The position numbers and the translations under genes were made by a program. From contig NZ_JACHTM010000001.1 in NCBI RefSeq assembly GCF_015354055.1, forward strand, positions 620,001 through 684,000: 64,000 bases of DNA, in the 5' to 3' direction. The notes beneath the pieces are model-generated. The model ran no database searches and was not told the origin of the DNA. It saw only the letters and a list, made by a program, of their open reading frames with translations. The DNA comes from Thermaurantiacus tibetensis. Lineage in GTDB: Bacteria > Pseudomonadota > Alphaproteobacteria > Sphingomonadales > Sphingomonadaceae. Every line of letters starts with the position of its first letter. Positions within the stretch are counted from its first letter, which is position 1. Below are positions 1 through 64,000 of the stretch, piece after piece.

Positions 1-24
1 CCGCCGAGCCCGCCCGCGCCTGAC

Positions 25-83
25 GGCGGTGGGGCGGCAGGGGGGGCGGCCGTTGGGCGGCAGGGGGGCGGTGGGGCGGCAGG
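25..83. repeat. G-rich imperfect direct repeat
   Basis: A 17-bp sequence (ggcggtggggcggcagg) occurs exactly at 25-41 and 67-83, with a diverged copy between them at about 45-64, so the period is about 21 bp. The plus strand has five or more runs of 3-7 G. No gene is recognisable in bases 1-121. The repeat lies just past the stop codon of the leftward DUF481 gene. It could form a G-quadruplex on the plus strand, but no function is shown. Confidence 0.7.
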
Positions 84-121
84 TCGAAGGGATCGAGGCC
101 GGGCGGCGGCCCCCTCGCCGG

Positions 122-1012
122 TCAGAAGTCCCAGCCGAGCGTGACGCGCGTGACCGTGCTGGTGGACTGGAGACCGGGCGCCGGCTCCTCCTCCCACTGC
201 ACAGTGAAGGAGACGCCCGCCGAGAGCGCCTTCCAGAGCCTGGTCGAGACCGCGAGCGTGTTGATGACCGAGCTTGCGCTGGTCACGAGCAGGAAGCTGT
301 CGTTGGTGAGGCGGGTCTCGGGTGCGAACGTCCAGCCGAAGCGGCTGGCGCCGCGGAATGCGAAGCCGTCGTCGCGGGTGCCGTCGAAGTAGCGCGTCTG
401 CTGGAGGGCCGGGCCGCCCTCGAGGTCCCAGCTGAGCGTCTCGCGCCGCACCACGCGCCAGCCGAGACCTGCCGACTCCACGAACCGCCGGCGGATTCCG
501 GCATCGAAGTTTCGCTCGAAGCCGAACCGGCCGAAGAGGTAGAGGCGGTCGGTCACCTGCCAGTCGCTCTGCCAGGCAGCCAGGATCCGCTCCTGGTCGG
601 TCACCCCGTTCGACCGCTGGATGTCGGCCGAGGCTTCCAGCCGGTGGCGCCAGCGGAGCCCGTCCTTCACGAGGTTGAGACCGAGCGCCAGGTTCCTGGT
701 GTCGGCGTTGCCGGTCTGGAGCGAGCCGCCGATGTCGATCCGTCCGCTCCAGTTCTCGAGGAAGCCCGCCTGCCTCAGGGCAGCCGTCCGCTCGGCCGCG
801 CGGCGGGCGGCGATCTCCGCCACGATCCGGTCGATCTCGCCCGCTGCCTCGGGGTGCGTCTCCTTGGCGACGGCGACGACGGCGTCGATCTTCGCCGTGT
901 CTCCGCTTTCGGCCGCGCGCGCGACCATCGCCCGTACCGGCTCGGGAAGCGGGGCCTGGGCGGCAAGAGGTTGCGCGACGACCGCTAGCGCGACGCCGGC
1001 TATGGTTCGCAT
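122..1012 (-). CDS. DUF481 (YdiY-like) outer-membrane protein
   Basis: This 296-residue protein belongs by its pattern to the DUF481/YdiY family of salt- or acid-induced outer-membrane proteins, whose biochemical role is unknown. Residues 1-20 form a signal peptide ending in ...PLAAQA. Residues about 25-75 are Ala/Glu-rich and probably helical. From about residue 80 (NWSGRIDIGGSLQTGN) to the end the sequence alternates like transmembrane beta strands and closes with a terminal aromatic residue (TLGWDF), as barrel proteins usually do. The frame is open much further upstream, but the ATG at 1012 is chosen because it begins the signal peptide and has an AGGGGGAGA ribosome site in front. It is the last gene of a leftward run with the GH1 and DUF937 genes, 146 bp beyond the GH1 stop. 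Confidence 0.85.
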   Translation of the reverse strand: MRTIAGVALAVVAQPLAAQAPLPEPVRAMVARAAESGDTAKIDAVVAVAKETHPEAAGEIDRIVAEIAARRAAERTAALRQAGFLENWSGRIDIGGSLQTGNADTRNLALGLNLVKDGLRWRHRLEASADIQRSNGVTDQERILAAWQSDWQVTDRLYLFGRFGFERNFDAGIRRRFVESAGLGWRVVRRETLSWDLEGGPALQQTRYFDGTRDDGFAFRGASRFGWTFAPETRLTNDSFLLVTSASSVINTLAVSTRLWKALSAGVSFTVQWEEEPAPGLQSTSTVTRVTLGWDF

Positions 1013-1158
1013 CGGCAATCTCCCCCTGTCAGGACCCCACCCGGCCGGCCGTTGGAGCACGTGCTTCGAACATGCAAGCGTCCTGGCCAGCGTGCGTCGG
1101 GCGTTGCAGCCGGGCCTCTCCAGAAACCCCGTGCGACGGCGCAGTTGCTCCGCGAATG

Positions 1159-2541
1159 TCAGAGAATGGCGTTGGCGGCGGCGCTGGCGCCGAACCAGCG
1201 GGCACTCAGCTTCGGCGTGCGCAGCTGGGTTGCAAAGTCCACGTGGACGAGGCCGAACCGCCGCTGGAGACCGTCGGTCCACTCGAAGTTGTCGAACGCC
1301 GACCAGAAGAAGCAGCCATGAACCGGAGCTCCCGCCTCGATGGCGCGGGCCAGCGCTGCCATGCCGGCGCGCAGGTACATCACCCGGTCGGTGTCGTGCA
1401 CTTCGCCGTCGGGGCCGGGCGCATCCTTGGCCGCGCAGCCATGCTCCGTGATCAGCAAGGACTTCGGCTGCCAGACCTCGTGGACGAGCCGCGGGCCCCA
1501 GTGGAGCGCCTCCGGGTCAAGGAGGTGCCAGGCCGAGTCCATCCGCGGGTGGGAGGGGTTGAGCCTGAGGGCGCGCCAGCCGCGCGGGGAGTCGTCCGCC
1601 ACGACATAGGCCGAGGGACGGTAGATGTTGAGGCCGACGATGTCGACCGGTGCGCCGATCGCGGCCATGTCGCCGGGCTCTACCTGCGGTGCCGCCTCGC
1701 CCTCGCTCTTCAGCCACTCGGCATCGTAGGCGCCCTCGAGCATCGCCGTCAGATAGGGGGCATTGAGATGCCGGAGCGCGCGCCGTGCGGCCACAATGTT
1801 GGCCGGGGTGGCGACCGCCGGCACCGGCACCTCGACATTCTCGGCCGGCCCCACCTGCACGTCCCGCCGGCCCTCGGCGCGAATGGCCTGGACGGCAAGC
1901 CCGTGGCCGAGAAGGGCATTGTGGCGGACCTGCGCCAGCCCCTTGCGGTCGAGCGCGAGGCCGGGGGCGAGGCGGATCCGGACCGTGCGGCCACCGACCG
2001 CCACCTCGAGGCCCTGATACCCCATGTCCACGAACGAGCGGAACTCGTTGATGGTGAAGAAGTCCGTCACCCGGTCCGACAGATGGCGGGCAACGAACCC
2101 GGCGTAGCGCGCGAAGGCTTCCGCAGTCTCCCGGGCCTGCCAGCCGCCAAACCGGTCCTCAAGGCTCTGCGGCAGGTCCCAGTGGTAGAGGGTGGCAAGG
2201 GGGCGGATTCCGGCTGCGAGGAGTTCGTCGACGAGGCGGGTGTAGAAGTCGAGCCCGGCGGGATTCGGGGGGCCGTCCCCTTGCGGGAAGATCCGCGGCC
2301 AGGAGATGGAGAAGCGGTAGGCCTGCGCACCGAGGTCGCGCATGAGCGCCACGTCGGAGCGGTAGCGGCGGTAGTGGTCGATCGCGACCTCGCCGCTCTC
2401 GCCGTTGCGGATGTTGCCCGGAACCTTGCAGAAGCTGTCCCAGATCGAGGGGCCCTTGCCGTCGGCGTCGGGCGCGCCCTCGATCTGGTAGGCCGAGGTC
2501 GCAAGCCCCCAGAGAAAGCCCTCGGGCAGGCGCGTGCGCAT
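1159..2541 (-). CDS. Glycoside hydrolase family 1 (beta-glucosidase-like)
   Basis: A 460-residue GH1 retaining beta-glycosidase, the usual length for the family. It should hydrolyse beta-linked glycosides in the cytoplasm, since no signal peptide is seen. The N-terminus has the family signature FLWGLATSAYQIEG (residues 9-22). The acid/base glutamate is E166 and the nucleophile E366. Both sit in altered contexts: the usual TFNEP is TINEF (163-167), and ITENG is ITEHG (364-368). The substrate-lining segment FFWSAFDNFEW (411-421) is normal. The gene starts 4 bp after the DUF937 stop, so the two are probably co-transcribed. The sugar specificity cannot be read from sequence. Confidence 0.9.
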   Translation of the reverse strand: MRTRLPEGFLWGLATSAYQIEGAPDADGKGPSIWDSFCKVPGNIRNGESGEVAIDHYRRYRSDVALMRDLGAQAYRFSISWPRIFPQGDGPPNPAGLDFYTRLVDELLAAGIRPLATLYHWDLPQSLEDRFGGWQARETAEAFARYAGFVARHLSDRVTDFFTINEFRSFVDMGYQGLEVAVGGRTVRIRLAPGLALDRKGLAQVRHNALLGHGLAVQAIRAEGRRDVQVGPAENVEVPVPAVATPANIVAARRALRHLNAPYLTAMLEGAYDAEWLKSEGEAAPQVEPGDMAAIGAPVDIVGLNIYRPSAYVVADDSPRGWRALRLNPSHPRMDSAWHLLDPEALHWGPRLVHEVWQPKSLLITEHGCAAKDAPGPDGEVHDTDRVMYLRAGMAALARAIEAGAPVHGCFFWSAFDNFEWTDGLQRRFGLVHVDFATQLRTPKLSARWFGASAAANAIL

Positions 2542-2545
2542 GCCC

Positions 2546-3115
2546 TCAGCGGCCGACCATCCGCAGGATGTCGTCGAGCGGGTTGCCGTCGCCGTCCATG
2601 TCGAGGAGGCGGGCGACGTTGCCCAGCCCGCCGCCTGACTGCCCGCCGCCCGTGAGCGCGCCGATGACCGCGCCGAGGAGGCCGCCGCCGCCGCCCGCCG
2701 GGGACGCCGAGGCCTGCTTGGCCATGAAGCCGGCTGCCGCCATCGCCACCATGGGCAGCATCTGCTTCAGGAGATCGGCGCCGATCCCGGTCTGGCCTGC
2801 CGCCTGCTGGGCGACGGTCCGCGACACGTCCTTCGAGCCGAAGATCTGGCCGAGCACGGCATCGCCCTGCTGGACCGGCGTGGGATCCTTCCCGAGCACG
2901 GCATCGAGCAGGCCTCCGCCTCCCATCTGGCCCAGCATGCCGACGAGGCCGGCGAGGCCATCGGGCTGGGCTGCTGCCTGCTGCTTGAACCCGCCGAGAA
3001 CGGCCGGGAGCAGCGCTGCCGCACCCTTTTCGACCACCCCGGCATCGACCCCGAGTTCGCGCGCCATGGCGGCGATGCCGTCGGCACCGCCCAGCACCTC
3101 GATCGTCCGTTGCAT
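2546..3115 (-). CDS. DUF937 family protein
   Basis: A 189-residue protein rich in glycine, alanine and glutamine that resembles the DUF937 (YidB-like) family, of unknown function. Visible features are a helical N-terminal part with GVDAGVVEKGAAALLPAVLGGFK, several Gly-rich turns (GQMGGGGLLDAVLG, SPAGGGGGLLGAVIGAL), and a C-terminal aspartate loop LLDMDGDGNPLDDILR that looks like the family's common ending. There is no signal peptide or clear membrane span. The ATG at 3115 has a strong GGGAGGG site 7 nt upstream and is preferred to longer open frames. It is the first gene of the leftward DUF937-GH1(-DUF481) run and is divergent from argB, with about 115 bp between starts. Confidence 0.8.
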   Translation of the reverse strand: MQRTIEVLGGADGIAAMARELGVDAGVVEKGAAALLPAVLGGFKQQAAAQPDGLAGLVGMLGQMGGGGLLDAVLGKDPTPVQQGDAVLGQIFGSKDVSRTVAQQAAGQTGIGADLLKQMLPMVAMAAAGFMAKQASASPAGGGGGLLGAVIGALTGGGQSGGGLGNVARLLDMDGDGNPLDDILRMVGR

Positions 3116-3231
3116 GAAAGCCCTCCCGCGACCCTCGCGACCTAGCCGTTCCGGGAGGTCCGAACAACCCCGAAGGCGGCCGCCGTCATGGCCCTTCCGC
3201 TTTGCTCCGCAGCCTGCCAAGGCGGCGGCCG

Positions 3232-4152
3232 ATGTCCGGCAAGACCCACGTGCGACCCACGGCTGCGCCCGACCCGGCGATGCTCGCCAAGGCGGAAACG
3301 CTGGTCGAGGCGCTGCCCTACCTCCAGCGCTACCGGGGCAAGTGCTTCGTCGTGAAGTACGGCGGGCATGCGATGGGCGACCCGGCGCTTGCGCGGGACT
3401 TCGCCGAGGACATCGTGCTCCTCGAGGCGGTCGGAATCCGCCCGATCGTGGTCCACGGGGGTGGCCCGCAGATCGGCGCCATGCTGAAGCGTCTCGGCCA
3501 CGAAAGCCGGTTCGTCGATGGCTTGCGCGTGACCGATTCGGCCACCGCGGAAGTTGCCGAGATGGTGCTGTCTGCCATCAACAAGGAGCTGGTGACGTGG
3601 ATCGCCGAGGCCGGCGGGCGGGCCGTCGGCGTCTCGGGGAAGGACTCCGGGCTGGTCGTGGCCGAAAAGCTCGCCCGCACCCGCCGCGACCCCGAATCGA
3701 TGATCGAGCAGGTGGTCGATCTCGGCTTTGTCGGCGAGCCGGCGCGGGTCGACCGCACGCTCCTCGACGTGCTGACCGCGGCCGACCTCATCCCGGTGGT
3801 TGCCCCGATTGCGGCCGGCGCGGACGGTGCCACCTACAACATCAACGCCGACACCATGGCAGGCGCGCTCGCGGCCGCCGTGGGCGCGGCGCGCCTCTTC
3901 CTGCTGACCGATGTTCCCGGCGTGCTGTCGAAGGAGGGCGCGCTGCTGACCGACCTCACCCCCGACCGGGTTGCCGCCCTTGTTGCGGATGGCACCATCT
4001 CGGGCGGGATGATCCCGAAGCTCGAGACTTGCGTGGCCGCCGTGGAGGGCGGTGTCGATGCCGCCGTCATCCTCGACGGCCGGGTGCCGCATGCCATGCT
4101 GCTCGAGATCTTCACCCGCGAGGGCGCGGGCACGCTGGTGCGGCGGGCGTGA
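3232..4152 (+). CDS. argB: Acetylglutamate kinase
   Basis: This enzyme phosphorylates N-acetyl-L-glutamate, the second step of arginine/ornithine synthesis, in the cytoplasm. It is 306 residues long from the chosen ATG. Key motifs are KYGGHAM near the N-terminus (phosphate binding), [10 protein letters not shown] (acetylglutamate/ATP loop), the YNINADT segment, and LLTDVPGVL followed by GGMIPKLE near the nucleotide site. The frame can be extended to a TTG at 3202, but the ATG at 3232 gives the usual N-terminus. The stop overlaps the start of the next gene by 4 bases (GTGA), implying translational coupling. In many alphaproteobacteria ArgB is feedback-inhibited by arginine; that is family knowledge and is not visible here. 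Confidence 0.96.
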
Positions 4153-4577
4153 GGCGCACCCTTGCAGCGGGTGTGGCGGCGATCGCGCTTGCCCACGCGG
4201 CGCCGGGCGAGGCCGCTCGGCGGGCGATGGGCGAGCTCTGGGTCTGGCCCGAGCTCTTCGGCCAGGCGCTTGCGCCGCTTGCCGGCATCGGTGCCCGGGC
4301 GGTCCGCGAGGGCCTGTGCCCGGGCCTGGCGCCGGGGCCGGACGGGGTGCTCCACAGCTACGCGCTCGAGGCGCGGTTCCGGGTGCGCGGAGTCAGCAAC
4401 CGGCGAGTCGAGGTGACGGAGCTTCGCGTGGTGAACCCCTCCGGCTGCGCCCCGCTCGATGCCGAGGTGTCCCGCTTCATGGCGGGCGCCATCCCGGAAT
4501 TTGCCGAGCCCCGCGCCGACTCGGACGGGGACGGCTGGTTCCGGATCCCGCGGATCATGCTCCGCGTGACCGACTGA
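4149..4577 (+). CDS. Small putative exported protein downstream of argB
   Basis: A 142-residue protein I do not recognise. It starts at a GTG that overlaps the argB stop (GTGA), so it is almost certainly translated with argB. The first about 22 residues ([21 protein letters not shown]) look like a signal peptide. The mature part has an Ala/Gly/Pro-rich stretch and then a beta-like C-terminal half ([18 protein letters not shown]), a single cysteine in NPSGCAPL, and the end [13 protein letters not shown]. The overall shape faintly recalls a TonB C-terminal fold, but I see no diagnostic motif. It is convergent with metK, 3 bp apart. Confidence 0.6.
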
Positions 4578-4580
4578 GCG

Positions 4581-5768
4581 TCAGAGCGCGTCGCGCAGCG
4601 CGTCGACGAGGTCGGTCCGCTCCCAGGTGAAGCCGCCCTCGGCATCGGGCGTGCGGCCGAAGTGGCCGTAGGCGGCCGTCCGTTCGTAGATGGGCCGGTT
4701 GAGCCCGAGGTGGGTGCGGATTCCCTTGGGCGTCAGGCGAACGAGACGGGGCAGGGCCGCCTCGATCCGGTCCTCGGGAACGGTGCCGGTGCCGTGGGTG
4801 TCGACGAGGATCGACAGCGGCTCGGCAACGCCGATGGCGTAGGAGAGCTGGATGGTGACTCGCCGGGCAAGGCCTGCTGCGACGATGTTCTTGGCGAGGT
4901 AACGGGCGACATAGGCCGCCGAGCGGTCCACCTTGGTCGGGTCCTTGCCCGAGAAGGCGCCGCCGCCGTGGGGCGAGGCCCCGCCATAGGTGTCGACGAT
5001 GATCTTGCGCCCGGTGAGCCCGGCATCGCCGTCGGGGCCGCCGATCTCGAACAGGCCGGTCGGGTTCACGAAGATCCGCGAGCTGTCGTTCGGCACCCAG
5101 CCCTTCGGCAGCACATCCTCGAGCACCGTCATCACATAGTCGCGCAGCCGCTTCTGCCCGGCGTCGTTCGAAAGCTCGCGGGTGTGCTGGGTCGACACGA
5201 CGAGCGCGGTCGCGCCCACGGGCACTTCGTTCTCGTAGGCGAGCGTGACCTGGCTCTTGGCGTCGGGCTCGAGGAAGTCGACCACCCGGTTGTGCCGGTC
5301 CTGCGCGAGCCGCTCGAGGATCCGGTGCGCGTAGTAGAGGGTGGCCGGCATGAACTCCGGGGTCTCGTCGGTCGCGTAGCCGAACATGATCCCCTGGTCG
5401 CCCGCGCCCTCGTCCTTGTTGCCGCTCTCGTCGACGCCCATCGCGATGTGCGCCGACTGGCCGTGGAGGTGGCAGGCGAAGTCGGCCGTCTGCCAGTGGA
5501 AGCCGTGCTGCTCGTAGCCGATGCGCCGCACGGTGGCGCGGGCCACCTTCTCGATCTCGTCGAGCGTGGGGAAGACATCCGGGTTGCAGCGCACCTCGCC
5601 GGCCAGCACGATCCGCTGGGTGGTCACCAGCGTCTCGCAGGCGACGCGCGCAACCGGGTCGCGCGAGAGGAAGAGGTCGACGACCGCGTCCGAGATCTGG
5701 TCGGCCACCTTGTCGGGGTGACCTTCGGACACGGACTCGGACGTGAAGGTGAAGTGCGAGCGCGGCAT
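4581..5768 (-). CDS. metK: S-adenosylmethionine synthetase
   Basis: It makes S-adenosylmethionine from methionine and ATP. At 395 residues it is the normal length. Signatures are EGHPDK (residues 15-20) at the ATP site, GAGDQG (121-126), and the glycine-rich phosphate loop GGGAFSGKD in the central domain. A longer frame exists, but the ATG at 5768 ([20 protein letters not shown]) matches the family N-terminus. It lies 54 bp downstream of lnt on the same strand, a common alphaproteobacterial arrangement. The leader is short, and I could not fit a known SAM riboswitch into it. Confidence 0.97.
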
Positions 5769-5822
5769 GGGCCGGCCCGCTAGCCTCTCCGGCACGGGAG
5801 CGCAAGGGAGTTAAAGTTTCGT

Positions 5823-7388
5823 TTATGTCCTTTTGCGGCCGTTCACCGCGGCGAGGGCGAGGAGCAGCAGCGCGAGGGCGGCCGGGATGGCCTGGCCGAA
5901 CCGGGCGAAGGGCGTCGGCGGCAGGGGCTTCGCCAGCGGTTCGAGGAGGGTGCCAGCGGTGTCGGGAGGCAGCGCAGCGGTCACGCGGCCGCGCGCGTCG
6001 ATGACGCCGGTGACGCCCGTGGGCGTGACCCGCACGACGGGAAGGCCTTCCTCGATCGCCCGCAGCCGGGCCAGCGCGAAGTGCTGCGGCGGCCCGGTGG
6101 GGCCGAACCAGGCGTCGGACGAGACCGTGAGGATCAGCTCGGGCCGTTTGCGCCGGTCGACGACGCGGCCGGGGAAGATGATCTCGTAGCAGATGGCGGC
6201 GGCATAGGCGGGGAAGCCCGGCAGCCGGACCGTCTCGGGGCCCGGGCCCGGCCAGAAGTCGAGCGTGCCGGGCACGAGGCGGGCAAGGCCGAGGGGCTCG
6301 GCAATCGCGCGGAGCGGGAGATACTCGCCGCCTGGCACCAGGTGCGCCTTGTCGTAGCGGTGGAGGATTCGCCCGGCCGCGTCGAGCGCGAACAGGCTGT
6401 TGCGGATGCCGACGGCCTCGCCGCGGGGGTCGCGTTCGGCCTTGATGCCGCCTGCGAGCAGCATCGCGCCCGGCGGAAGAGCGCGGGTGACGAGGCGGGC
6501 CACCCAGGGGTTCTCGTCAGGCGGGAACTCGATGGCGCCTTCGGGCCAGACGACGGCAGCAAGCTGCGCGCGTTCCTCGCTCGAAAGGCGGGCGAGCGCC
6601 CGTTCGGTCGTCTCGACATGCGCAAGCAGGTGGCGCTCCGTCCCATTCTCGGCGTGTTTCTCCGCCTGGCTGCTGTTGGGCTGAACGAGCAGGATGTGCG
6701 CCGGCCCCGGGGTCTGCGGCTCGAGGCCGAGACGCAGCAGGCCGGGAGATGCGAGGAGGAGCGCAAGTCCGCCGACAGCCGCTGCGCCGCGCCGGTCGCC
6801 GAGCGCAGCGAGGGCCAGCGCGCCGGCGGCGAGGGCAAGGAGGGCGGAGAGGCCGTCGGCGCCGATCGCGGCGGCGGCGTCGCGGACGCCGGGGATGGGC
6901 AGGAGGGCAAGGCCCGGCGGGTTCCACGGGAAGCCGGTGAAGAGCCAGCCGCGGGCGATCTCGGCGAGGACAAGGGCGCCGGCCCAGGCGAGTGCGAGCG
7001 CCACCGGCGTCCGGCCGAGCGTCCGGGCCGCAAGGGCAGCCACGGCCGGGAACAGGGCGAGGAACAGCGCGAGACCGGCATGGGCGAGGTGCCCGAACCA
7101 GGCCGGCATGGCCGACTGGTAGGTGAAGGCCTTGGCCAGCCAGCCAAGGCCGACGAGGAAGTGGCCGAGGCCAAAGAGGAACCCCGCGCCGAACGCCCGT
7201 GAGGAGGGCAGGCGAACGAGAAGCGCAACGAGAACCGCCTGGCCAAGGAGGGCGGCCGGCCAGGCCTCCCACGGCGGGAAGCCGAGGGCCGAGACGGCGC
7301 CGGCCATGGGAGCGAGAAGCCAGCGGCCGCGTATGAGGAGCCGGTCGGGCGAGCGCGCGGGCGTGGCGGCGGGACGGTGCACGGCCAC
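5823..7388 (-). CDS. lnt: Apolipoprotein N-acyltransferase
   Basis: An integral inner-membrane enzyme that adds the third acyl chain to the N-terminal cysteine of lipoproteins. The 521 residues fit the family: about 200 N-terminal residues carry six to seven hydrophobic spans, a nitrilase-like periplasmic domain covers about 230-490, and a final span precedes the basic end GRKRT. The nitrilase catalytic triad is present as E283 (WPEG), K347 (YDKAHLVPGGEYLP) and C400 (ICYE). The start is GTG at 7388. The gene is divergent from the methyltransferase gene that follows, with 74 bp between starts, and upstream of metK on the same strand. Confidence 0.95.
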   Translation of the reverse strand: MAVHRPAATPARSPDRLLIRGRWLLAPMAGAVSALGFPPWEAWPAALLGQAVLVALLVRLPSSRAFGAGFLFGLGHFLVGLGWLAKAFTYQSAMPAWFGHLAHAGLALFLALFPAVAALAARTLGRTPVALALAWAGALVLAEIARGWLFTGFPWNPPGLALLPIPGVRDAAAAIGADGLSALLALAAGALALAALGDRRGAAAVGGLALLLASPGLLRLGLEPQTPGPAHILLVQPNSSQAEKHAENGTERHLLAHVETTERALARLSSEERAQLAAVVWPEGAIEFPPDENPWVARLVTRALPPGAMLLAGGIKAERDPRGEAVGIRNSLFALDAAGRILHRYDKAHLVPGGEYLPLRAIAEPLGLARLVPGTLDFWPGPGPETVRLPGFPAYAAAICYEIIFPGRVVDRRKRPELILTVSSDAWFGPTGPPQHFALARLRAIEEGLPVVRVTPTGVTGVIDARGRVTAALPPDTAGTLLEPLAKPLPPTPFARFGQAIPAALALLLLALAAVNGRKRT

Positions 7389-7462
7389 GGCCCTAGCGCC
7401 GGGCCCCGGCGGCTGCCACTGCGGGGTTGAAGCGCGGCGGCGGGGGCGGGCAGGGGTGTTCC

Positions 7463-8170
7463 ATGGAACCCGCGATCATCCTCGTGCGCCCGCAGCTCGG
7501 CATGAACATCGGCATGGTGGCGCGGGCGATGGCGAACTTCGGCCTCTCCGACCTGCGCCTCGTGGCCCCGCGCGACGGCTGGCCCAACCCGGACGCCGGC
7601 CCGCCGGCGGCGGGGGCCGACCATGTGCTCGATGCGGCGCGGCTGTTCCCGTCAGTCGACGCGGCGCTTGCCGACTGCGCGCTGACCTTTGCGACCGCCT
7701 TTCGCCCGCGCGACCTCGTGAAGCCGGTCGTTGCGCCGCGGGCGGCGGCGGCGGAGATCCGGGCCTCGGGAGCGAAGGCCGGCATCCTCTTCGGGCCGGA
7801 GCGGTCGGGTCTTCTCACCGATGACATCGTGGCGGTGCAGACGCTTGTCACCATACCTGCCGACCCGGCCTTTGCCTCGCTGAATCTTGCGCAGGCGGTG
7901 CTGGTGCTGGCCTACGAGTGGTTCCTGGCCGGGGAGCCGGCCGTGCCTTCGGGACCGGAGCGGGTGCCGGCGCCCCATGGCGAGCTCTGCGGGCTCATCG
8001 ACCAGCTGAACGAGGCGCTGGCTGCGCGTGGCTACTTCTTTCCCCCGCACCGCACGCGGGCCACGCAGAGGACGCTGGCCGGGATCCTCTCGGCCGCGCG
8101 GTTCACTTCCGACGAGGTCCGGACCCTGCGCGGGGTCATCAAGGCGCTCCAGCGCGCGCCTTCCGGCTGA
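7463..8170 (+). CDS. trmJ: SPOUT-family RNA 2'-O-methyltransferase (TrmJ-like)
   Basis: A 235-residue SpoU/TrmH-class knot methyltransferase, most like TrmJ, which methylates the 2'-hydroxyl at position 32 of certain tRNAs. The three SPOUT motifs are visible: RPQLGMNIGMVARAMANFG near the N-terminus, GILFGPERSGL in the middle, and LNLAQAVLVLAYEW. The C-terminal extension (ELCGLIDQLNEALAARGYFFP...) is the helical part typical of TrmJ. The ATG at 7463 is used rather than an upstream in-frame codon because the Gly-rich stretch before it looks untranslated. The exact target RNA is inferred from family only. Confidence 0.87.
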   Translation: MEPAIILVRPQLGMNIGMVARAMANFGLSDLRLVAPRDGWPNPDAGPPAAGADHVLDAARLFPSVDAALADCALTFATAFRPRDLVKPVVAPRAAAAEIRASGAKAGILFGPERSGLLTDDIVAVQTLVTIPADPAFASLNLAQAVLVLAYEWFLAGEPAVPSGPERVPAPHGELCGLIDQLNEALAARGYFFPPHRTRATQRTLAGILSAARFTSDEVRTLRGVIKALQRAPSG

Positions 8171-8209
8171 GACGTCCGACCTTCCCGCCAGCGTCCGTCG
8201 TCCCGTCCC

Positions 8210-8293
8210 GCCGCCTCCGCCCTGCCGCCTCCGCCCTGCCGCCTCCGCCCTGCCGCTTCCGCCCCGCCGCCTCTGCCCCGCCGCCTCCTTCCC
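8210..8293. repeat. 14-bp tandem repeat, six copies
   Basis: Six back-to-back 14-bp units of gccgcctccgccct lie between the convergent ends of the methyltransferase gene and ctrA. Units 1-3 (8210-8251) are identical; units 4-6 carry one to three changes each. The unit is not a multiple of three and sits outside any supported gene, so it is a non-coding minisatellite. Copy number probably varies among strains, which is inference. Confidence 0.9.
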
Positions 8294-8343
8294 GCGGACT
8301 GCCCCGGGGCGTCTCGCGGAGCCTCGCGCGGCCGGAGTGGCCC

Positions 8344-8362
8344 GACCGATGGCCGATCGGTC
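8344..8362 (-). terminator. Hairpin immediately after the ctrA stop
   Basis: GACCGAT (8344-8350) and ATCGGTC (8356-8362) form a perfect 7-bp stem with a 5-base loop. On the minus strand it begins at the base next to the ctrA stop codon. No T-run follows on either strand, so it may protect the 3' end or act with Rho rather than be a classical intrinsic terminator. Confidence 0.45.
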
Positions 8363-9235
8363 TCAGGCCCTGGTCTCGTTGGGGATGGTGTAGCCGCGGC
8401 CCCAGACCGTCTCGATGATCGGCGGGCAGCCGGCCTCCGAGAGCTTGCGCCGGAGCTTGCAGATGAAGACGTCGATGATCTTCATCTCCGGCTCGTCCTG
8501 GCCGCCGTAGAGGTGGGCGAGGAACATTTCCTTGGTGACGGTGGTGCCCCGGCGCATGGCGAGGAAGGCGAGGCACTGGAATTCCTTGCCGGTGAGCGGC
8601 ACGGGGGTGCCGGCGATGCTCGCGCGCCGGGCGGCGAGGTCGATCGAAAGCGGGCCCACCTCGATCGTGGACGGGGCGGCTGCGCGCGAGCGGCGGATGG
8701 CGGCGTTGACTCGGGCGAGGAGCTCGTCGGGGTGGAAGGGCTTCACGACATAGTCGTCGGCGCCTTCCTGGAAGCCCTCGAGCTTGACCGCCAGCGAGCT
8801 TTCGCCGGAGAGGATGATGACGGGCATGTCGATCCGGCCCGCGCGCAGGCCCTTCAGCACCGTCTGGCCCGGGAGGTCGGGGAGCGTGAGGTCGAGGAGG
8901 ACCGCGTCGAAGCGGTAGGCGCGCGCAAGCTCGAGCGCATCCTCGCCGAGCGCGGTCACGTAGACGGTGAAACCGGCGCCCTCGAGCATGCGGGCGAGCA
9001 CGTCGGCGAGCAGCCGGTCGTCCTCGATGAGGAGCAGGCGCGACGTGCGCGGGCTCTCGCCGTCGGTGCTGCCGGCCTGGGGAAGGGCCGTAGGACGCGT
9101 CGGGGCGGGCGCTGACAGCATGTCAGGCGCCAGCATCCGGTGACCGGCCTCTGGCGCGCTCAGCTGCGGCGCGGTGTCGGCGAGCTGCCCGACAGTGGGG
9201 GTGGCGGGGTCGTTGCCGCCGATGCGTCCCATCAT
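8363..9235 (-). CDS. ctrA: Cell-cycle response regulator CtrA with N-terminal extension
   Basis: CtrA is the alphaproteobacterial OmpR-type master regulator that, when phosphorylated, controls replication, division, motility and related genes. The C-terminal DNA-binding domain is unmistakable: LTGKEFQCLAFLAMRRGTT, TKEMFLAHLYGG, KIIDVFICKLRRKL and ETVWGRGY. The receiver domain begins at about residue 66 (SRLLLIEDD), with the phospho-acceptor at D115 (LLDLTLPD) and the conserved lysine in VVKPFHPDE. Canonical CtrA starts at the receiver domain. Here about 65 Pro/Ala-rich residues precede it, with no start codon close to the domain. The ATG at 9235 has a GGAGAC ribosome site; the next in-frame ATG (9121) would still leave a 27-residue extension. 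It lies 49 bp downstream of sciP on the same strand. Confidence 0.93.
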   Translation of the reverse strand: MMGRIGGNDPATPTVGQLADTAPQLSAPEAGHRMLAPDMLSAPAPTRPTALPQAGSTDGESPRTSRLLLIEDDRLLADVLARMLEGAGFTVYVTALGEDALELARAYRFDAVLLDLTLPDLPGQTVLKGLRAGRIDMPVIILSGESSLAVKLEGFQEGADDYVVKPFHPDELLARVNAAIRRSRAAAPSTIEVGPLSIDLAARRASIAGTPVPLTGKEFQCLAFLAMRRGTTVTKEMFLAHLYGGQDEPEMKIIDVFICKLRRKLSEAGCPPIIETVWGRGYTIPNETRA

Positions 9236-9240
9236 GCCAT

Positions 9241-9275
9241 GTCTCCGGGTCGTCGTCTCCGGGTCGTCTCCGGGG
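9241..9275. repeat. Short direct repeats in the ctrA leader
   Basis: GTCTCCGGG occurs three times (9241, 9255, 9266), twice followed by TCGTC. Read on the minus strand this gives three GGAGAC blocks in front of ctrA, and the nearest serves as its ribosome site. The tandem Shine-Dalgarno-like blocks fill most of the 49-bp sciP-ctrA gap. Confidence 0.7.
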
Positions 9276-9284
9276 GGTCCGGCG

Positions 9285-9701
9285 TTACGCCTGTAGAGAC
9301 GGCCGCGGCGCGGATCCGTTCAGCTTCGGCTTGACCCGGTCGAGTTCGCGGTAGAGCTGGATTCGCGTGACCCGCAGGCCGGGAACGCCAGCGCGGTCCA
9401 CCGCCTGCTGCCAGAGTTCGAGCTCCTCGGGCGAGAGCCCGTAGCGGGCGCAGGCCTCGCTCGCCGTGAGAAGGCCGCCGTTCACGGCTGCCAGCACCTC
9501 GGCCTTGCGGCGAACCACCCAGCGCGTGGTGTTGGGCGGCGGCAGGTCGGCGAGCGTGATCCGCGAGCCCCCCGGTCCTGGAACCCAGGCCGGCCGGCCG
9601 CCATCATGGGGGGCGTCGTCGCGGGCTCCTGCGTCCCTGTCTGCAACGGGGCGTCGAATCGCCTGCCAGTCCTTCACCTCGCCACGATGATGTGTCGTCA
9701 T
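9285..9701 (-). CDS. sciP: SciP (DUF1153) small CtrA inhibitory protein, N-terminally extended
   Basis: SciP is a small helix-turn-helix protein that in Caulobacter binds CtrA and blocks activation of its promoters. The diagnostic core is present at residues about 38-118: [43 protein letters not shown] and [12 protein letters not shown]. The protein is 138 residues, compared with about 90 for the Caulobacter protein; the extra is about 37 polar N-terminal residues and a short tail. The ATG at 9701 is well supported by GGAGGT seven bases upstream, and no other start lies closer to the core. The gene is directly upstream of ctrA on the same strand, so inhibitor and target are likely co-transcribed. 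Confidence 0.9.
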
Positions 9702-9869
9702 GTCGCGTACCTCCGCGCAGTCGGTTTCAGCCTGCGCCCGGGCGGGAGTGGCCGGGGTGCCCAGCTGCATCGCGGCAAGGGGTTGTCGGCACGAGTCCGC
9801 CTCCCCATCTGCTCCGCCAGCCGCCGAGCGTTCCGACTCGCCCGAACGCGACGCCGTCGGTCGCAGGAA

Positions 9870-9885
9870 CGGCACAGTTGTGCCG
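9870..9885. promoter_or_regulatory. 16-bp palindrome between sciP and mnmA
   Basis: CGGCACA-GT-TGTGCCG is a perfect inverted repeat with 7-bp arms. It lies in the 247-bp divergent region between sciP and mnmA, 64 bp before the mnmA start and 169 bp before sciP. Its symmetry is that of a dimeric regulator's operator. I cannot name the regulator. No clear TTAA-N7-TTAA CtrA box was found in this region. Confidence 0.45.
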
Positions 9886-9948
9886 GTCTTGAGCCGACCT
9901 GCTCTGAAGGTTAGCCCATTCAGCGTGAACGAACTGCAAACTTCTGTC

Positions 9949-11133
9949 ATGCCCGTTGTTGCGCGCGACCGCGACGAAAGGCCGGAGCGGGCACTGGCGA
10001 TGGCCCTCGCGGTCCTTCCGCCGCCGGGCGCGCGCGTCGTCGTCGCCATGTCGGGCGGAGTCGACTCGAGCGTCGTGGCAGCGCTTGCGGTTGCGCGCGG
10101 CTGCGAAACGATCGGCGTCACCATGCGCCTGTCCGACGCGCCCGACGCGCCCAGCCGGGAAGGCGCCTGCTGCGCCGGCACCGACATTGCCGATGCCCGC
10201 GCCGTCGCCGACCGGCTCGGCATCCCCCACTATGTGCTCGACTACCAGTCGGCCTTCCGCGCCGAGGTGATGGAGGCCTTTGCCGACTCCTATCTGGCCG
10301 GCCGAACCCCGGTGCCCTGCATCAGCTGCAACCAGACGGTGAAGTTTCGCGATCTCGTCGCCGTGGCCGACGACCTCGGGGCCGATCGGCTGCTCACCGG
10401 CCATTATGTCGCGCGCGTGGAGGGCCCGGACGGCCCGGAGCTGCATCGCGGGGCTGACCTCGCGAAGGACCAGAGCTACTTCCTCGTCTCCACGACGGCC
10501 GCGCAGCTCGACCGGCTCGGCTTTCCGCTGGGTGGCCTGGCCAAGGCCGAGACCCGGGCGCTCGCCCACCACTTCGGCCTGCGGGTTGCAGCCAAGCCCG
10601 ACAGCCAGGACATCTGCTTCGTCCCCGGCGGCGACTACCGGGCGGTGGTGCGCAAGCTCCGGCCCGCAGCCGACCGGCCGGGCGACATCGTCGACCTCGA
10701 GGGGCGCGTCGTGGGCCGCCACGAGGGCATCGTCGGCTTTACCGTGGGCCAGCGGCGCGGGCTTGCCATCGGCGGTCGTGCCGAGCCGCTCTACGTCGTC
10801 CGCCTCGAGCCGGAGGCGAACCGCGTGGTCGTCGGGCCCCGGGCCGCGCTCGCCGTGGGCGATGTGTGGCTCGAGGCCCTCAACTGGCTGGGCCCGCCCA
10901 TCCCACCCGAAGGGCTTGAGGTGGACGTCAAGCTGCGTTCGCTCGCGCCGCTGGTGCCTGCACGGCTCGTGCCGCCCGGATCCACCGGAGAGCCCGCCCG
11001 CCTCGTCTTTCCCGAACCGCAGTTCGGCGTGGCGCCGGGGCAGGCCGCGGTCTGCTACGCCGGCACGCGCCTGCTGGGCGGCGGGTTCATGACGCGGACG
11101 GCCCCTCCCGCAGCCAGGCCTCCAGCCACTTGA
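9949..11133 (+). CDS. mnmA: tRNA-specific 2-thiouridylase
   Basis: MnmA thiolates uridine 34 of tRNA-Lys, -Glu and -Gln, taking sulfur from a relay protein and ATP. The 394 residues show the PP-loop SGGVDSS, a catalytic cysteine in [10 protein letters not shown] and the second in DICFVPGG. The usual central motif [11 protein letters not shown] and a beta-barrel C-terminal domain follow. The frame is open 249 bp further upstream, but the ATG at 9949 gives the normal N-terminus. The last 15 codons overlap the 3' end of the convergent accC gene by 47 bp. The final residues [15 protein letters not shown] are not family-like and reflect that overlap. Confidence 0.95.
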
Positions 11134-12439
11134 TCGAGTAGTCCCCGGCGATGAAGTCGGGCTCGGCCATCAGCCGCTGGTGGAGCGGGATCGTCGTCCG
11201 GATGCCGCTGATGACCGTCTCCTCGAGCGCCCGGCGCATCCGCATGCGCGCTTCCTCGCGCGTTGCGCCCCAGACGATGAGCTTGGCGACCAGGCTGTCG
11301 TAGTGCGGTGGCACGCGGTAGCCGCTGTAGAGCGCGCTGTCGATCCGCACCCCCATGCCGCCCGGGGCGTGGAATTCGGTGACGAGGCCGGGCGCGGGCG
11401 CGAAGGTCTCGGGGTCCTCGGCGTTGATCCGGCACTCGATGGCGTGGCCGTTCATGCGGACCTCCTCCTGCCGCATCGAGAGCGGGAGGCCGGCCGCCAC
11501 GCGGATCTGCTCGCGCACGAGGTCAAGCCCCGTCACCATCTCGGTCACCGGGTGCTCGACCTGGAGGCGGGTGTTCATCTCGATGAAGTAGAAGGCGCCA
11601 TCCTCCCAGAGGAACTCGATCGTGCCGGCGCCCCGGTAGCCAAGCTCGGCCATGGCGGTTGCGCAGCGCGCGCCCATGGCCTGCCGGTCTGCCTCGGAGA
11701 GGACCGGGGAGGGCGCTTCCTCCAGCACCTTCTGGTGCCGGCGCTGGAGCGAGCAGTCGCGCTCGCCGAGGTGGATGGCGTTGCCCCGGCCGTCGCCGAA
11801 GATCTGGAACTCGATATGGCGGGGGTTCAGCAGATATTTCTCGAGATAGACCGTGTCGTCGCCGAAGGCGGCCTTTGCTTCGCTGCGCGCCTGGGCCAGC
11901 GCCGTCTCGAGGTCATCGGCCGTCGGCACCACCTTCATGCCCCGGCCGCCCCCGCCGGCGGCTGCCTTGACCAGCACGGGGTAGCCGATGTCGGCCGCCA
12001 CCCGGCGCGCCTCGGCAAGGCTGGTGACCGGGCCATCGGAGCCGGGCACGAGCGGCAGCCCGAGCCGGGCGGCGGCGCGCTTGGCCTCCACCTTGTCGCC
12101 CATCATGCGGATGTGGGCAGGCTCGGGGCCGATCCAGCCGATCCGGTGCTCGGCGACGATCTCGGCAAACCGCGCGTTCTCCGAGAGGAAGCCGTAGCCC
12201 GGGTGGATGGCATCCGCGTTCGAGATCTCGGCCGCCGCGATGATGTTCGGGATGTTGAGGTAGCTGTCGCGCGCGGGCGGCGGGCCGATGCAGATCGCCT
12301 CGTCGGCAAGCTTCACGTGCTTGGCGCTGGCGTCTGCCGTGGAGTGGACGGCCACCGTGCGGATGCCGAGGTCGTGCGCGGCCCGGTGCACCCTGAGCGC
12401 GATCTCGCCCCGGTTGGCGATCAGGATCTTCCCGAACAT
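11087..12439 (-). CDS. accC: Acetyl-CoA carboxylase, biotin carboxylase subunit
   Basis: This subunit carboxylates the biotin carried on AccB using ATP and bicarbonate, the first half-reaction of fatty-acid synthesis. It has 450 residues, the standard length. Visible motifs are [12 protein letters not shown] at the N-terminus, the Gly-rich ATP-grasp loop [12 protein letters not shown], the catalytic stretch [26 protein letters not shown] (quoted in two parts: [13 protein letters not shown] and [13 protein letters not shown]), and the end [13 protein letters not shown]. It follows accB by 14 bp on the same strand, as in most bacteria. Its 3' end overlaps mnmA. Confidence 0.97.
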
Positions 12440-12453
12440 GTGCGCGCGAACGC

Positions 12454-12936
12454 CTACTCGACGATCACGAGCGGCTGGTCATACTCGACGGGCTGCTCGT
12501 TCTCGACGAGGACGGCCTTCACCGTTCCGGCGCGCGGGGCGGTGATGGGGTTCATCACCTTCATCGCCTCGACGATGAGGAGCGTGTCCCCCTTGGCAAC
12601 GGTCTTGCCGACGGTGACGAACGGCGGCGCGCCGGGCTCGGGGGAGAGGTAGGCAGTGCCCACCATCGGCGAGCGGACGAGGCCGGGGTGGTCGGAGGGC
12701 GGTGGTGCAGAGGTCTCGGCCGGTGCGGGGGGGGGCGCGGGCGGGGCAGGGGTGGCGGGCGCGGGGCCGGCAGTCACGGCAAGCGTGCCGCCGCGCGCCA
12801 CGCGGATGGCCCGGTCGCCGTCGTGCACCTCGATCTCGGTCAGGTTGGTCTCGTCGAGGAGCCGGGCGAGTTCGCGCACCAGCTCGAGCTCGACCCGCAT
12901 GCCGCCCCCCGTCGCGGGCTTCGCTGTCTCGGTCAT
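12454..12936 (-). CDS. accB: Acetyl-CoA carboxylase, biotin carboxyl carrier protein
   Basis: AccB carries the covalently bound biotin between AccC and the carboxyltransferase AccAD. It has 160 residues. The biotinyl domain is at about 86-160, with the attachment lysine K126 in EAMKVMN. A flexible Ala/Pro linker spans about 55-82, and the N-terminal part ([19 protein letters not shown]) is typical. The ATG at 12936 overlaps the aroQ stop by one base (TGATG), so aroQ, accB and accC form one leftward unit. Confidence 0.96.
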
Positions 12937-13382
12937 CACGGCTGTCCTTGCCGCATTGCCGCAGCCGCGTCCAGCGCAAGCAGGTAGGAGAGCGCGCCGA
13001 ACCCCTGGATGACCCCGCGGGCGACCGGCGCGACATGGCTCACATGGCGGAAGGGCTCGCGCGCGGCCGGGTTCGAGAGATGCACCTCGATGACGGGCGT
13101 CGAGATGGCGAGGATCGCGTCGCGGATCGCGATCGAGCTGTGGGTGAAGGCGCCCGCGTTGAGCAGCACGGCGAGCGCGCCCCGGTCGTCCGCCTCGTGC
13201 AGCCAGTCGACGAGATGGCCCTCGTGGTTCGACTGCCGGGCATCGAGCGCAAGGCCCAGCGCCTCGGCGCGCGCATGAAGCCGCGCCATGAGGGAATCGA
13301 GCGTCTCCGTCCCGTAGATCCCGGGCTCGCGCCGGCCGAGGCGGTTCAGGTTCGGGCCGTTGAGGACGAAGACGAGGGACAC
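12936..13382 (-). CDS. aroQ: Type II 3-dehydroquinate dehydratase
   Basis: It dehydrates 3-dehydroquinate to 3-dehydroshikimate, step three of the shikimate pathway, as a dodecamer. The 148 residues include the N-terminal signature [18 protein letters not shown] with catalytic Tyr23, QSNHEG, the loop [15 protein letters not shown], and the active-site histidine in VHLSN. The start is GTG at 13382, fixed by an excellent GGGGAGG site. It is the first gene of an aroQ-accB-accC unit, an arrangement common in proteobacteria. It is divergent from thiSG, with 57 bp between starts. Confidence 0.96.
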
Positions 13383-13439
13383 CGGACCTCCCCTTTGAAG
13401 CGTTGAGGCGCACCCCGCGCGCCCTTACAGACGCCACCC

Positions 13440-14432
13440 ATGGAAATCACCATCGAAGTCAATGGCGCACCGCGGCGGGTTCCGGCCGGCTCGACGGTCG
13501 CCGCGCTCGTCGATCTCCTCGCGCTGGCGCCGGGCCGGGTTGCCGTCGAGCGCAACCTCGAGATCGTGCCGCAGAGCCGCTGGGCCGACGTCACCCTCGA
13601 GGCGGGCGACAGGGTCGAGATCGTCCACTTCGTCGGCGGCGGGGCGGGCGGGGCGCCGGCGGCGGACGAGGGCTGGGAGGTGGCCGGCAGGCGTTTCCGC
13701 TCGCGGCTCATCGTCGGCACCGGCAAGTACCGGGACTATGCGCTGAACGCGGCGGCCGTCGAGGCCTCGGGCGCCGAGATCGTCACGGTCGCGGTGCGGC
13801 GGGTGAACCTCTCCGACCCCGCCCAGCCGCGCCTCACCGACTTCATCGACCCGGCGCGCGTGACCTACCTCCCCAACACGGCGGGCTGCTTCACTGCCGA
13901 GGAAGCGCTGCGCACGCTTCGGCTCGCGCGCGAGGCGGGGGGGTGGACGCTCGTCAAGCTCGAGGTGCTGGCCGACCCGAAGACGCTCTTTCCCGACGTC
14001 ATCGAGACCCTCCGCGCAACCGAAGTGCTGGTGAAGGAAGGGTTCGACGTGATGGTCTACACCTCCGACGACCCGGTGGTCGCCAGGCGCCTGGAAGAGG
14101 CGGGGGCTTGCGCGGTGATGCCGCTCGGCGCCCCGATCGGCTCGGGCCTCGGCATCCAGAACCGGGTCAACATCCGCCTCATCGTCGAGCAGGCAAAGGT
14201 GCCGGTGCTGGTCGACGCCGGCGTCGGCACCGCCTCGGACGCCGCGATCGCCATGGAGCTCGGCTGCGACGGCGTACTCATGAACACGGCGATTGCCGAG
14301 GCGAAGGACCCGGTCAGGATGGCGCGGGCCATGAAGGCCGCCGTCGAGGCGGGGCGCGATGCCTATCTCGCGGGGCGGATGCAGCCGCGCCGCTACGCCG
14401 ACCCCTCGAGCCCGCTCGCCGGTCTCATCTAG
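13440..14432 (+). CDS. thiSG: ThiS-ThiG fusion: sulfur carrier plus thiazole synthase
   Basis: A 330-residue protein joining two normally separate thiamine enzymes. Residues 1-67 are ThiS, the ubiquitin-like sulfur carrier that ends in VHFVGG. Residues about 78-330 are ThiG, the thiazole phosphate synthase, with [11 protein letters not shown], the Schiff-base lysine K173 (LVKLEVLAD), [10 protein letters not shown] and [12 protein letters not shown]. The joint is only about ten residues ([10 protein letters not shown]). Separate ThiS works through a free C-terminal glycine thiocarboxylate, so the fusion raises the question of processing. Such fusions are known from some alphaproteobacteria. 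The stop codon overlaps the opposing rppH stop. Confidence 0.93.
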
Positions 14433-14917
14433 GGGCCCGCGCGGGCCGATAGCCCGAGGACGGGCGCGAAATGGCGCACGAGGTCGGCGTAGAGCGCGCG
14501 CTTGAAGGGCACGATGAGCTCTGGCAGCCGCTGGGGCTCCACCCACTGCCATGCGCGGAACTCGGGGTGGGCTGTTGCGATGTTCACGTCGGCGTCGGTG
14601 CCGAGGAAGCGGAGGGCGAACCACTTCTGCCGCTGGCCGCGATACCTGCCGCCCCAGATCCGGCCCATGAGCTCGGGCGGGAGATCGTAGGTGAGCCAGC
14701 CGGGCGTCTCGGCAAGGAGGCGGGTGAGGGGAGGGCTGATCCCGGTCTCCTCCTCGAGCTCGCGCAGCGCCGCGGCATAGGGGTCCTCGCCGTCGTCGAT
14801 GCCTCCCTGGGGCATCTGCCAGGCCTCGACCACCGAATCGAGCCGCTGGCCGACGAACACGCGGTTCGCCGGGTCGAGCAGCATCACCCCCACGCCGGGC
14901 CGGTAGGGCAGGTTCAT
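14429..14917 (-). CDS. rppH: RNA pyrophosphohydrolase (Nudix)
   Basis: RppH removes pyrophosphate from the 5' triphosphate of mRNA and so starts decay; relatives also cleave dinucleoside polyphosphates. The protein has 162 residues. The Nudix box runs from GGIDDGEDP to RELEEETG at residues 38-60, with all metal-binding glutamates. The family segments [18 protein letters not shown] and [11 protein letters not shown] are present. The ATG at 14917 overlaps the upstream esterase stop by four bases (ATGA). Its stop overlaps the stop of thiSG, so the two genes meet tail to tail with a 4-bp overlap. Confidence 0.94.
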
Positions 14918-15843
14918 GCGATGAGGGCCCTGAGGTCGGCGATCTGGCCCTCGAGGTCGGCCTGCGCCGAGGGGATGCCGCCGCGGAGCGTCATGGCGCC
15001 GTGGATCTGGCCGGCGGCCTCGCGGTAGAACACGCGGTGGCCGGTCTCGATGAGGCGGGCGGCATAGGCCCGGCCCTGGTCGCGCAAGGGATCGAGACCG
15101 CAGGTGAAGACGAGGGCCGGGGGCAGGCCGTCCCATTCGGCCGCGCGCAGCGGGCTCGCCCAGGGGTGGTCGGGCACCGGCTGGTAGTGGCTCATGAACC
15201 AGAGCATGCCCTCGGCCGTGAGCAGATAGCCCTCGGCGAATGCCTCGAGGCTGCCGCCCGAGGCCGCCATGTCCACGCCCGGGTAGATGAGCCACTGGGC
15301 AAGGAGCGGCAGCTCGCGGGCGGTCTCGCGCGCGACGGCCGCGGCGAGGTTGCCGCCCGCCGAGTCGCCGGCGAGCACGAGGCCGGTCACGGCATGGCCG
15401 AGGACCGGCGGCGAGCCGGCCACCCAGCGCGCGGCGGCAAGGCAGTCTTCCGTGGCGCCGGGAAAGCGCGTCTCGGGCGCGAGGCGGTAGTCGACGGCCA
15501 CCACCGTCATGCCAAGCCGGAGCGCGATCTCGGCGCAGAGCGAGTCGTGGGTCTCGAGGTCGCCGATGACCCAGCCGCCGCCGTGGAAGTAGACAAGCGC
15601 CGGTGCCGGGGCGGAGGGGGCCTCGGCCTGGTAGAGTCGCGCCGGGACCGGCCCGGCCGGGCCGGGGACGGAGATGTCCTCCCGGCGCGCGAGCGGGGGT
15701 GCCGGCCGCTCGGCCACCGCCGTCATCTGCCGGTACATCTCGCGCGCCGTCGGCGGGTCCACCTCGTGCATCTGCGGCTGCGGGTTGGCGGCAAGAAGGT
15801 TCAGGAAGTTCGCCACATCCTCGCGCACGTAGACCATTCTCAT
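14914..15843 (-). CDS. Alpha/beta hydrolase, HSL-type esterase
   Basis: A 309-residue serine hydrolase of the hormone-sensitive-lipase group. The oxyanion motif HGGGW is at 87-91 and the nucleophile is Ser161 in GDSAGG. The triad is completed by Asp in CGLDPLRD and His in GQIHGAM near the C-terminus. It lacks a signal peptide, so it probably hydrolyses short acyl esters in the cytoplasm; the substrate is unknown. Two ATGs are possible (15843 and 15837). The gene starts 6 bp after the nadK stop and overlaps rppH by ATGA, so it belongs to a moaA-nadK-esterase-rppH run. Confidence 0.88.
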
Positions 15844-15849
15844 CCTCCC

Positions 15850-16614
15850 TCAGGTCAGGAACTGCTCGGCAAAGATCCTGTCGTCGAGCGCATAGTCGGG
15901 GTCGAACAGGAGTTCGAGCGACCGGCCGAAGTCGGTCGCCACGCGCACGTGGGTCACGTCGCGCACCTCGACCTGGTCGGCAACCGCCGAGACGGGGCGG
16001 CGCTCGGCCTCGAGGATCCGGAACTCGACGACCGCGCGGTTCGGGATGAGCGCGCCGTGCCAGCGGCGCGGCCGGAAGGGCGAGATGGCCGTGAGCGCAA
16101 GAAGGTCCGACTCGAGCGGGAGGATCGGCCCGTTGACGGAGAGGTTGTAGGCGGTCGAGCCGGCCGGGGTGGCCACCAGCACGCCGTCGCAGGCGAGCTC
16201 CTCCATGCGCACCTTGCCGTCGATCGCGATTTCGATGCGGGCGGCCTGCCGCGTCTCGCGCAGCAGCGAGACCTCGTTGAACGCGGGCGAGACGACGGTC
16301 TCGCCGGCCTGGGTCGTGGCCGTCATCGTGAGCGGCCGCAGCGCAAAGCCGCGCGCTTCGGCGAGCCGCTCGGGCAGCCGCTCGGGCGACCAGTGGTTCA
16401 TGAGGAAGCCGACGGTGCCGCGGTTCATCCCGTAGACCGGAAGCGAGACGCCGTCATCGAGCAGGCGGTGGAGAAGGGCGAGCAGGAACCCGTCGCCGCC
16501 GAGCGCGACGATGACCTCGGCCTGCGCGAGCGGCACGAAGGCGTGGCGCGCGCGGAGCTCGGCCTCGGCCGCGCGCGCGAGCGGCGTGTCGGAGACGGCA
16601 AGCGCGGCGCGCAA
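15850..16614 (-). CDS. nadK: NAD kinase
   Basis: NadK phosphorylates NAD to NADP in the cytoplasm. The 254 residues carry the [11 protein letters not shown] motif near residue 38, the [10 protein letters not shown] segment, NEVSLLRE and [16 protein letters not shown], all hallmarks of the family. The start must be the TTG at 16614: the frame is closed by the moaA stop only 9 bases upstream, so no longer form is possible. The ribosome site would lie inside the end of moaA, suggesting coupling. The protein is slightly shorter than many NadKs, consistent with the compact alphaproteobacterial form. Confidence 0.94.
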
Positions 16615-16623
16615 GCGTTTCGC

Positions 16624-17631
16624 TCAGCCGCCGGTGACCGACATGGTGCGTGAGACCGCCGGCGGCGCGTTCCGGCGCTCGATCACGAAGTCGTGGCCGC
16701 GCGGCTTCAGTGCCATGGCGCGGTCGAGCGCGGCATCGAGCGCGGCCGGGCCGCCGCTCCGGAGCAGGTCGCGGAGCTCCACCCGGTCTTCCTGGCCGAG
16801 GCACATGAAGAGCGTTCCGGTGGCCGTGACGCGCACGCGGTTGCAGCTTTCGCAGAAGTTGTGGGTGAGCGGCGTGATGAAGCCGAGCTTCTGGCCCGTC
16901 TCGGCCACCCGCACGTAGCGCGCGGGCCCGCCGGTGCGCTCCGGGGTCGGCACGAGCGTGTAGCGCGTCTCGAGAAGGCGCCGCACCTCCGTCAGGGGCA
17001 GGTAGCGGTCGGTCCGGTCCTCCTCCACAAGCCCGAGCGGCATGGTCTCGATGAAGGTGAGGTCGAACCCGCGTTCCGCGCACCAGGCGGCCATCGGCAG
17101 GATTTCGTCTTCGTTGAGGCCCTTGAGTGCCACCATGTTGATCTTGACCCGGAGGCCGGCGGCGGCCGCGGCAGCGATGCCCTCGAGCACGGGAGCAAGA
17201 CGTCCCCGCCGCGTGATCGCTGCGAACCGCTCGGGGTCGAGGCTGTCGAGGCTCACGTTCACCCGGCGGATGCCGGCTTCGAACAGGCCCTGGGCGAAGC
17301 GGGCAAGCTGGCTGCCGTTGGTGGTGAGGGTGAGCTCCCCGAGGCCGCGGCCGAGGTGGCGGCCGATGGCGCGGACCAGCGTCATCACGTCCCGCCGGAC
17401 CAGCGGCTCGCCGCCGGTCAGGCGGATCCGGGTGACGCCGCGGGCGATGAAGGCCTCGGCCACCGCCTGCAGCTCCTCGAGCGTGAGCACCTCGCTTCGG
17501 GGCGAGAAGCTCTGGTCGAGCGGCATGCAGTAGGTGCAGCGGAAGTCGCAGCGGTCGGTGACCGACAGGCGCACGTAGGTGATGCGCCGGCCGAAGCCGT
17601 CGACGAGCGGGCGCTCCGCGGAAGCCGTCAT
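16624..17631 (-). CDS. moaA: GTP 3',8-cyclase (molybdenum cofactor, radical SAM)
   Basis: MoaA rearranges GTP in the first step of molybdopterin synthesis. The 335 residues show both 4Fe-4S sites: the radical-SAM motif CDFRCTYC near residue 28 and the C-terminal set [18 protein letters not shown]. The C-terminal double glycine (SVTGG) required for activity is present. Other motifs are LTGGEPLVR and [10 protein letters not shown]. It is the upstream gene of the moaA-nadK run. No other molybdenum-cofactor gene is in the window. Confidence 0.97.
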
Positions 17632-17685
17632 GCCGCTCCTTCTAGTTGCCTCGTCGGCGAACGCCAGTCGGCAATTTGGGGAAGG

Positions 17686-18261
17686 TCAGGGCGCGGCCTT
17701 CGCCTCGGCGCGCGCGGCGGCCAGGACCTGGCGCGCGGCATCGAGGTTGAGGATCGCGATGCCGACCCCGACCACGATGTCGGGCCAGATGGAGGGGCGA
17801 AGTGCCGTCAGGCCGGCTGCGGCGATGATGGCGAGGTTGGCGAGCGCGTCGTTGCGGGCGGAGAGGAAGGCCGCGCGCGCGAGGCTTCCCTCGGCCCGGC
17901 GCCAGCGGGCGAGCAGGAAGGCGCAGCCGAGGTTGACGAGAAGGGCCCCTGCGCCGACGGCCGAGAGGGTGACGGCGTGGGGCACCTGGGGCGCGCGCAG
18001 CTGGCCGACGAGAGTCCAGAGGAAGCCGGCGGCAGGCACGAGCATGAGGAGCGCGAGGCCCATGCCCACGCGCGCCCGTGCCCGCGCCGACCAGCCGGCC
18101 GCCACCGCGATCAGGAGGTTGACGCTCGCGTCCTCGAGGAAGTCGGCGCTGTCGGCAAGCAGCGAGACCGAGCCGATGCGGAGCGCCGCAACCAGCTCGA
18201 CGGCGAACCAGGCAAGGTTGAGCAGCGCGACGGTAAGGACGGTGCGGCGGAAGCCGGTCAT
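17686..18261 (-). CDS. CDF-like cation transporter, membrane domain only
   Basis: A 191-residue membrane protein with five to six hydrophobic spans that resembles the transmembrane part of cation diffusion facilitators. The segment SLLADSADFLEDASVN (residues 33-48) matches the metal-site helix 2, and SARNDALANLA the helix 5 region, although the usual histidines are replaced. The cytoplasmic C-terminal domain of classical CDF proteins is missing; the sequence ends soon after the last span in AARAEAKAAP. Its ATG overlaps the mfd stop (ATGA), so it is translated with mfd. The ion is unknown. Confidence 0.72.
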   Translation of the reverse strand: MTGFRRTVLTVALLNLAWFAVELVAALRIGSVSLLADSADFLEDASVNLLIAVAAGWSARARARVGMGLALLMLVPAAGFLWTLVGQLRAPQVPHAVTLSAVGAGALLVNLGCAFLLARWRRAEGSLARAAFLSARNDALANLAIIAAAGLTALRPSIWPDIVVGVGIAILNLDAARQVLAAARAEAKAAP

Positions 18262-21200
18262 CGCCGGGCCCGGAAGCTCCCCACCTTGAGCGGCGGCCGG
18301 GCGGAAGCGGGTGGAGGCGAGGCGGGCCGGGAAGGAGGGGAGGGCGCAGCCGCCGGGTTGGCAGACGCTTCGGCCAGCTTCGCAAGCGCCCGCGCCATGG
18401 CAAGCGCGCCGGCCAGGCGATGGCCGGGGGTGGGAAGTTCGCGGGCAAGGAACAGCTTCTGGTCGGGCCGCAGGCGCGCTGCTCCCTTCTGCGCCTCGAT
18501 CCAGCGGACCAGCCGGTCGGGCGCCGGAAAGCCGGTGGGCGCGAAGGTCACGAGCAGGCCCTTCGGCCCCGCCTCGAGCCTCACGACCCCGGCCCGGCGC
18601 GCGGCCTGCTTCGCTTCCACCGCCTTCAGGAGGTTCGCGGTCTCGGGCGGGAGCTTGCCGAACCGGTCGATGAGCTCGGCGGCGAAGGCCTCGATGGCCG
18701 CGGCATCGGCAAGCTCCGCTGCGCGCCGGTAGAGCGCCATGCGCACGGCAAGGTCTGGCACGTAGCTCTCGGGGATGAGGACCGGCGCATCCGTCGTGAT
18801 GGCGGGCGAGAGCGGGTCTTCCGGGGGCTTGAGGCCGCTCGCCTCCGCCTTGGCGGCGACGATCGCGTCCTCCAGCATCGCCTGGTAGAGTTCGAAGCCC
18901 ACCTCGCGGATGTGGCCCGACTGCTCGTCGCCGAGCAGGTTGCCCGCCCCGCGCTGGTCGAGGTCGTGGCTGGCGAGCTCGAAGCCGGCGCCGAGCGAAT
19001 CGAGCCCCGAGAGCACCTGCAGCCGCTTCTCGGCGGCAGGCGTCAGCGTGCCGTCGGCGGGCGTCATGAAGAGCGCGAAGGCGCGCCGCTTGGCACGCCC
19101 CACCCGGCCGCGCAGCTGGTAGAGCTGGGCCAGCCCGAACATGTCGGCGCGCACCACCACGAGCGTGTTGGCGTTCGGAATGTCGAGCCCGCTCTCGACG
19201 ATGGTGGTGGCAAGGAGCACGTCGTAGCGGTGCTCGTAGAAGGCGGTCATCCGCTCCTCGATCTCGCCGGCCGCCATCTGGCCATGGGCGGTGACGAACC
19301 TGACCTCGGGCACGGCCTCGCGGAGCAGCGCCTCCATCTCGGGAAGGTCGGCGATCCGCGGGACCACGACGAAGCTCTGCCCGCCGCGGTGGTGTTCGCG
19401 CAGCAGCGCCTCGCGCAGGACGACGGGATCGAACGGGCCGACCGTCGTGCGCACCGCGAGCCGGTCGACGGGCGGCGTGGCGATGACCGAAAGCTCGCGC
19501 AGGCCCGAGAGCGCCATCTGCAGCGTGCGCGGGATGGGGGTCGCCGTCAGCGTCAGCACGTGGACGTCGTGCCGGAGCGCCTTCAGCCGCTCCTTGTGGG
19601 CCACGCCGAAGCGCTGCTCCTCGTCCACCACCACGAGGCCGAGCCGCCGGAAGGTGACGCCCTTGGCCAGCAGCGCGTGGGTGCCGACCACCACGTCGAT
19701 CGTGCCGTCGGCAAGCCCGTCGCGCGTGGCCTTCGCCTCGGCTGCGCCAACGAGGCGCGAGAGCCGGCCCACCTTGAGCGGAAAGCCGCGGAACCGCTCG
19801 CGGAAGGTCTCGTAATGCTGCCGCGCGAGCAGCGTCGTCGGACAGACGACAGCGACCTGCGCACCGGCGATGGCGGCTGCGAAGGCGGCCCGCAGCGCCA
19901 CCTCGGTCTTCCCGAAGCCCACGTCGCCGCACACCAGCCGGTCCATCGGCCGGCCGGCGGCGAGGTCGGCGAGCACGTCGGCGGTTGCCCGGAGCTGATC
20001 GTCCGTCTCGGCCCAGGGGAAGCGGTCGACGAAGGCGGCATAGGCGCCCTGGTCGGCCACCAGCACGTCGGCGGGGCGGGTTGCGCGCGCGGCGGCCACG
20101 CGCAGCAGGTCTTGGGCGATTTCGCGGATCCGCTCCTTCATCCGCGCCTTGCGGCTGGCCCAGGCGGTGCCCCCCAGCCGGTCGAGCGCAACGCCTTCGG
20201 AGTCGGCGCCGTAGCGCGAGAGCACGTCGAGGTTCTCGACCGGCACGTAGAGCCGGTCGCCTCCGGCATACTCCAGCGCCACCGTATCGTGCGGGTTGCC
20301 GGCCGCGGTGATCGTCTGCAGCCCGAGGTAGCGGCCGATCCCGTGCTCCTCGTGGACGACGAGCTCGCCCGGGCTCAGCACCCGGAGCTCCTTCAGGAAG
20401 GCATCGGCTGCCTTCGCCCTGCGCCGGCGGGGCACCAGCCGGTCGCCCAGCATGTCCGCCTCGGTCCAGAGCTCGAGGCGGCTGCCATCCGCAAGAGTCC
20501 TCCGGAAGCCGTGCTCGAGCGGCAGCACGAGCGCCGGCGTCTGACCTTGCGCGGCCGCACCGAGTGCTTCCTGCCAGCCCGCGGCCGGCGCGAGCCCGGG
20601 CACGCCGGCTTCCGCGAGCAGGCCGAGAAGCCGCTCCCGGCTTCCTTCCGAGAAGGCCGCAAGCACCACGCGGGCCCCTTCCGCGCGCGCCCGGGCAAGG
20701 CGGGCAGCCAGCGCCGCGTAGAGGCTCGTGCCCGAAGCCTCGGCCGCGACCCGGTCGGCCGCGAAGTCGCGCGCCGGCAGGCCGCCGAAGTCGGGCGCCT
20801 CGCCCTCGAAGGCGCTTGCGCGGTGGACGGGGTGGGCGGCCTGCCGCTCGGCCCATTCCCCGGGCGTGAGGTAGAGGGCCTCGGGCGGGAGCGGCCGGTA
20901 GACCGCCCCCTTGCCGAGCGTGCGGCCCGGGGGCGCGGCAAGGGCCGCCACCCGGTTCTGGTGATAGTCGGCAATCGCCTCGAAGCGCTCGGCTGCTGCC
21001 GCCTCGGCGCCGGAGTCGGCCAGCACCAGGTCCGACGCGCCGAGCCAGTCGAACAGCGTCTCCAGCCGCTCCTCGGCAAGCGGCAGCACATGGTCGGCGC
21101 CGGCGATCCGCCGGCCCTCGCTCAGCGCCTGGTAGAGCGGGTCGTGGCTTGCCGCGGCCCCGAACCGCTCGAGCCAGCGCTGGCGGAACCGGCGGATCCG

Positions 21201-21884
21201 CTCGGCATCGAGCAGCAGCTCCGAGACCGGCAGCAGGCGGAACCCGCTGCGCCGGCCGGTGGTGCGCTGGCTCGCCGGGTCCACCTCGCGGATGGCCTCC
21301 ACCTCGTCGCCGAAGAAGTCGAGCCGGAGCACCCGGTCGCATCCCGGCGGCATCAGGTCGACGAGGCCGCCGCGCACCGCGAACTCCCCGTGGTCCGCCA
21401 CCGTGTCGGTGCGGACGAAGCCGAGACGCCCGAGGTCGGCGACGAGCGCCTCGAGCGGCAGGCGGTCGCCGGTGCGGATCTCCCGCACCAGGCCGGCCAG
21501 CACCGGGCGCGGGAGCAGGCGCTGGGTTGCCGCCGAGACGGTCGCGACCAGCAGTTCGGGCCCGGCCGGCGGGGCGAGGAGGGCGGCGAGCGCGGCCATC
21601 CGCTCGGCGACGACCGCATGGCCGGGCGAGGCGCGGTCGTAGGGGAGACAGTCCCAGCCCGGCAGCACGTGGATGCGAAGCTCGGGGGCGAAGACGGGCG
21701 CGGCATCGGCAATCGCGCGGGCGCCGGCCTCGTCCGCGGCCACGAACACCGCCCGGCCGCCGCCCGCGTGCGCCGTGCGGGCCAGGTCGGCAAGGGCCCA
21801 GGGAAGAAGGCCGCGCGGCAGGCCCGAGACGGTCAGCGGCGCCCGGGCCCGTGCAAGGCCCTGCAGCGGGTCGGGGGAGCTCAT
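18258..21884 (-). CDS. mfd: Transcription-repair coupling factor
   Basis: Mfd removes RNA polymerase stalled at DNA damage and recruits UvrA. The length is 1208 residues, in the family range. In order: an N-terminal UvrB-like module (HVLPGWDCLPYD), the RNA-polymerase-interacting domain (VVHEEHGIGRYLGLQ), the ATPase with Walker A GDVGFGKTEVA and Walker B DEEQ, the translocation motif region RGRVGRAKRRAFA, and the C-terminal TRCF domain. The open frame continues far upstream, but the ATG at 21884 sits at the natural N-terminus and overlaps the sdhE stop. sdhE, mfd and the CDF-like gene form one overlapping unit. Confidence 0.96.
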   Translation of the reverse strand: MSSPDPLQGLARARAPLTVSGLPRGLLPWALADLARTAHAGGGRAVFVAADEAGARAIADAAPVFAPELRIHVLPGWDCLPYDRASPGHAVVAERMAALAALLAPPAGPELLVATVSAATQRLLPRPVLAGLVREIRTGDRLPLEALVADLGRLGFVRTDTVADHGEFAVRGGLVDLMPPGCDRVLRLDFFGDEVEAIREVDPASQRTTGRRSGFRLLPVSELLLDAERIRRFRQRWLERFGAAASHDPLYQALSEGRRIAGADHVLPLAEERLETLFDWLGASDLVLADSGAEAAAAERFEAIADYHQNRVAALAAPPGRTLGKGAVYRPLPPEALYLTPGEWAERQAAHPVHRASAFEGEAPDFGGLPARDFAADRVAAEASGTSLYAALAARLARARAEGARVVLAAFSEGSRERLLGLLAEAGVPGLAPAAGWQEALGAAAQGQTPALVLPLEHGFRRTLADGSRLELWTEADMLGDRLVPRRRRAKAADAFLKELRVLSPGELVVHEEHGIGRYLGLQTITAAGNPHDTVALEYAGGDRLYVPVENLDVLSRYGADSEGVALDRLGGTAWASRKARMKERIREIAQDLLRVAAARATRPADVLVADQGAYAAFVDRFPWAETDDQLRATADVLADLAAGRPMDRLVCGDVGFGKTEVALRAAFAAAIAGAQVAVVCPTTLLARQHYETFRERFRGFPLKVGRLSRLVGAAEAKATRDGLADGTIDVVVGTHALLAKGVTFRRLGLVVVDEEQRFGVAHKERLKALRHDVHVLTLTATPIPRTLQMALSGLRELSVIATPPVDRLAVRTTVGPFDPVVLREALLREHHRGGQSFVVVPRIADLPEMEALLREAVPEVRFVTAHGQMAAGEIEERMTAFYEHRYDVLLATTIVESGLDIPNANTLVVVRADMFGLAQLYQLRGRVGRAKRRAFALFMTPADGTLTPAAEKRLQVLSGLDSLGAGFELASHDLDQRGAGNLLGDEQSGHIREVGFELYQAMLEDAIVAAKAEASGLKPPEDPLSPAITTDAPVLIPESYVPDLAVRMALYRRAAELADAAAIEAFAAELIDRFGKLPPETANLLKAVEAKQAARRAGVVRLEAGPKGLLVTFAPTGFPAPDRLVRWIEAQKGAARLRPDQKLFLARELPTPGHRLAGALAMARALAKLAEASANPAAAPSPPSRPASPPPASARPPLKVGSFRARR

Positions 21885-22156
21885 CCGGGAAGGGCGATGT
21901 AGTCGCGGGCGCGCAGCCGCGCCATCATCGGCCCGTCGAGGTCGGGCGGCGGGGCGGCCGTGCCGAAGGCCCAGGCGAGGATGTCCACGTCCTGCTCCTC
22001 GAGCAGCGTCTCGAACCAGCCGAGCTCGGCCTCGCTCATGCCCTCGAGGTAGCGCTCGGCAAATCCGCCGACGAGAAGGTCGGCCTCCTTGGTGCCGCGG
22101 TGGGTGGCGCGCCAGCGCGCGCGCTTGAGGCGGAACTCGCGAAGGGCTGCATCCAT
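21881..22156 (-). CDS. sdhE: Succinate dehydrogenase assembly factor (FAD insertion)
   Basis: A 91-residue SdhE/SDHAF2 protein, which promotes covalent attachment of FAD to the flavoprotein subunit of succinate dehydrogenase. The essential RGxxE motif is present as RGTKE (residues 20-24), followed by the acidic helical bundle AELGWFETLLEEQDVDILAW. Its stop overlaps the mfd start by 4 bp. The position between mfd and a divergent recG is a recurring alphaproteobacterial arrangement, although the sdh genes themselves are not nearby. Confidence 0.93.
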   Translation of the reverse strand: MDAALREFRLKRARWRATHRGTKEADLLVGGFAERYLEGMSEAELGWFETLLEEQDVDILAWAFGTAAPPPDLDGPMMARLRARDYIALPG

Positions 22157-22226
22157 CGGCCAGGTCCAAGACGAAACGGCGGCCAGCCGTTTGCCCGGCC
22201 GCCGCCAACCCGGCTAGGCCATAGGC

Positions 22227-24329
22227 GTGCGCCCGGAGCTCCTCAATCCCCTGTTCGCTGATGTGACGAGATTGCCCGGGGTGGGCCCGCGCGTGGCCCA
22301 GCGGCTTGCGAAGCTCGGCCTCGAGCGGGTCGTCGATGTTCTCCTTGCGCTGCCGACCGGCTTCCGGCGGACGCGATGCGTCGCAACGCTTGCCGAGGCT
22401 GCGCCTGGCGAGCGGATTGCGGTTGCCGTCGAGGTGGTCCAGCGCCGCGAGGCCCACGGGCGGGCGCCGGCGCGCGCGGCCGCGCTCGATGCCGCCGGCC
22501 AGCCGCTCGCCATCCTCTTCTTCGGCGGCCAGGCGAACCGCCTGCTCGCGCGGCTGCGGGTGGGCGGCAGGTATCGCATCGACGGCCAGCTCGAGAGCTG
22601 GAACGGCATGCTCCAGATGGCCCACCCCGACCAGGTGGCACCCCTTCCGCCCGGCGCCCCGCTCGACGCCCCTCTGGGAGACGCCGATGGCGTGGAGCCC
22701 GTCTATCCGCTGACCGAGGGCCTGACCCGCCGGATGCGCGCGGAAGCCGCACGGGCGGCGCTTGCCGCACTGCCGCCGATCCCCGAGTGGATTGCCCCGG
22801 GCCTTCTCGCCGACCGCGGCTGGCCCGGCTTTGCCGCGGCCCTGCGGGCCGCCCATGCGAACCCCGGGGCCGTCCTTGCCCGCGACCGGCTGGCGCACGA
22901 CGAGCTTTTCGCTGGCCAGCTCGCCTGGGGCCTGGTGCGCGCCCGCATGCGGCGGCGGCCGAGCCGGGCGCTCCGGAGCGCAGGCCGGCTCCGCCGGGAA
23001 GTGCTCGCCCGCCTCGGCTTCGCGCCGACTGCCGCCCAGGAGCGCGCGGTCGCCGAGATCCTCGCCGACATGGCAAGACCCGAGGCCATGCTCCGCCTCC
23101 TCCAGGGCGACGTCGGCTCGGGCAAGACGCTGGTTGCGGCGCTTGCGCTTGCCGAGGCGGTCGAGGCCGGGGTGCAGGGCGCCTTTCTTGCGCCGACCGA
23201 GCTCCTCGCCCGCCAGCATCTCGCCACCCTTGAGCGGCTGTTCGCGGGCCTGCCCGTCCGGATCGGCTTCCTCTCGGGCCGGGAGAAGGGGCGCGCCCGC
23301 GAGGCGCTGCGCGCCGATCTCGCCGCCGGCGCCATCGACGTGCTCGTCGGCACCCATGCCCTCTTCCAGGAGGGCGTCGCCTATCGCGACCTCGGGCTGG
23401 CCGTCATCGACGAGCAGCACCGCTTCGGCGTGGCGCAGCGGCTCCTCCTCCAGCGGAAGGCCGCGCAGCCGCCGCACCTCCTCGTGATGACAGCCACCCC
23501 CATCCCGCGGACCCTGGCGCTCGCCCGCCACGGGGCGATGGATGTCTCGGTGCTCGACGAGCGCCCGCCCGGCCGCCAGCCCATCGACACGCGGGTCATC
23601 GCCATGGCGCGGCTGGAGGAGGTGCTGGCCGGCCTCGGCCGGCACCTGGCAGCCGGCCGCCGCGCCTACTGGGTGTGCCCGCTGGTGGATGACGGCGGGG
23701 AGGGCGCCGAGCCGGACGGCGAGCAGGCAGCGGCCGTCAGCCGGGCAGCGATGCTGCGCGCCCGCTTCGGCGAGGCGGTGGAGCTGGTCCACGGGCGGAT
23801 GCCGGGCCCGGCGCGCGAGGCCGCGCTCGCCCGGTTCGTGGCAGGCGAGGCGCAGCTCCTGGTTGCCACGACGGTCATCGAGGTGGGGGTGGACGTGCCG
23901 GAAGCGACCCTCATCGTCATCGAGGCCGCGGAGCGCTTCGGCCTTGCCCAGCTTCACCAGCTGCGCGGCCGCGTGGGCCGCGGGGGCGAGAAGTCGGTCT
24001 GCCTCCTGCTGGCAGGCGCCAATCTCTCCGAGACCGCGAAGGAACGGCTGCGGATGCTGCGCGCGACCGACGACGGCTTCGCGATTGCCGAGGCGGATCT
24101 GAAGCTCCGCGGGCCCGGCGAGCTGCTCGGAACCCGGCAGGCCGGCGAGCCCGGCTTCCGCATCGCAACCGACGAGCAGGCGGCGCGGCTGATTGCCGCC
24201 GCCGATGCCGATGCGCGGCTGCTGCTGGCCGAGGATCCCGCGCTCAGGAGCCCGCGGGGCGAAGCGGCGCGCCTCCTCCTCTATCTCTTCGACCGGGATT
24301 CGGCCGTACGCACCTTGCACAGCGGCTGA
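22227..24329 (+). CDS. recG: ATP-dependent DNA helicase RecG
   Basis: RecG remodels stalled replication forks and branched recombination intermediates. The 700 residues start at a GTG (22227). The N-terminal wedge/OB domain includes LPGVGPRVAQRLAKLGL. The helicase motifs follow: Walker A GDVGSGKTLVA, DEQH box, TATPIPRT and the C-terminal RGRVGRGGEKS. The DEQH box distinguishes it from Mfd's DEEQ. It is divergent from sdhE-mfd with 70 bp between start codons. Confidence 0.97.
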   Translation: MRPELLNPLFADVTRLPGVGPRVAQRLAKLGLERVVDVLLALPTGFRRTRCVATLAEAAPGERIAVAVEVVQRREAHGRAPARAAALDAAGQPLAILFFGGQANRLLARLRVGGRYRIDGQLESWNGMLQMAHPDQVAPLPPGAPLDAPLGDADGVEPVYPLTEGLTRRMRAEAARAALAALPPIPEWIAPGLLADRGWPGFAAALRAAHANPGAVLARDRLAHDELFAGQLAWGLVRARMRRRPSRALRSAGRLRREVLARLGFAPTAAQERAVAEILADMARPEAMLRLLQGDVGSGKTLVAALALAEAVEAGVQGAFLAPTELLARQHLATLERLFAGLPVRIGFLSGREKGRAREALRADLAAGAIDVLVGTHALFQEGVAYRDLGLAVIDEQHRFGVAQRLLLQRKAAQPPHLLVMTATPIPRTLALARHGAMDVSVLDERPPGRQPIDTRVIAMARLEEVLAGLGRHLAAGRRAYWVCPLVDDGGEGAEPDGEQAAAVSRAAMLRARFGEAVELVHGRMPGPAREAALARFVAGEAQLLVATTVIEVGVDVPEATLIVIEAAERFGLAQLHQLRGRVGRGGEKSVCLLLAGANLSETAKERLRMLRATDDGFAIAEADLKLRGPGELLGTRQAGEPGFRIATDEQAARLIAAADADARLLLAEDPALRSPRGEAARLLLYLFDRDSAVRTLHSG

Positions 24330-24351
24330 GGGGGCGACTAGGCGCGCGACG

Positions 24352-24735
24352 ATGCGATCTCTGGTGCCGCTCGCGCTGCTCCTTCTCGCCGGCCCGGCCG
24401 GTGCCGGCATGGCGCAGCCCGACCCGGCGGCGAAGGCCGCAGTGGTTGCGGCGTGGGAAGCGAAGGACTGGCCGCGGGCGCAGGCGCTGCTTCGGCCGCT
24501 GGCCCTGAGACAAGACCCGGATGCCGAGACGCTCCTCGGGGTGATGGCCGCCCGCGGCCTCGGCGTGCCGCCCGACCCGGCGGTGGCCGCCGCCTGGTAT
24601 CTCCGCGCAGCCCGGCGCGGGCACGCCCCAGCCCGGCTTGCGCTTGCCGATGCCTACAGGCGCGGCGAGGGGGTGCCGAGGGACCCGGCGCGGGCTGCCG
24701 CCATCGAGAAGGCGCTGGCGCCCGGCCGCCGCTGA
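24352..24735 (+). CDS. Exported Sel1-repeat protein
   Basis: A 127-residue protein with a signal peptide (MRSLVPLALLLLAGPAGAGM) and Sel1-like tetratricopeptide repeats. The clearest repeat segments are AETLLGVMAARGLGVPPDPA and AARLALADAYRRGEGVPRDPA-like stretches (residues about 60-118), with the typical A-G-V-P pattern. Sel1 proteins act as protein-interaction scaffolds; the partner here is unknown. The ATG at 24352 lies 22 bp after the recG stop. It meets tyrS tail to tail with a 3-bp gap. Confidence 0.75.
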   Translation: MRSLVPLALLLLAGPAGAGMAQPDPAAKAAVVAAWEAKDWPRAQALLRPLALRQDPDAETLLGVMAARGLGVPPDPAVAAAWYLRAARRGHAPARLALADAYRRGEGVPRDPARAAAIEKALAPGRR

Positions 24736-24738
24736 GGC

Positions 24739-25950
24739 TCAGGCCGGAACCAGGCGCGCGTGCCGCTTGCGGCCGAGGCTGAGGCGGCCGGGGTGGGGGA
24801 GGCGCGCCTCGGCATCGGTCACCACCTGCCCCTCGAACCGGACCGCCCCTTCGGCAAGCTTGCGCCGGGCCTCGCCGCGCGAGGCGGCAAGCCCCGTCGC
24901 CGTCAGCGCGTCGATGACGCCAACGGGAAAGACGACTCGCGCCTCGGGGAGACCCTCCCCGGCACCGCCCTCGCCGAAGGTGGCACGCGCTGTCGCTTCG
25001 GCGCGGGCGGCGGCCTCCGGCCCCCGGCAGAGCGCGGTGGCGGCATTGGCCAGCGCCACCTTGGCGACGTTGCGCTCGGCGCCCTCGAGCGCCTCCAGCC
25101 GGGCGATCTCGTCGAGCGGAAGGTCGGTGAACAGGCGCAGGAAGCGGCCGACGTCGCGGTCATCGGTGTTGCGCCAGAACTGCCAGTAGTCCCAGTCGGA
25201 GAGCTGGTCGGGGTTGAGCCACACGGCGCCTGCGGCCGTCTTGCCCATCTTCGCGCCATCGGCCGTGGTGATGAGCGGGGTGGTGAGGCCGAGGAGGTCG
25301 GGGCAGCCGACGCGGCGGCCGAGGTCGATCCCCTGGACGATGTTCCCCCACTGGTCCGAGCCGCCCATCTGCAGCCGGCAGCCGTGGCGCCGGGCGAGCT
25401 CGACGAAGTCGTAGGCCTGGAGCACCATGTAGTTGAACTCGAGGAAGGAGAGCGGCTGCTCGCGCTCGAGCCGCAGGCGCACCGAATCCTGCGCCAGCAT
25501 CCGGTTGACCGAGAGGTGGCGGCCATAGTCGCGCAGGAAGGGAATGTAGGCGAGCCCGTCGAGCCACTCGGCGTTGTCCACCATCAAGGCCCCCGACGGC
25601 CCGTCGCCGAAGGCGAGAAAGCGCTCGAAGACGGTGCGGATCGAGGCCTTGTTGGCCGCGATCTCGGTATCGTCGAGCAGCCGGCGCGCGCTGTCCTTGC
25701 CCGAGGGGTCGCCGATCTTCGTGGTCCCGCCGCCCAAGAGCACGATCGGCCGGCCGCCGCACTGCTGGAGGCGGCGCAGGAGCATGATGGTTGCGAGATT
25801 GCCGACATGGAGCGAGGGCGCCGTGCAGTCGTACCCGACATAGGCGACGAGGCCGGGCGCAGCCGCTGCCGCGTCGAGGGCTTCCGCATCCGTCAGCTGG
25901 TGGATATGCCCGCGCGCGGCGAGCGTCTGAAGGAACTCGGACCGGTACAT
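24739..25950 (-). CDS. tyrS: Tyrosyl-tRNA synthetase
   Basis: It charges tRNA-Tyr with tyrosine. The 403 residues contain [15 protein letters not shown] (the HIGH-class motif read as HVGN), the tyrosine pocket QAYDFVEL and GGSDQWGN, and the KMSKS-class loop as KMGKT. An S4 RNA-binding domain forms the C-terminus ([19 protein letters not shown]). The start codon is only 30 bp from the start of divergent anmK, leaving no room for separate promoters between them. Confidence 0.97.
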
Positions 25951-25980
25951 GGCGCGGGCGCCTTAGGAGGGAAACGGGCC

Positions 25981-27057
25981 ATGGGAAAGCGGCTGGTGGT
26001 GGGCCTCATGTCCGGCACCTCGGCCGATGGCGTGGATGCCGCGCTCGTCGAGACCGATGGCGAGGGCCATGTGCGGCTGCTGGCCGCCGCGGAGCGGCCC
26101 TACGCGCCGGAGGAGCGGGCGCTCGTCCGCAATGCGGCGCGCCGGGCGCTCGCGCTCCCGGGGCCCGGGCCCGACCCGGCGATCGCGGAGGCCGAACGGG
26201 TGCTGACCGACGCACATGCCGAGGCGGTGCGGATGCTCGACGGCTGGGAGCGCGCGGAGCTCGTGGGCTTCCACGGCGCAACCGTCGCCCACCGGCCCGA
26301 CCGGGGCTGGACCTGGCAGATCGGTGACGCGGAGCGCCTCGCCCGCGCGCTCGGGCGGCCCGTTGTCCACGATTTCCGCAGCGCCGACGTGGCGGCCGGC
26401 GGGCAGGGCGCGCCGCTCGCCCCCGGCTTCCACCGCGCGGTGACCGCCCACCTCCCGCGCCCGCTTGGCGTCCTCAACATTGGCGGGGTCGCCAACCTCA
26501 CCTGGTTCGGGGACGGCGCCTGGGGCGCGTTCGACACCGGCCCCGGCAATGCCCTCCTCGACGACTGGGTGGCAGCACATGGCGCCGGAACCCACGACGC
26601 CGGCGGCGCGCTCGCAGCCGCGGGCCGGGTGCAGGAGTCGGTGCTGACCGCGCTTCTGGACAACCCCTGGTTCGACCTGCCGGGCCCCAAGTCGCTCGAC
26701 CGCGACGATTTCTCGATCCGCCCCCTCCACGGCCTCGGGCTTGCCGACGGCGCCGCGACGCTTGCCGCCTTCACGGCCGAGGCGGTGGCGATTGCGCTTC
26801 GGGGGCTGGCCGAGCCGCCGGCGCGGCTCCTCGTGTGCGGCGGCGGCCGGCGGAACCCCGCGCTCATGCAGGCGCTGGCCGCCCGAACGGGCGTTCCGGT
26901 GGCGCCGGTCGAGGCCGAGGGGCTCGACGGCGATTCGCTCGAGGCCCAGGCCTTCGCCTGGCTTGCCGCGCGCGTCGTCGACGGGCGGCCGACGAGCTGG
27001 CCGGAGACGACCGGCGTCGCGAACCCGGTCTCCGGCGGGCGGCTGGCGCGTCCCTGA
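25981..27057 (+). CDS. anmK: Anhydro-N-acetylmuramic acid kinase
   Basis: AnmK phosphorylates and opens 1,6-anhydro-N-acetylmuramic acid released from the cell wall, feeding it back into amino-sugar metabolism. The 358 residues begin with GLMSGTSADGVDAALVE, the phosphate-binding loop, and include DFRSADVAAGGQGAPLAP, NIGGVANLT, FDTGPGNALLDDW and CGGGRRNPALM. The ATG at 25981 is fixed by a TAGGAGG site. tyrS and anmK side by side and divergent is a recurring arrangement in proteobacteria. Confidence 0.96.
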   Translation: MGKRLVVGLMSGTSADGVDAALVETDGEGHVRLLAAAERPYAPEERALVRNAARRALALPGPGPDPAIAEAERVLTDAHAEAVRMLDGWERAELVGFHGATVAHRPDRGWTWQIGDAERLARALGRPVVHDFRSADVAAGGQGAPLAPGFHRAVTAHLPRPLGVLNIGGVANLTWFGDGAWGAFDTGPGNALLDDWVAAHGAGTHDAGGALAAAGRVQESVLTALLDNPWFDLPGPKSLDRDDFSIRPLHGLGLADGAATLAAFTAEAVAIALRGLAEPPARLLVCGGGRRNPALMQALAARTGVPVAPVEAEGLDGDSLEAQAFAWLAARVVDGRPTSWPETTGVANPVSGGRLARP

Positions 27058-27092
27058 CGGAACCGGACGGGGCCGGCCCGCCCTGGTGCGGC

Positions 27093-28381
<1,289 letters not shown>

Positions 28382-28382
<1 letters not shown>

Positions 28383-29497
28383 CAGCCGACCACCTGTGCG
28401 CCGTCCCAGACCAGGGGGCAGTCAAGCCGGTCGGCCCGGTCCTCGGGCGAAAGCGCGGCGACCGTCGCGAGGCCCTCGGCGCGAAGCCGCCGTCCCACCT
28501 CCGGCGGCGTGCCGAGCGGCAGGAACACCCGCCGGGGCGCCGCGCCGGCGAGGCCGGCCTCGGCGAGCGGGTCGACGTAGAGCGAGAAGCCGACGGCGGG
28601 CTCGGCCGAGCCGTCGTTCCGCACCACGGCATAGGTGCCGCCCCGCCCCACCTCCTGCCCGAGCGTGGTCTCCCCGGCCTTCCCGAACAGGGCGAAGCCG
28701 AGCCAGGACTGGAAGGCGAAGCCGTGCCGCTCGGTCGGGTCGAGGCGGAGCGCCACGTCCTCAAGGCCGCGGCAGACCTCGCGCGCGCGTGCGATCTGGT
28801 CCGCCGGCTCGCCGCCGAGCCCCAGGGCCTCGAGCGCGTCGAGCGCGCGGGCGGCCGGCCCGGCGGCGTCGAGCAGCGCCGCGTAGCGATCGGCACCGAG
28901 AGATGCGAGCGCCGCGCGGTCCTTGCCGTCGAGAGCGGCGGCAACCGCCTCGGCATCCGCCACCGGCCAGGTCTCGCGCGCGAGCGCCTCGACGAGGCCG
29001 GGCAGCACGAGTTCGACGGTGATGGCCTCGACGCCGCAGGCCGTGAGCGCCTCGACGGCCACCCCGATCACCTCCACGCAGGCGGCCACCCCGTCGCTGC
29101 CGATGAGTTCGGCACCGGCCTGGGTCCGCTCGCGCGCGGGGTCGATCTCGGTGCCGCGGGCGCGGACGGTCGTCCCGCCATAGGCGAGGCGCAGCGGGCG
29201 GGGCTCGCTGCCAAGCCGGGTGGCGGCAATGCGGGCCACCTGGCCCGTCATGTCCGGCCGGAGCGCCAGGCCCTCGCCGGTCGCCGGGTCGGTCGAGCGG
29301 AAGAGCCTCGCGCCGCCGGGCTTGCCGAGCCAGCGGCCGAGCTCCGCCTCGAACTCGGCGATCGGCGGCTGGACCCGGAGGTACCCGTGCATCCGCACCG
29401 TGTCGAGCACGGTGCGCAGGAGGCTGGCGACGGCCTCGGCCTCCGGAGGGAGCCGGTCGCGGAACCCCTCCGGGAGCAGGGCAGGGCGAGGCATCAC
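28382..29497 (-). CDS. hisZ: ATP phosphoribosyltransferase regulatory subunit
   Basis: HisZ is a histidyl-tRNA-synthetase-like protein without aminoacylation activity. It partners the short form of HisG in the first step of histidine synthesis. The 371 residues have class II synthetase-like elements: [16 protein letters not shown], the motif-2-like [20 protein letters not shown] and [10 protein letters not shown]. Its presence implies a short-form hisG elsewhere in the genome. It follows serA by 7 bp and overlaps purA by one base. Confidence 0.93.
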
Positions 29498-29504
29498 CCG
29501 CGTC

Positions 29505-31082
29505 TCAGAAGCCGAGTGCCTTCGCCGTGCGCACGCCGGGCAGACGGCAGACTTCCCACATGAGCGGTTCGGGGATGGGCTGGTCGACCGAGAGCAGGAG
29601 CACTGCCTCGCCGCCGGCGGCGCGGCGGCCGAGATGGAAGGTGCCGATGTTGACGCCTGCGTCGCCGAGGAGGGAGCCGAGGCGGCCGATGAAGCCCGGC
29701 TTGTCCTCGTTGACGATGAAGAGCATCCGGGGCGCGAAGTCGGCCTCGACCTTGATCCCGTCGATCTCGACGAGGCGCGGGGTGGACCCGGCGAAGAGGG
29801 TGCCGGCCACCTGCCGCTCGCCCTCCGGCGTCCGCAGGGTGACGCGAAGCAGCGTCTGGTAGTCGGTGTCCCGCTCGTGGCGGACTTCGGCGATCTCGAT
29901 GTTCCGGTCGCGGGCGATGAACGGCGCGTTCACCATGTTCACCGTGTCGGAGAACTGGCGCATCACGCCCGCAACCGCCGCGGCCGTAATGGGCTTGATG
30001 TTGAGTTCGGCGGCGGCCCCTTCCGCCTCGATGGTGATCGAGCGGATCTCGCCTGGCTCGAGCTGGCCGGCAAGCGCGCCGAGCTTCTCGGCAAGCGTCA
30101 TGTAGGGCCTGAGACGCGGCGCGTCCTCGGCCGACACCGAAGGCATGTTGAGCGCGTTCTGGACGGCGCCGGTCAGCAGGAAGTCGGCCATCTGCTCGGC
30201 AACCTGGATGGCCACGTTGACCTGCGCCTCCTCGGTCGAGGCGCCGAGGTGAGGGGTCGAGATGAAGTTCGGGGTGCCGAAGAGCGGCGAGGCAGTCGCC
30301 GGCTCCTCGGCGAACACGTCGAGCGCCGCCCCGGCGATGTGGCCCGAGTCGAGAAGCTCCTTCAGCGCGGCCTCGTCGATGAGCCCGCCGCGGGCACAGT
30401 TGATGATCCGCACGCCCTTCCTGGTCTTCTGCAGATTCTCGCGGCTGAGGATGTTGCGGGTGCTCTCGGTGAGCGGGGTGTGAAGGGAGATGAAGTCGGC
30501 GCGCGCCAGAAGCTCGTCGAGCGTGACCTTCTCGACGCCGAGGTCCTGCGCCCGGTCGGGCGTGAGGAACGGGTCGTAGGCAATCACCTTCATCTTCAGG
30601 CCATGGGCGCGGTCGGCGACGATCGAGCCGATGTTGCCGCAGCCGATGAGCCCGAGCGTCTTGCCGGTCAGCTCGACGCCCATGAAGCGGTTCTTCTCCC
30701 ACTTGCCGGCCTGGGTCGAGGCGTCGGCCTCGGGCAGCTGGCGGGCGAGCGCGAACATGAGCGCGATCGCGTGCTCGGCGGTCGTGATCGAGTTGCCGAA
30801 CGGCGTGTTCATGACGACGACGCCGCGCGCCGAGGCGGCCGGCACGTCGACATTGTCCACGCCGATGCCGGCGCGCCCCACCACCTTGAGCCGGGTCGCC
30901 GCGGCGAGCAGGTCGGCTGTCACCTTGGTGGAGGAGCGAATGGCGAGCCCGTCATAGTCGCCGATGATGGCCTTGAGCTCGTCCTTCGTAAGGCCGGGCT
31001 TCTCGTCCACCTCGATCCCGCGGGAGCGGAAGATCTCGGCCGCTTTCGGCGACATCCTGTCCGAAATCAGAACCTTGACCAT
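29505..31082 (-). CDS. serA: D-3-phosphoglycerate dehydrogenase
   Basis: SerA oxidises 3-phosphoglycerate to 3-phosphohydroxypyruvate, committing carbon to serine. It is the long form (525 residues): substrate and NAD domains first, then an intervening domain, then a C-terminal ACT domain (FIVNEDKPGFIGRLGSLLGD) that usually binds serine. The NAD motif is GLIGCGNIGS. Catalytic neighbourhoods NCARGGLIDE, ALDVFAEEP and STPHLGASTEEAQ are intact. It starts 6 bp after the serC stop, so the two serine enzymes are coupled. Confidence 0.97.
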   Translation of the reverse strand: MVKVLISDRMSPKAAEIFRSRGIEVDEKPGLTKDELKAIIGDYDGLAIRSSTKVTADLLAAATRLKVVGRAGIGVDNVDVPAASARGVVVMNTPFGNSITTAEHAIALMFALARQLPEADASTQAGKWEKNRFMGVELTGKTLGLIGCGNIGSIVADRAHGLKMKVIAYDPFLTPDRAQDLGVEKVTLDELLARADFISLHTPLTESTRNILSRENLQKTRKGVRIINCARGGLIDEAALKELLDSGHIAGAALDVFAEEPATASPLFGTPNFISTPHLGASTEEAQVNVAIQVAEQMADFLLTGAVQNALNMPSVSAEDAPRLRPYMTLAEKLGALAGQLEPGEIRSITIEAEGAAAELNIKPITAAAVAGVMRQFSDTVNMVNAPFIARDRNIEIAEVRHERDTDYQTLLRVTLRTPEGERQVAGTLFAGSTPRLVEIDGIKVEADFAPRMLFIVNEDKPGFIGRLGSLLGDAGVNIGTFHLGRRAAGGEAVLLLSVDQPIPEPLMWEVCRLPGVRTAKALGF

Positions 31083-31088
31083 CGTTCC

Positions 31089-32249
31089 TCAGCCCTCGCC
31101 CGAAGTGATCGTCGCGCGCGCCCAGTCGAGCCAGGGGCCAAGCGCCTCGATGTCTGCCGTCTCGACGGTCGCGCCGCACCAGATCCGCAGTGATGGCGGC
31201 GCGTCGCGGTAGCCGTTGATGTCGAAGGCCACGCCCTCCTTCTCGAGCAGCGCAGCGATCGCCCTGGGGAGCTCGGCAGGCCCGTCGACGGCGATGCAGA
31301 CCGAGGTGTTGGAGCGCGTGCGCGGATCGGCCGCGAGGTTCGAGGCCCAGGGCGTGCGGTCGATCCAGGCCTGGAGAGCAGCGGCATTCGCATCCGCCCG
31401 GGCGCGGAGCGCCGCAAGGCCGCCGACCGCTTCGCCCCAGCGCAGCGCATCGAGATAGTCCTCCACGCAGAGCATCGAGGGGGTGTTGATGGTCTCGCCG
31501 GCGAAGATGCCCTCGATGAGCTTGCCGCCCTTCGTCAGGCGGAAGATCTTCGGCAGCGGCCAGGCGGGCTGGTAGCTCTCGAGGCGCGCGACCGCGCGCG
31601 GCGACAGGATGAGGACGCCATGGGCGCCCTCGCCGCCAAGCACCTTCTGCCAGGAGAAGGTGGTGACATCGAGCTTGGCGAAGGGCAGGTCCTGGGCGAA
31701 GGCGGCGGACGTGGCGTCGCAGAGGGTGAGCCCCTCGCGGTCGTCGGGGATCCAGTCTCCGTCGGGCACGCGGACGCCCGAGGTGGTTCCGTTCCAGGTG
31801 AAGATCACGTCGGTTGCGAAGTCGACCGCCGCGAGGTCGGGCAGATGGCCGTAGTCGGCGCGGAGGATGGTGGGCGCGAGCTTCAGCTGCTTCGCCACGT
31901 CGGTGACCCACCCTTCGCCGAAGCTCTCCCAGGCGAGCGCCGTCACGCCGCGCGCGCCGAGCAGGCTCCACATCGCCATCTCGAAGGCCCCCGTGTCGGA
32001 GGCGGGGACGATGCCGATCCGGTAGTCGGCCGGCACCTCGAGGAGCTGCCGCGTGCGGTCGATCGCCTCGGCGAGCCGGCTCCTGCCGATCTTCGCCCGG
32101 TGCGAGCGGCCCAGGCTGTCGGTGGGAAGCGCCGAGAGCGCATAGCCCGGGCGCTTGGCGCAGGGGCCGGAGGAGAAGTGCGGCCGGGCGGGGCGGACAG
32201 CGGGGCGGGGGAGGGTCCGCGCGAGCGGCGCGGCGGTTCCAGTCGTCAT
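31089..32249 (-). CDS. serC: Phosphoserine aminotransferase
   Basis: SerC transaminates 3-phosphohydroxypyruvate to phosphoserine, and also acts in pyridoxal phosphate synthesis. The 386 residues include [47 protein letters not shown], and the PLP-binding lysine in [15 protein letters not shown]. It belongs to the alphaproteobacterial/archaeal-like subfamily, not the E. coli one. The ATG at 32249 is chosen over upstream codons because of GGAAGGAGAG directly before it. First gene of serC-serA-hisZ-purA. Confidence 0.95.
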
Positions 32250-32300
32250 GGTCTCTCCTTCCAGAGAGCGCGCGCCGCGTTGGGGCGGCGTGGCCCGGGC

Positions 32301-32342
32301 GCCGCATGGCCGGGCGGGCGTGGCCGTGTCAAGCCATGCGGC
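32301..32342. promoter_or_regulatory. 10-bp inverted repeat spanning the serC promoter region
   Basis: gccgcatggc (32301-32310) and its exact reverse complement gccatgcggc (32333-32342) are separated by 22 bp. The arms frame the candidate serC promoter: the left arm covers the -10 position and the right arm abuts the -35. This is where a repressor of the serine operon could bind. The same region also precedes the divergent LOG gene. Confidence 0.5.
32303..32332 (-). promoter_or_regulatory. Candidate promoter for serC-serA-hisZ-purA
   Basis: On the minus strand CTTGACA (TTGACA at 32332-32327) is followed after 18 bases by CATGCG (32308-32303). The -35 is a perfect consensus; the -10 is poor. 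It would start transcription about 45 bases before serC. Confidence 0.4.
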
Positions 32343-32379
32343 TTTGCGAAGGCCCCGGAACTCGTCCAAGGGAGATGCG

Positions 32380-33249
32380 ATGACCGAACAGCCTCACCGG
32401 GAGGTCCACACCCTCCGACCTGCCGCCGTCGATGCCCTGCGCTCAACCGAGGTGGGCCGCAGCCCGCAGACCGAGCACCCGGCCTATCGCCTCGCCTTCC
32501 AGGACCTCGACTTCCTGCTGCGCGAGGATCTTCGCCCCGTCCGGCTGCAGCTCGAGCTCTTGAAGCCGGAGCTGCTGCTGGGCGAGGCGCGCATTGCCTC
32601 GACGCTGGTGGTCTACGGGTCGGCGCGGATTCCCTCGCCCGAGGCGGCCGAGGCACTGGTTGCGGGCGCTCCGCCCGAACGCCGGGCGGTGGCCGAGCGG
32701 CTGGCGGCCAAGGCGCGCTACTATGAGGAGGCCCGCCGGCTCGCCTTCCTTGCCTCCTCCTGCGGCTGCAGGCCGGATGGCGTGCGCGACTTCGTGGTCT
32801 GTTCCGGCGGCGGCCCGTCCATCATGGAGGCCGCCAACCGGGGCGCAGCCGACGCTGGCGCGCCCTCGATCGGGCTCAACGTGGTGCTGCCCCACGAGCA
32901 GCGGCCCAACCCCTATGTCACGCCGTCGCTCAGCTTCCAGTTCCACTATTTCGCGATCCGCAAGATGCACTTTCTCATGCGGGCGCGGGCGGTTGCGGTG
33001 TTTCCGGGCGGCTATGGCACGCTCGATGAGCTGTTCGAGCTCCTCACCCTCATGCAGACCGGCAAGATGCAGCGGGTGCCGCTGGTGCTGTTCGGGCGCG
33101 ACTACTGGCGGCGGGTCATCTGCTTCGAGGCGCTCGCCGAGGAAGGCGTCATCGATCCGGCCGACCTCGATCTCTTCCGCATGGTCGAGACTGCCGACGA
33201 GGCCTGGGCCCACATCTGCGCAACGGCCGATCCGCCGCCGGCGGCCTGA
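32380..33249 (+). CDS. LOG-family protein (nucleoside-monophosphate phosphoribohydrolase-like)
   Basis: A 289-residue protein with the two LOG signatures [14 protein letters not shown] and [15 protein letters not shown] enzymes cleave ribose 5-phosphate from cytokinin riboside monophosphates or ordinary AMP. This is a long variant: about 85 N-terminal residues (including [20 protein letters not shown]) and a roughly 40-residue insertion come before the catalytic core. The ATG at 32380 has an AAGGGAGA site. It is divergent from serC. Which nucleotide it uses in this bacterium is unknown. Confidence 0.85.
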
Positions 33250-33252
33250 GGC

Positions 33253-33897
33253 TCAGGTCGCGGCGGGCTCTGCGGCGGGCGCCTCCGCGGCGGGCGGTTC
33301 GCCTGCGGGAGCCTCGGTCGCAGCGGCGGCTGCCGGCGGTTCGGGCAGCGGCAGCGGCCGGTCGCTCTTGCTGTTGAGATAGACGAGAAGATCGGCCCGC
33401 TCCTGCGGGCGGCTAACCCCCGCAAAGGCCATCTTATTGCCCGGAATCGCGGCCTTGGGGTTCTTGATCCAGGCGTCGAGCGCCTCCCAGTCCCACGGCT
33501 TGTCGGCAAGGGCCTGAAGGGCGGCAGAGTAGGCGAACCCGGAGATGTGGGCGTGCCTCGCCCCCACGACGCCGTAGAGATTGGGCCCGACGCCGTTGGG
33601 CCCGCCCTTCTCGATCGAGTGGCACGCGGCGCACTTCTTGAAGGCGGCCTCGCCGCGGCTCGCGTCGGCCGAGGCGAGCAGCAGCGCGAGCGGCGGCTCG
33701 TCCGAAGCTGCGGCCGGGGCCGCGCTCTCGGCCTCGGCAACCACCCCCTCGACGATGAACCCGGGCTTCTCCACGGGCGCCGGGCGGTAGATGTAGCCGG
33801 TGATGATGCTGAGCCCCAGCACGGCGATGAGGGCGGTCAGCACCGCGCCGGCAATCCGGGTCCACTCGTAGCTGTCCAAGACCTGCTCCCATGACAT
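33253..33897 (-). CDS. Membrane-anchored cytochrome c
   Basis: A 214-residue class I c-type cytochrome. Residues 16-37 form a single N-terminal membrane span that is probably not cleaved. A linker leads to the haem motif CAACH (89-93), and the axial methionine is M156 in GNKMAF. The surrounding KGGPNGVGPNLYGV and FAYSAALQ match membrane-bound c552/CycM-type carriers that pass electrons from the bc1 complex to the oxidase. The last about 30 residues are an Ala/Pro/Glu-rich tail without counterpart in the core domain. It ends 3 bp from the opposing LOG gene and is divergent from pheA. Confidence 0.9.
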   Translation of the reverse strand: MSWEQVLDSYEWTRIAGAVLTALIAVLGLSIITGYIYRPAPVEKPGFIVEGVVAEAESAAPAAASDEPPLALLLASADASRGEAAFKKCAACHSIEKGGPNGVGPNLYGVVGARHAHISGFAYSAALQALADKPWDWEALDAWIKNPKAAIPGNKMAFAGVSRPQERADLLVYLNSKSDRPLPLPEPPAAAAATEAPAGEPPAAEAPAAEPAAT

Positions 33898-34102
33898 GCG
33901 CGCCCGAACCGGGCATGCGCGCGCACAAGAAAACGGCCGCGCGATCGGCCGCGGGCGCGTCCCTAGAGTTCGCGCCCGCGGTTGGCAACCGAAACAGGAC
34001 CGCGGCCGAAGCGCTGGTTGCCGCAGCGTGGCACCGGCCGTGGTCCTTTCCGTTGGGCAGGCGATTGACCGGACGTCGGGCGGTCGCCATGCGCGCGCGG
34101 CA

Positions 34103-34996
34103 ATGGAGAGCTACCCGCCCCCGGCCCGCGATCTCGTGGCTGCCATGCGTGCGGCGGCTGCCCGCGATGCAGCCCGGGCCATCGCCTTCCAGGGCGCGCC
34201 GGGCGCCTACTCCCATCAGGCGGTGCGGCAGTTCGATGCCGAGGCGCTGCCGCTTCCCTGCTTCAGCTTCGAGGAAGCGCTGCAGGCAGTGACGGACGGC
34301 GAGGCCCTCTACGCTGCCATCCCCGTCGAGAACAGCCTGCACGGCCGGGTGGCCGACGTCCACTTCCTGCTGCCGGAAAGTGGACTGGCCATCGTGGGCG
34401 AGACCTATGTCAAGGTCGAGCACTGCCTCGTCGGGCTTCCGGGTGCGACCCTTGCGGAGGTTCGTGAGGTCATCTCCCACCCGCAGGCGCTCGGCCAGTG
34501 CCGGCGGCGGCTGAAGACGCTGGGGCTGCGGCCGGTTGCCTTTGCGGACACGGCTGCCGCCGCGGCCGAGGTGCGCGCGCGCGGCGAACCCGCGCTTGCC
34601 GCCATCGCCTCGGCGCTCGCGGCGGAGCTCTACGGGTGCGCCATCCTCGCCTCCGGCCTCGAGGACGCCGACCATAACCGGACCCGGTTTCTCCTGCTGG
34701 CGCGGAGCCCGCTGCCCCTTCCCATCATGGGCCCGGCGAAGACGACCCTCGCCTTCGAGGTGAAGAATATCCCGGCCGCGCTCTACAAGGCGCTGGGCGG
34801 GTTCGCGACAAACGGGGTGAACCTCACCCGGCTGGAGAGCCATCTCTCCGGCGGTTCCTTCACCGCGGCACAATTCCTCATCGACATCGAGGGCACGCCC
34901 GATCTTCCGCAGGTGGCACGGGCGCTCGAGGAGCTCCAGTTCCATTCGCGCTCCGTGCGCGTGCTCGGCAGCTACCCCATGGCCTCGCCGGCCTGA
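34103..34996 (+). CDS. pheA: Prephenate dehydratase
   Basis: A monofunctional prephenate dehydratase that makes phenylpyruvate, the precursor of phenylalanine. The 297 residues start with the catalytic domain (AFQGAPGAYSHQAVRQF, PVENSLHGRV, the catalytic NRTRFLLL) and end in an ACT domain (KTTLAFEVKNIPAALYKALG, GVNLTRLESH) that normally senses phenylalanine. There is no chorismate mutase domain; a separate mutase gene is found 9 kb away. The ATG at 34103 is the best start, though its ribosome site is weak. Confidence 0.95.
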   Translation: MESYPPPARDLVAAMRAAAARDAARAIAFQGAPGAYSHQAVRQFDAEALPLPCFSFEEALQAVTDGEALYAAIPVENSLHGRVADVHFLLPESGLAIVGETYVKVEHCLVGLPGATLAEVREVISHPQALGQCRRRLKTLGLRPVAFADTAAAAAEVRARGEPALAAIASALAAELYGCAILASGLEDADHNRTRFLLLARSPLPLPIMGPAKTTLAFEVKNIPAALYKALGGFATNGVNLTRLESHLSGGSFTAAQFLIDIEGTPDLPQVARALEELQFHSRSVRVLGSYPMASPA

Positions 34997-34997
34997 G

Positions 34998-35021
34998 CCC
35001 CGGACTTAACCGGGCAGTTTT
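34998..35021 (+). terminator. Candidate intrinsic terminator after pheA
   Basis: CCCGG-ACTTAA-CCGGG (34999-35014) is a 5-bp GC stem with a 6-base loop, followed by CAGTTTT. It begins 2-3 bases after the pheA stop. The short T-run makes it a modest Rho-independent terminator. Confidence 0.5.
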
Positions 35022-35140
35022 CCGGCCGTTCAGCCGGGCGTGCGCACGCAGTTTCCGAACTCCTGGCGCCTCCTGGCAGGCGCGCCGAACGCTCCGGCGG
35101 CGCGCCGCGCCGGCGGGCGCACGCGACGGGAGGGCGGCGC

Positions 35141-37606
35141 ATGAGCTTCCAGTTCAAGCCGTCCGTTGCCGCCGAGAGCGAGATCACGTGGCGCGATCTC
35201 TTCCGCCTCGGGCCCGAGGCCGACCCCTTCTGGTACCGCGTGCGCGCCACCCAGCTCGACTTCCTCGCCCGCTACTTCCCCTTCACGCTGGCGGTCGCCG
35301 TCGGCAACGCGAGCGTGGTGCTGGCCGCGCTCGCCCACAAGGCGCCGCCGGGCATCCTCGTTGCCTGGATGGTCATCCAGACCGCCATGGCCGTCCACTT
35401 CGTCCGCCGCCTGATCCGCGAGGCGCGCTCAGGCAAGCCGACGCCGGCAACCCGGCGCTACACCCGCCAGGTCGTCCTCGAGATGGGGCTCGTCGGGGCC
35501 TGCTGGGGGCTGATGTTCGCCTTCATGATTCCTGCGCTCGAGCCCTCGCAGCTGGCCCTTGTCGTGGGCATGACCCTCGTCGGTATCGGCACGACCGCCT
35601 ATTCGACGGCCGTCTTTCCCGTCGGCGCGCTCGCGCTTTCTGGCCCCATCGCGCTTGGCACCATCGCGGGCATCCTCGAGGCGGACTGGCCGCACGGCAC
35701 CTATGTGCTCATCATCCTCGGTGCCTTCCTCATGGTCATCGTGCGAGGCAACGTGCTCACCACCTTCGCGTTCCTCGCGCGCCTCAAGACCCAGGACCGG
35801 CTGCTCGAGCAGGAGGAGGTGGTGCGCCTTCTTCTCAAGGAGTTCGACGCGAACGGCAACGAGTGGCTGTTCGAGCTGGGCCGCGACGGCTGCATCACCT
35901 TTGCCACCTCGAAGTTCGCCGACGCCGTTGGCCGGCCGATCGAGGAGATCATTGGCCAGCCGTGGACCCGGTTCGTCGCGGACCCCGAGTCGCTCGGCGA
36001 ACTCCGCGAGATCGCCCGCAACGGCCAGCCGTTCCGCGACCTGTTGATCCGCAGCACCGTCAACGGCGAGCTGCGCTGGTGGTCGGTCTCTGGCACGCCC
36101 AAGTATGATGCCGACGGACGCCTTGCCGGCTACCGCGGCGTGGGCTCCGACATCACCGACCGGCAGAAGAGCGCCGAGCGCATTGCCGAGCTCGCGACCT
36201 TCGATTCGCTGACGGGGCTCGTCAACCGCCGCGTCATCCACACCGCGATCGCCGACGGGCTGCACGGCCCCACGGGCGTGGCGCTGCTCTTCGTCGATCT
36301 CGACCGGTTCAAGGCGATCAACGACAGCCTCGGCCACTCGGCCGGAGACCAGCTTCTCGTCGAGGTTGCGGGGCGCCTGCGCGCGGTCGTCGGGGCAGCC
36401 GGGCAGGTGGGACGCCTTGGCGGCGACGAGTTCGCAATTGTGCTGCGCGCGGCCGACGCGGCGGCAGCGACGGAACTGGGCGAACAGGTGATCGCCGAGC
36501 TCAGCCGCCCCTTCGCGCTCGGCGGCACCGACGCCCGGATCGGCGCCAGCGTCGGCCTTGCGCTCGGCCCCGAGGACGGAACGAGCGTCGAGGCCCTGAT
36601 GCGCGCCGCCGATCTCGCCCTCTACGACGTCAAGGGCAAGGGCCGCGGCACCGTCCGCCGCTACGACCGCGAGATGCACGCGCGGGCCGAGGCGCGTCGG
36701 GCCCTCGAGCTCGACCTGCGCTCGGCGCTCGAGCAGGGGCAGATCGCGCTCGTCTACCAGCCCATCGTGGATGCGCTGGATGAGCGGGTCGTCGGCTTCG
36801 AGGCGCTCATGCGCTGGCGCCACCCCGTCCACGGCGAAATCTCGCCGAGCGTCTTCATCCCGATCGCCGAGGACATCGGCATCATCGGCCAGCTCGGCCT
36901 CTTCGCCATCGACGAGGCGCTGCGCACGGCGGCGCGCTGGCCGCGGCACATCAAGATCTCGGTGAACCTCTCGTCGCTCCAGTTCGACCAGCCCGGCCTT
37001 GTCGAGGACATCGCCGCCGCGCTCCGGCGCCACGGGGTCGAGCCCCGCCGTCTCGAGCTCGAGCTGACCGAGAGCGTCTTCCTCGACCAGCGCGACAGCA
37101 CGGTGCGGACGCTCGCACGGTTGCGCGAGCTGGGCGTCGGCTTCGCGCTCGACGACTTCGGCACCGGCTACTCTTCGCTCGGCTACCTGCAGAAGGTCGA
37201 GTTCAACCGGATCAAGATCGACCAGAGCTTCGTCCGCGCCTCCGTCCAGGACGGCAACGAGTCGACAGCGATCATCCAGGCGATCATCGCCCTCGCCGAC
37301 CGGCTCGGCATGGAAACGACGGCCGAAGGCACCGAGACCCGCGCCGAGTTCGAGGCGATGCGCAGGCTCGGCTGCGCCCAGGTTCAGGGCTTCTACTTCG
37401 GCCGGCCGATGTCGGCGGAGGATGCCATGCGCCACCTTGCCCGCTCGGAACCGCTCATCGCCATCGACCCGCAGGAGATCGGCGAACTCGACTTCGACCT
37501 CGCAGACCTGGAGCCGACTGACGCCGTCAGCCCTCCACGAAGTGGCGCAGAAGCGTATGGGCGATCGCCAGCGGCGGGGGTGCCGCCCACGGTCCCTCTC
37601 CCCTGA
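35141..37606 (+). CDS. Membrane PAS-GGDEF-EAL c-di-GMP protein
   Basis: An 821-residue two-domain signalling protein for cyclic di-GMP. About six membrane spans lie between residues 45 and 205, then a PAS domain (about 235-345), a GGDEF domain (about 350-515, GGDEF at 427-431) and an EAL domain (about 520-775, EAL at 554-556, DDFGTGYSS at 671-679). Both catalytic signatures are intact, so it could make and destroy c-di-GMP. The usual inhibitory RxxD site before GGDEF is absent. The ATG at 35141 has GGGAGGGCGG before it. The last 26 codons overlap the convergent nudC gene and encode a Pro/Gly tail outside any domain. Confidence 0.93.
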   Translation: MSFQFKPSVAAESEITWRDLFRLGPEADPFWYRVRATQLDFLARYFPFTLAVAVGNASVVLAALAHKAPPGILVAWMVIQTAMAVHFVRRLIREARSGKPTPATRRYTRQVVLEMGLVGACWGLMFAFMIPALEPSQLALVVGMTLVGIGTTAYSTAVFPVGALALSGPIALGTIAGILEADWPHGTYVLIILGAFLMVIVRGNVLTTFAFLARLKTQDRLLEQEEVVRLLLKEFDANGNEWLFELGRDGCITFATSKFADAVGRPIEEIIGQPWTRFVADPESLGELREIARNGQPFRDLLIRSTVNGELRWWSVSGTPKYDADGRLAGYRGVGSDITDRQKSAERIAELATFDSLTGLVNRRVIHTAIADGLHGPTGVALLFVDLDRFKAINDSLGHSAGDQLLVEVAGRLRAVVGAAGQVGRLGGDEFAIVLRAADAAAATELGEQVIAELSRPFALGGTDARIGASVGLALGPEDGTSVEALMRAADLALYDVKGKGRGTVRRYDREMHARAEARRALELDLRSALEQGQIALVYQPIVDALDERVVGFEALMRWRHPVHGEISPSVFIPIAEDIGIIGQLGLFAIDEALRTAARWPRHIKISVNLSSLQFDQPGLVEDIAAALRRHGVEPRRLELELTESVFLDQRDSTVRTLARLRELGVGFALDDFGTGYSSLGYLQKVEFNRIKIDQSFVRASVQDGNESTAIIQAIIALADRLGMETTAEGTETRAEFEAMRRLGCAQVQGFYFGRPMSAEDAMRHLARSEPLIAIDPQEIGELDFDLADLEPTDAVSPPRSGAEAYGRSPAAGVPPTVPLP

Positions 37607-38399
37607 GCACGGCCGCCACCTCCTCGCGGTCGGCCCAGCGCGCCGCCTCGAGCTCGGTCTCGTCCAGCCTCAGTTCGAAGCTCTCGGCCTCGGCGATGGC
37701 CCCGATCATCAGGCTCGACGGGAAGGGCCAGGGCTGGCTCGCGACATAGCGCACCCCGCGGACGGTGATGCCCGCCTCCTCCCTGAGTTCGCGGGCCACC
37801 GCTTCCTCCAGGCTCTCCCCTGCCTCCACGAAGCCCGCGAGCGCCGAATAGAAGCCAGCCGGGAACATGGGCTGGCGCCCGACCAGCACCATCCCCTGCC
37901 GCTCGGCCAGCATGATGACGACCGGGTCGACGCGCGGAAAATGCTCCGCGCCGCATGCCCCGCAGGCCCGTGCGTACCCGGCCTTGGCCATTGCCGTCGG
38001 CGCGCCACAGTTGGCGCAGAAGCCATGCCGCCGGTGCCAGTCGAGAAGCGAGCGCGCCTGGGCAACGATCGCCGCCTCGGCGGCGGGAAGCCTGGCACCT
38101 GCCGTCCGTGCGTCGGTCGCTATCCCCGGGAGCCCGTCGGCCGGGCCGTCGAGCGCGAAGTGCGGGCGCCCCTCCTCATCGAGGCCGAGGAAGACGCTGG
38201 CACCCTCCGGCGCTTCGCTCCGTCGCACCCAGAGCAGCCGGTCGCCTTCAGGGACCAGAACCGGCTTCAGCCGGTCGAGCACGAGGAAACGCGCCGTCGG
38301 GTGCATCCGGGCCACGCGCATGGCGGCCTCGTCCCGGCGGAGATGGTCGGCCCGGTCGAGCCGGCCGCCGGTGAAGCCCGTCCGGATCCAGTCCCCCAT
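37527..38399 (-). CDS. nudC: NAD(+)/NADH pyrophosphatase (Nudix)
   Basis: NudC splits NAD(H) into NMN(H) and AMP and in some bacteria removes NAD caps from RNA. The 290 residues show a four-cysteine zinc site (CANCG ... CGACG), the Nudix box GFVEAGESLEEAVARELREE, and the NudC-specific SQPWPFPSSL. The open frame extends upstream, but the ATG at 38399 is the natural start, 11 bp after the mutY stop. Its 3' end overlaps the GGDEF-EAL gene by 80 bp. Confidence 0.94.
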   Translation of the reverse strand: MGDWIRTGFTGGRLDRADHLRRDEAAMRVARMHPTARFLVLDRLKPVLVPEGDRLLWVRRSEAPEGASVFLGLDEEGRPHFALDGPADGLPGIATDARTAGARLPAAEAAIVAQARSLLDWHRRHGFCANCGAPTAMAKAGYARACGACGAEHFPRVDPVVIMLAERQGMVLVGRQPMFPAGFYSALAGFVEAGESLEEAVARELREEAGITVRGVRYVASQPWPFPSSLMIGAIAEAESFELRLDETELEAARWADREEVAAVLRGEGPWAAPPPLAIAHTLLRHFVEG

Positions 38400-38410
38400 C
38401 CTTCCCTCCG

Positions 38411-39469
38411 TCACGCGCGCGCAAGCTCCCTGCCGACGGCCGCGGCCTTGCGGAAGACCGTCGGCAGCCCGGCAAGCGAATCGCGGCTGGTCCAGATGAG
38501 CCCTTCGGCGAAGGCAGGCGGCACCGCCAGCCGGATGCCGGCCACCTCGAGCACCAGGTCGAAGTGGGTGAAGCCGTGGCGGACGGGCTCGGCCGCCCAG
38601 CGCCAGTCCCCTGGGAAGGGAAGGGCGCGCGGCTGCTCCGCGCTCCAGCCCGTCCCCGGCAGGGCCAGCATTCCGGCGAGGAGGCCGCGTGGCGGCCGGC
38701 GGACGAGCGCCACCCGGCCGTCGGCCTCGACCCACCAGACGGAGCCGCGCCGGGTGGGCCGCGCACGGCGCGGCGTCCGCCTTGGGAACGCCTCGGCGAG
38801 TCCCAGCGCGCGGGCGTGGCAGCGGGCGGCCAGCGGGCAGCGTGGGCAGTCGGGCGCGCGCGGCCGGCAGACGACGGCCCCGAGATCCATCAGCGCCTGG
38901 GCAAAGTCTCCCGCCCGGTCCGCCGGCACCTCCGGCCGCAGCCGCTCGCCAACGGCGCGGAGCAGCGCCGGGCCCTCGGGCTGGAGCGCAAACAGCCGCG
39001 CGCCTACCCGCGCCACGTTCGCGTCGACCGGCAGGGTGCGCGCGCCGAACGCCAGCGCGGCAACGGCCGCAGCCGTGTAGGGGCCCAAACCCGGCAGCCG
39101 GCGCAGCTCCCCCTCGCTCCGGGGAAACGCCCCTCCGGCTGCGGCAACGGTGCGCGCGCAGCGGAGGAGGTTGCGGGCGCGGGCGTAGTAGCCGAGCCCG
39201 GCCCAGGCGGCCATCACCTCCGCATCGTCCGCGGCGGCCAGTGCCGCGACGGTCGGCCACCGCGCGAGGAAGCGGGCATAGGGCTCTCGGGCTGCCTCCA
39301 CCGTGGTCTGCTGGAGCATGACCTCGGCCAGCCAGACGCGGTAGGGGTCTGGAACGGCGGGCGTTCCGGGCGGCAGACGCCAGGGAAGGTCCCTCGCATT
39401 CCGGTCGTACCAGGCGAGGAGCGGTGCCGCGAGGCCGAGGGGGGCAGGCGCTTCGCTCTCGACGGGCAC
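38411..39469 (-). CDS. mutY: A/G-specific adenine glycosylase
   Basis: MutY removes adenine mispaired with 8-oxoguanine. The 352 residues contain WLAEVMLQQTTV (with the catalytic Glu), the helix-hairpin-helix LPGLGPYTAAAVAALAFG, the catalytic Asp in LPVDANVARV, and the iron-sulfur cysteines C-x6-C-x2-C-x5-C in CRPRAPDCPRCPLAARC. The C-terminal NudT-like domain recognises 8-oxoG. The likely start is GTG at 39469; GGAGG lies only two bases before it, which is unusually close. Start codons of mutY and the divergent DciA-like gene are 27 bp apart. Confidence 0.94.
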   Translation of the reverse strand: MPVESEAPAPLGLAAPLLAWYDRNARDLPWRLPPGTPAVPDPYRVWLAEVMLQQTTVEAAREPYARFLARWPTVAALAAADDAEVMAAWAGLGYYARARNLLRCARTVAAAGGAFPRSEGELRRLPGLGPYTAAAVAALAFGARTLPVDANVARVGARLFALQPEGPALLRAVGERLRPEVPADRAGDFAQALMDLGAVVCRPRAPDCPRCPLAARCHARALGLAEAFPRRTPRRARPTRRGSVWWVEADGRVALVRRPPRGLLAGMLALPGTGWSAEQPRALPFPGDWRWAAEPVRHGFTHFDLVLEVAGIRLAVPPAFAEGLIWTSRDSLAGLPTVFRKAAAVGRELARA

Positions 39470-39496
39470 GACCTCCCTCTGGCAGATCGTCCGGCC

Positions 39497-40030
39497 ATGG
39501 CAAGACGCCCGCCTGCCGAGCCGGAGCCTGCGCCGCGTCGCGGGCGGCCGAAGGCGATCGGCGAGCTCATCAGCGGCGCCGGTGCCCGCGCCTTTCGCCG
39601 CTTCGGCTTCGCCGAGGGGCAGCTGGTTGCGCGCTGGCGCGAGATCGTGGGGCCGGTCTACGCGCGCTGGTCGGCGCCCGAGTCGCTCCGAGCCCAGCGG
39701 GGAAAGGGGAGCGGGGAGGGCGCGACGCTGGTGGTGCGCGTCGAGGGGCCGTTCGCGCTTCAGCTCCAGCACGCCGCGCCGGTGATCCTCGAGCGCTGCA
39801 ACCGCCTGCTTGGCGGCAGCGTGGTGGGCCGGCTCAGGCTCGTGCAGGGCCGCATCGCGCGCGCGGCACCGGCGGGCGAGGCGGAGGAACACGGCCAGGA
39901 GGAGAGCCCGGACTCCGCCGGCCCTGCGCCGCCGTCGCTCCGGTCGATCGCCGACCCGGATCTGCGCGCGGCGCTCGATGCGCTGGCACGCGCGGTTGCC
40001 ACCACGAGCGGCCCGCCGCGGGTCCGCTGA
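39497..40030 (+). CDS. DciA-like DUF721 protein
   Basis: A 177-residue protein of the DUF721/DciA family. DciA loads the replicative helicase DnaB in bacteria that lack DnaC. The conserved region is about residues 12-110: AIGELISGAGARAFRRFGFAEG, WREIVGPVYARWSAPESL, and the KH-like strand ATLVVRVEGPFALQLQH. The rest is a charged, probably disordered tail. The position divergent from mutY is typical of alphaproteobacteria. Whether it acts as the helicase loader here is inference. Confidence 0.8.
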   Translation: MARRPPAEPEPAPRRGRPKAIGELISGAGARAFRRFGFAEGQLVARWREIVGPVYARWSAPESLRAQRGKGSGEGATLVVRVEGPFALQLQHAAPVILERCNRLLGGSVVGRLRLVQGRIARAAPAGEAEEHGQEESPDSAGPAPPSLRSIADPDLRAALDALARAVATTSGPPRVR

Positions 40031-40057
40031 ACCCTGGCCCGCTCCGGCGGTCCGCTC

Positions 40058-40228
40058 TCACACTTCCCTGACGGGTGCAGACGCGCTCGCCTTCACGTTC
40101 TCGATCGATTTCGCGGCATCCGCCTTCGCCCTGTACCCTTCCGAAGACGTGGCAAGGATGTTCCCGTTGGCGTGCTTCAGCCGCCAGCGCCATTCGCCGC
40201 GGCGATCCCGGTAGAGTTCGAACGTCAT
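40058..40228 (-). CDS. DUF1508 (YegP-like) small protein
   Basis: A 56-residue protein with the single YegP repeat FELYRDRRGEWRWRLKHANGN (quoted as FELYRDRRGEW and RWRLKHANGN) followed by ILATSSEGYRAKADAAKSIENVK. The family forms a small beta-beta-alpha fold of unknown role. The ATG at 40228 is fixed by a strong AAGGGAGA site, so the upstream in-frame ATG at 40261 is not needed. It stands alone, divergent from bolA with 180 bp between starts. I see no clear further feature in that gap. Confidence 0.85.
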   Translation of the reverse strand: MTFELYRDRRGEWRWRLKHANGNILATSSEGYRAKADAAKSIENVKASASAPVREV

Positions 40229-40408
40229 CGCATCTCCCTTCCCAGCCACGGCAATCTGCATGTTGGGCGGGTGCGTGGCAAGCGGCGCCAGCCGTCTTGC
40301 GCTGCAGGCCGGGCACCGCTAGAAAGGTGATGGATTTCATCAGAGTTTCGCGCACCGGGCGTCATTCAACGTGGCGGAGTGGCCGGTGCGGTTCGGGGAG
40401 CCGGGCCG

Positions 40409-40645
40409 ATGCCGATGAGCGCCGAGGAAATCACGCGCCGGATCCGGACGGCGCTGCCCGATGCGGAGGTGACGCTGGTGGCGCTGGCCGACGATGACGA
40501 CCACTGGGAGGCGACCGTCACCTCGGCAGCCTTCGCGGGGCTTCCCCGGGTGCGGCAGCACCGGCTGGTCTACGAGGCGATCGGCGCCGATATGGGCGGG
40601 ACGCTCCACGCGCTGAGGCTCATCACCCGGCCGCGGGAGGGTTGA
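40409..40645 (+). CDS. BolA-family protein
   Basis: A 78-residue BolA/IbaG-type protein. These partner monothiol glutaredoxins in iron-sulfur cluster trafficking. The conserved residues include ITRRIRTALPDAEVTL, the loop DDDHWEATVTS, and the helix RVRQHRLVYEAIG ending in LHALRLITR. Two starts are possible, 40409 and 40415. It lies 33 bp before the glutaredoxin gene, which matches the known BolA-Grx partnership and is common in alphaproteobacteria. Confidence 0.92.
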   Translation: MPMSAEEITRRIRTALPDAEVTLVALADDDDHWEATVTSAAFAGLPRVRQHRLVYEAIGADMGGTLHALRLITRPREG

Positions 40646-40678
40646 CGCGCGCCGGCAAGGCAGGGAAAGGCAGACGCC

Positions 40679-41008
40679 ATGGACGAGGTTGCGAAGCGGA
40701 TCGCGGACATCATCGCCGGAGATGACGTCGTGCTCTTCATGAAGGGCACCCGCTTCTTTCCCCAGTGCGGCTTCTCGAGCCGGGCGGTTGCCATCCTCGA
40801 GCATCTCGGCGTTCCCTTCCGCGAGGTGGACGTGCTCCAGGACCCCGAGATCCGGCAGGGTATCAAGGCCTACAGCAACTGGCCGACCATCCCGCAGCTC
40901 TATGTCAAGGGGGAGTTCGTCGGCGGCTCCGACATCATGATGGAGATGTTCGAGGGCGGCGAGCTTCAGGCGCTGCTCGAAGAGGCGCGCATCGGCTCCG
41001 CCGACTGA
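40679..41008 (+). CDS. grxD: Monothiol glutaredoxin
   Basis: A 109-residue Grx4/GrxD protein that carries 2Fe-2S clusters with glutathione rather than acting as a disulfide reductase. The active site is CGFS at residues 30-33 in [12 protein letters not shown]. The glutathione-binding [19 protein letters not shown] is complete. It is translated after bolA and probably co-transcribed with it. Confidence 0.97.
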
Positions 41009-41016
41009 GCGGGGCA

Positions 41017-41790
41017 GTGCGGTCGGCAGGCGGGCAGCTCTTCGAGATCCTTCCCGAAGTCCGCGACTGTCTCCGCCGTGACGGTTGGGCCATCGCGCCC
41101 GTTGCGGGCGCGCTCGTCATCCTGCCGCTCCTCCTCCTGTTCCGCGTGCTCGGCATCGACGTGCTCGATCCGTCGCGCACGCCCAAGGAGCCCGGCCTTG
41201 CCGCCAATCTCCTGCTGCTGGTCGTGGTCGGGCTCAACCAGCTTGCCCAGCTGTTCGTAACGGCGCTTGCCGTCGGCTCGGGCGGCGCGACGGTCGGCGC
41301 GCTTCTCCTCCGGGGGCTCCGGCTGCTGCCGAGGGCCCTTGCGATCGGCCTGCTCCAGGCCCTCGTCATGTCACCCGGGCTCAGCCTGATGGTCGCGCCC
41401 GACCCGGCCGTCGCCTTCCTCGGCGCCTTTGCGCTCGGCGTGGGGATCTACCTCTTCGTCCGGCTCATCCTCGCGGTTCCCGCGCTCGTGCGCGAGACCC
41501 TCGGGGTCCGCGCGGCCGTCGCCCGCAGCTGGGAGCTGACGCGCGGCCGCACCCTTGCCCTGCTTGCCCTCCTCGGCGCCCTTCTCGTCGGCTTCTTCCT
41601 TCTCGCGGTCGTGCTGCTTGCGCTGGCCGCGCCGGTTGCCGCGATCGCCACGCTGCTCCTCGGTGACGCCGGCCGAGGCTGGGGCCCCGGGCAATGGATC
41701 AACGTGCTGGCACTCGCCGCCCTCCAGGCAATGCTGAGCGTGCTCGTCGCGCTGGTTGCCGGCCGCGTCTACCGCGCGCTCGCGGGCTAG
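41017..41790 (+). CDS. Polytopic membrane protein of unknown function
   Basis: A 257-residue integral membrane protein with about six hydrophobic spans. It resembles the membrane-domain proteins related to GDPD permease-like families: the segment LGVRAAVARSWELTRGRTLALL between spans is the shared motif. No enzymatic motif is visible. The GTG at 41017, 8 bp after grxD, is the most likely start, preceded by GAGCGGGG. The family has no firm function; co-transcription with bolA-grxD is likely from spacing. Confidence 0.65.
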   Translation: MRSAGGQLFEILPEVRDCLRRDGWAIAPVAGALVILPLLLLFRVLGIDVLDPSRTPKEPGLAANLLLLVVVGLNQLAQLFVTALAVGSGGATVGALLLRGLRLLPRALAIGLLQALVMSPGLSLMVAPDPAVAFLGAFALGVGIYLFVRLILAVPALVRETLGVRAAVARSWELTRGRTLALLALLGALLVGFFLLAVVLLALAAPVAAIATLLLGDAGRGWGPGQWINVLALAALQAMLSVLVALVAGRVYRALAG

Positions 41791-41821
41791 ACGCGCTGGC
41801 GAGGCGCGGGGACGGCGTCCG

Positions 41822-42703
41822 TCAGTCCCAGCGGGCCTCGGGGGGCAGGCTCATCAGGATTGCGTCTGCATTGCCTCCGGTCTTCAGGCCGAAGACGGTG
41901 CCGCGGTCGTAGACGAGGTTGAACTCGGCGTAGAGGCCGCGATAGCGTAGGAGGGTGAGCCGCGCGGCATCGTCCCAGGGCTCGGCCATGCGGCGGCGGA
42001 CGATCGTGGGGAAGATGCCGAGGAACGCCTCGCCGACCGCGCGCGTGAAGGCGAAGTTGGCTTCGAACGCCGCGTCATCCGGGCATTCGAGATAATCGTA
42101 GAAGATGCCGCCCACGCCTCGCTGCCGGTTGCGGTGGGGGATGAAGAAGTAGCTCTCGCACCAGCGCGAGAAGCGGTCCCAGTGCTCCGGGTGGTGCGCA
42201 TCGCACGCGGCCTTGAGGGCTGCGTGGAAGTCACGGGTGTCCTCCTGGCGGGGCAGCGCCGGGTTGAGGTCCGCGCCGCCGCCGAACCAGCACTTCGTCG
42301 TCACGAGGAAGCGCGTGTTCATGTGGACCGCCGGCACGTTGGGGTTCGCCATGTGGGCGACAAGGCTGATGCCGGTTGCGAAGAAGCGTGGATCCTCGGC
42401 CGCACCGGGAATGGTCGCGGCAAAGTCCGGCGGGAAGGTGCCATGGACGGTCGAGATGTTCACTCCGACCTTCTCGAACACCCGCCCCTTCATGAGGCCC
42501 ATGGTGCCGCCGCCGCCGGGCGCGCCGGTCGGGTCGGTCCGGGTCCAGGTACGGGTCGCGAACCGCCCGGGTTCGGCCGGCGCGTTCGGCAGCGCGGGAA
42601 GGTCCCGTCCCTCGTCCTCGAGCGCCTCGAAGGCGGCGAAGATGCGGTCCCGCAGGTTCCGGAACCAGGCTTCGGCGGCGGTCTTGCGTTCGTCCATCGT
42701 CAT
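41822..42703 (-). CDS. hemF: Oxygen-dependent coproporphyrinogen III oxidase
   Basis: HemF uses molecular oxygen to convert coproporphyrinogen III to protoporphyrinogen IX in haem synthesis, pointing to aerobic growth. The 293 residues have FEKVGVNISTVHG, FFATGISLVAHMANP, HMNTRF, WFGGGADLNP and the C-terminal EFNLVYDRGTVFGLKTGG, all family hallmarks. Two ATGs (42703, 42697) are possible for the start. It is convergent with the membrane-protein gene and divergent from the dehalogenase-like gene. Confidence 0.96.
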   Translation of the reverse strand: MTMDERKTAAEAWFRNLRDRIFAAFEALEDEGRDLPALPNAPAEPGRFATRTWTRTDPTGAPGGGGTMGLMKGRVFEKVGVNISTVHGTFPPDFAATIPGAAEDPRFFATGISLVAHMANPNVPAVHMNTRFLVTTKCWFGGGADLNPALPRQEDTRDFHAALKAACDAHHPEHWDRFSRWCESYFFIPHRNRQRGVGGIFYDYLECPDDAAFEANFAFTRAVGEAFLGIFPTIVRRRMAEPWDDAARLTLLRYRGLYAEFNLVYDRGTVFGLKTGGNADAILMSLPPEARWD

Positions 42704-42838
42704 GCGCCCGCCTTGCGGGGGCGCCGCGCCGGTTGCAATGGCCTTGCCGCGCGTGCGGCCCGCAGCGGCGTCAGCCACTTGCCGAACGGCTGCGGGCGCG
42801 GCATGCCGCGCCCGAATCCTCGCCGGGGTCGGGCCATC

Positions 42839-43759
42839 ATGAACATCCTGCGCACGCCTGACACACAGTTCCTGCGGCTCAACGGGTGGTCCTACCGCCC
42901 CCTCTTCACGGAGTTCACCTTCCATCCCTTCGGCTCCGTGCGCACGGCGCACTATGTCGACGGCCCGGCCGATGGGCCCGTTGTCCTCTGTCTGCACGGC
43001 GAGCCGACCTGGGCCTATCTCTACCGCCACATGATGCCCGTCCTCGCCGCGGCCGGCGCCCGAGTCGTCGCACCCGACCTTCTCGGCTTCGGCCAGTCGG
43101 ACAAGATCGCCAGTGGTGACCAGATCAGCTACGAGCTTCTCGTCACCTGGCTCCTGCTCTGGTTCGACCGGCAGAATCTGAACGACGTGACCCTGTTCTG
43201 CCAGGACTGGGGTGGGCTTCTGGGCCTCAGGCTGGTGGCGGCCCGGCCGGAGCGGTTCGCCCGGGTGGTCGTCGCCAACACCATGCTGCCCGACGGCCGG
43301 ATGCCGCCGACCGAAGCCTTCCTGCGCTGGCGCGCCTACAGCCAGCGGCTCGAGCCCTTCGACTGCGGCGCGGTCGTCCACCAGGGCACCATCCACGGCA
43401 TCTCGCCGGAAGCGGCCGTCGCCTACAACGCCCCCTTCCCGGACGAGCGGCTGAAGGCTGCCCCGCGCCGGCTGCCCCTGCTGGTGCCGATTGCCCCGAG
43501 CGATCCTTCCGCGGAGATGAACCAGCTTGCCTGGGAGGTGCTCGAACGGTTCGACCGGCCGTTCCTCACGCTCTTCTCCGACCGGGACCCGGTGACCGCG
43601 CCCTACGCGCGCGAGTTCCAGCTGCGGGTCCCGGGCGCGGAGGGCCAGCCGCACGCAGTCATCGCCAACGCCGGGCACTTCGTGCAGGAAGACGCCGGGC
43701 CGGAACTGGCCCGGCGCACGCTCGCCTTCATGGGGCTTGCGGTCGGCTCGCCCGCCTGA
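42839..43759 (+). CDS. Haloalkane dehalogenase-like hydrolase (HLD-I type)
   Basis: A 306-residue alpha/beta hydrolase closely patterned on DhlA-type haloalkane dehalogenases, which hydrolyse carbon-halogen bonds. The nucleophile is Asp123 in CQDWGG with the halide-binding Trp124 next to it. The oxyanion segment is HGEPTWAYLYR (residues 53-63), the acid is Asp250 (SDRDPVT) and the base His280 (AGHFVQED). Trp164 could be the second halide ligand. All catalytic residues are intact, but related proteins can be epoxide hydrolases or lactonases, so the natural substrate is open. It is a single gene, 135 bp from divergent hemF. Confidence 0.85.
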   Translation: MNILRTPDTQFLRLNGWSYRPLFTEFTFHPFGSVRTAHYVDGPADGPVVLCLHGEPTWAYLYRHMMPVLAAAGARVVAPDLLGFGQSDKIASGDQISYELLVTWLLLWFDRQNLNDVTLFCQDWGGLLGLRLVAARPERFARVVVANTMLPDGRMPPTEAFLRWRAYSQRLEPFDCGAVVHQGTIHGISPEAAVAYNAPFPDERLKAAPRRLPLLVPIAPSDPSAEMNQLAWEVLERFDRPFLTLFSDRDPVTAPYAREFQLRVPGAEGQPHAVIANAGHFVQEDAGPELARRTLAFMGLAVGSPA

Positions 43760-43784
43760 CCGGGCCGCGCACGCCGCCACCCCG

Positions 43785-43812
43785 CTTGACACCGGGGGGG
43801 ACCGGCCATAAG
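43785..43812 (+). promoter_or_regulatory. Promoter of tRNA-Asp
   Basis: CTTGACA (43785-43791) is followed after 15 bases by CATAAG (43807-43812). The form CTTGACA with a CATAA-type -10 is the common stable-RNA promoter pattern of alphaproteobacteria. Transcription would start about 8 bases before the tRNA. Confidence 0.7.
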
Positions 43813-43827
43813 CCCCGCCATCCTCGC

Positions 43828-43904
43828 GCGGGTGTAGCTCAGTCGGTTAGAGCGCCGGCCTGTCACGCCGGAGGTCGCGGGTTCGAGCCCCGTCACTCGC
43901 GCCA
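43828..43904 (+). tRNA. tRNA-Asp (GTC)
   Basis: A 77-nt tRNA that folds fully. The acceptor stem GCGGGTG pairs with CACTCGC (one G-U), the D arm is GCTC/GAGC, the anticodon stem is CCGGC/GCCGG with loop CTGTCAC (anticodon GTC), and the T arm is GCGGG-TTCGAGC-CCCGT. The discriminator is G73 and the CCA end is encoded. G73 and the GTC anticodon are aspartate identity features. Confidence 0.97.
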
Positions 43905-44257
43905 GGATCTCCTTCGCCCGCGGCCCCCTGGTCGGCGCCGCCGTGCAGCCGGTCCCATGCGGCGAACTCGTGGGCGATCGAGGCCTCGACCAGCTCCTCC
44001 CACAGGCGGGCGACGAGATCCGGGTCGAGACCATGGGCGCGGGCGCACTGCCGGACATGGGCGATGACGGCGGCCTTGCGCACCTCATCGCGCACCTCGC
44101 TTCGCGCCTGCTTGATCCGTGCAGCCGCATCCATGAAGCGCATCCGCTCGGCCAGCAGGCCAACGAGGGCCGAGTCGATCGCGTCGACTGCGGCGCGCAC
44201 CTCGGCCATGGTCCGCGCCGCGTCAGGCGCGATCCGAGTCACCGTGGGGTACGCCAT
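43847..44257 (-). CDS. Chorismate mutase, AroQ class
   Basis: A 136-residue chorismate mutase that turns chorismate into prephenate. The AroQ-type helical core covers about residues 15-105: VRAAVDAIDSALVGLLAERM, RFMDAAARIKQ, EVRDEVRKAAVI and LWEELVEASIAHEF, with the expected Arg and Lys positions. The reading frame continues past the domain and stops at 43847 inside the opposite-strand tRNA-Asp gene. Its last 18 residues (GASDGARTRDLRRDRPAL) are antisense tRNA. The ATG at 44257 overlaps the end of DUF2842 by 19 bp. Confidence 0.88.
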   Translation of the reverse strand: MAYPTVTRIAPDAARTMAEVRAAVDAIDSALVGLLAERMRFMDAAARIKQARSEVRDEVRKAAVIAHVRQCARAHGLDPDLVARLWEELVEASIAHEFAAWDRLHGGADQGAAGEGDPGASDGARTRDLRRDRPAL

Positions 44258-44451
44258 CGGCCGGTCTCCATCCAGACGAGAACGGGGCGGAACGGGATGA
44301 CCCAGGCGAGCCCCAGCACCAGCCAGATGGGAAGCTGGACGAGCGGGTGAAGCGTCGCCACCGGCTCCGCCAGCCGCACGACCCCGAGCGCATAGACGAA
44401 CAGGAACAGGACGAGGCCGATGATCCCGAGCGGCCGGCGGAGGCTGGGCAT
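44239..44451 (-). CDS. DUF2842 small membrane protein
   Basis: A 70-residue protein with two hydrophobic spans (about residues 9-28 and 38-55) and the family ending VLVWMETGRWR. DUF2842 is found mainly in alphaproteobacteria and has no known role. It overlaps the chorismate mutase start by 19 bp, so the two are translated together. It lies 24 bp downstream of fthC. Confidence 0.85.
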   Translation of the reverse strand: MPSLRRPLGIIGLVLFLFVYALGVVRLAEPVATLHPLVQLPIWLVLGLAWVIPFRPVLVWMETGRWRTPR

Positions 44452-44475
44452 GGCCCGCCGAATAGCCTCTGGCCG

Positions 44476-45078
44476 TCACCGGGGCCAGCCGGCACGGGGT
44501 CGCGCGCGGCGGAAGTCGAGCAGCCGGGTCGGCGTGACGACGAGGTCGAGCGGCGCATCCCAGGGCTCCAGCGGCAGCGCGGGGGCCTCCTGCATGTCCC
44601 ACGCAAGGCCGATGGCAAGCGGCGTGCCTGCGGCCCGGAGGCGGGCGAGCGCCCGGTCGTAATGGCCGCCGCCCTGCCCGAGCCGGCCGCCCGCTGCGTC
44701 GAACAGGAGAAGCGGCACGAGGAGGACGTCCGGTGTGACCTCGGGCGCCTCGGGCGGCGGCTCGGGGATGCCGCTGCTGCCGGCTGCCAGCCTCGCGCGC
44801 GGGCAGGCGTGGAAGGCGAGGGTCCCGTCGTGGGTGATCCGCGGGAAGCAGAGCCGGCCGATGCGCGCATCGAGGCCCGAGGGATCGACTTCCGCGCCGA
44901 CAGGCCAATAGCTGGCGACCGTCGCGCCGGACGAGAGGAGTGGCGCGGCGCGCGCGGCAAGCGCGTCTTCGAGCGCGCGGCGCACCGGGGCAGCAAGCGC
45001 GGCGACGAACGCGCGCCGGGCGCGGCGGGCGGCCCGGCGCAGCCGCTCCCGTTCGGAGAGGCCGGGCGGGTCGTTCAC
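44476..45078 (-). CDS. fthC: 5-formyltetrahydrofolate cyclo-ligase
   Basis: It converts 5-formyl-THF to 5,10-methenyl-THF using ATP. The 200 residues have an Arg-rich N-terminus (RRAARRARRAF), YWPVGAEVDP, VPLLLFDAAGGRLGQGGGHYDR (as VPLLLFDAAGGR and LGQGGGHYDR), and PWDAPLDLVVTP, all family motifs. The start is GTG at 45078. It lies directly downstream of the 6S RNA on the same strand, the classical ssrS-ygfA order seen across proteobacteria. Confidence 0.93.
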   Translation of the reverse strand: MNDPPGLSERERLRRAARRARRAFVAALAAPVRRALEDALAARAAPLLSSGATVASYWPVGAEVDPSGLDARIGRLCFPRITHDGTLAFHACPRARLAAGSSGIPEPPPEAPEVTPDVLLVPLLLFDAAGGRLGQGGGHYDRALARLRAAGTPLAIGLAWDMQEAPALPLEPWDAPLDLVVTPTRLLDFRRARPRAGWPR

Positions 45079-45111
45079 GCGTCAGCCCGTGCGCGGCGAC
45101 GGCCGTTCCGT

Positions 45112-45270
45112 GGCGGGACCGGTGCGACCGTTTGCCTGGAAATCCGCTGACGCCAGGAACGCCAGGTGGGAACCGTGATCGCCGGACCAGGATCCGGCGA
45201 GGGACAGCCCCCGTTTCGGATCATATCGCCTCAGGGATGTTCGACGGCGCGCATCGACCAGACCCCGCCA
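45112..45270 (-). ncRNA. ssrS: 6S RNA
   Basis: A roughly 159-nt RNA that binds RNA polymerase holoenzyme in place of promoter DNA. The ends pair as a long stem: GGCGGGGTC-T-GGT at the 5' side with ACCGGTCCCGCC at the 3' side (12 bp, one bulge). The conserved central-bubble sequence CCCTGAGGCGATATGA lies at 45236-45221 and matches the E. coli CCCTGAGCCGATAT block. An apical hairpin GCCGGA/TCCGGC (45181-45198) sits at the exact midpoint. It lies between zapA and fthC, the standard location. Exact ends are inferred from the stem. Confidence 0.9.
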
Positions 45271-45277
45271 TTCGTCA

Positions 45278-45305
45278 ACCTAGGGCCTCGACGGCCCGTG
45301 CTCAA
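45278..45305 (-). promoter_or_regulatory. Promoter of 6S RNA
   Basis: On the minus strand TTGAGC (45305-45300) and CTAGGT (45283-45278) are separated by 16 bases. The predicted start at about 45271 coincides with the 5' end required by the terminal stem. The promoter lies inside the last codons of zapA. Confidence 0.6.
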
Positions 45306-45606
45306 GCCTGGCAAGCGTCTCGAGGCGTTCGGCAAGCGCCTCGAGGCCGTCGGCGAGCCGTGCGAGGCGCGCCTCGGCGTGCGGCGCTCCTTCCGGGCCT
45401 GCCGCGCCTGACTCGAGCAGGTCGCCCGTTGCCTGCAGCCCCGCCATGAGCAGGAGCCGGGCTTCGGTGAGCGCGCCCAGTGCCTGCTCGAGGCCCTTGG
45501 CGCGGCGGTCGAGCTCGCGCGCCGCTGCTAGCAGCGACCGCTCCTCGCCGTCCCGGCAGGCGAGCCGGTAGCTGCGCCCGCCCACCTCGACGAGCACGTC
45601 AGCCAC
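45280..45606 (-). CDS. zapA: Cell division protein ZapA
   Basis: A 108-residue ZapA that bundles FtsZ filaments at midcell. The N-terminal globular part VADVLVEVGGRSYRLACRDGEE is typical, followed by LLAAARELDRRAKGLEQALG and a long C-terminal coiled coil. The start is GTG at 45606, overlapping the upstream gene's stop by 8 bp. Its 3' end contains the 6S RNA promoter. Confidence 0.88.
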   Translation of the reverse strand: MADVLVEVGGRSYRLACRDGEERSLLAAARELDRRAKGLEQALGALTEARLLLMAGLQATGDLLESGAAGPEGAPHAEARLARLADGLEALAERLETLARLEHGPSRP

Positions 45607-45808
45607 GCGACGCTCCGAGCAGGGCATCCAGTTCGGCAAGCGCTGCACGCACTTCCGAGACGAGGTGCGCCCGGCGGCGCATCATCGGTTCGATCCGCGC
45701 CGTCGCGCGCTGGCACCGGTCGAGCGCGGCCTCGATGCGCTGCATCAGGCCCTCGACGCCCTCGCCAGCCATGGCCGCTGTCACCCTTCCATCTCGCGAA
45801 TCTTCCAT
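45599..45808 (-). CDS. Small coiled-coil protein (DUF4164-like) upstream of zapA
   Basis: A short coiled-coil protein (69 residues from the ATG at 45808, or 57 from 45772). The helical stretch MQRIEAALDRCQRATARIEP and VSEVRAALAELDALLG recalls DUF4164, often found beside zapA in alphaproteobacteria. The choice of start is uncertain: 45808 has GGGGGC before it, 45772 a more distant GAAGGG. It overlaps zapA by 8 bp and is probably part of its operon. Confidence 0.6.
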   Translation of the reverse strand: MEDSRDGRVTAAMAGEGVEGLMQRIEAALDRCQRATARIEPMMRRRAHLVSEVRAALAELDALLGASRG

Positions 45809-46120
45809 GCGAGCCCCCGTTCCCTCCGCCTGGACCCCCGGCTTGCCTTTCGGGCGCTCTCTTCGGCCCGCGTGCAGCCCACTCCCCGCATGCGTCGACG
45901 CCGGTGCCTGAGGCAATCCTTTTGCGCCAAGAGGTTGAGCGCTCCGGATAAGACGCCTTCTCGCAGCCGGTCAACCGGGATCGGTGCAGATGCCGCAGGG
46001 CGGGTCGAGGGCGCCGGTTGATTTCGGGGGTGGCCTTTGCAAGGGGGAGCCGCCGCGGCCGAATCGGCCGCCCGGCGCCGCCTGCCGTTCGCGCGCCGGC
46101 GCCGCATCAAGGGGATTGGG
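45809..46120. other. 312-bp divergent intergenic region before tkt
   Basis: No gene is supported here. It separates the leftward zapA unit from the rightward tkt operon. It contains the palindrome and inverted half-site described separately at 45967-46021. I could not identify a convincing -10/-35 pair for either direction. Confidence 0.5.
45967..46021. promoter_or_regulatory. Palindrome and inverted half-site upstream of tkt
   Basis: CCGGT-CA-ACCGG (45967-45978) is a perfect 12-bp palindrome. Its right part TCAACCGG (45971-45978) recurs as the inverted copy CCGGTTGA at 46014-46021. The pair lies 100-155 bp upstream of tkt. It resembles a cooperative operator for a dimeric regulator, which I cannot name. 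Confidence 0.45.
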
Positions 46121-48079
46121 GTGACTGCAGCGAGCGATGCCGGGCGTTTGGCTTCGATGGCAAACGCCGTGCGCGCGCTTGCCATGGATGCCATCGAGGC
46201 CGCGAACTCGGGCCACCCCGGTATGCCGATGGGCATGGCAGACGTCGCCACGGTCCTGTTCTCACGCTATCTGAAGTTCGACCCGGAAGCGCCTCGCTGG
46301 CCTGACCGGGACCGGTTCGTGCTGTCCGCCGGCCACGGGTCGATGCTGCTTTACGCGGCGCTCCACCTGAGCGGCTACGCGCGGCCGACGATGGACGATA
46401 TCCGCCGGTTCCGGCAGCTCGGGAGCCCGTGCGCCGGCCACCCCGAGGCGACCGAGCTCGAGGGCGTGGAGACCACGACTGGCCCGCTCGGCCAGGGGCT
46501 GGCGACGGCCGTCGGCATGGCGATCGCCGAGCGGCACCTGAACGCCGTGTTCGGCGACGCGCTCGTCGACCACCGCACCTTCGTGATTGCCGGCGACGGC
46601 TGCCTCATGGAGGGGGTGAGCCAGGAGGCCATCACGCTCGCCGGCCACCTCGGCCTGGGCCGCCTCGTGGTCCTGTTCGACGACAACGGGATCTCGATCG
46701 ACGGGCCGACGAGCCTTGCGACCTCCGAGGACGTCACGGGCCGGTTCCTGGCTGCCGGCTGGCACGTCGAAGCGTGCGACGGCCATGACGTCGCCGACAT
46801 CGGCCGGGCGCTCGACGCCGCGCTCGCCGACCCGCGTCCCAGCCTGGTGCGCTGCCGCACCGTCATCGGCTTCGGCGCGCCCACCAAGGCGGGCAGCGAG
46901 AAGACCCACGGCAGCCCGCTGGGCGCTGCCGAGGTTGCCGGGGCCAAGGCCGCGCTCGGCTGGACCGCGCCGCCCTTCGAGATTCCGCCCGCCATCCTCG
47001 CTGACTGGCGCGCGGCGGGCAGCCGTGGCCGGGCCGTGCGCTCCGCGTGGGAGGCACGGCTTGCCGCGCACCCCGAGCGCGAGGAGTTCCTGCGCCGCAT
47101 GGACGGCCGGCTGCCGCCGCTCGACCTTTCCATCGCGCCCGCGCCGGTGGCGAGCCGCAAGGCCTCGGAGCTGGTGCTCGAGCGGGTGAACGCTGCGCTC
47201 CCCGAGACGATCGGCGGCTCGGCGGACCTCACCGGCTCCAACAACACGCGCAGCGCCGGGCTCCCCGTGCTCGACCGCACCAGCTACGGCGGGCGCTACA
47301 TCCACTATGGCGTGCGCGAGTTCGGCATGGCCGCCGCCATGAACGGCATGGCCCTCCACGGCGGCATCATTCCCTACGGCGGCACGTTCCTCGTCTTCTC
47401 CGACTACTGCCGGCCGGCCTTGAGGCTCGCCGCGCTGCAGCGGCTCGGCGTCATCCACGTGATGACGCACGACTCGATCGGCCTCGGCGAGGACGGCCCC
47501 ACCCACCAGCCCGTCGAGCACCTGATGGCGCTCCGCGCGATCCCCGACCTCGTCGTCTACCGGCCGGCCGATGCCGTCGAAACGGCCGAGTGCTGGGCAC
47601 TCGCGCTTGCCGACCGGAAGCGGCCGTCGGTGCTTGCGCTCTCGCGCCAGACGCTGCCGGCGTTGCGCGAGGCGGGCGGCCCCAACCGTTCGGCCGAGGG
47701 CGGCTACCGGCTGGTGGCCGCGCGCGCGCCCCGGCGCGTGGTGTTCGTGGCCACCGGCTCGGAGGTGGCGCTCGCCCGCGACGCGGCAGCGCTCCTCGAG
47801 GCCGATGGCATCGGCTGCGACGTGATCTCGCTTCCCGCCTGGGCGCTCTTCCTCGCGCGGCCGGCCCCCGAGCGCGCGGCGCTCCTGCCCGAGGGCGTGC
47901 TCAAGGTGTCGGTCGAGGCGGGCGTCACCCTCGGCTGGGAGCGGATCGTGGGGACGGACGGGCTCATGATCGGGCTCGACCGGTTCGGCGCCTCGGCGCC
48001 TGGCGAAATTCTCTTCCGGCACTTCGGCTTCACGGCAGAGGCGGTTGCGGCGCGCGTGCGCGCGCGGCTGGCAGGCTGA
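46121..48079 (+). CDS. tkt: Transketolase
   Basis: A thiamine-diphosphate enzyme that moves two-carbon units between sugar phosphates in the pentose phosphate pathway. The 652 residues include [30 protein letters not shown], the cofactor motif [25 protein letters not shown], and the pyrimidine domain [17 protein letters not shown]. The start is GTG at 46121 with AAGGGGA before it; the longer TTG-started frame gives a basic N-terminus that does not fit. First gene of a tkt-gap-pgk-fba-thiE run. Confidence 0.96.
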
Positions 48080-48104
48080 CGACAGGACAAAGGGAGCGCA
48101 TGTC

Positions 48105-49109
48105 ATGGTGAAGGTGGCCATCAACGGGTTCGGGCGGATCGGGCGGCTGGTGCTGCGCGCCCTTGTCGAGACCGGGCGCTCGGACATCGAGGTGGTGGCC
48201 ATCAACGACCTTGCCGATCCGGCCACGAACGCCCGGCTGCTTGCCCGCGATTCGGTCCACGGCCCCTTTCCAGGCGCCGTTGCGGCCGATGGCGACGCGA
48301 TCGTCGTCGAGGGCCGGCGCATCCGGGTGACGGCCGAGCGGGACCCGGCGAAGCTCCCGCACCGCGCGCTCGGAGTTGACATCGCGCTCGAGTGCACCGG
48401 CCTCTTCACCGATGCGGAGAAGGCCCGCGCCCACCTCGAGGCCGGCGCCCGGCGGGTGCTCGTCTCCGCCCCCGCCAAGGGCGCGGACCTCACCGTGGTC
48501 TACGGGGTCAACCACGAGCGGCTGACCGCCGACCACGTGATCGTCTCCAACGCCTCCTGCACCACCAACTGCCTCGCGCCGGTCGCGAAGGTCTGCCACG
48601 AGGGCATCGGCATCGTCCGTGGCCTCATGACCACCATCCACGCCTACACCAACGACCAGAAGATCCTCGACCAGGTCCACAAGGACCCGCGACGGGCGCG
48701 GGCGGCGGCGATGTCGATGATCCCGACCACCACGGGGGCGGCGCGTGCGGTCGGCGAGGTGCTGCCCGAGCTCAAGGGCAAGCTCGACGGCTCGGCCGTC
48801 CGGGTGCCGACCGCCAACGTGAGCCTCGTCGACCTCAGCTTCGTGCCGGCGCGGCCTACCTCGCGCGAGGAAGTGAACGCGCTGCTCAGGGCCGCGGCCG
48901 AAGGCCCGCTCAAGGGCATTCTGGCCTACACCGAGGAGCCGCTGGTGTCGGTCGACTTCAACCACGACCCGGCCTCGTCGACCGTCGATGCGCTCGAGAC
49001 CGCGGTCATCGAGGGCGAGCTGGTGCGGGTGGTCTCCTGGTATGACAACGAATGGGGCTTCTCCTGCCGGATGCTCGACACCGCGGCGGCCATGGGGCGG
49101 CTGCTGTGA
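48105..49109 (+). CDS. gap: Glyceraldehyde-3-phosphate dehydrogenase
   Basis: Type I GAPDH that oxidises glyceraldehyde 3-phosphate with NAD. The 334 residues contain [14 protein letters not shown], the catalytic cysteine in [12 protein letters not shown], and [13 protein letters not shown] near the end. The first ATG in the run (MSW at 48098) is out of frame; the in-frame ATG at 48105 is used. Its stop overlaps pgk by GTGA. Confidence 0.97.
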
Positions 49110-50320
49110 GCGCAGGCAGGTTCGCAACCCTCGACGACCTGCCGCAGGACCTCTCCGGCAGGCGGGTTCTTGTCCGCGTCGATCTGAACGTGCCGATGGC
49201 CGATGGCACGGTGACCGACCGCACGCGGCTCGAGGCTGCCCGGCCCACCATCGCCGAGCTCGCCGGGCGCGGGGCGCGGGTGCTGCTCCTCTCCCACTTC
49301 GGCCGGCCGAAGGGGCCTGACCCGGAGTGCACGCTGGCGCACGTCGTCCCGGCGCTTGCCGAGGTTCTGGGGCGCCCGGTCGGCTTCCTCGCCGACTGCG
49401 CCGGCGACGACATGGTCGCCGAGACCCGGAAGCTTGCCGACGGCAGCGTGACGGTGCTCGAGAACACCCGCTTCCACCCCGGCGAGGAAGCCAATGATCC
49501 GGCGTTCGCGGCCGAGATGGCGAAGCTCGGCGACATCTACGTGAACGACGCCTTCTCCGCCGCCCACCGCGCGCACGCCTCGACCGAGGGGCTGGCCCGC
49601 CTGCTGCCCGCCTACGCCGGCCGGCAGATGGAAGCGGAGCTCAAGGCGCTCGAGCAGGCGCTCGGCGCGCCGCGCCACCCGGTCTGCGCCGTGGTGGGCG
49701 GCGCCAAGGTCTCGACCAAGATCGCCGTGCTCGAACATCTGGTCCGCCAGGTCGAGCATCTCGTCATCGGCGGCGGCATGGCGAACACCTTCCTCGCTGC
49801 GAAGGGCCTCCCCGTGGGCCGTTCGCTCCACGAGCCCGACCAGCTGGAGACCGCGCGGGCGGTCCTCGCGGCAGCAGACTCGGCCGGCTGTACCGTGCAC
49901 CTGCCCTTCGACGTGGTGGTCGCCCGCGAGTTCCGGGCGCACGCCGACCACCGGATCGTGAACGTCCACCATGTCGAGCCCGACGAGATGATCGTCGACG
50001 TGGGCCCTCACGCGATCGAGGCCCTGGCCGACCTTCTCAAGACCTGTGCGACGCTCGTCTGGAACGGGCCGCTCGGCGCCTTCGAGCTTCCCCCCTTCGA
50101 TACCGGCACGCTCGCCCTTGCCCGCATCGCGGCCGCGCTCACGGAGGAAGGGCACCTCGTCTCGGTCGCGGGCGGCGGGGATACGGTGGCAGCGCTGCAC
50201 GCGGCCGGCGTTGCCGAGCGCTTCACCTTCGTCTCGACGGCGGGCGGCGCCTTCCTCGAGTGGATGGAAGGCCGCACGCTGCCCGGTGTTGCGGCCCTCA
50301 TGCGGGAGACCGTCTCATGA
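49106..50320 (+). CDS. pgk: Phosphoglycerate kinase
   Basis: It transfers phosphate from 1,3-bisphosphoglycerate to ADP. The 404 residues start at a GTG overlapping the gap stop. Motifs are [50 protein letters not shown] and [11 protein letters not shown]. Its own stop overlaps fba by ATGA, so gap, pgk and fba are translationally linked. Confidence 0.97.
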
Positions 50321-51231
50321 AGATGACCAGGACCGTCCGGCGGATCCTCGACGGCTACGAGAGCGACAACCCCGGCACCAAGGCGAACCTTGCCCGCATG
50401 CTGATGGCAGGCCGGCTGGGTGGCACGGGGAAGATGGTGATCCTCCCCGTGGACCAGGGGTTCGAACATGGCCCGGCGCGCAGCTTCGCGGTCAATCCGC
50501 CGGCCTATGACCCGCACTACCACTTCCGCCTCGCGATCGATGCGGGCCTCAACGCCTACGCGGCCCCGCTCGGCATGCTGGAGGCGGGCGCCGACACCTT
50601 CGCCGGCCAGATCCCGACCATCCTCAAGGTCAACAGCTCCAACAGCTGGGCAACCGCCAAGGACCAGGCGGTGACGGCCAGCGTGGACGATGCGCTGAGG
50701 CTCGGCTGCGCAGCGATCGGGCTCACCATCTACCCCGGCTCGGAGCAGTTCGACGAGATGGTCGAGGAAGCCCGCGAGCTCATCGCCGAGGCGAAGGCGG
50801 TGGGGCTTGCCGCCGTCGTCTGGAGCTATCCGCGCGGCGGCAAGCTCTCGAAGGAGGGCGAACTGGCGCTCGACGTTGGCGCCTATGCTGCGCACCTCGC
50901 CTGTCTCATCGGCGCCCACATCGTGAAGGTGAAGCTGCCGACCGACCACATCGAGCAGGCGGACGCGAGGAAGGCCTACGAGGGCGGGGACTGGTCGACC
51001 CAGGCGAAACGGGTCGCCCATGTCGTGCAAAGCTGCTTCGAGGGGCGGCGGCTCGTGGTCTTCTCAGGGGGAGCGACCAAGGGCGCGGATGCCGTGTTCG
51101 AGGACGCGCGCGCCATCCGCGACGGCGGCGGCAACGGCTCGATCATCGGCCGCAACAGCTTCCAGCGCCCGCGGGACGAAGCGCTCGCGCTCCTCGACCG
51201 CATCATCCGCATCTACCTCGGCAGGGAATGA
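50317..51231 (+). CDS. fba: Class I fructose-bisphosphate aldolase (DhnA/FbaB type)
   Basis: A 304-residue class I aldolase of the archaeal/DhnA type, which works by a Schiff base and needs no metal, in contrast to the class II enzyme common in bacteria. Visible motifs are [15 protein letters not shown], the lysine-bearing strand [12 protein letters not shown], and the phosphate-binding [10 protein letters not shown] and [12 protein letters not shown]. The ATG overlaps pgk and the stop overlaps thiE (both ATGA). Confidence 0.94.
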
Positions 51232-51887
51232 GCGACCCCTTCGAAGGGGACTTCGGCCGCGAGGCGCGCCCCGCCTGCCAGCTCTATCTCGTTTCCCCGC
51301 CGACGTTCGACCTCGAGGCACATGCGCGGGCGCTGGAGCGGGCGCTTGCCGCCGGGGGCCCGGTGGCCGCCTACCAGCTGCGGCTGAAGGGCGTGGCCGA
51401 CGCCGAAGTGCTGGCTGCCGCCGCCCGGCTCGCGCCCCTCTGCCGGGCGCACGACGTGGCCTTCATCGTGAACGACCGGGCGGATCTCGCGAAGGCCGCG
51501 GGTGCCGATGGCGTGCACCTTGGCCAGGAGGACGGGAGCGTCGCCGCGGCGCGGGTGCTCATTGGCCACGAGGCGCAGATCGGCGTCACCTGCCACGGCT
51601 CGCGCCACCTCGCCATGGAAGCGGGCGAGGCGGGCGCAAACTACGTGGCGTTCGGGGCCTTCTTCGAGACCGGCACCAAGGAGGTCCGCCACCGGGCCGA
51701 GCCCGCGATCCTGCGCTGGTGGACGGCGCTCTCGCCCATTCCCTGCGTGGCGATCGGCGGCATCACGCCGGCCAACTGCCGGCCGCTCGTCGAGGCGGGC
51801 GCAGACTTCCTCGCCGTCTCGGGCGCCATCTGGAACGCACCCGACCCGGCCGAGGCGGTGCGGGCCTTCGCGCCCGTCCTCGCCTGA
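51228..51887 (+). CDS. thiE: Thiamine-phosphate synthase
   Basis: ThiE joins the pyrimidine and thiazole halves into thiamine phosphate. The 219 residues include AYQLRLKGVADAEV, FIVNDRADLAKAAGADGVHLGQED (in two parts: FIVNDRADLAKAAGADG, VHLGQED), GVTCHGS and AIGGITPANCRPLVEAGADF. The first 12 residues are less conserved. The ATG overlaps fba by ATGA. A thiamine gene closing an operon with transketolase, a thiamine-diphosphate enzyme, is a sensible pairing. Confidence 0.93.
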   Translation: MSDPFEGDFGREARPACQLYLVSPPTFDLEAHARALERALAAGGPVAAYQLRLKGVADAEVLAAAARLAPLCRAHDVAFIVNDRADLAKAAGADGVHLGQEDGSVAAARVLIGHEAQIGVTCHGSRHLAMEAGEAGANYVAFGAFFETGTKEVRHRAEPAILRWWTALSPIPCVAIGGITPANCRPLVEAGADFLAVSGAIWNAPDPAEAVRAFAPVLA

Positions 51888-51897
51888 GAGCTGCGGC

Positions 51898-52470
51898 TCA
51901 GGCGAACGCCGGCCGCCGGCGGGCCGCCACTCCGACGAGGCCGAAGCCCGCGATCATCAGCGCCCAAGTGCCCGGCTCGGGGATCACGCCGCCGGGCACG
52001 ACCCGGTTCGCGACCCAGCCGGTGCCGTTCGGCGTGGTCTGGTTCACGAACACGGGAAGGCTGGCCGACATGGGGCCGGCAAGCGAGGCGGAGACCACTT
52101 CAACGCCGTAGGGGATGAAGGCGCAGAAGCTCGGGAAGGGATGCCTGCAGCGGTTGGGAAAACTGACTGTCGCCAGCACGAGGTACCCGATGTCCGGCGC
52201 GAAGGAGAAGAAGATGGGGTCGGGAATGTTGGGGCGCCGGATCTGCAGCACCGAGCCATCGGCCTCACAGGGAAGCGAGTCACCGAGGGTAAGCGACAAC
52301 TCGAGGAACAGGGGATCGATCGGATCCTCCCTGGCCGCGTCGGGCCATTCCGGCGGATCGGAGGAGACGCTCCAGCCGGAGGCGGAGAAGGATCCGTTGA
52401 CGGTGACGACAGCAGCCTGGGCGCCGGTCGCCACCAGCCCTGCGACGGTGAAAGACAGCAACGCGCGCAT
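51898..52470 (-). CDS. PEP-CTERM (PEPxxWA type) exported protein
   Basis: A 190-residue exported protein. The N-terminus has a signal peptide (MRALLSFTVAGLVATGAQA). The C-terminus is a PEPxxWA-CTERM sorting tail: PEPGTWALMIAGFGLVGVAA, then RRRPAFA. This motif, a membrane span and an arginine cluster mark substrates of exosortase, usually linked with extracellular polysaccharide. The middle is beta-rich, has four cysteines, and matches no domain I know. The ATG at 52470 has an AGGGGA site. Single leftward gene between thiE and efp; no exosortase is in the window. Confidence 0.85.
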   Translation of the reverse strand: MRALLSFTVAGLVATGAQAAVVTVNGSFSASGWSVSSDPPEWPDAAREDPIDPLFLELSLTLGDSLPCEADGSVLQIRRPNIPDPIFFSFAPDIGYLVLATVSFPNRCRHPFPSFCAFIPYGVEVVSASLAGPMSASLPVFVNQTTPNGTGWVANRVVPGGVIPEPGTWALMIAGFGLVGVAARRRPAFA

Positions 52471-52555
52471 GACAGATTTCCCCTGTTGACGACGGCACTG
52501 CAACGACAGGGCGAAGGACAGACAATCCTCGGGGATGGAGCGCGCATCTTCGGGT

Positions 52556-52574
52556 GGCCGGCTTTGACCCGGCC
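52556..52574. other. Hairpin upstream of efp
   Basis: GGCCGG-CTTTGAC-CCGGCC forms a 6-bp GC stem with a 7-base loop, 57 bases before the efp start and outside any gene. It could lie in the efp leader. No T-run follows, so it is not a classical terminator. Confidence 0.4.
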
Positions 52575-52630
52575 GGCGCGCCGGGCTAGGGCGTCGCCTC
52601 CATCATCCTCAAAGCGTTGGCTCGACCCCC

Positions 52631-53194
52631 ATGAAGATCAGCGGCGTGGACATCCGTCCGGGAAACATCATCGAATATGAAGGCGGAATCTGGCGGGTGG
52701 TGAAGACCCAGCACACCCAGCCGGGCAAGGGCGGCGCGTACATGCAGGTCGAGATGAAGAACCTGGTGGACGGCCGCAAGACGAACGTCCGCTTCCGCTC
52801 CGCCGAGACGGTGGAGCGCGTCCGGCTCGACACCAAGGACTTCACCTTCCTCTACCCGGAAGGCGACAGCCTCGTCTTCATGGACAAGGAGACCTACGAA
52901 CAGGTGCAGCTGCCACGCGACCTCCTCGGCGATGCCGCCGCCTTCCTGACCGACGGCATGGACGTGGTGATGGAGCTCCACGAGGACAAGCCCATCTCCG
53001 TGCAGCTGCCCGAGCAGGTGGAGGCAACCGTCGTCGAGGCGGATGCGGTGGTGAAGGGGCAGACGGCAAGCTCCAGCTACAAGCCGGCGCTGCTCGAGAA
53101 CGGGGTCCGCATCATGGTGCCGCCGCACATCGAGGCGGGCACCCGCATCGTCGTCGACGTCTACGAGCAGGCCTACGTCCGCCGCGCGGACTGA
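52631..53194 (+). CDS. efp: Elongation factor P
   Basis: EF-P relieves ribosomes stalled at polyproline stretches, which should be frequent in this Pro-rich proteome. The 187 residues are in three beta-barrel domains. The modified tip residue is K33 in QPGKGGAY, so a lysine-type modification (EpmA/EpmB) rather than arginine rhamnosylation is expected if it is modified. The end [18 protein letters not shown] is canonical. No modification gene is visible nearby. Confidence 0.97.
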
Positions 53195-53227
53195 GCGCCG
53201 GCTCGAGGCCCCGGGGAAAGGCCCCTC

Positions 53228-54025
53228 TTGTCCCAGTCCGCGATCATCACCGTCATGGAGCGCGCGGCCCGCAAGGCCGCCCCCCGCCTGCGCCGCGACT
53301 TCGGTGAGGTGAGCCAGCTCCAGGTCTCCCGGAAGGGGCCGGCGGACTTCGTCTCGAACGCCGACCGGGCCGCCGAGCAGACGCTTCTCGAGGAGCTGCG
53401 CAGGGCGCGCCCGGGCTGGGGCTTCCTTCTCGAGGAAGAGGGCGAGATCCCCGGCGAACCGGGCGCGCCGCGATTCATCATCGACCCGCTGGACGGCACC
53501 TCCAACTTCCTCCACGGCATTCCCCACTTCGCGATCTCGATCGCCGCCGAGCACGAGGGCGTGGTGAAGGCCGCGCTCGTCTACCAGCCCCTGACCGACG
53601 AGAGCTTCTGGGCCGAGCAGGGGAGGGGGGCGTGGCTGCACAATGCGCGGCTGCGCGTCTCGGGCCGGCGCGAGCTTGCCGACTGCCTGATCGCGACCGG
53701 CATTCCCTACCGCGGCCACGGCGACCAGGCGCAGTTCGAGGCCATCCTCGCCCGCGTCATGCCCGAGGTGGCGGGAATCCGCCGGTTCGGCGCCGCCAGC
53801 CTCGACCTTGCCTGGGTGGCGGCCGGGCGATTCGACGGCTTCTGGGAGCAGGGGCTTTCCGAATGGGATGTCGCGGCGGGCATCCTTCTGGTGCGCGAGG
53901 CCGGCGGCTTCGTCTCCGACTTTCGCGGCGGGGACCGCATGGTCGAGCGGCGCGAGATCGTCGCCGGCACCGACATGACGCACTCGCGGCTGCACCGGCT
54001 GGTCGCGGCGGCGCTGCGCGGCTGA
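53228..54025 (+). CDS. suhB: Inositol monophosphatase family protein
   Basis: A 265-residue magnesium-dependent phosphatase. Metal-binding motifs are LLEEEGE, DPLDGTSNFLHG and EWDVAAGILLVREAGG. It may act on inositol phosphate or other sugar phosphates, or serve as SuhB in transcription antitermination. The start is TTG at 53228 (LSQSAIITVMERAARKAA); the in-frame ATG at 53255 is possible but would remove the first helix. It lies 33 bp after efp. Confidence 0.9.
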   Translation: MSQSAIITVMERAARKAAPRLRRDFGEVSQLQVSRKGPADFVSNADRAAEQTLLEELRRARPGWGFLLEEEGEIPGEPGAPRFIIDPLDGTSNFLHGIPHFAISIAAEHEGVVKAALVYQPLTDESFWAEQGRGAWLHNARLRVSGRRELADCLIATGIPYRGHGDQAQFEAILARVMPEVAGIRRFGAASLDLAWVAAGRFDGFWEQGLSEWDVAAGILLVREAGGFVSDFRGGDRMVERREIVAGTDMTHSRLHRLVAAALRG

Positions 54026-54117
54026 GGCGGCCTTGGCGCGGGGCGCATGGCTGCCGCGACACGCCCGCGCTTGCTGGCGCCGGCGGCGGGGCGTAGGAAC
54101 CCCGGTGGAGACTGCCG

Positions 54118-54513
54118 ATGGCTGACGTGAACGCGATCGCGCTCGAATACCTGCCCATCATGATCTTCTTCGGGCTGGCGGTGGCGTTTGCGCTTCTCTT
54201 CGTCGGCGCGCCGATCCTCGTCGCCCGCCTTACAGGCACGGCAAAGCCCTATGCCGACAAGCTGGCCGAATACGAGAGCGGCTTTCCGGCCTTCGCCTCT
54301 GCACGCGGCCGCTTCGACGTCCGCTTCTACCTCGTCTCCATCCTCTTCATCATCTTCGACCTCGAGGTCGCCTTCCTCTTTCCGTGGGCGGTCAGCCTTG
54401 CCCACATGGGAGAGGACCTCGTGTTTGCCTGGGGCTCGATGATGGTGTTCCTGGCCCTGCTGACCGTCGGCTTCATCTACGAGTGGAAGAAGGGAGCGCT
54501 CGACTGGGAATGA
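54118..54513 (+). CDS. nuoA: NADH-quinone oxidoreductase subunit A
   Basis: A 131-residue complex I membrane subunit with three spans. The conserved loop [21 protein letters not shown] (quoted as [13 protein letters not shown] and RFDVRFYL) and the acidic [12 protein letters not shown] match the family. It opens the nuo operon after a 92-bp gap with no other gene; GGTGGAGAC is the ribosome site. The stop overlaps nuoB by ATGA. Confidence 0.96.
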
Positions 54514-55055
54514 GCGGCGATCTGGTTTCTCCCCCCGCCGCGCGCCGGGACGAGGCGTTGGAAGCGCAGGTCTTCCGGCCGATGGCCCACGAGTTCTCGA
54601 ACCAGGGCTTCGTGCTCTCGAGCCTCGAGGATGTCGCGAAGTGGGCGCGCACCGGCTCGCTCTGGTGGATGACCTTCGGGCTGGCCTGCTGTGCGGTCGA
54701 GATGATGCACACCAACATGCCGCGCTTCGACATGGAGCGGTTCGGCGTGGCGCCGCGGGCTTCCCCGCGCCAGTCGGACCTCATGATCGTGGCCGGCACG
54801 CTGTGCAACAAGATGGCGCCCGCGCTCCGGCGGGTCTACGACCAGATGCCGGAGCCGCGCTACGTGATCTCCATGGGAAGCTGCGCCAACGGCGGCGGCT
54901 ACTACCACTACAGCTATTCGGTGGTCCGCGGCTGCGACCGGATCGTGCCCGTCGACATCTACGTGCCCGGCTGCCCGCCGACGGCCGAGGCGCTCCTCTA
55001 CGGCATCATGGCGCTGCAGCGGAAGATCCGCCGCACCGGCACGTTCGAGCGCTAG
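54510..55055 (+). CDS. nuoB: NADH-quinone oxidoreductase subunit B
   Basis: A 181-residue peripheral subunit that holds the terminal 4Fe-4S cluster N2. The cluster cysteines are in [23 protein letters not shown] and [12 protein letters not shown]. The ATG overlaps nuoA. Confidence 0.97.
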
Positions 55056-55058
55056 GCC

Positions 55059-55670
55059 GTGGCATCGCAGGTTCCTGCCCTTCGCCCTCTTGACGGGCTT
55101 GCCGACCGGGCGACGGCGCTGCTCGCGCCCCACCTCCTCGAGACGCGCGAGCGCGCCGGCGAGCTTTCCCTCGTGGTGGCCCGCGAGGGCGTGCGCGAGG
55201 TGCTGGAGCGGCTGCGCGATGCGCCCGACCTCGCGTTTGCCCAGCTCGTCGACATCTCGGGCGTGGACTGGCCGGAGCGCCCTGAACGCTTCGAGGTGAA
55301 CTACCACCTGCTTTCGCTGCGGCATAATCTGAGGCTCAGGGTGAAGGTTTCGACGGACGAGACGACGCCTGTGCCCTCGGTCGTTCCCCTGTTCCCGAAC
55401 GCGGGCTGGTACGAGCGCGAGGTGTTCGACATGTTCGGCGTGCTGTTCGAGGGGCACCCCGACCTGCGGCGGATCCTCACCGACTACGGGTTCGAGGGCC
55501 ACCCCTTCCGCAAGGACTTCCCGCTCACCGGCCATGTCGAGATCCGCTACTCCGAGACGGAGCAGCGGATCGTCCAGGAACCGGTGCAGCTCCGGCAGGA
55601 TTTCCGCAGCTTCGACTTCCTCTCTCCCTGGGAGGGCATGCTGCCCGGCGACGAGAAGGCAGGCACGTGA
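55059..55670 (+). CDS. nuoC: NADH-quinone oxidoreductase subunit C
   Basis: A 203-residue 30-kDa-type subunit of the hydrophilic arm. The signature [24 protein letters not shown] (in two parts: [23 protein letters not shown]) and [14 protein letters not shown] are present. It starts at GTG 55059, 3 bp after nuoB. It is separate from nuoD, not fused as in E. coli. Confidence 0.96.
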
Positions 55671-56911
55671 GCGAGCGGCGCACCGTCACCCTCGGCACCC
55701 CGGACCCGCAGGCGCTCGGCGATGCGCCCGGGAGCGTGCACCAGAACTACATGATCAACTTCGGGCCGCAGCACCCTGCCGCGCACGGGGTGCTGCGGCT
55801 GGTGCTCGAGCTCGACGGCGAGGTGATCGAGCGGGTCGACCCCCACATCGGCCTCCTCCACCGGGGGACCGAGAAGCTCTGCGAGTACAAGACCTACCTG
55901 CAGGCGCTCCCCTACATGGACCGCCTCGACTACTGCTCGCCGATGTCGATGGAGCACTCCTACGTGCTCGCCATCGAGAAGCTGCTCGGGCTCGAGGTGC
56001 CGCCCCGCGCGCAGTGGCTGCGCCTGCTCTGGGCCGAGATCATGCGGATCTCGAACCACATCCTCAACACGACGACCCACGCGATGGACGTGGGCGCGCT
56101 CACCCCCATCCTCTGGCTGTTCGCCGAGCGCGAGCGCATCTACGACTTCTCCGAACGCGTGTCGGGCGCGCGGATGCACGCCGCCTGGTTCCGCCCCGGC
56201 GGAGTCCACCAGGACATGCCGGAAGGGCTTGCCGACGACATCCGGGCATTCGCCGAGCGCCTGCCGAAGGCGCTCGACGACATGATGGACCTTGTCGGCG
56301 GCAACCGCATCTTCCGCCAGCGCAACGTCGACATCGGCGTGATCTCGGCAGCCGATGCCATTGCCTGGGGCTTCTCGGGGCCGTGTCTGCGCGCCTCCGG
56401 CGTGCCGTGGGACCTGCGCAAGGCCCAGCCCTACGAGACCTACGCGGACGTCGACTTCGAGGTTCCAGTGGGCAGGAACGGGGACTGCTACGACCGCTTC
56501 CTCGTCCGCGTCGAGGAGATGCGCCAGTCGGTGAAGATCATCCACCAGGCGCTCGACCGGCTGGAGCGGCTGAAAGGGGAGCCCGTGGCGGCCTTCGACC
56601 CGAAGGTGGTGCCGCCGCGGCGGGGCGAGATGAAGCGGTCGATGGAAGCGCTCATCCAGCACTTCAAGCTCTACACCGAAGGCTTCCACGTGCCGGCCGG
56701 CGAGGTCTATGTGGCGACCGAGAGCCCGAAGGGCGAGTTCGGGATCCACCTTGTCGCCGACGGCACCAACCGGCCCTACCGCTGTCACATCCGGGCAACC
56801 GGCATGGCGCATCTTCAGGCGATGGACTTCCTCTGCCGCGGCCACATGCTGGCCGATGCCCCAGCCATTCTCGGCAGCCTCGACATCGTCTTTGGCGAGG
56901 TGGACAGGTGA
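55667..56911 (+). CDS. nuoD: NADH-quinone oxidoreductase subunit D
   Basis: A 414-residue 49-kDa subunit that forms the quinone site with NuoB. Motifs are [22 protein letters not shown] (quoted as [12 protein letters not shown] and [10 protein letters not shown]), [14 protein letters not shown] and [11 protein letters not shown]. The start is GTG, overlapping the nuoC stop (GTGA). Confidence 0.97.
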
Positions 56912-57501
56912 GCGACTTCCGCGACTTCCGCTGGACGCCCGAAAATGCCCGCGAGGCGGAGCGGATCATCGCCCGCTATCCGAAGGGCCGCGAGGCGTCT
57001 GCCATCATGCCGCTCCTGTGGCTCGCGCAGAACCAGATGCGCGACGAGACCGGGATTGCCTGGCTGCCACTGCCGGTCATCGAGTATGTCGCAGCGCAAA
57101 TCGGCATGCCCAAGATCCGCGCACTCGAAGTCGCCACCTTCTACACCATGTACAACCTGAAGCCGATCGGCCGGTTCCACGTGCAGGTCTGCGGCACCAC
57201 CCCCTGCTGGCTCCGGGGCTCCGACGAGGTGTTCCGCGCCTGCTTCGACCGGGGCCTGAAGAAAGGCGAGACGACGCCCGACGGGCTCTTCACCCTCTCC
57301 GAGGTGGAGTGCCTCGGCGCCTGCGCCAACGCGCCGGTGATGCAGGTGAACGACGACAACTATGAGGATCTGAGCTACGAGACGACGCTCGCCGTGCTCG
57401 ACGCGCTGGCTGCCGGCCGCACGCCGAAGCCGGGCAGCCAGATCGGCCGCACGGCCTCCTGCCCGGAGGGCGGGCCGACGACGCTCAAGGAGCTGGCCTG
57501 A
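56908..57501 (+). CDS. nuoE: NADH-quinone oxidoreductase subunit E
   Basis: A 197-residue 24-kDa subunit carrying a 2Fe-2S cluster, bound by cysteines in [10 protein letters not shown] and CLGACANAP. The start GTG overlaps nuoD (GTGA), and the stop overlaps nuoF by one base (TGATG). The last about 25 residues are a polar tail. Confidence 0.96.
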
Positions 57502-58811
57502 TGCTCGCCGACCGCGACCGCATCTTCACCAACCTCTACGGCTTCCAGCCGTGGGGCATCACCCATGCCATGCAGCGGGGCGACTGGGTGGATACGCGCG
57601 CGCTGATGGCGATGGGGCAGGACGCGATCATCGCGGCCGTCAAGGAGTCGGGCCTGCGCGGCCGCGGCGGGGCAGGCTTCCCGACGGGCATGAAGTGGAG
57701 CTTCATGCCGAAGGAACCCAAGCCCGACCGGCCGTCCTTCCTCGTGGTCAATGCCGACGAGAGCGAGCCGGGGAGCTGCAAGGACCGGGAGATCATCCGC
57801 CACGAGCCGCACAAGCTCATCGAGGGTGCGCTGCTTGCCGGCTACGCCATGCGGGCGCGCGCGGCCTACATCTACATCCGCGGCGAGTACATCCGCGAGG
57901 CGGAGGTGCTGTTCGCCGCCGTCGAGGAAGCCTATGCGAAGGGCTTTCTCGGCCGGAACGCCTGCGGCTCGGGCTACGAGTTCGACGTCTTCGTCCACCG
58001 CGGCGCCGGGGCCTACATCTGCGGCGAGGAAACCGCGATGATCGAGAGCCTGGAGGGCAAGAAGGGCCAGCCTCGCCTCAAGCCGCCCTTCCCGGCGGGC
58101 GCGGGCCTCTACGGCTGCCCCACCACGGTCAACAACGTCGAGTCGATCGCGGTCGTCCCCACCATCCTCCGGCGGGGCGCGGACTGGTTTGCCGGCATCG
58201 GCCGGCCCAACAACAGCGGCACCAAGCTCTTCCAGATCTCCGGCCACGTGAACCGCCCGTGCGTGGTGGAGGAGGCGATGAGCATCCCCTTCCGCACCCT
58301 CATCGAGGAGCATTGCGGCGGGATCCGCGGCGGGTGGGACAATCTGCTGGCCGTCATTCCCGGCGGCTCCTCGGTGCCTCTGGTGCCCGCCGAGCAGATC
58401 ATCGATTGTCCCATGGACTTCGATGCGCTGAAGGAGCTGAAATCGGGGCTGGGCACCGCCGCCGTCATCGTCATGGACAAGTCGACCGACATCGTGAAGG
58501 CGATCGCGCGGCTCTCCTACTTCTACAAGCACGAGAGCTGCGGCCAGTGCACGCCCTGCCGCGAAGGGACGGGGTGGATGTGGCGGGTGATGGAGCGGCT
58601 GGTCACGGGCGATGCCGAGCCGCACGAGATCGACCTTCTCCTCGACGTCACGACTCAGGTGGAGGGCCACACCATCTGCGCGCTGGGCGATGCCGCGGCC
58701 TGGCCGATCCAGGGCCTCATCCGCCACTTCCGGCCCGAGATCGAGCGGCGGATCGCGCGACGGAAGGGTTTCGTGGCCATGCCCGAGGCCCTGCCGCAGG
58801 CGGCGGAGTGA
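57501..58811 (+). CDS. nuoF: NADH-quinone oxidoreductase subunit F
   Basis: A 436-residue 51-kDa subunit that binds NADH, FMN and a 4Fe-4S cluster. Motifs are [16 protein letters not shown] (NADH), [13 protein letters not shown] (FMN), [12 protein letters not shown] and the cluster segment [13 protein letters not shown]. Confidence 0.98.
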
Positions 58812-58815
58812 ACCG

Positions 58816-60825
58816 ATGCCGAAGGTGACCGTTGACGGGATCGAGGTGGAGGTGCCGGCCGGCGCCACCGTCATGCAGGCCTGCGAGATGGCGGGGAAGG
58901 AGATCCCGCGCTTCTGCTACCACGAGCGGCTGTCGATCGCCGGCAACTGCCGCATGTGCCTCGTCGAGGTCTCGCCCGGGCCGCCCAAGCCGCAGGCAAG
59001 CTGTGCGCTGCCGGCGGCCGAGGGCCAGGTGATTACCACGACGAGCGAGAAGGTGCGGAAGGCGCGGGAAGGGGTGATGGAATTCCTTCTCATCAATCAC
59101 CCGCTCGACTGCCCCATCTGCGACCAGGGCGGGGAGTGCGACCTCCAGGACCAGGCCATGGCCTATGGCCGCGGCTACTCGCGCTTCGCCGAGAACAAGC
59201 GGGCAGTCACCGAGAAGTACATGGGGCCGCTCGTCAAGACGGTGATGACGCGCTGCATCCACTGCACGCGCTGCGTCCGCTTCGCCGAGGAAGTGGCCGG
59301 GGTTGAGGAGATCGGTGCCCTCTTCCGCGGCGAGAACATGCAGATCACGAGCTACCTCGAGCAGGCCGTCACCTCGGAGGTCTCGGGCAACATCATCGAC
59401 CTCTGCCCGGTGGGCGCGCTCACCGCCAAACCGACCGCCTTCACCGCCCGGCCCTGGGAGCTCACCCGCACCGACACGATCGACGCAATGGACGCTGTCG
59501 GCTCCAACACCGTCGCGCACAGCCGGTCGGGAACCGTCATCCGCATCACCCCGCGCGTCAATGACGACGTGAACGAGGAGTGGATTTCCGACATTGCCCG
59601 CTTCGGCGTGGACGGCCTCAGGGAGCGGCGGCTCGACCGGCCGTGGGTGCGGGTGGACGGGCGCCTGCGCGAGGCAAGCTGGGCCGCGGCGTTCGCCTCG
59701 ATCGCCGCGAGGGCAGAGGGCGTGCCCGGCGAGCGGGTCGCGGCACTCGTCGGGCCGATGGCGGCGCTCGAGGAGATGGTGGCGCTCCGCGACCTCCTCA
59801 CCGGCCTCGGGGCGAGCCGGATCGAGTGCCGGCTCGATGGGTCAGCGGTCGGCGAGGCACCGTTTGCCGACCGCTCGCACTGGCGGTTCAACACGACGCT
59901 TGCCGGCCTCGAGCAGGCCGATTCGATCCTCCTTGTGGGCAGCGCCATCCGTCACGATGCCCCGCTCGTGATGACGCGGATCAGGAAGGCGGTCCGTGCG
60001 GGCGCCGAGCTCTTCGTCATCGGCGAGGAGCGCGAGCTCGGCGCGCCCGCCACCTTCCTCGGCGACGATCTTTCGGCGCTTGCCGCGCTGCCGGAGGCCT
60101 TCCTCAGGGCCGAGCGCCCGGCGGCGCTCGTCGAGAGCCGCAACGCGCGCGCCGAGGTGCTGGCAGCCGTCGCCGCCCTGCCGCTCGTCCGCGAGGGCTG
60201 GAACGGGTTCAACCTTCTTCACACCGACGCCAGCCGGGTGGGTGCGCTCGAGCTCGGGCTGGTGGTGCCGGGCGGGCTCTCCGCGCTTGCCGCCGACCCG
60301 CCCGAGCTTCTGTTCCTGCTCGGCGTGGACGAGATCGACCTTGCGCCCTTCGCCGGGGCATTCAAGGTCTACCTCGGCTCCCACGGCGACCGCGGCGCGG
60401 CAGCAGCGGACGTCATCCTGCCGGCGGCGGCGTGGCTCGAGAAGCCGGGCACCTTCGTCAACATGGAAGGCCGGGTGCAGCGGTCGCTGCGCGCCGTCTT
60501 CCCCCCAGGCGATGCCCGCGAGGACTGGACGATCCTGCGCGCGCTGGCCGACCGGCTCGGCGTGCGCCTGCCCTACGACGACCTCGCGACGCTGCGCCGC
60601 CGCATCGCCCACGAATGGCCGCAGCTCGGGGCAGAAGGCCTCGCGCCCGCCCCGTGGGTCGCGCCCGACGTGGCCGGCTTCGGCGCGCCGTCTGGCCCGA
60701 CGGTCAGGCGCTCGGCCGGCTTCTACACGGCCACCCCGATCCTCCGTGCCAGCCCCACCATGGCCGCCTGCGTTGCCGAGATCGTGGAGGGCCGGAAGCC
60801 CCAGCTTCTCGAGGCCGCCGCCTGA
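58816..60825 (+). CDS. nuoG: NADH-quinone oxidoreductase subunit G
   Basis: A 669-residue 75-kDa subunit. The N-terminal ferredoxin-like part holds a 2Fe-2S cluster ([15 protein letters not shown] ... C) and 4Fe-4S clusters ([24 protein letters not shown]). A molybdopterin-oxidoreductase-like domain follows that has lost its cofactor role. Gap to nuoF is 4 bp; the stop overlaps nuoH by one base. Confidence 0.97.
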
Positions 60826-61880
60826 TGGTCGCCTGGTTCCAGTCTGAGCTCGGCACCGGCCTCGGCTGGTTCGTGGCCCATCTTCTCTTCGCACTGGCGA
60901 TCGCGCTCCCCGTGATGGCGGTCATGGCCATGTCGACCTGGGTCGACCGCAAGGTCTGGGCCCTGATGCAGCTGCGCAAAGGCCCCAACGTGGTCGGCGC
61001 CTTCGGCCTCGCCCAGCCCTTTGCCGACGGCATCAAGCTGTTCCTGAAGGAAACGATCATCCCGACCGGTGCGTCGCGGGGGGTGTTCCTGCTTGCCCCC
61101 ATGATCAGCTTCGTGCTCGCGCTCGTCGCCTGGGCCGTCATCCCCTTCGATGCCGGCCTCGTCCTTGCCGACATCAATGTCGGCCTCCTCTACCTCTTCG
61201 CCGTCTCCTCGCTCGGCGTCTACGGCATCATCATGGCGGGCTGGGCGTCCAACTCGCGCTACCCCTTCCTGGGCGGCCTTCGCTCGGCGGCGCAGATGGT
61301 CTCCTACGAGGTCTCGATCGGCTTCATCCTCATCTGCGTGGTGCTCTACGCCTCCTCGTTCAACCTGACCGAGATCGTCGAGGCGCAGAAGGGCGCGATC
61401 CTCGGCGTCTTCAGCATGAACATCCTGAACCCCCTGCTGCTGCCGATGGCGGTCATGTTCTTCATCTCCGCGCTTGCCGAGACCAACCGTCCGCCCTTCG
61501 ACCTGCCGGAGGCGGAAGCCGAGCTCGTCGCCGGCTATCAGACCGAATATTCGTCGATGGCCTTCGCGCTTCTCATGCTCGGCGAGTACATGAACATCCT
61601 CCTCATGTGCGCGCTCGCCTCGATCCTGTTCCTCGGCGGCTATCTCCCGCCGGTCGACTGGGCGCCGCTCTATGCCGTGCCGGGCATCGTCTGGCTCTTC
61701 CTCAAGATCGTCCTTGTCTTCTTCCTCTTCGCCTGGGTGAAGGCGCTGGTGCCGCGCTACCGCTACGACCAGCTGATGCGGCTGGGCTGGAAGGTGTTCC
61801 TGCCCATCTCGCTCGTCTGGGTCGCGCTCGTCTCGGGCTGGCTCGTCTTCACCGGCCATTTCTCCGGAGGTGGCGCATGA
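60825..61880 (+). CDS. nuoH: NADH-quinone oxidoreductase subunit H
   Basis: A 351-residue membrane subunit with about eight spans that links the hydrophilic arm to the proton pumps. Hallmarks are [22 protein letters not shown] (in two parts: [22 protein letters not shown]) and [20 protein letters not shown] in the quinone-chamber loop. It starts one base inside nuoG and overlaps nuoI by ATGA. Confidence 0.98.
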
Positions 61881-62362
61881 GACTCGTCGACCGCGCGAAG
61901 GCGCTTCTCCTCCTTGAGTTCCTGAAGGGCATGGCGCTCACGCTCCGCTACGCCTTCAAGCCGAAGGAAACGGTCAACTACCCGTTCGAGAAGGGGCCGC
62001 TGTCGCCCCGGTTCCGCGGCGAGCATGCGCTCAGGCGCTACCCCAACGGCGAGGAGCGCTGCATCGCCTGCAAGCTGTGCGAGGCGGTCTGCCCGGCGCA
62101 GGCCATCACCATCGAGGCCGAGGTGCGGGCCGATGGCTCGCGGCGCACCACCCGTTACGACATCGACATGACGAAGTGCATCTACTGCGGGCTGTGCCAG
62201 GAGGCCTGCCCGGTCGATGCCATCGTCGAGGGCCCCAACTTCGAGTTCGCCGCCGAGACCCGCGAGGAGCTCATGTACGACAAGGAAAAGCTGCTGGCGA
62301 ACGGCGAGCGCTGGGAGCGGGCGATCGCGGCCAACATCCAGGCCGACGCGCGCTACCGCTAG
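61877..62362 (+). CDS. nuoI: NADH-quinone oxidoreductase subunit I
   Basis: A 161-residue subunit with two 4Fe-4S clusters in [16 protein letters not shown] and [16 protein letters not shown]. The ATG overlaps nuoH. It is followed by the only long gap in the operon, 144 bp before nuoJ. Confidence 0.98.
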
Positions 62363-62369
62363 CAGGCGC

Positions 62370-62510
62370 ATGACTGCGCGCATCGGCGCCATGCACGGGC
62401 GAGCCTCCTTCCTGCGCTTGCCGCCTCGGGCAGCGGCGGGTATGCGCCCCGTCAGGGTGCATCCTGCACCGCGCGTTCGTCACGAGACCGACCCCGTCGA
62501 GACCCGGTGA
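62370..62510 (+). CDS. Possible 46-residue ORF between nuoI and nuoJ
   Basis: A small ORF starting at ATG 62370, 8 bp after the nuoI stop, and ending in a TGA that overlaps the nuoJ GTG by GTGA. The peptide begins [19 protein letters not shown] and is Arg-rich. No family is recognised and no good ribosome site is seen. It may be spurious, but its stop-start overlap is of the same kind as at most other nuo junctions, so it could couple nuoJ translation to nuoI. Confidence 0.3.
62456..62470 (+). other. Hairpin in the nuoI-nuoJ gap
   Basis: GGTGCA-TCC-TGCACC forms a perfect 6-bp stem with a 3-base loop, 36 bases before the nuoJ start. It could slow ribosomes or ribonucleases at the one break in the operon. 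No T-run follows. Confidence 0.5.
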
Positions 62511-63124
62511 TCCAGGCCGCCATCTTCTACCTTCTTGCCGGCGCGACCGTGCTTGCCGGCATCATGGTCATCTCGGCGCGCAACCCGGTGCACTCCGTGC
62601 TGTGGCTCATCTTCGCCTTCGTGAACGCCGCGGGGCTGTTCCTCGTGATCGGCGCCGAGTTCCTCGCGATGCTGCTCGTCATCGTCTACGTGGGCGCCGT
62701 CGCCGTCCTGTTCCTGTTCGTCGTGATGATGCTCGACATCGATTTCGCGACGCTGCGCGCGGGCGCCATGCGCTACCTGCCGCTCGGCCTGCTCCTCGGC
62801 GCTGCGCTCAGCGTCGAGCTCTTGCTCGTCGCCTCCGCCTGGGAGGCTGGCGCAATCGCCCCTTCTGCGCCGCCGCGTTCGGGCCTCTCCAACACCCAGG
62901 CGCTCGGCACGCTCCTCTACACGGACTATGTCTTCGTGTTCCAGGCAGCCGGCCTCATCCTGCTGACCGCCATGGTCGGGGCCATCGTGCTCACCCACCG
63001 CGAGCGCGCGGGCGTGAAGCGTCAGGACCCGTTCCGCCAGGCCTCGCGGACTCCGGCCGAGACCATCGCGCTTGCGCGGCCGGCCGTGGGTGCCGGTGTC
63101 GAGACGGAGGGCGGCGTCCGGTGA
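62507..63124 (+). CDS. nuoJ: NADH-quinone oxidoreductase subunit J
   Basis: A 205-residue membrane subunit with five spans. The region [20 protein letters not shown] and the pi-bulge helix [19 protein letters not shown] (as [13 protein letters not shown] and VVMMLD) are conserved. The start is GTG at 62507. The C-terminal about 40 residues are hydrophilic. The stop overlaps nuoK (GTGA). Confidence 0.96.
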
Positions 63125-63426
63125 TCGGCATCGGCCACTATCTCGGCGTGAGCGCGATCCTGTTCACGCTCGGCGTGCTCGGCATCGCCCTCAACCGGCG
63201 CAACATCATCGTGATCCTCATGTCGATCGAGCTGATGCTGCTCGCCGTCAACATCAACTTCGTCGCCTTCTCGGTGTTCCTCGAGGACATGGTGGGCCAG
63301 ATCTTCGCCATGTTCGTGCTGACGGTTGCGGCCGCCGAGGCCGCGATCGGCCTTGCCATCCTCGTCACCTACTTCCGCAACCGCGGCACCATCGCGGTCG
63401 ATGACGCAAGGCAGATGCGCGGCTGA
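63121..63426 (+). CDS. nuoK: NADH-quinone oxidoreductase subunit K
   Basis: A 101-residue membrane subunit with three spans and the conserved glutamates in [16 protein letters not shown] and [13 protein letters not shown]. The start GTG overlaps nuoJ; the stop overlaps nuoL by one base. Confidence 0.97.
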
Positions 63427-64000
63427 TGCTCGAGGCTCTCGTCTTCCTGCCGCTTCTCGGCTTCCTGGCTGCCGGCATCGGCAACCGCGCCATCGGCGAC
63501 TTCGCCGCGAAGCTCGTCACCACCGGCTTCCTGTTCGTGTCGGCACTGCTCGCCTGGGTCATCTTCTTCCGCCAGTGGGGCGGGGAGGGCGCCTACACGG
63601 TCACGCTCGCCGAGTGGTTCACGAGCGGCACGCTCTCCGTCTCCTGGGCGCTCCACGTCGACATGCTGGTGGCGGTGATGCTGGTCGTCATCACCACGGT
63701 CTCGGCACTCGTCCACCTCTATTCCTGGGCCTACATGGCCGACGACCCGTCGCAGCCGCGCTTCTTCGCCTACCTCTCGCTCTTCACCTTCGCGATGCTG
63801 ATGCTGGTGACGGCCGATTCCATCGTCCAGATGTTCTTCGGCTGGGAGGGCGTGGGGCTCGCCTCCTATCTCCTCATCGGCTTCTGGTACCGGAAGCCGT
63901 CGGCCTGGAACGCGGCCATCAAGGCGTTCGTCGTCAACCGTGTAGGCGACTTCGGCTTCTCGCTCGGCATCTTCGGTCTCTTCCTGGTCTTCGGCACGCT
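63426..64000 (+). CDS. nuoL: NADH-quinone oxidoreductase subunit L, 5' part
   Basis: The first 191 codons of the large antiporter-like proton-pumping subunit; the gene runs off the window edge. Seen are FLPLLGFLAAGIGNR, LHVDMLVAVMLVVITTVSALVHLYS (as LHVDMLVAVMLVV and ITTVSALVHLYS), the conserved MFFGWEGVGLASYLLIGFWY (with the essential Glu), and the start of the KAFVVNRVGDFGFSLG helix. It starts one base inside nuoK. Confidence 0.97.
   Translation, partial: MLEALVFLPLLGFLAAGIGNRAIGDFAAKLVTTGFLFVSALLAWVIFFRQWGGEGAYTVTLAEWFTSGTLSVSWALHVDMLVAVMLVVITTVSALVHLYSWAYMADDPSQPRFFAYLSLFTFAMLMLVTADSIVQMFFGWEGVGLASYLLIGFWYRKPSAWNAAIKAFVVNRVGDFGFSLGIFGLFLVFGT

Follow-up and report, generated by a model that had tools for sequence, protein, structure and literature searches.

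CtrA is the paradigm of a master regulator held jointly under phosphorylation, proteolysis and inhibition. The CtrA proteins of Caulobacter and Sinorhizobium are OmpR-type regulators controlled by ClpXP. In Caulobacter, alteration of the degron residues in the C-terminal tail stabilises CtrA, and in S. meliloti stabilised CtrA is lethal, according to the available text of PMC4433202. The tandem PAS region of Caulobacter CckA is reported to integrate two signals (PMC4853435, available text). In a comparative survey of the CtrA system (Brilli et al. 2010, PMC2877005, available text), Sphingomonadales often possess CpdR and RcdA while DivK is absent or anomalous in them, and some alphaproteobacterial clusters without RcdA-CpdR are already known.

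The CtrA protein described here resembles those of Caulobacter and Sinorhizobium in its receiver and winged-helix order and in its CtrA-specific DNA-binding sequence. It differs from them by about 65 extra N-terminal residues and a short C-tail, and neither RcdA nor a stand-alone receiver of the CpdR/DivK type was detected in its genome. Loss of the adaptors with retention of CtrA is shared with Rhodobacterales cluster B and Rhodospirillales; altered CtrA or SciP ends are not described for these clusters in the available text of PMC2877005.

Genetic organization of the sciP-ctrA locus

The window, a stretch of 64,000 nucleotides analysed as a whole, is part of contig C10 of genome G000 (2.75 Mb, 100% complete), whose closest named relatives, identified by contig search at 68-87% identity, are Sphingomonadaceae MAGs and Sandaracinobacter neustonicus. 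The features of the locus are listed in Table 1. The regulator has CtrA as its best NCBIfam model, with 276.6 bits against 152 for the second model, a score below the 350-bit cut-off of this Rhodobacter-tuned model. The upstream gene product matches the NCBIfam SciP equivalog (NF051866) over its full length with 121 bits (cut-off 100), is longer than the family at both ends, and carries the DUF1153 match at residues 36-118. Both genes are single-copy, since one SciP match was found in G000 and the second-best CtrA match is only 36% identical. The original prediction of a same-strand tandem with N-terminal extensions on both proteins and well-placed ribosome sites agrees with these assignments: 49 nt separate the sciP stop from the ctrA ATG, residues 1-35 of SciP precede the DUF1153 match, residues 1-65 of CtrA precede the receiver domain, and GGAG lies 7 nt upstream of the ctrA ATG and GGAGGT upstream of that of sciP. 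The prediction did not include the C-terminal extension of SciP or the truncation of the CtrA C-tail.

A GC-rich 14-bp tandem repeat of 5.6 copies (8210-8288) is located between ctrA and trmJ, which converge on it. GANTC is strongly depleted across the whole window (80 sites, 282 expected from shuffles), and two of the sites fall between mnmA and sciP, at 9793 and 9835. Such depletion is typical of CcrM-methylating genomes.

Table 1. Features of the sciP-ctrA locus in the window and of two related loci
Feature	Position	Strand	Basis or remark
sciP (DUF1153, CtrA inhibitor), 138 aa	9285..9701	-	Pfam, NCBIfam, genome search
SciP N-terminal extension, residues 1-35 before DUF1153 match	9597..9701	-	Pfam, sequence comparison
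SciP C-terminal extension, residues 119-138	9288..9347	-	sequence comparison
sciP-ctrA spacer, 49 nt, three GGAGAC units, no TTAA	9236..9284	-	sequence scan
ctrA, 290 aa	8363..9235	-	Pfam, NCBIfam, genome search
CtrA N-terminal extension, residues 1-65, predicted disordered	9041..9235	-	sequence comparison, AlphaFold
CtrA receiver domain, residues 68-177, aspartate in LLDLTLPD kept	8705..9034	-	Pfam
CtrA DNA-binding domain (Trans_reg_C), residues 209-283	8387..8611	-	Pfam
Truncated CtrA C-tail, 8 residues after WGRGY	8366..8389	-	sequence comparison
mnmA-sciP divergent intergenic region	9702..9948	.	position; putative promoter by inference
16-bp palindrome CGGCACANNTGTGCCG	9870..9885	.	looser form CGGCACANNNGTGCCG
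CckA of window genome, 424 aa	L233 1043-2314 (G000:C11)		HisKA-HATPase-receiver
CtrA-like gene without receiver, 120 aa	L131 2915-3274 (G065)		14 nt after sciP

Distribution and ancestry of the gene pair

A set of 59 relatives, counting G000 itself, has SciP in 53 genomes, CtrA in 56 and both in 51. The two genes lie at most 350 nt apart in six of these 51 (G000, G001, G003, G004, G007 and G024, places compared by eye). They are located at two contig ends in G002, which is 82% complete, and 1.2 kb apart in G021; in the other genomes of the 51 they are farther apart or on separate contigs. A wider set of 249 family genomes contains SciP in 237 and CtrA in 235. In stretches fetched from seven genera (g1, g116, g59, g4, g21, g84 and g93), sciP stands directly before ctrA at 19 of 19 loci. 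The mnmA gene is upstream and divergent in every fetched stretch that reaches it; the G215 stretch and two of the three G166 ctrA stretches gave no mnmA. Convergent trmJ follows downstream where the fetched stretch extends that far, and was not seen beside ctrA in G024. G166 has three complete ctrA paralogues (L140, L141 and L142), with sciP in the fetched stretch of L140 only.

The pairs of g4, g21, g84 and g93 share gene order, strand and the divergent mnmA with the window, but differ from it by an AT-rich spacer, a CtrA beginning at the receiver, and long C-tails. All 11 relatives checked in these four genera combine adjacency with a CtrA that starts in the ordinary way (for one of them, G185, the contig ends before the CtrA C-tail). 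The sciP-ctrA tandem beside mnmA is ancestral in one sphingomonad clade. Because of this ancestry, adjacency alone is no mark of rewiring, and it is ruled out as the novelty of the locus. The novelty lies instead in changes within a subclade, which concern the C-tail, RcdA, the spacer, CckA and the CtrA of G065. Across the seven genera, the protein ends are ordinary in most cases.

This subclade consists of G000-G004 (g1), G128, G189 and G237 (g116, Sandaracinobacter-like) and G065 (g59). The CtrA sequence of Sandaracinobacter neustonicus is the same as that of G189. In a tree built from MnmA and TrmJ of 18 genomes, g1, g116 and g59 are split from g4, g21, g84 and g93 with 100% support. Within the subclade, a position of g59 as sister to g1+g116 has a support of only 56. 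G001 is placed with g116 at a support of 89, and g1 is therefore not a clean group in this tree. Given the fully supported split, the losses described below are most reasonably treated as one event that took place on one branch, and the whole set of subclade genomes may go back to that single event.

The spacer and transcription of ctrA

The subclade spacers range from 14 to 86 nt without any TTAA (8 of 8 loci), whereas those of the relatives measure 129-162 nt and contain one to three TTAA (11 of 11). In the subclade the spacer is cut down to the length of a ribosome site, and the window lacks the usual spacer between sciP and ctrA. TTAA, which constitutes the CtrA half-site, was also found two to four times within 150 nt upstream of non-adjacent sphingomonad ctrA genes, in 21 of 21 tested. 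A scan gave no terminator-like site between sciP and ctrA, a scan for sigma-70-like promoters and terminators returned none, and no CtrA box (TTAAN7TTAA, one mismatch allowed) is present near the pair, the single match being at 5811-5825. As the spacer is short and free of TTAA, transcription of ctrA probably depends on the promoter of sciP; with no spacer of its own left, ctrA would most simply share a transcript with sciP. The co-expression that had been predicted is thus made likely by the short spacer without a terminator-like site, as judged from sequence.

The divergent region between mnmA and sciP is the probable promoter of the sciP-ctrA unit. Its RNA fold has a z-score of -1.1. The looser form of the palindrome in this region, CGGCACANNNGTGCCG, occurs between mnmA and sciP in all five g1 genomes and is absent from the other 268 of 283 loci; the palindrome is a possible operator.

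The CtrA C-tail and proteolysis adaptors

A total of 64 distinct CtrA sequences, derived from 101 frames, were compared, nine from the subclade and 55 from others. After the WGRGY motif, 3-8 residues remain in all nine subclade proteins, against 12-23 in all 55 others. With 8 residues, the window CtrA lacks the long C-tail with a small-residue end that would serve as the degron. An Ala end is found in 40 of the 55 other proteins, and four of the nine short tails are still Ala-ended (RA, EA, EA and DA).

RcdA was detected by Pfam PF07323 in 16 of 28 genomes searched and in none of the nine subclade genomes. A profile of 14 sequences from relatives likewise found it in none of the nine, with best E-values of 0.05 or worse, and matched in G007, G133, G024, G166, G090 and G018. 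The same profile gave no clear RcdA in G099 (best E 0.0035) and none in the four genomes of the small-genome genus g25, where SciP is also missing. G215 (88% complete) had no RcdA match either. Ordinary CtrA tails are kept in G099 (13 residues) and G028 (15 residues) despite the lack of a clear RcdA; hence RcdA loss alone is not diagnostic, and tail loss and RcdA loss are not strictly linked. The missing C-tail together with the undetectable RcdA makes it very likely that the lineage has left timed-degradation control. ClpXP may still act on the subclade CtrA through another signal, in view of the four Ala-ended short tails.

No stand-alone receiver of the CpdR/DivK type is present among the 19 receiver domains of the window genome. 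An ordinary sphingomonad, G018, has two stand-alone receivers which we take to be DivK-like from features of DivK sequences; no CpdR was recognised in its set of receivers (E up to 1e-14). In view of the survey text cited above, loss of DivK within the Sphingomonadales is not new.

The phosphorelay and a receiver-less CtrA

The CckA proteins of G000, G003 and G189 contain 372-424 aa and consist of HisKA, HATPase and receiver only. Their best models are CckA, matched over these three domains and aligned only from about position 298 of 678 in the model, and neither a PAS match nor a hydrophobic window was found in them. Inspection by eye revealed no PAS-like frame upstream of CckA in G000 and G003. 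G007 CckA retains a single PAS region and likewise lacks a hydrophobic window, and G018 CckA has kept PAS in a sequence that, as available, stops short of the N-terminus. ChpT, searched by PF10090, was not detected in eight of the nine subclade genomes, in all four g21 genomes and in G099, but this model is too weak in the clade, as g21 and G099, with ordinary CtrA, also score none. A divergent ChpT homologue was found in G004 only. FliF is present in all nine subclade genomes, which rules out missing flagella as the cause of the rearrangement.

G065, a single-contig genome of 3.36 Mb, possesses a CtrA-like protein composed of a leader of 40-odd residues and the CtrA DNA-binding domain, corresponding to positions 128-222 of the NCBIfam CtrA model. 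No CtrA match was obtained in this genome at E 1e-58, and RcdA was not found. Lacking the receiver, this CtrA would not be phosphorylatable. An assembly fault behind the missing receiver, seen in one genome, is unlikely. None of the 17 receiver-bearing places of G065 (E up to 1e-14) matches the window CckA, at a cut-off of E 1e-20 (1e-15 for places in L169-L198 and L279-L283) which a receiver-less CckA would escape.

Proposed control of CtrA in the subclade

From these sequence comparisons, we propose, with a probability of about 0.58, that the subclade gave up the timed destruction of CtrA and that CtrA output now depends on phosphorylation and on SciP made together with it. In this scheme, ctrA would be transcribed with sciP from the promoter beside mnmA, and the shared transcript would yield both proteins in a fixed ratio. 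CtrA would not be removed by the RcdA-dependent ClpXP route, and its output would be governed by phosphorylation, with the receiver aspartate kept, and by the co-made SciP. Once the proteolysis interface had become dispensable, the N-terminal extension could be tolerated as a flexible tail or could act as a mild tether or shield. A more far-reaching form, which we regard as tentative, treats CtrA as a ratio device, made from one message with SciP and free of RcdA-ClpXP clearance; in G065 SciP would then be the main brake on an unphosphorylatable CtrA.

The rewired circuit suggested originally is retained mainly on other grounds, namely the lost C-tail, the RcdA that was not found, the lost spacer, the PAS-less CckA and the receiver-less relative. 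Adjacency alone is no sign of it; the extension at the CtrA N-terminus does exist, with weak conservation and predicted disorder. If the proposal of abandoned timed destruction is true, a lineage stripped of the proteolysis layer offers a natural experiment on which control layers are dispensable, with one member, G065, apparently without the phosphorylation layer as well. The presence of Sandaracinobacter neustonicus in the subclade makes the idea testable in culture. A literature search combining CtrA with these genera gave nothing relevant among the matches listed, and a search for a CtrA N-terminal extension gave, among the matches listed, no paper with both CtrA as its main subject and the extension.

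Terminal extensions and alternative explanations

SciP is lengthened at both ends in g1 and g116. Before RWV it has 59 residues in the window, 42-73 in all eight g1/g116 genomes and 19-36 in a comparison set of 11 genomes to which G065 belongs; the corresponding counts behind the final conserved YR are 20, 20-30 and 6-12. The start, frame and extension of CtrA recur in the same eight genomes, which speaks against chance. The extension is identical at 24/62, 19/62 and 28/67 positions among pairs of G000, G002 and G003, and the core at 198-211/222. AlphaFold, run with a shallow five-sequence alignment (mean 71.5, pTM 0.47), gave pLDDT of 35-41 over residues 1-60 and folded receiver and DNA-binding domains. 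The extension is, on this model, probably a flexible tail under weak constraint and is the least informative of the changes; being weakly conserved and predicted to be disordered, it allows no turnover effect to be demonstrated from it.

The fast evolution of the CtrA extension, the lengthened SciP ends and the receiver loss in G065 could reflect neutral drift in a high-GC lineage with a non-essential or relaxed CtrA, in which the changed termini bring no new control logic. We consider this unlikely, because the CtrA core is strongly conserved, with changes mostly at third positions (20, 7 and 66 at positions 1, 2 and 3 in 222 codons, G000 versus G003), the DNA-binding domain is retained even in G065, and the sciP-ctrA pair is syntenic in seven genera.

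Somewhat less probable still is that the extension serves as a replacement degron or adaptor-binding tail through which ClpXP or a different protease continues to degrade CtrA, recognising it at its N-terminal end in place of the C-tail. The extension and the short C-tail do occur together in all eight g1/g116 CtrA proteins, and both the G000 and the G003 protein begin with MMGR. However, the low identity of the extension relative to the core, substitutions spread nearly evenly over its codon positions (25, 24 and 34), the predicted disorder, and the short C-tail of G065 without a receiver-linked extension all argue against such a role.

The least probable explanation is an annotation artefact with translation from a non-standard codon beside the conserved core, which would suit the poor conservation of the extension; a mis-called ctrA start codon is rejected on account of the 12-51 codons without ATG, GTG or TTG before the core in all eight receiver-bearing subclade proteins (28 in the window, in line with the predicted lack of a nearby start), and GGAG precedes the upstream ATG in both G000 and G003. 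The start codon of the other CtrA proteins lies at most two codons from the core in 54 of 55, and the 55th (L291), missed by the search pattern, starts with RMRVLQIEDD as read by eye.
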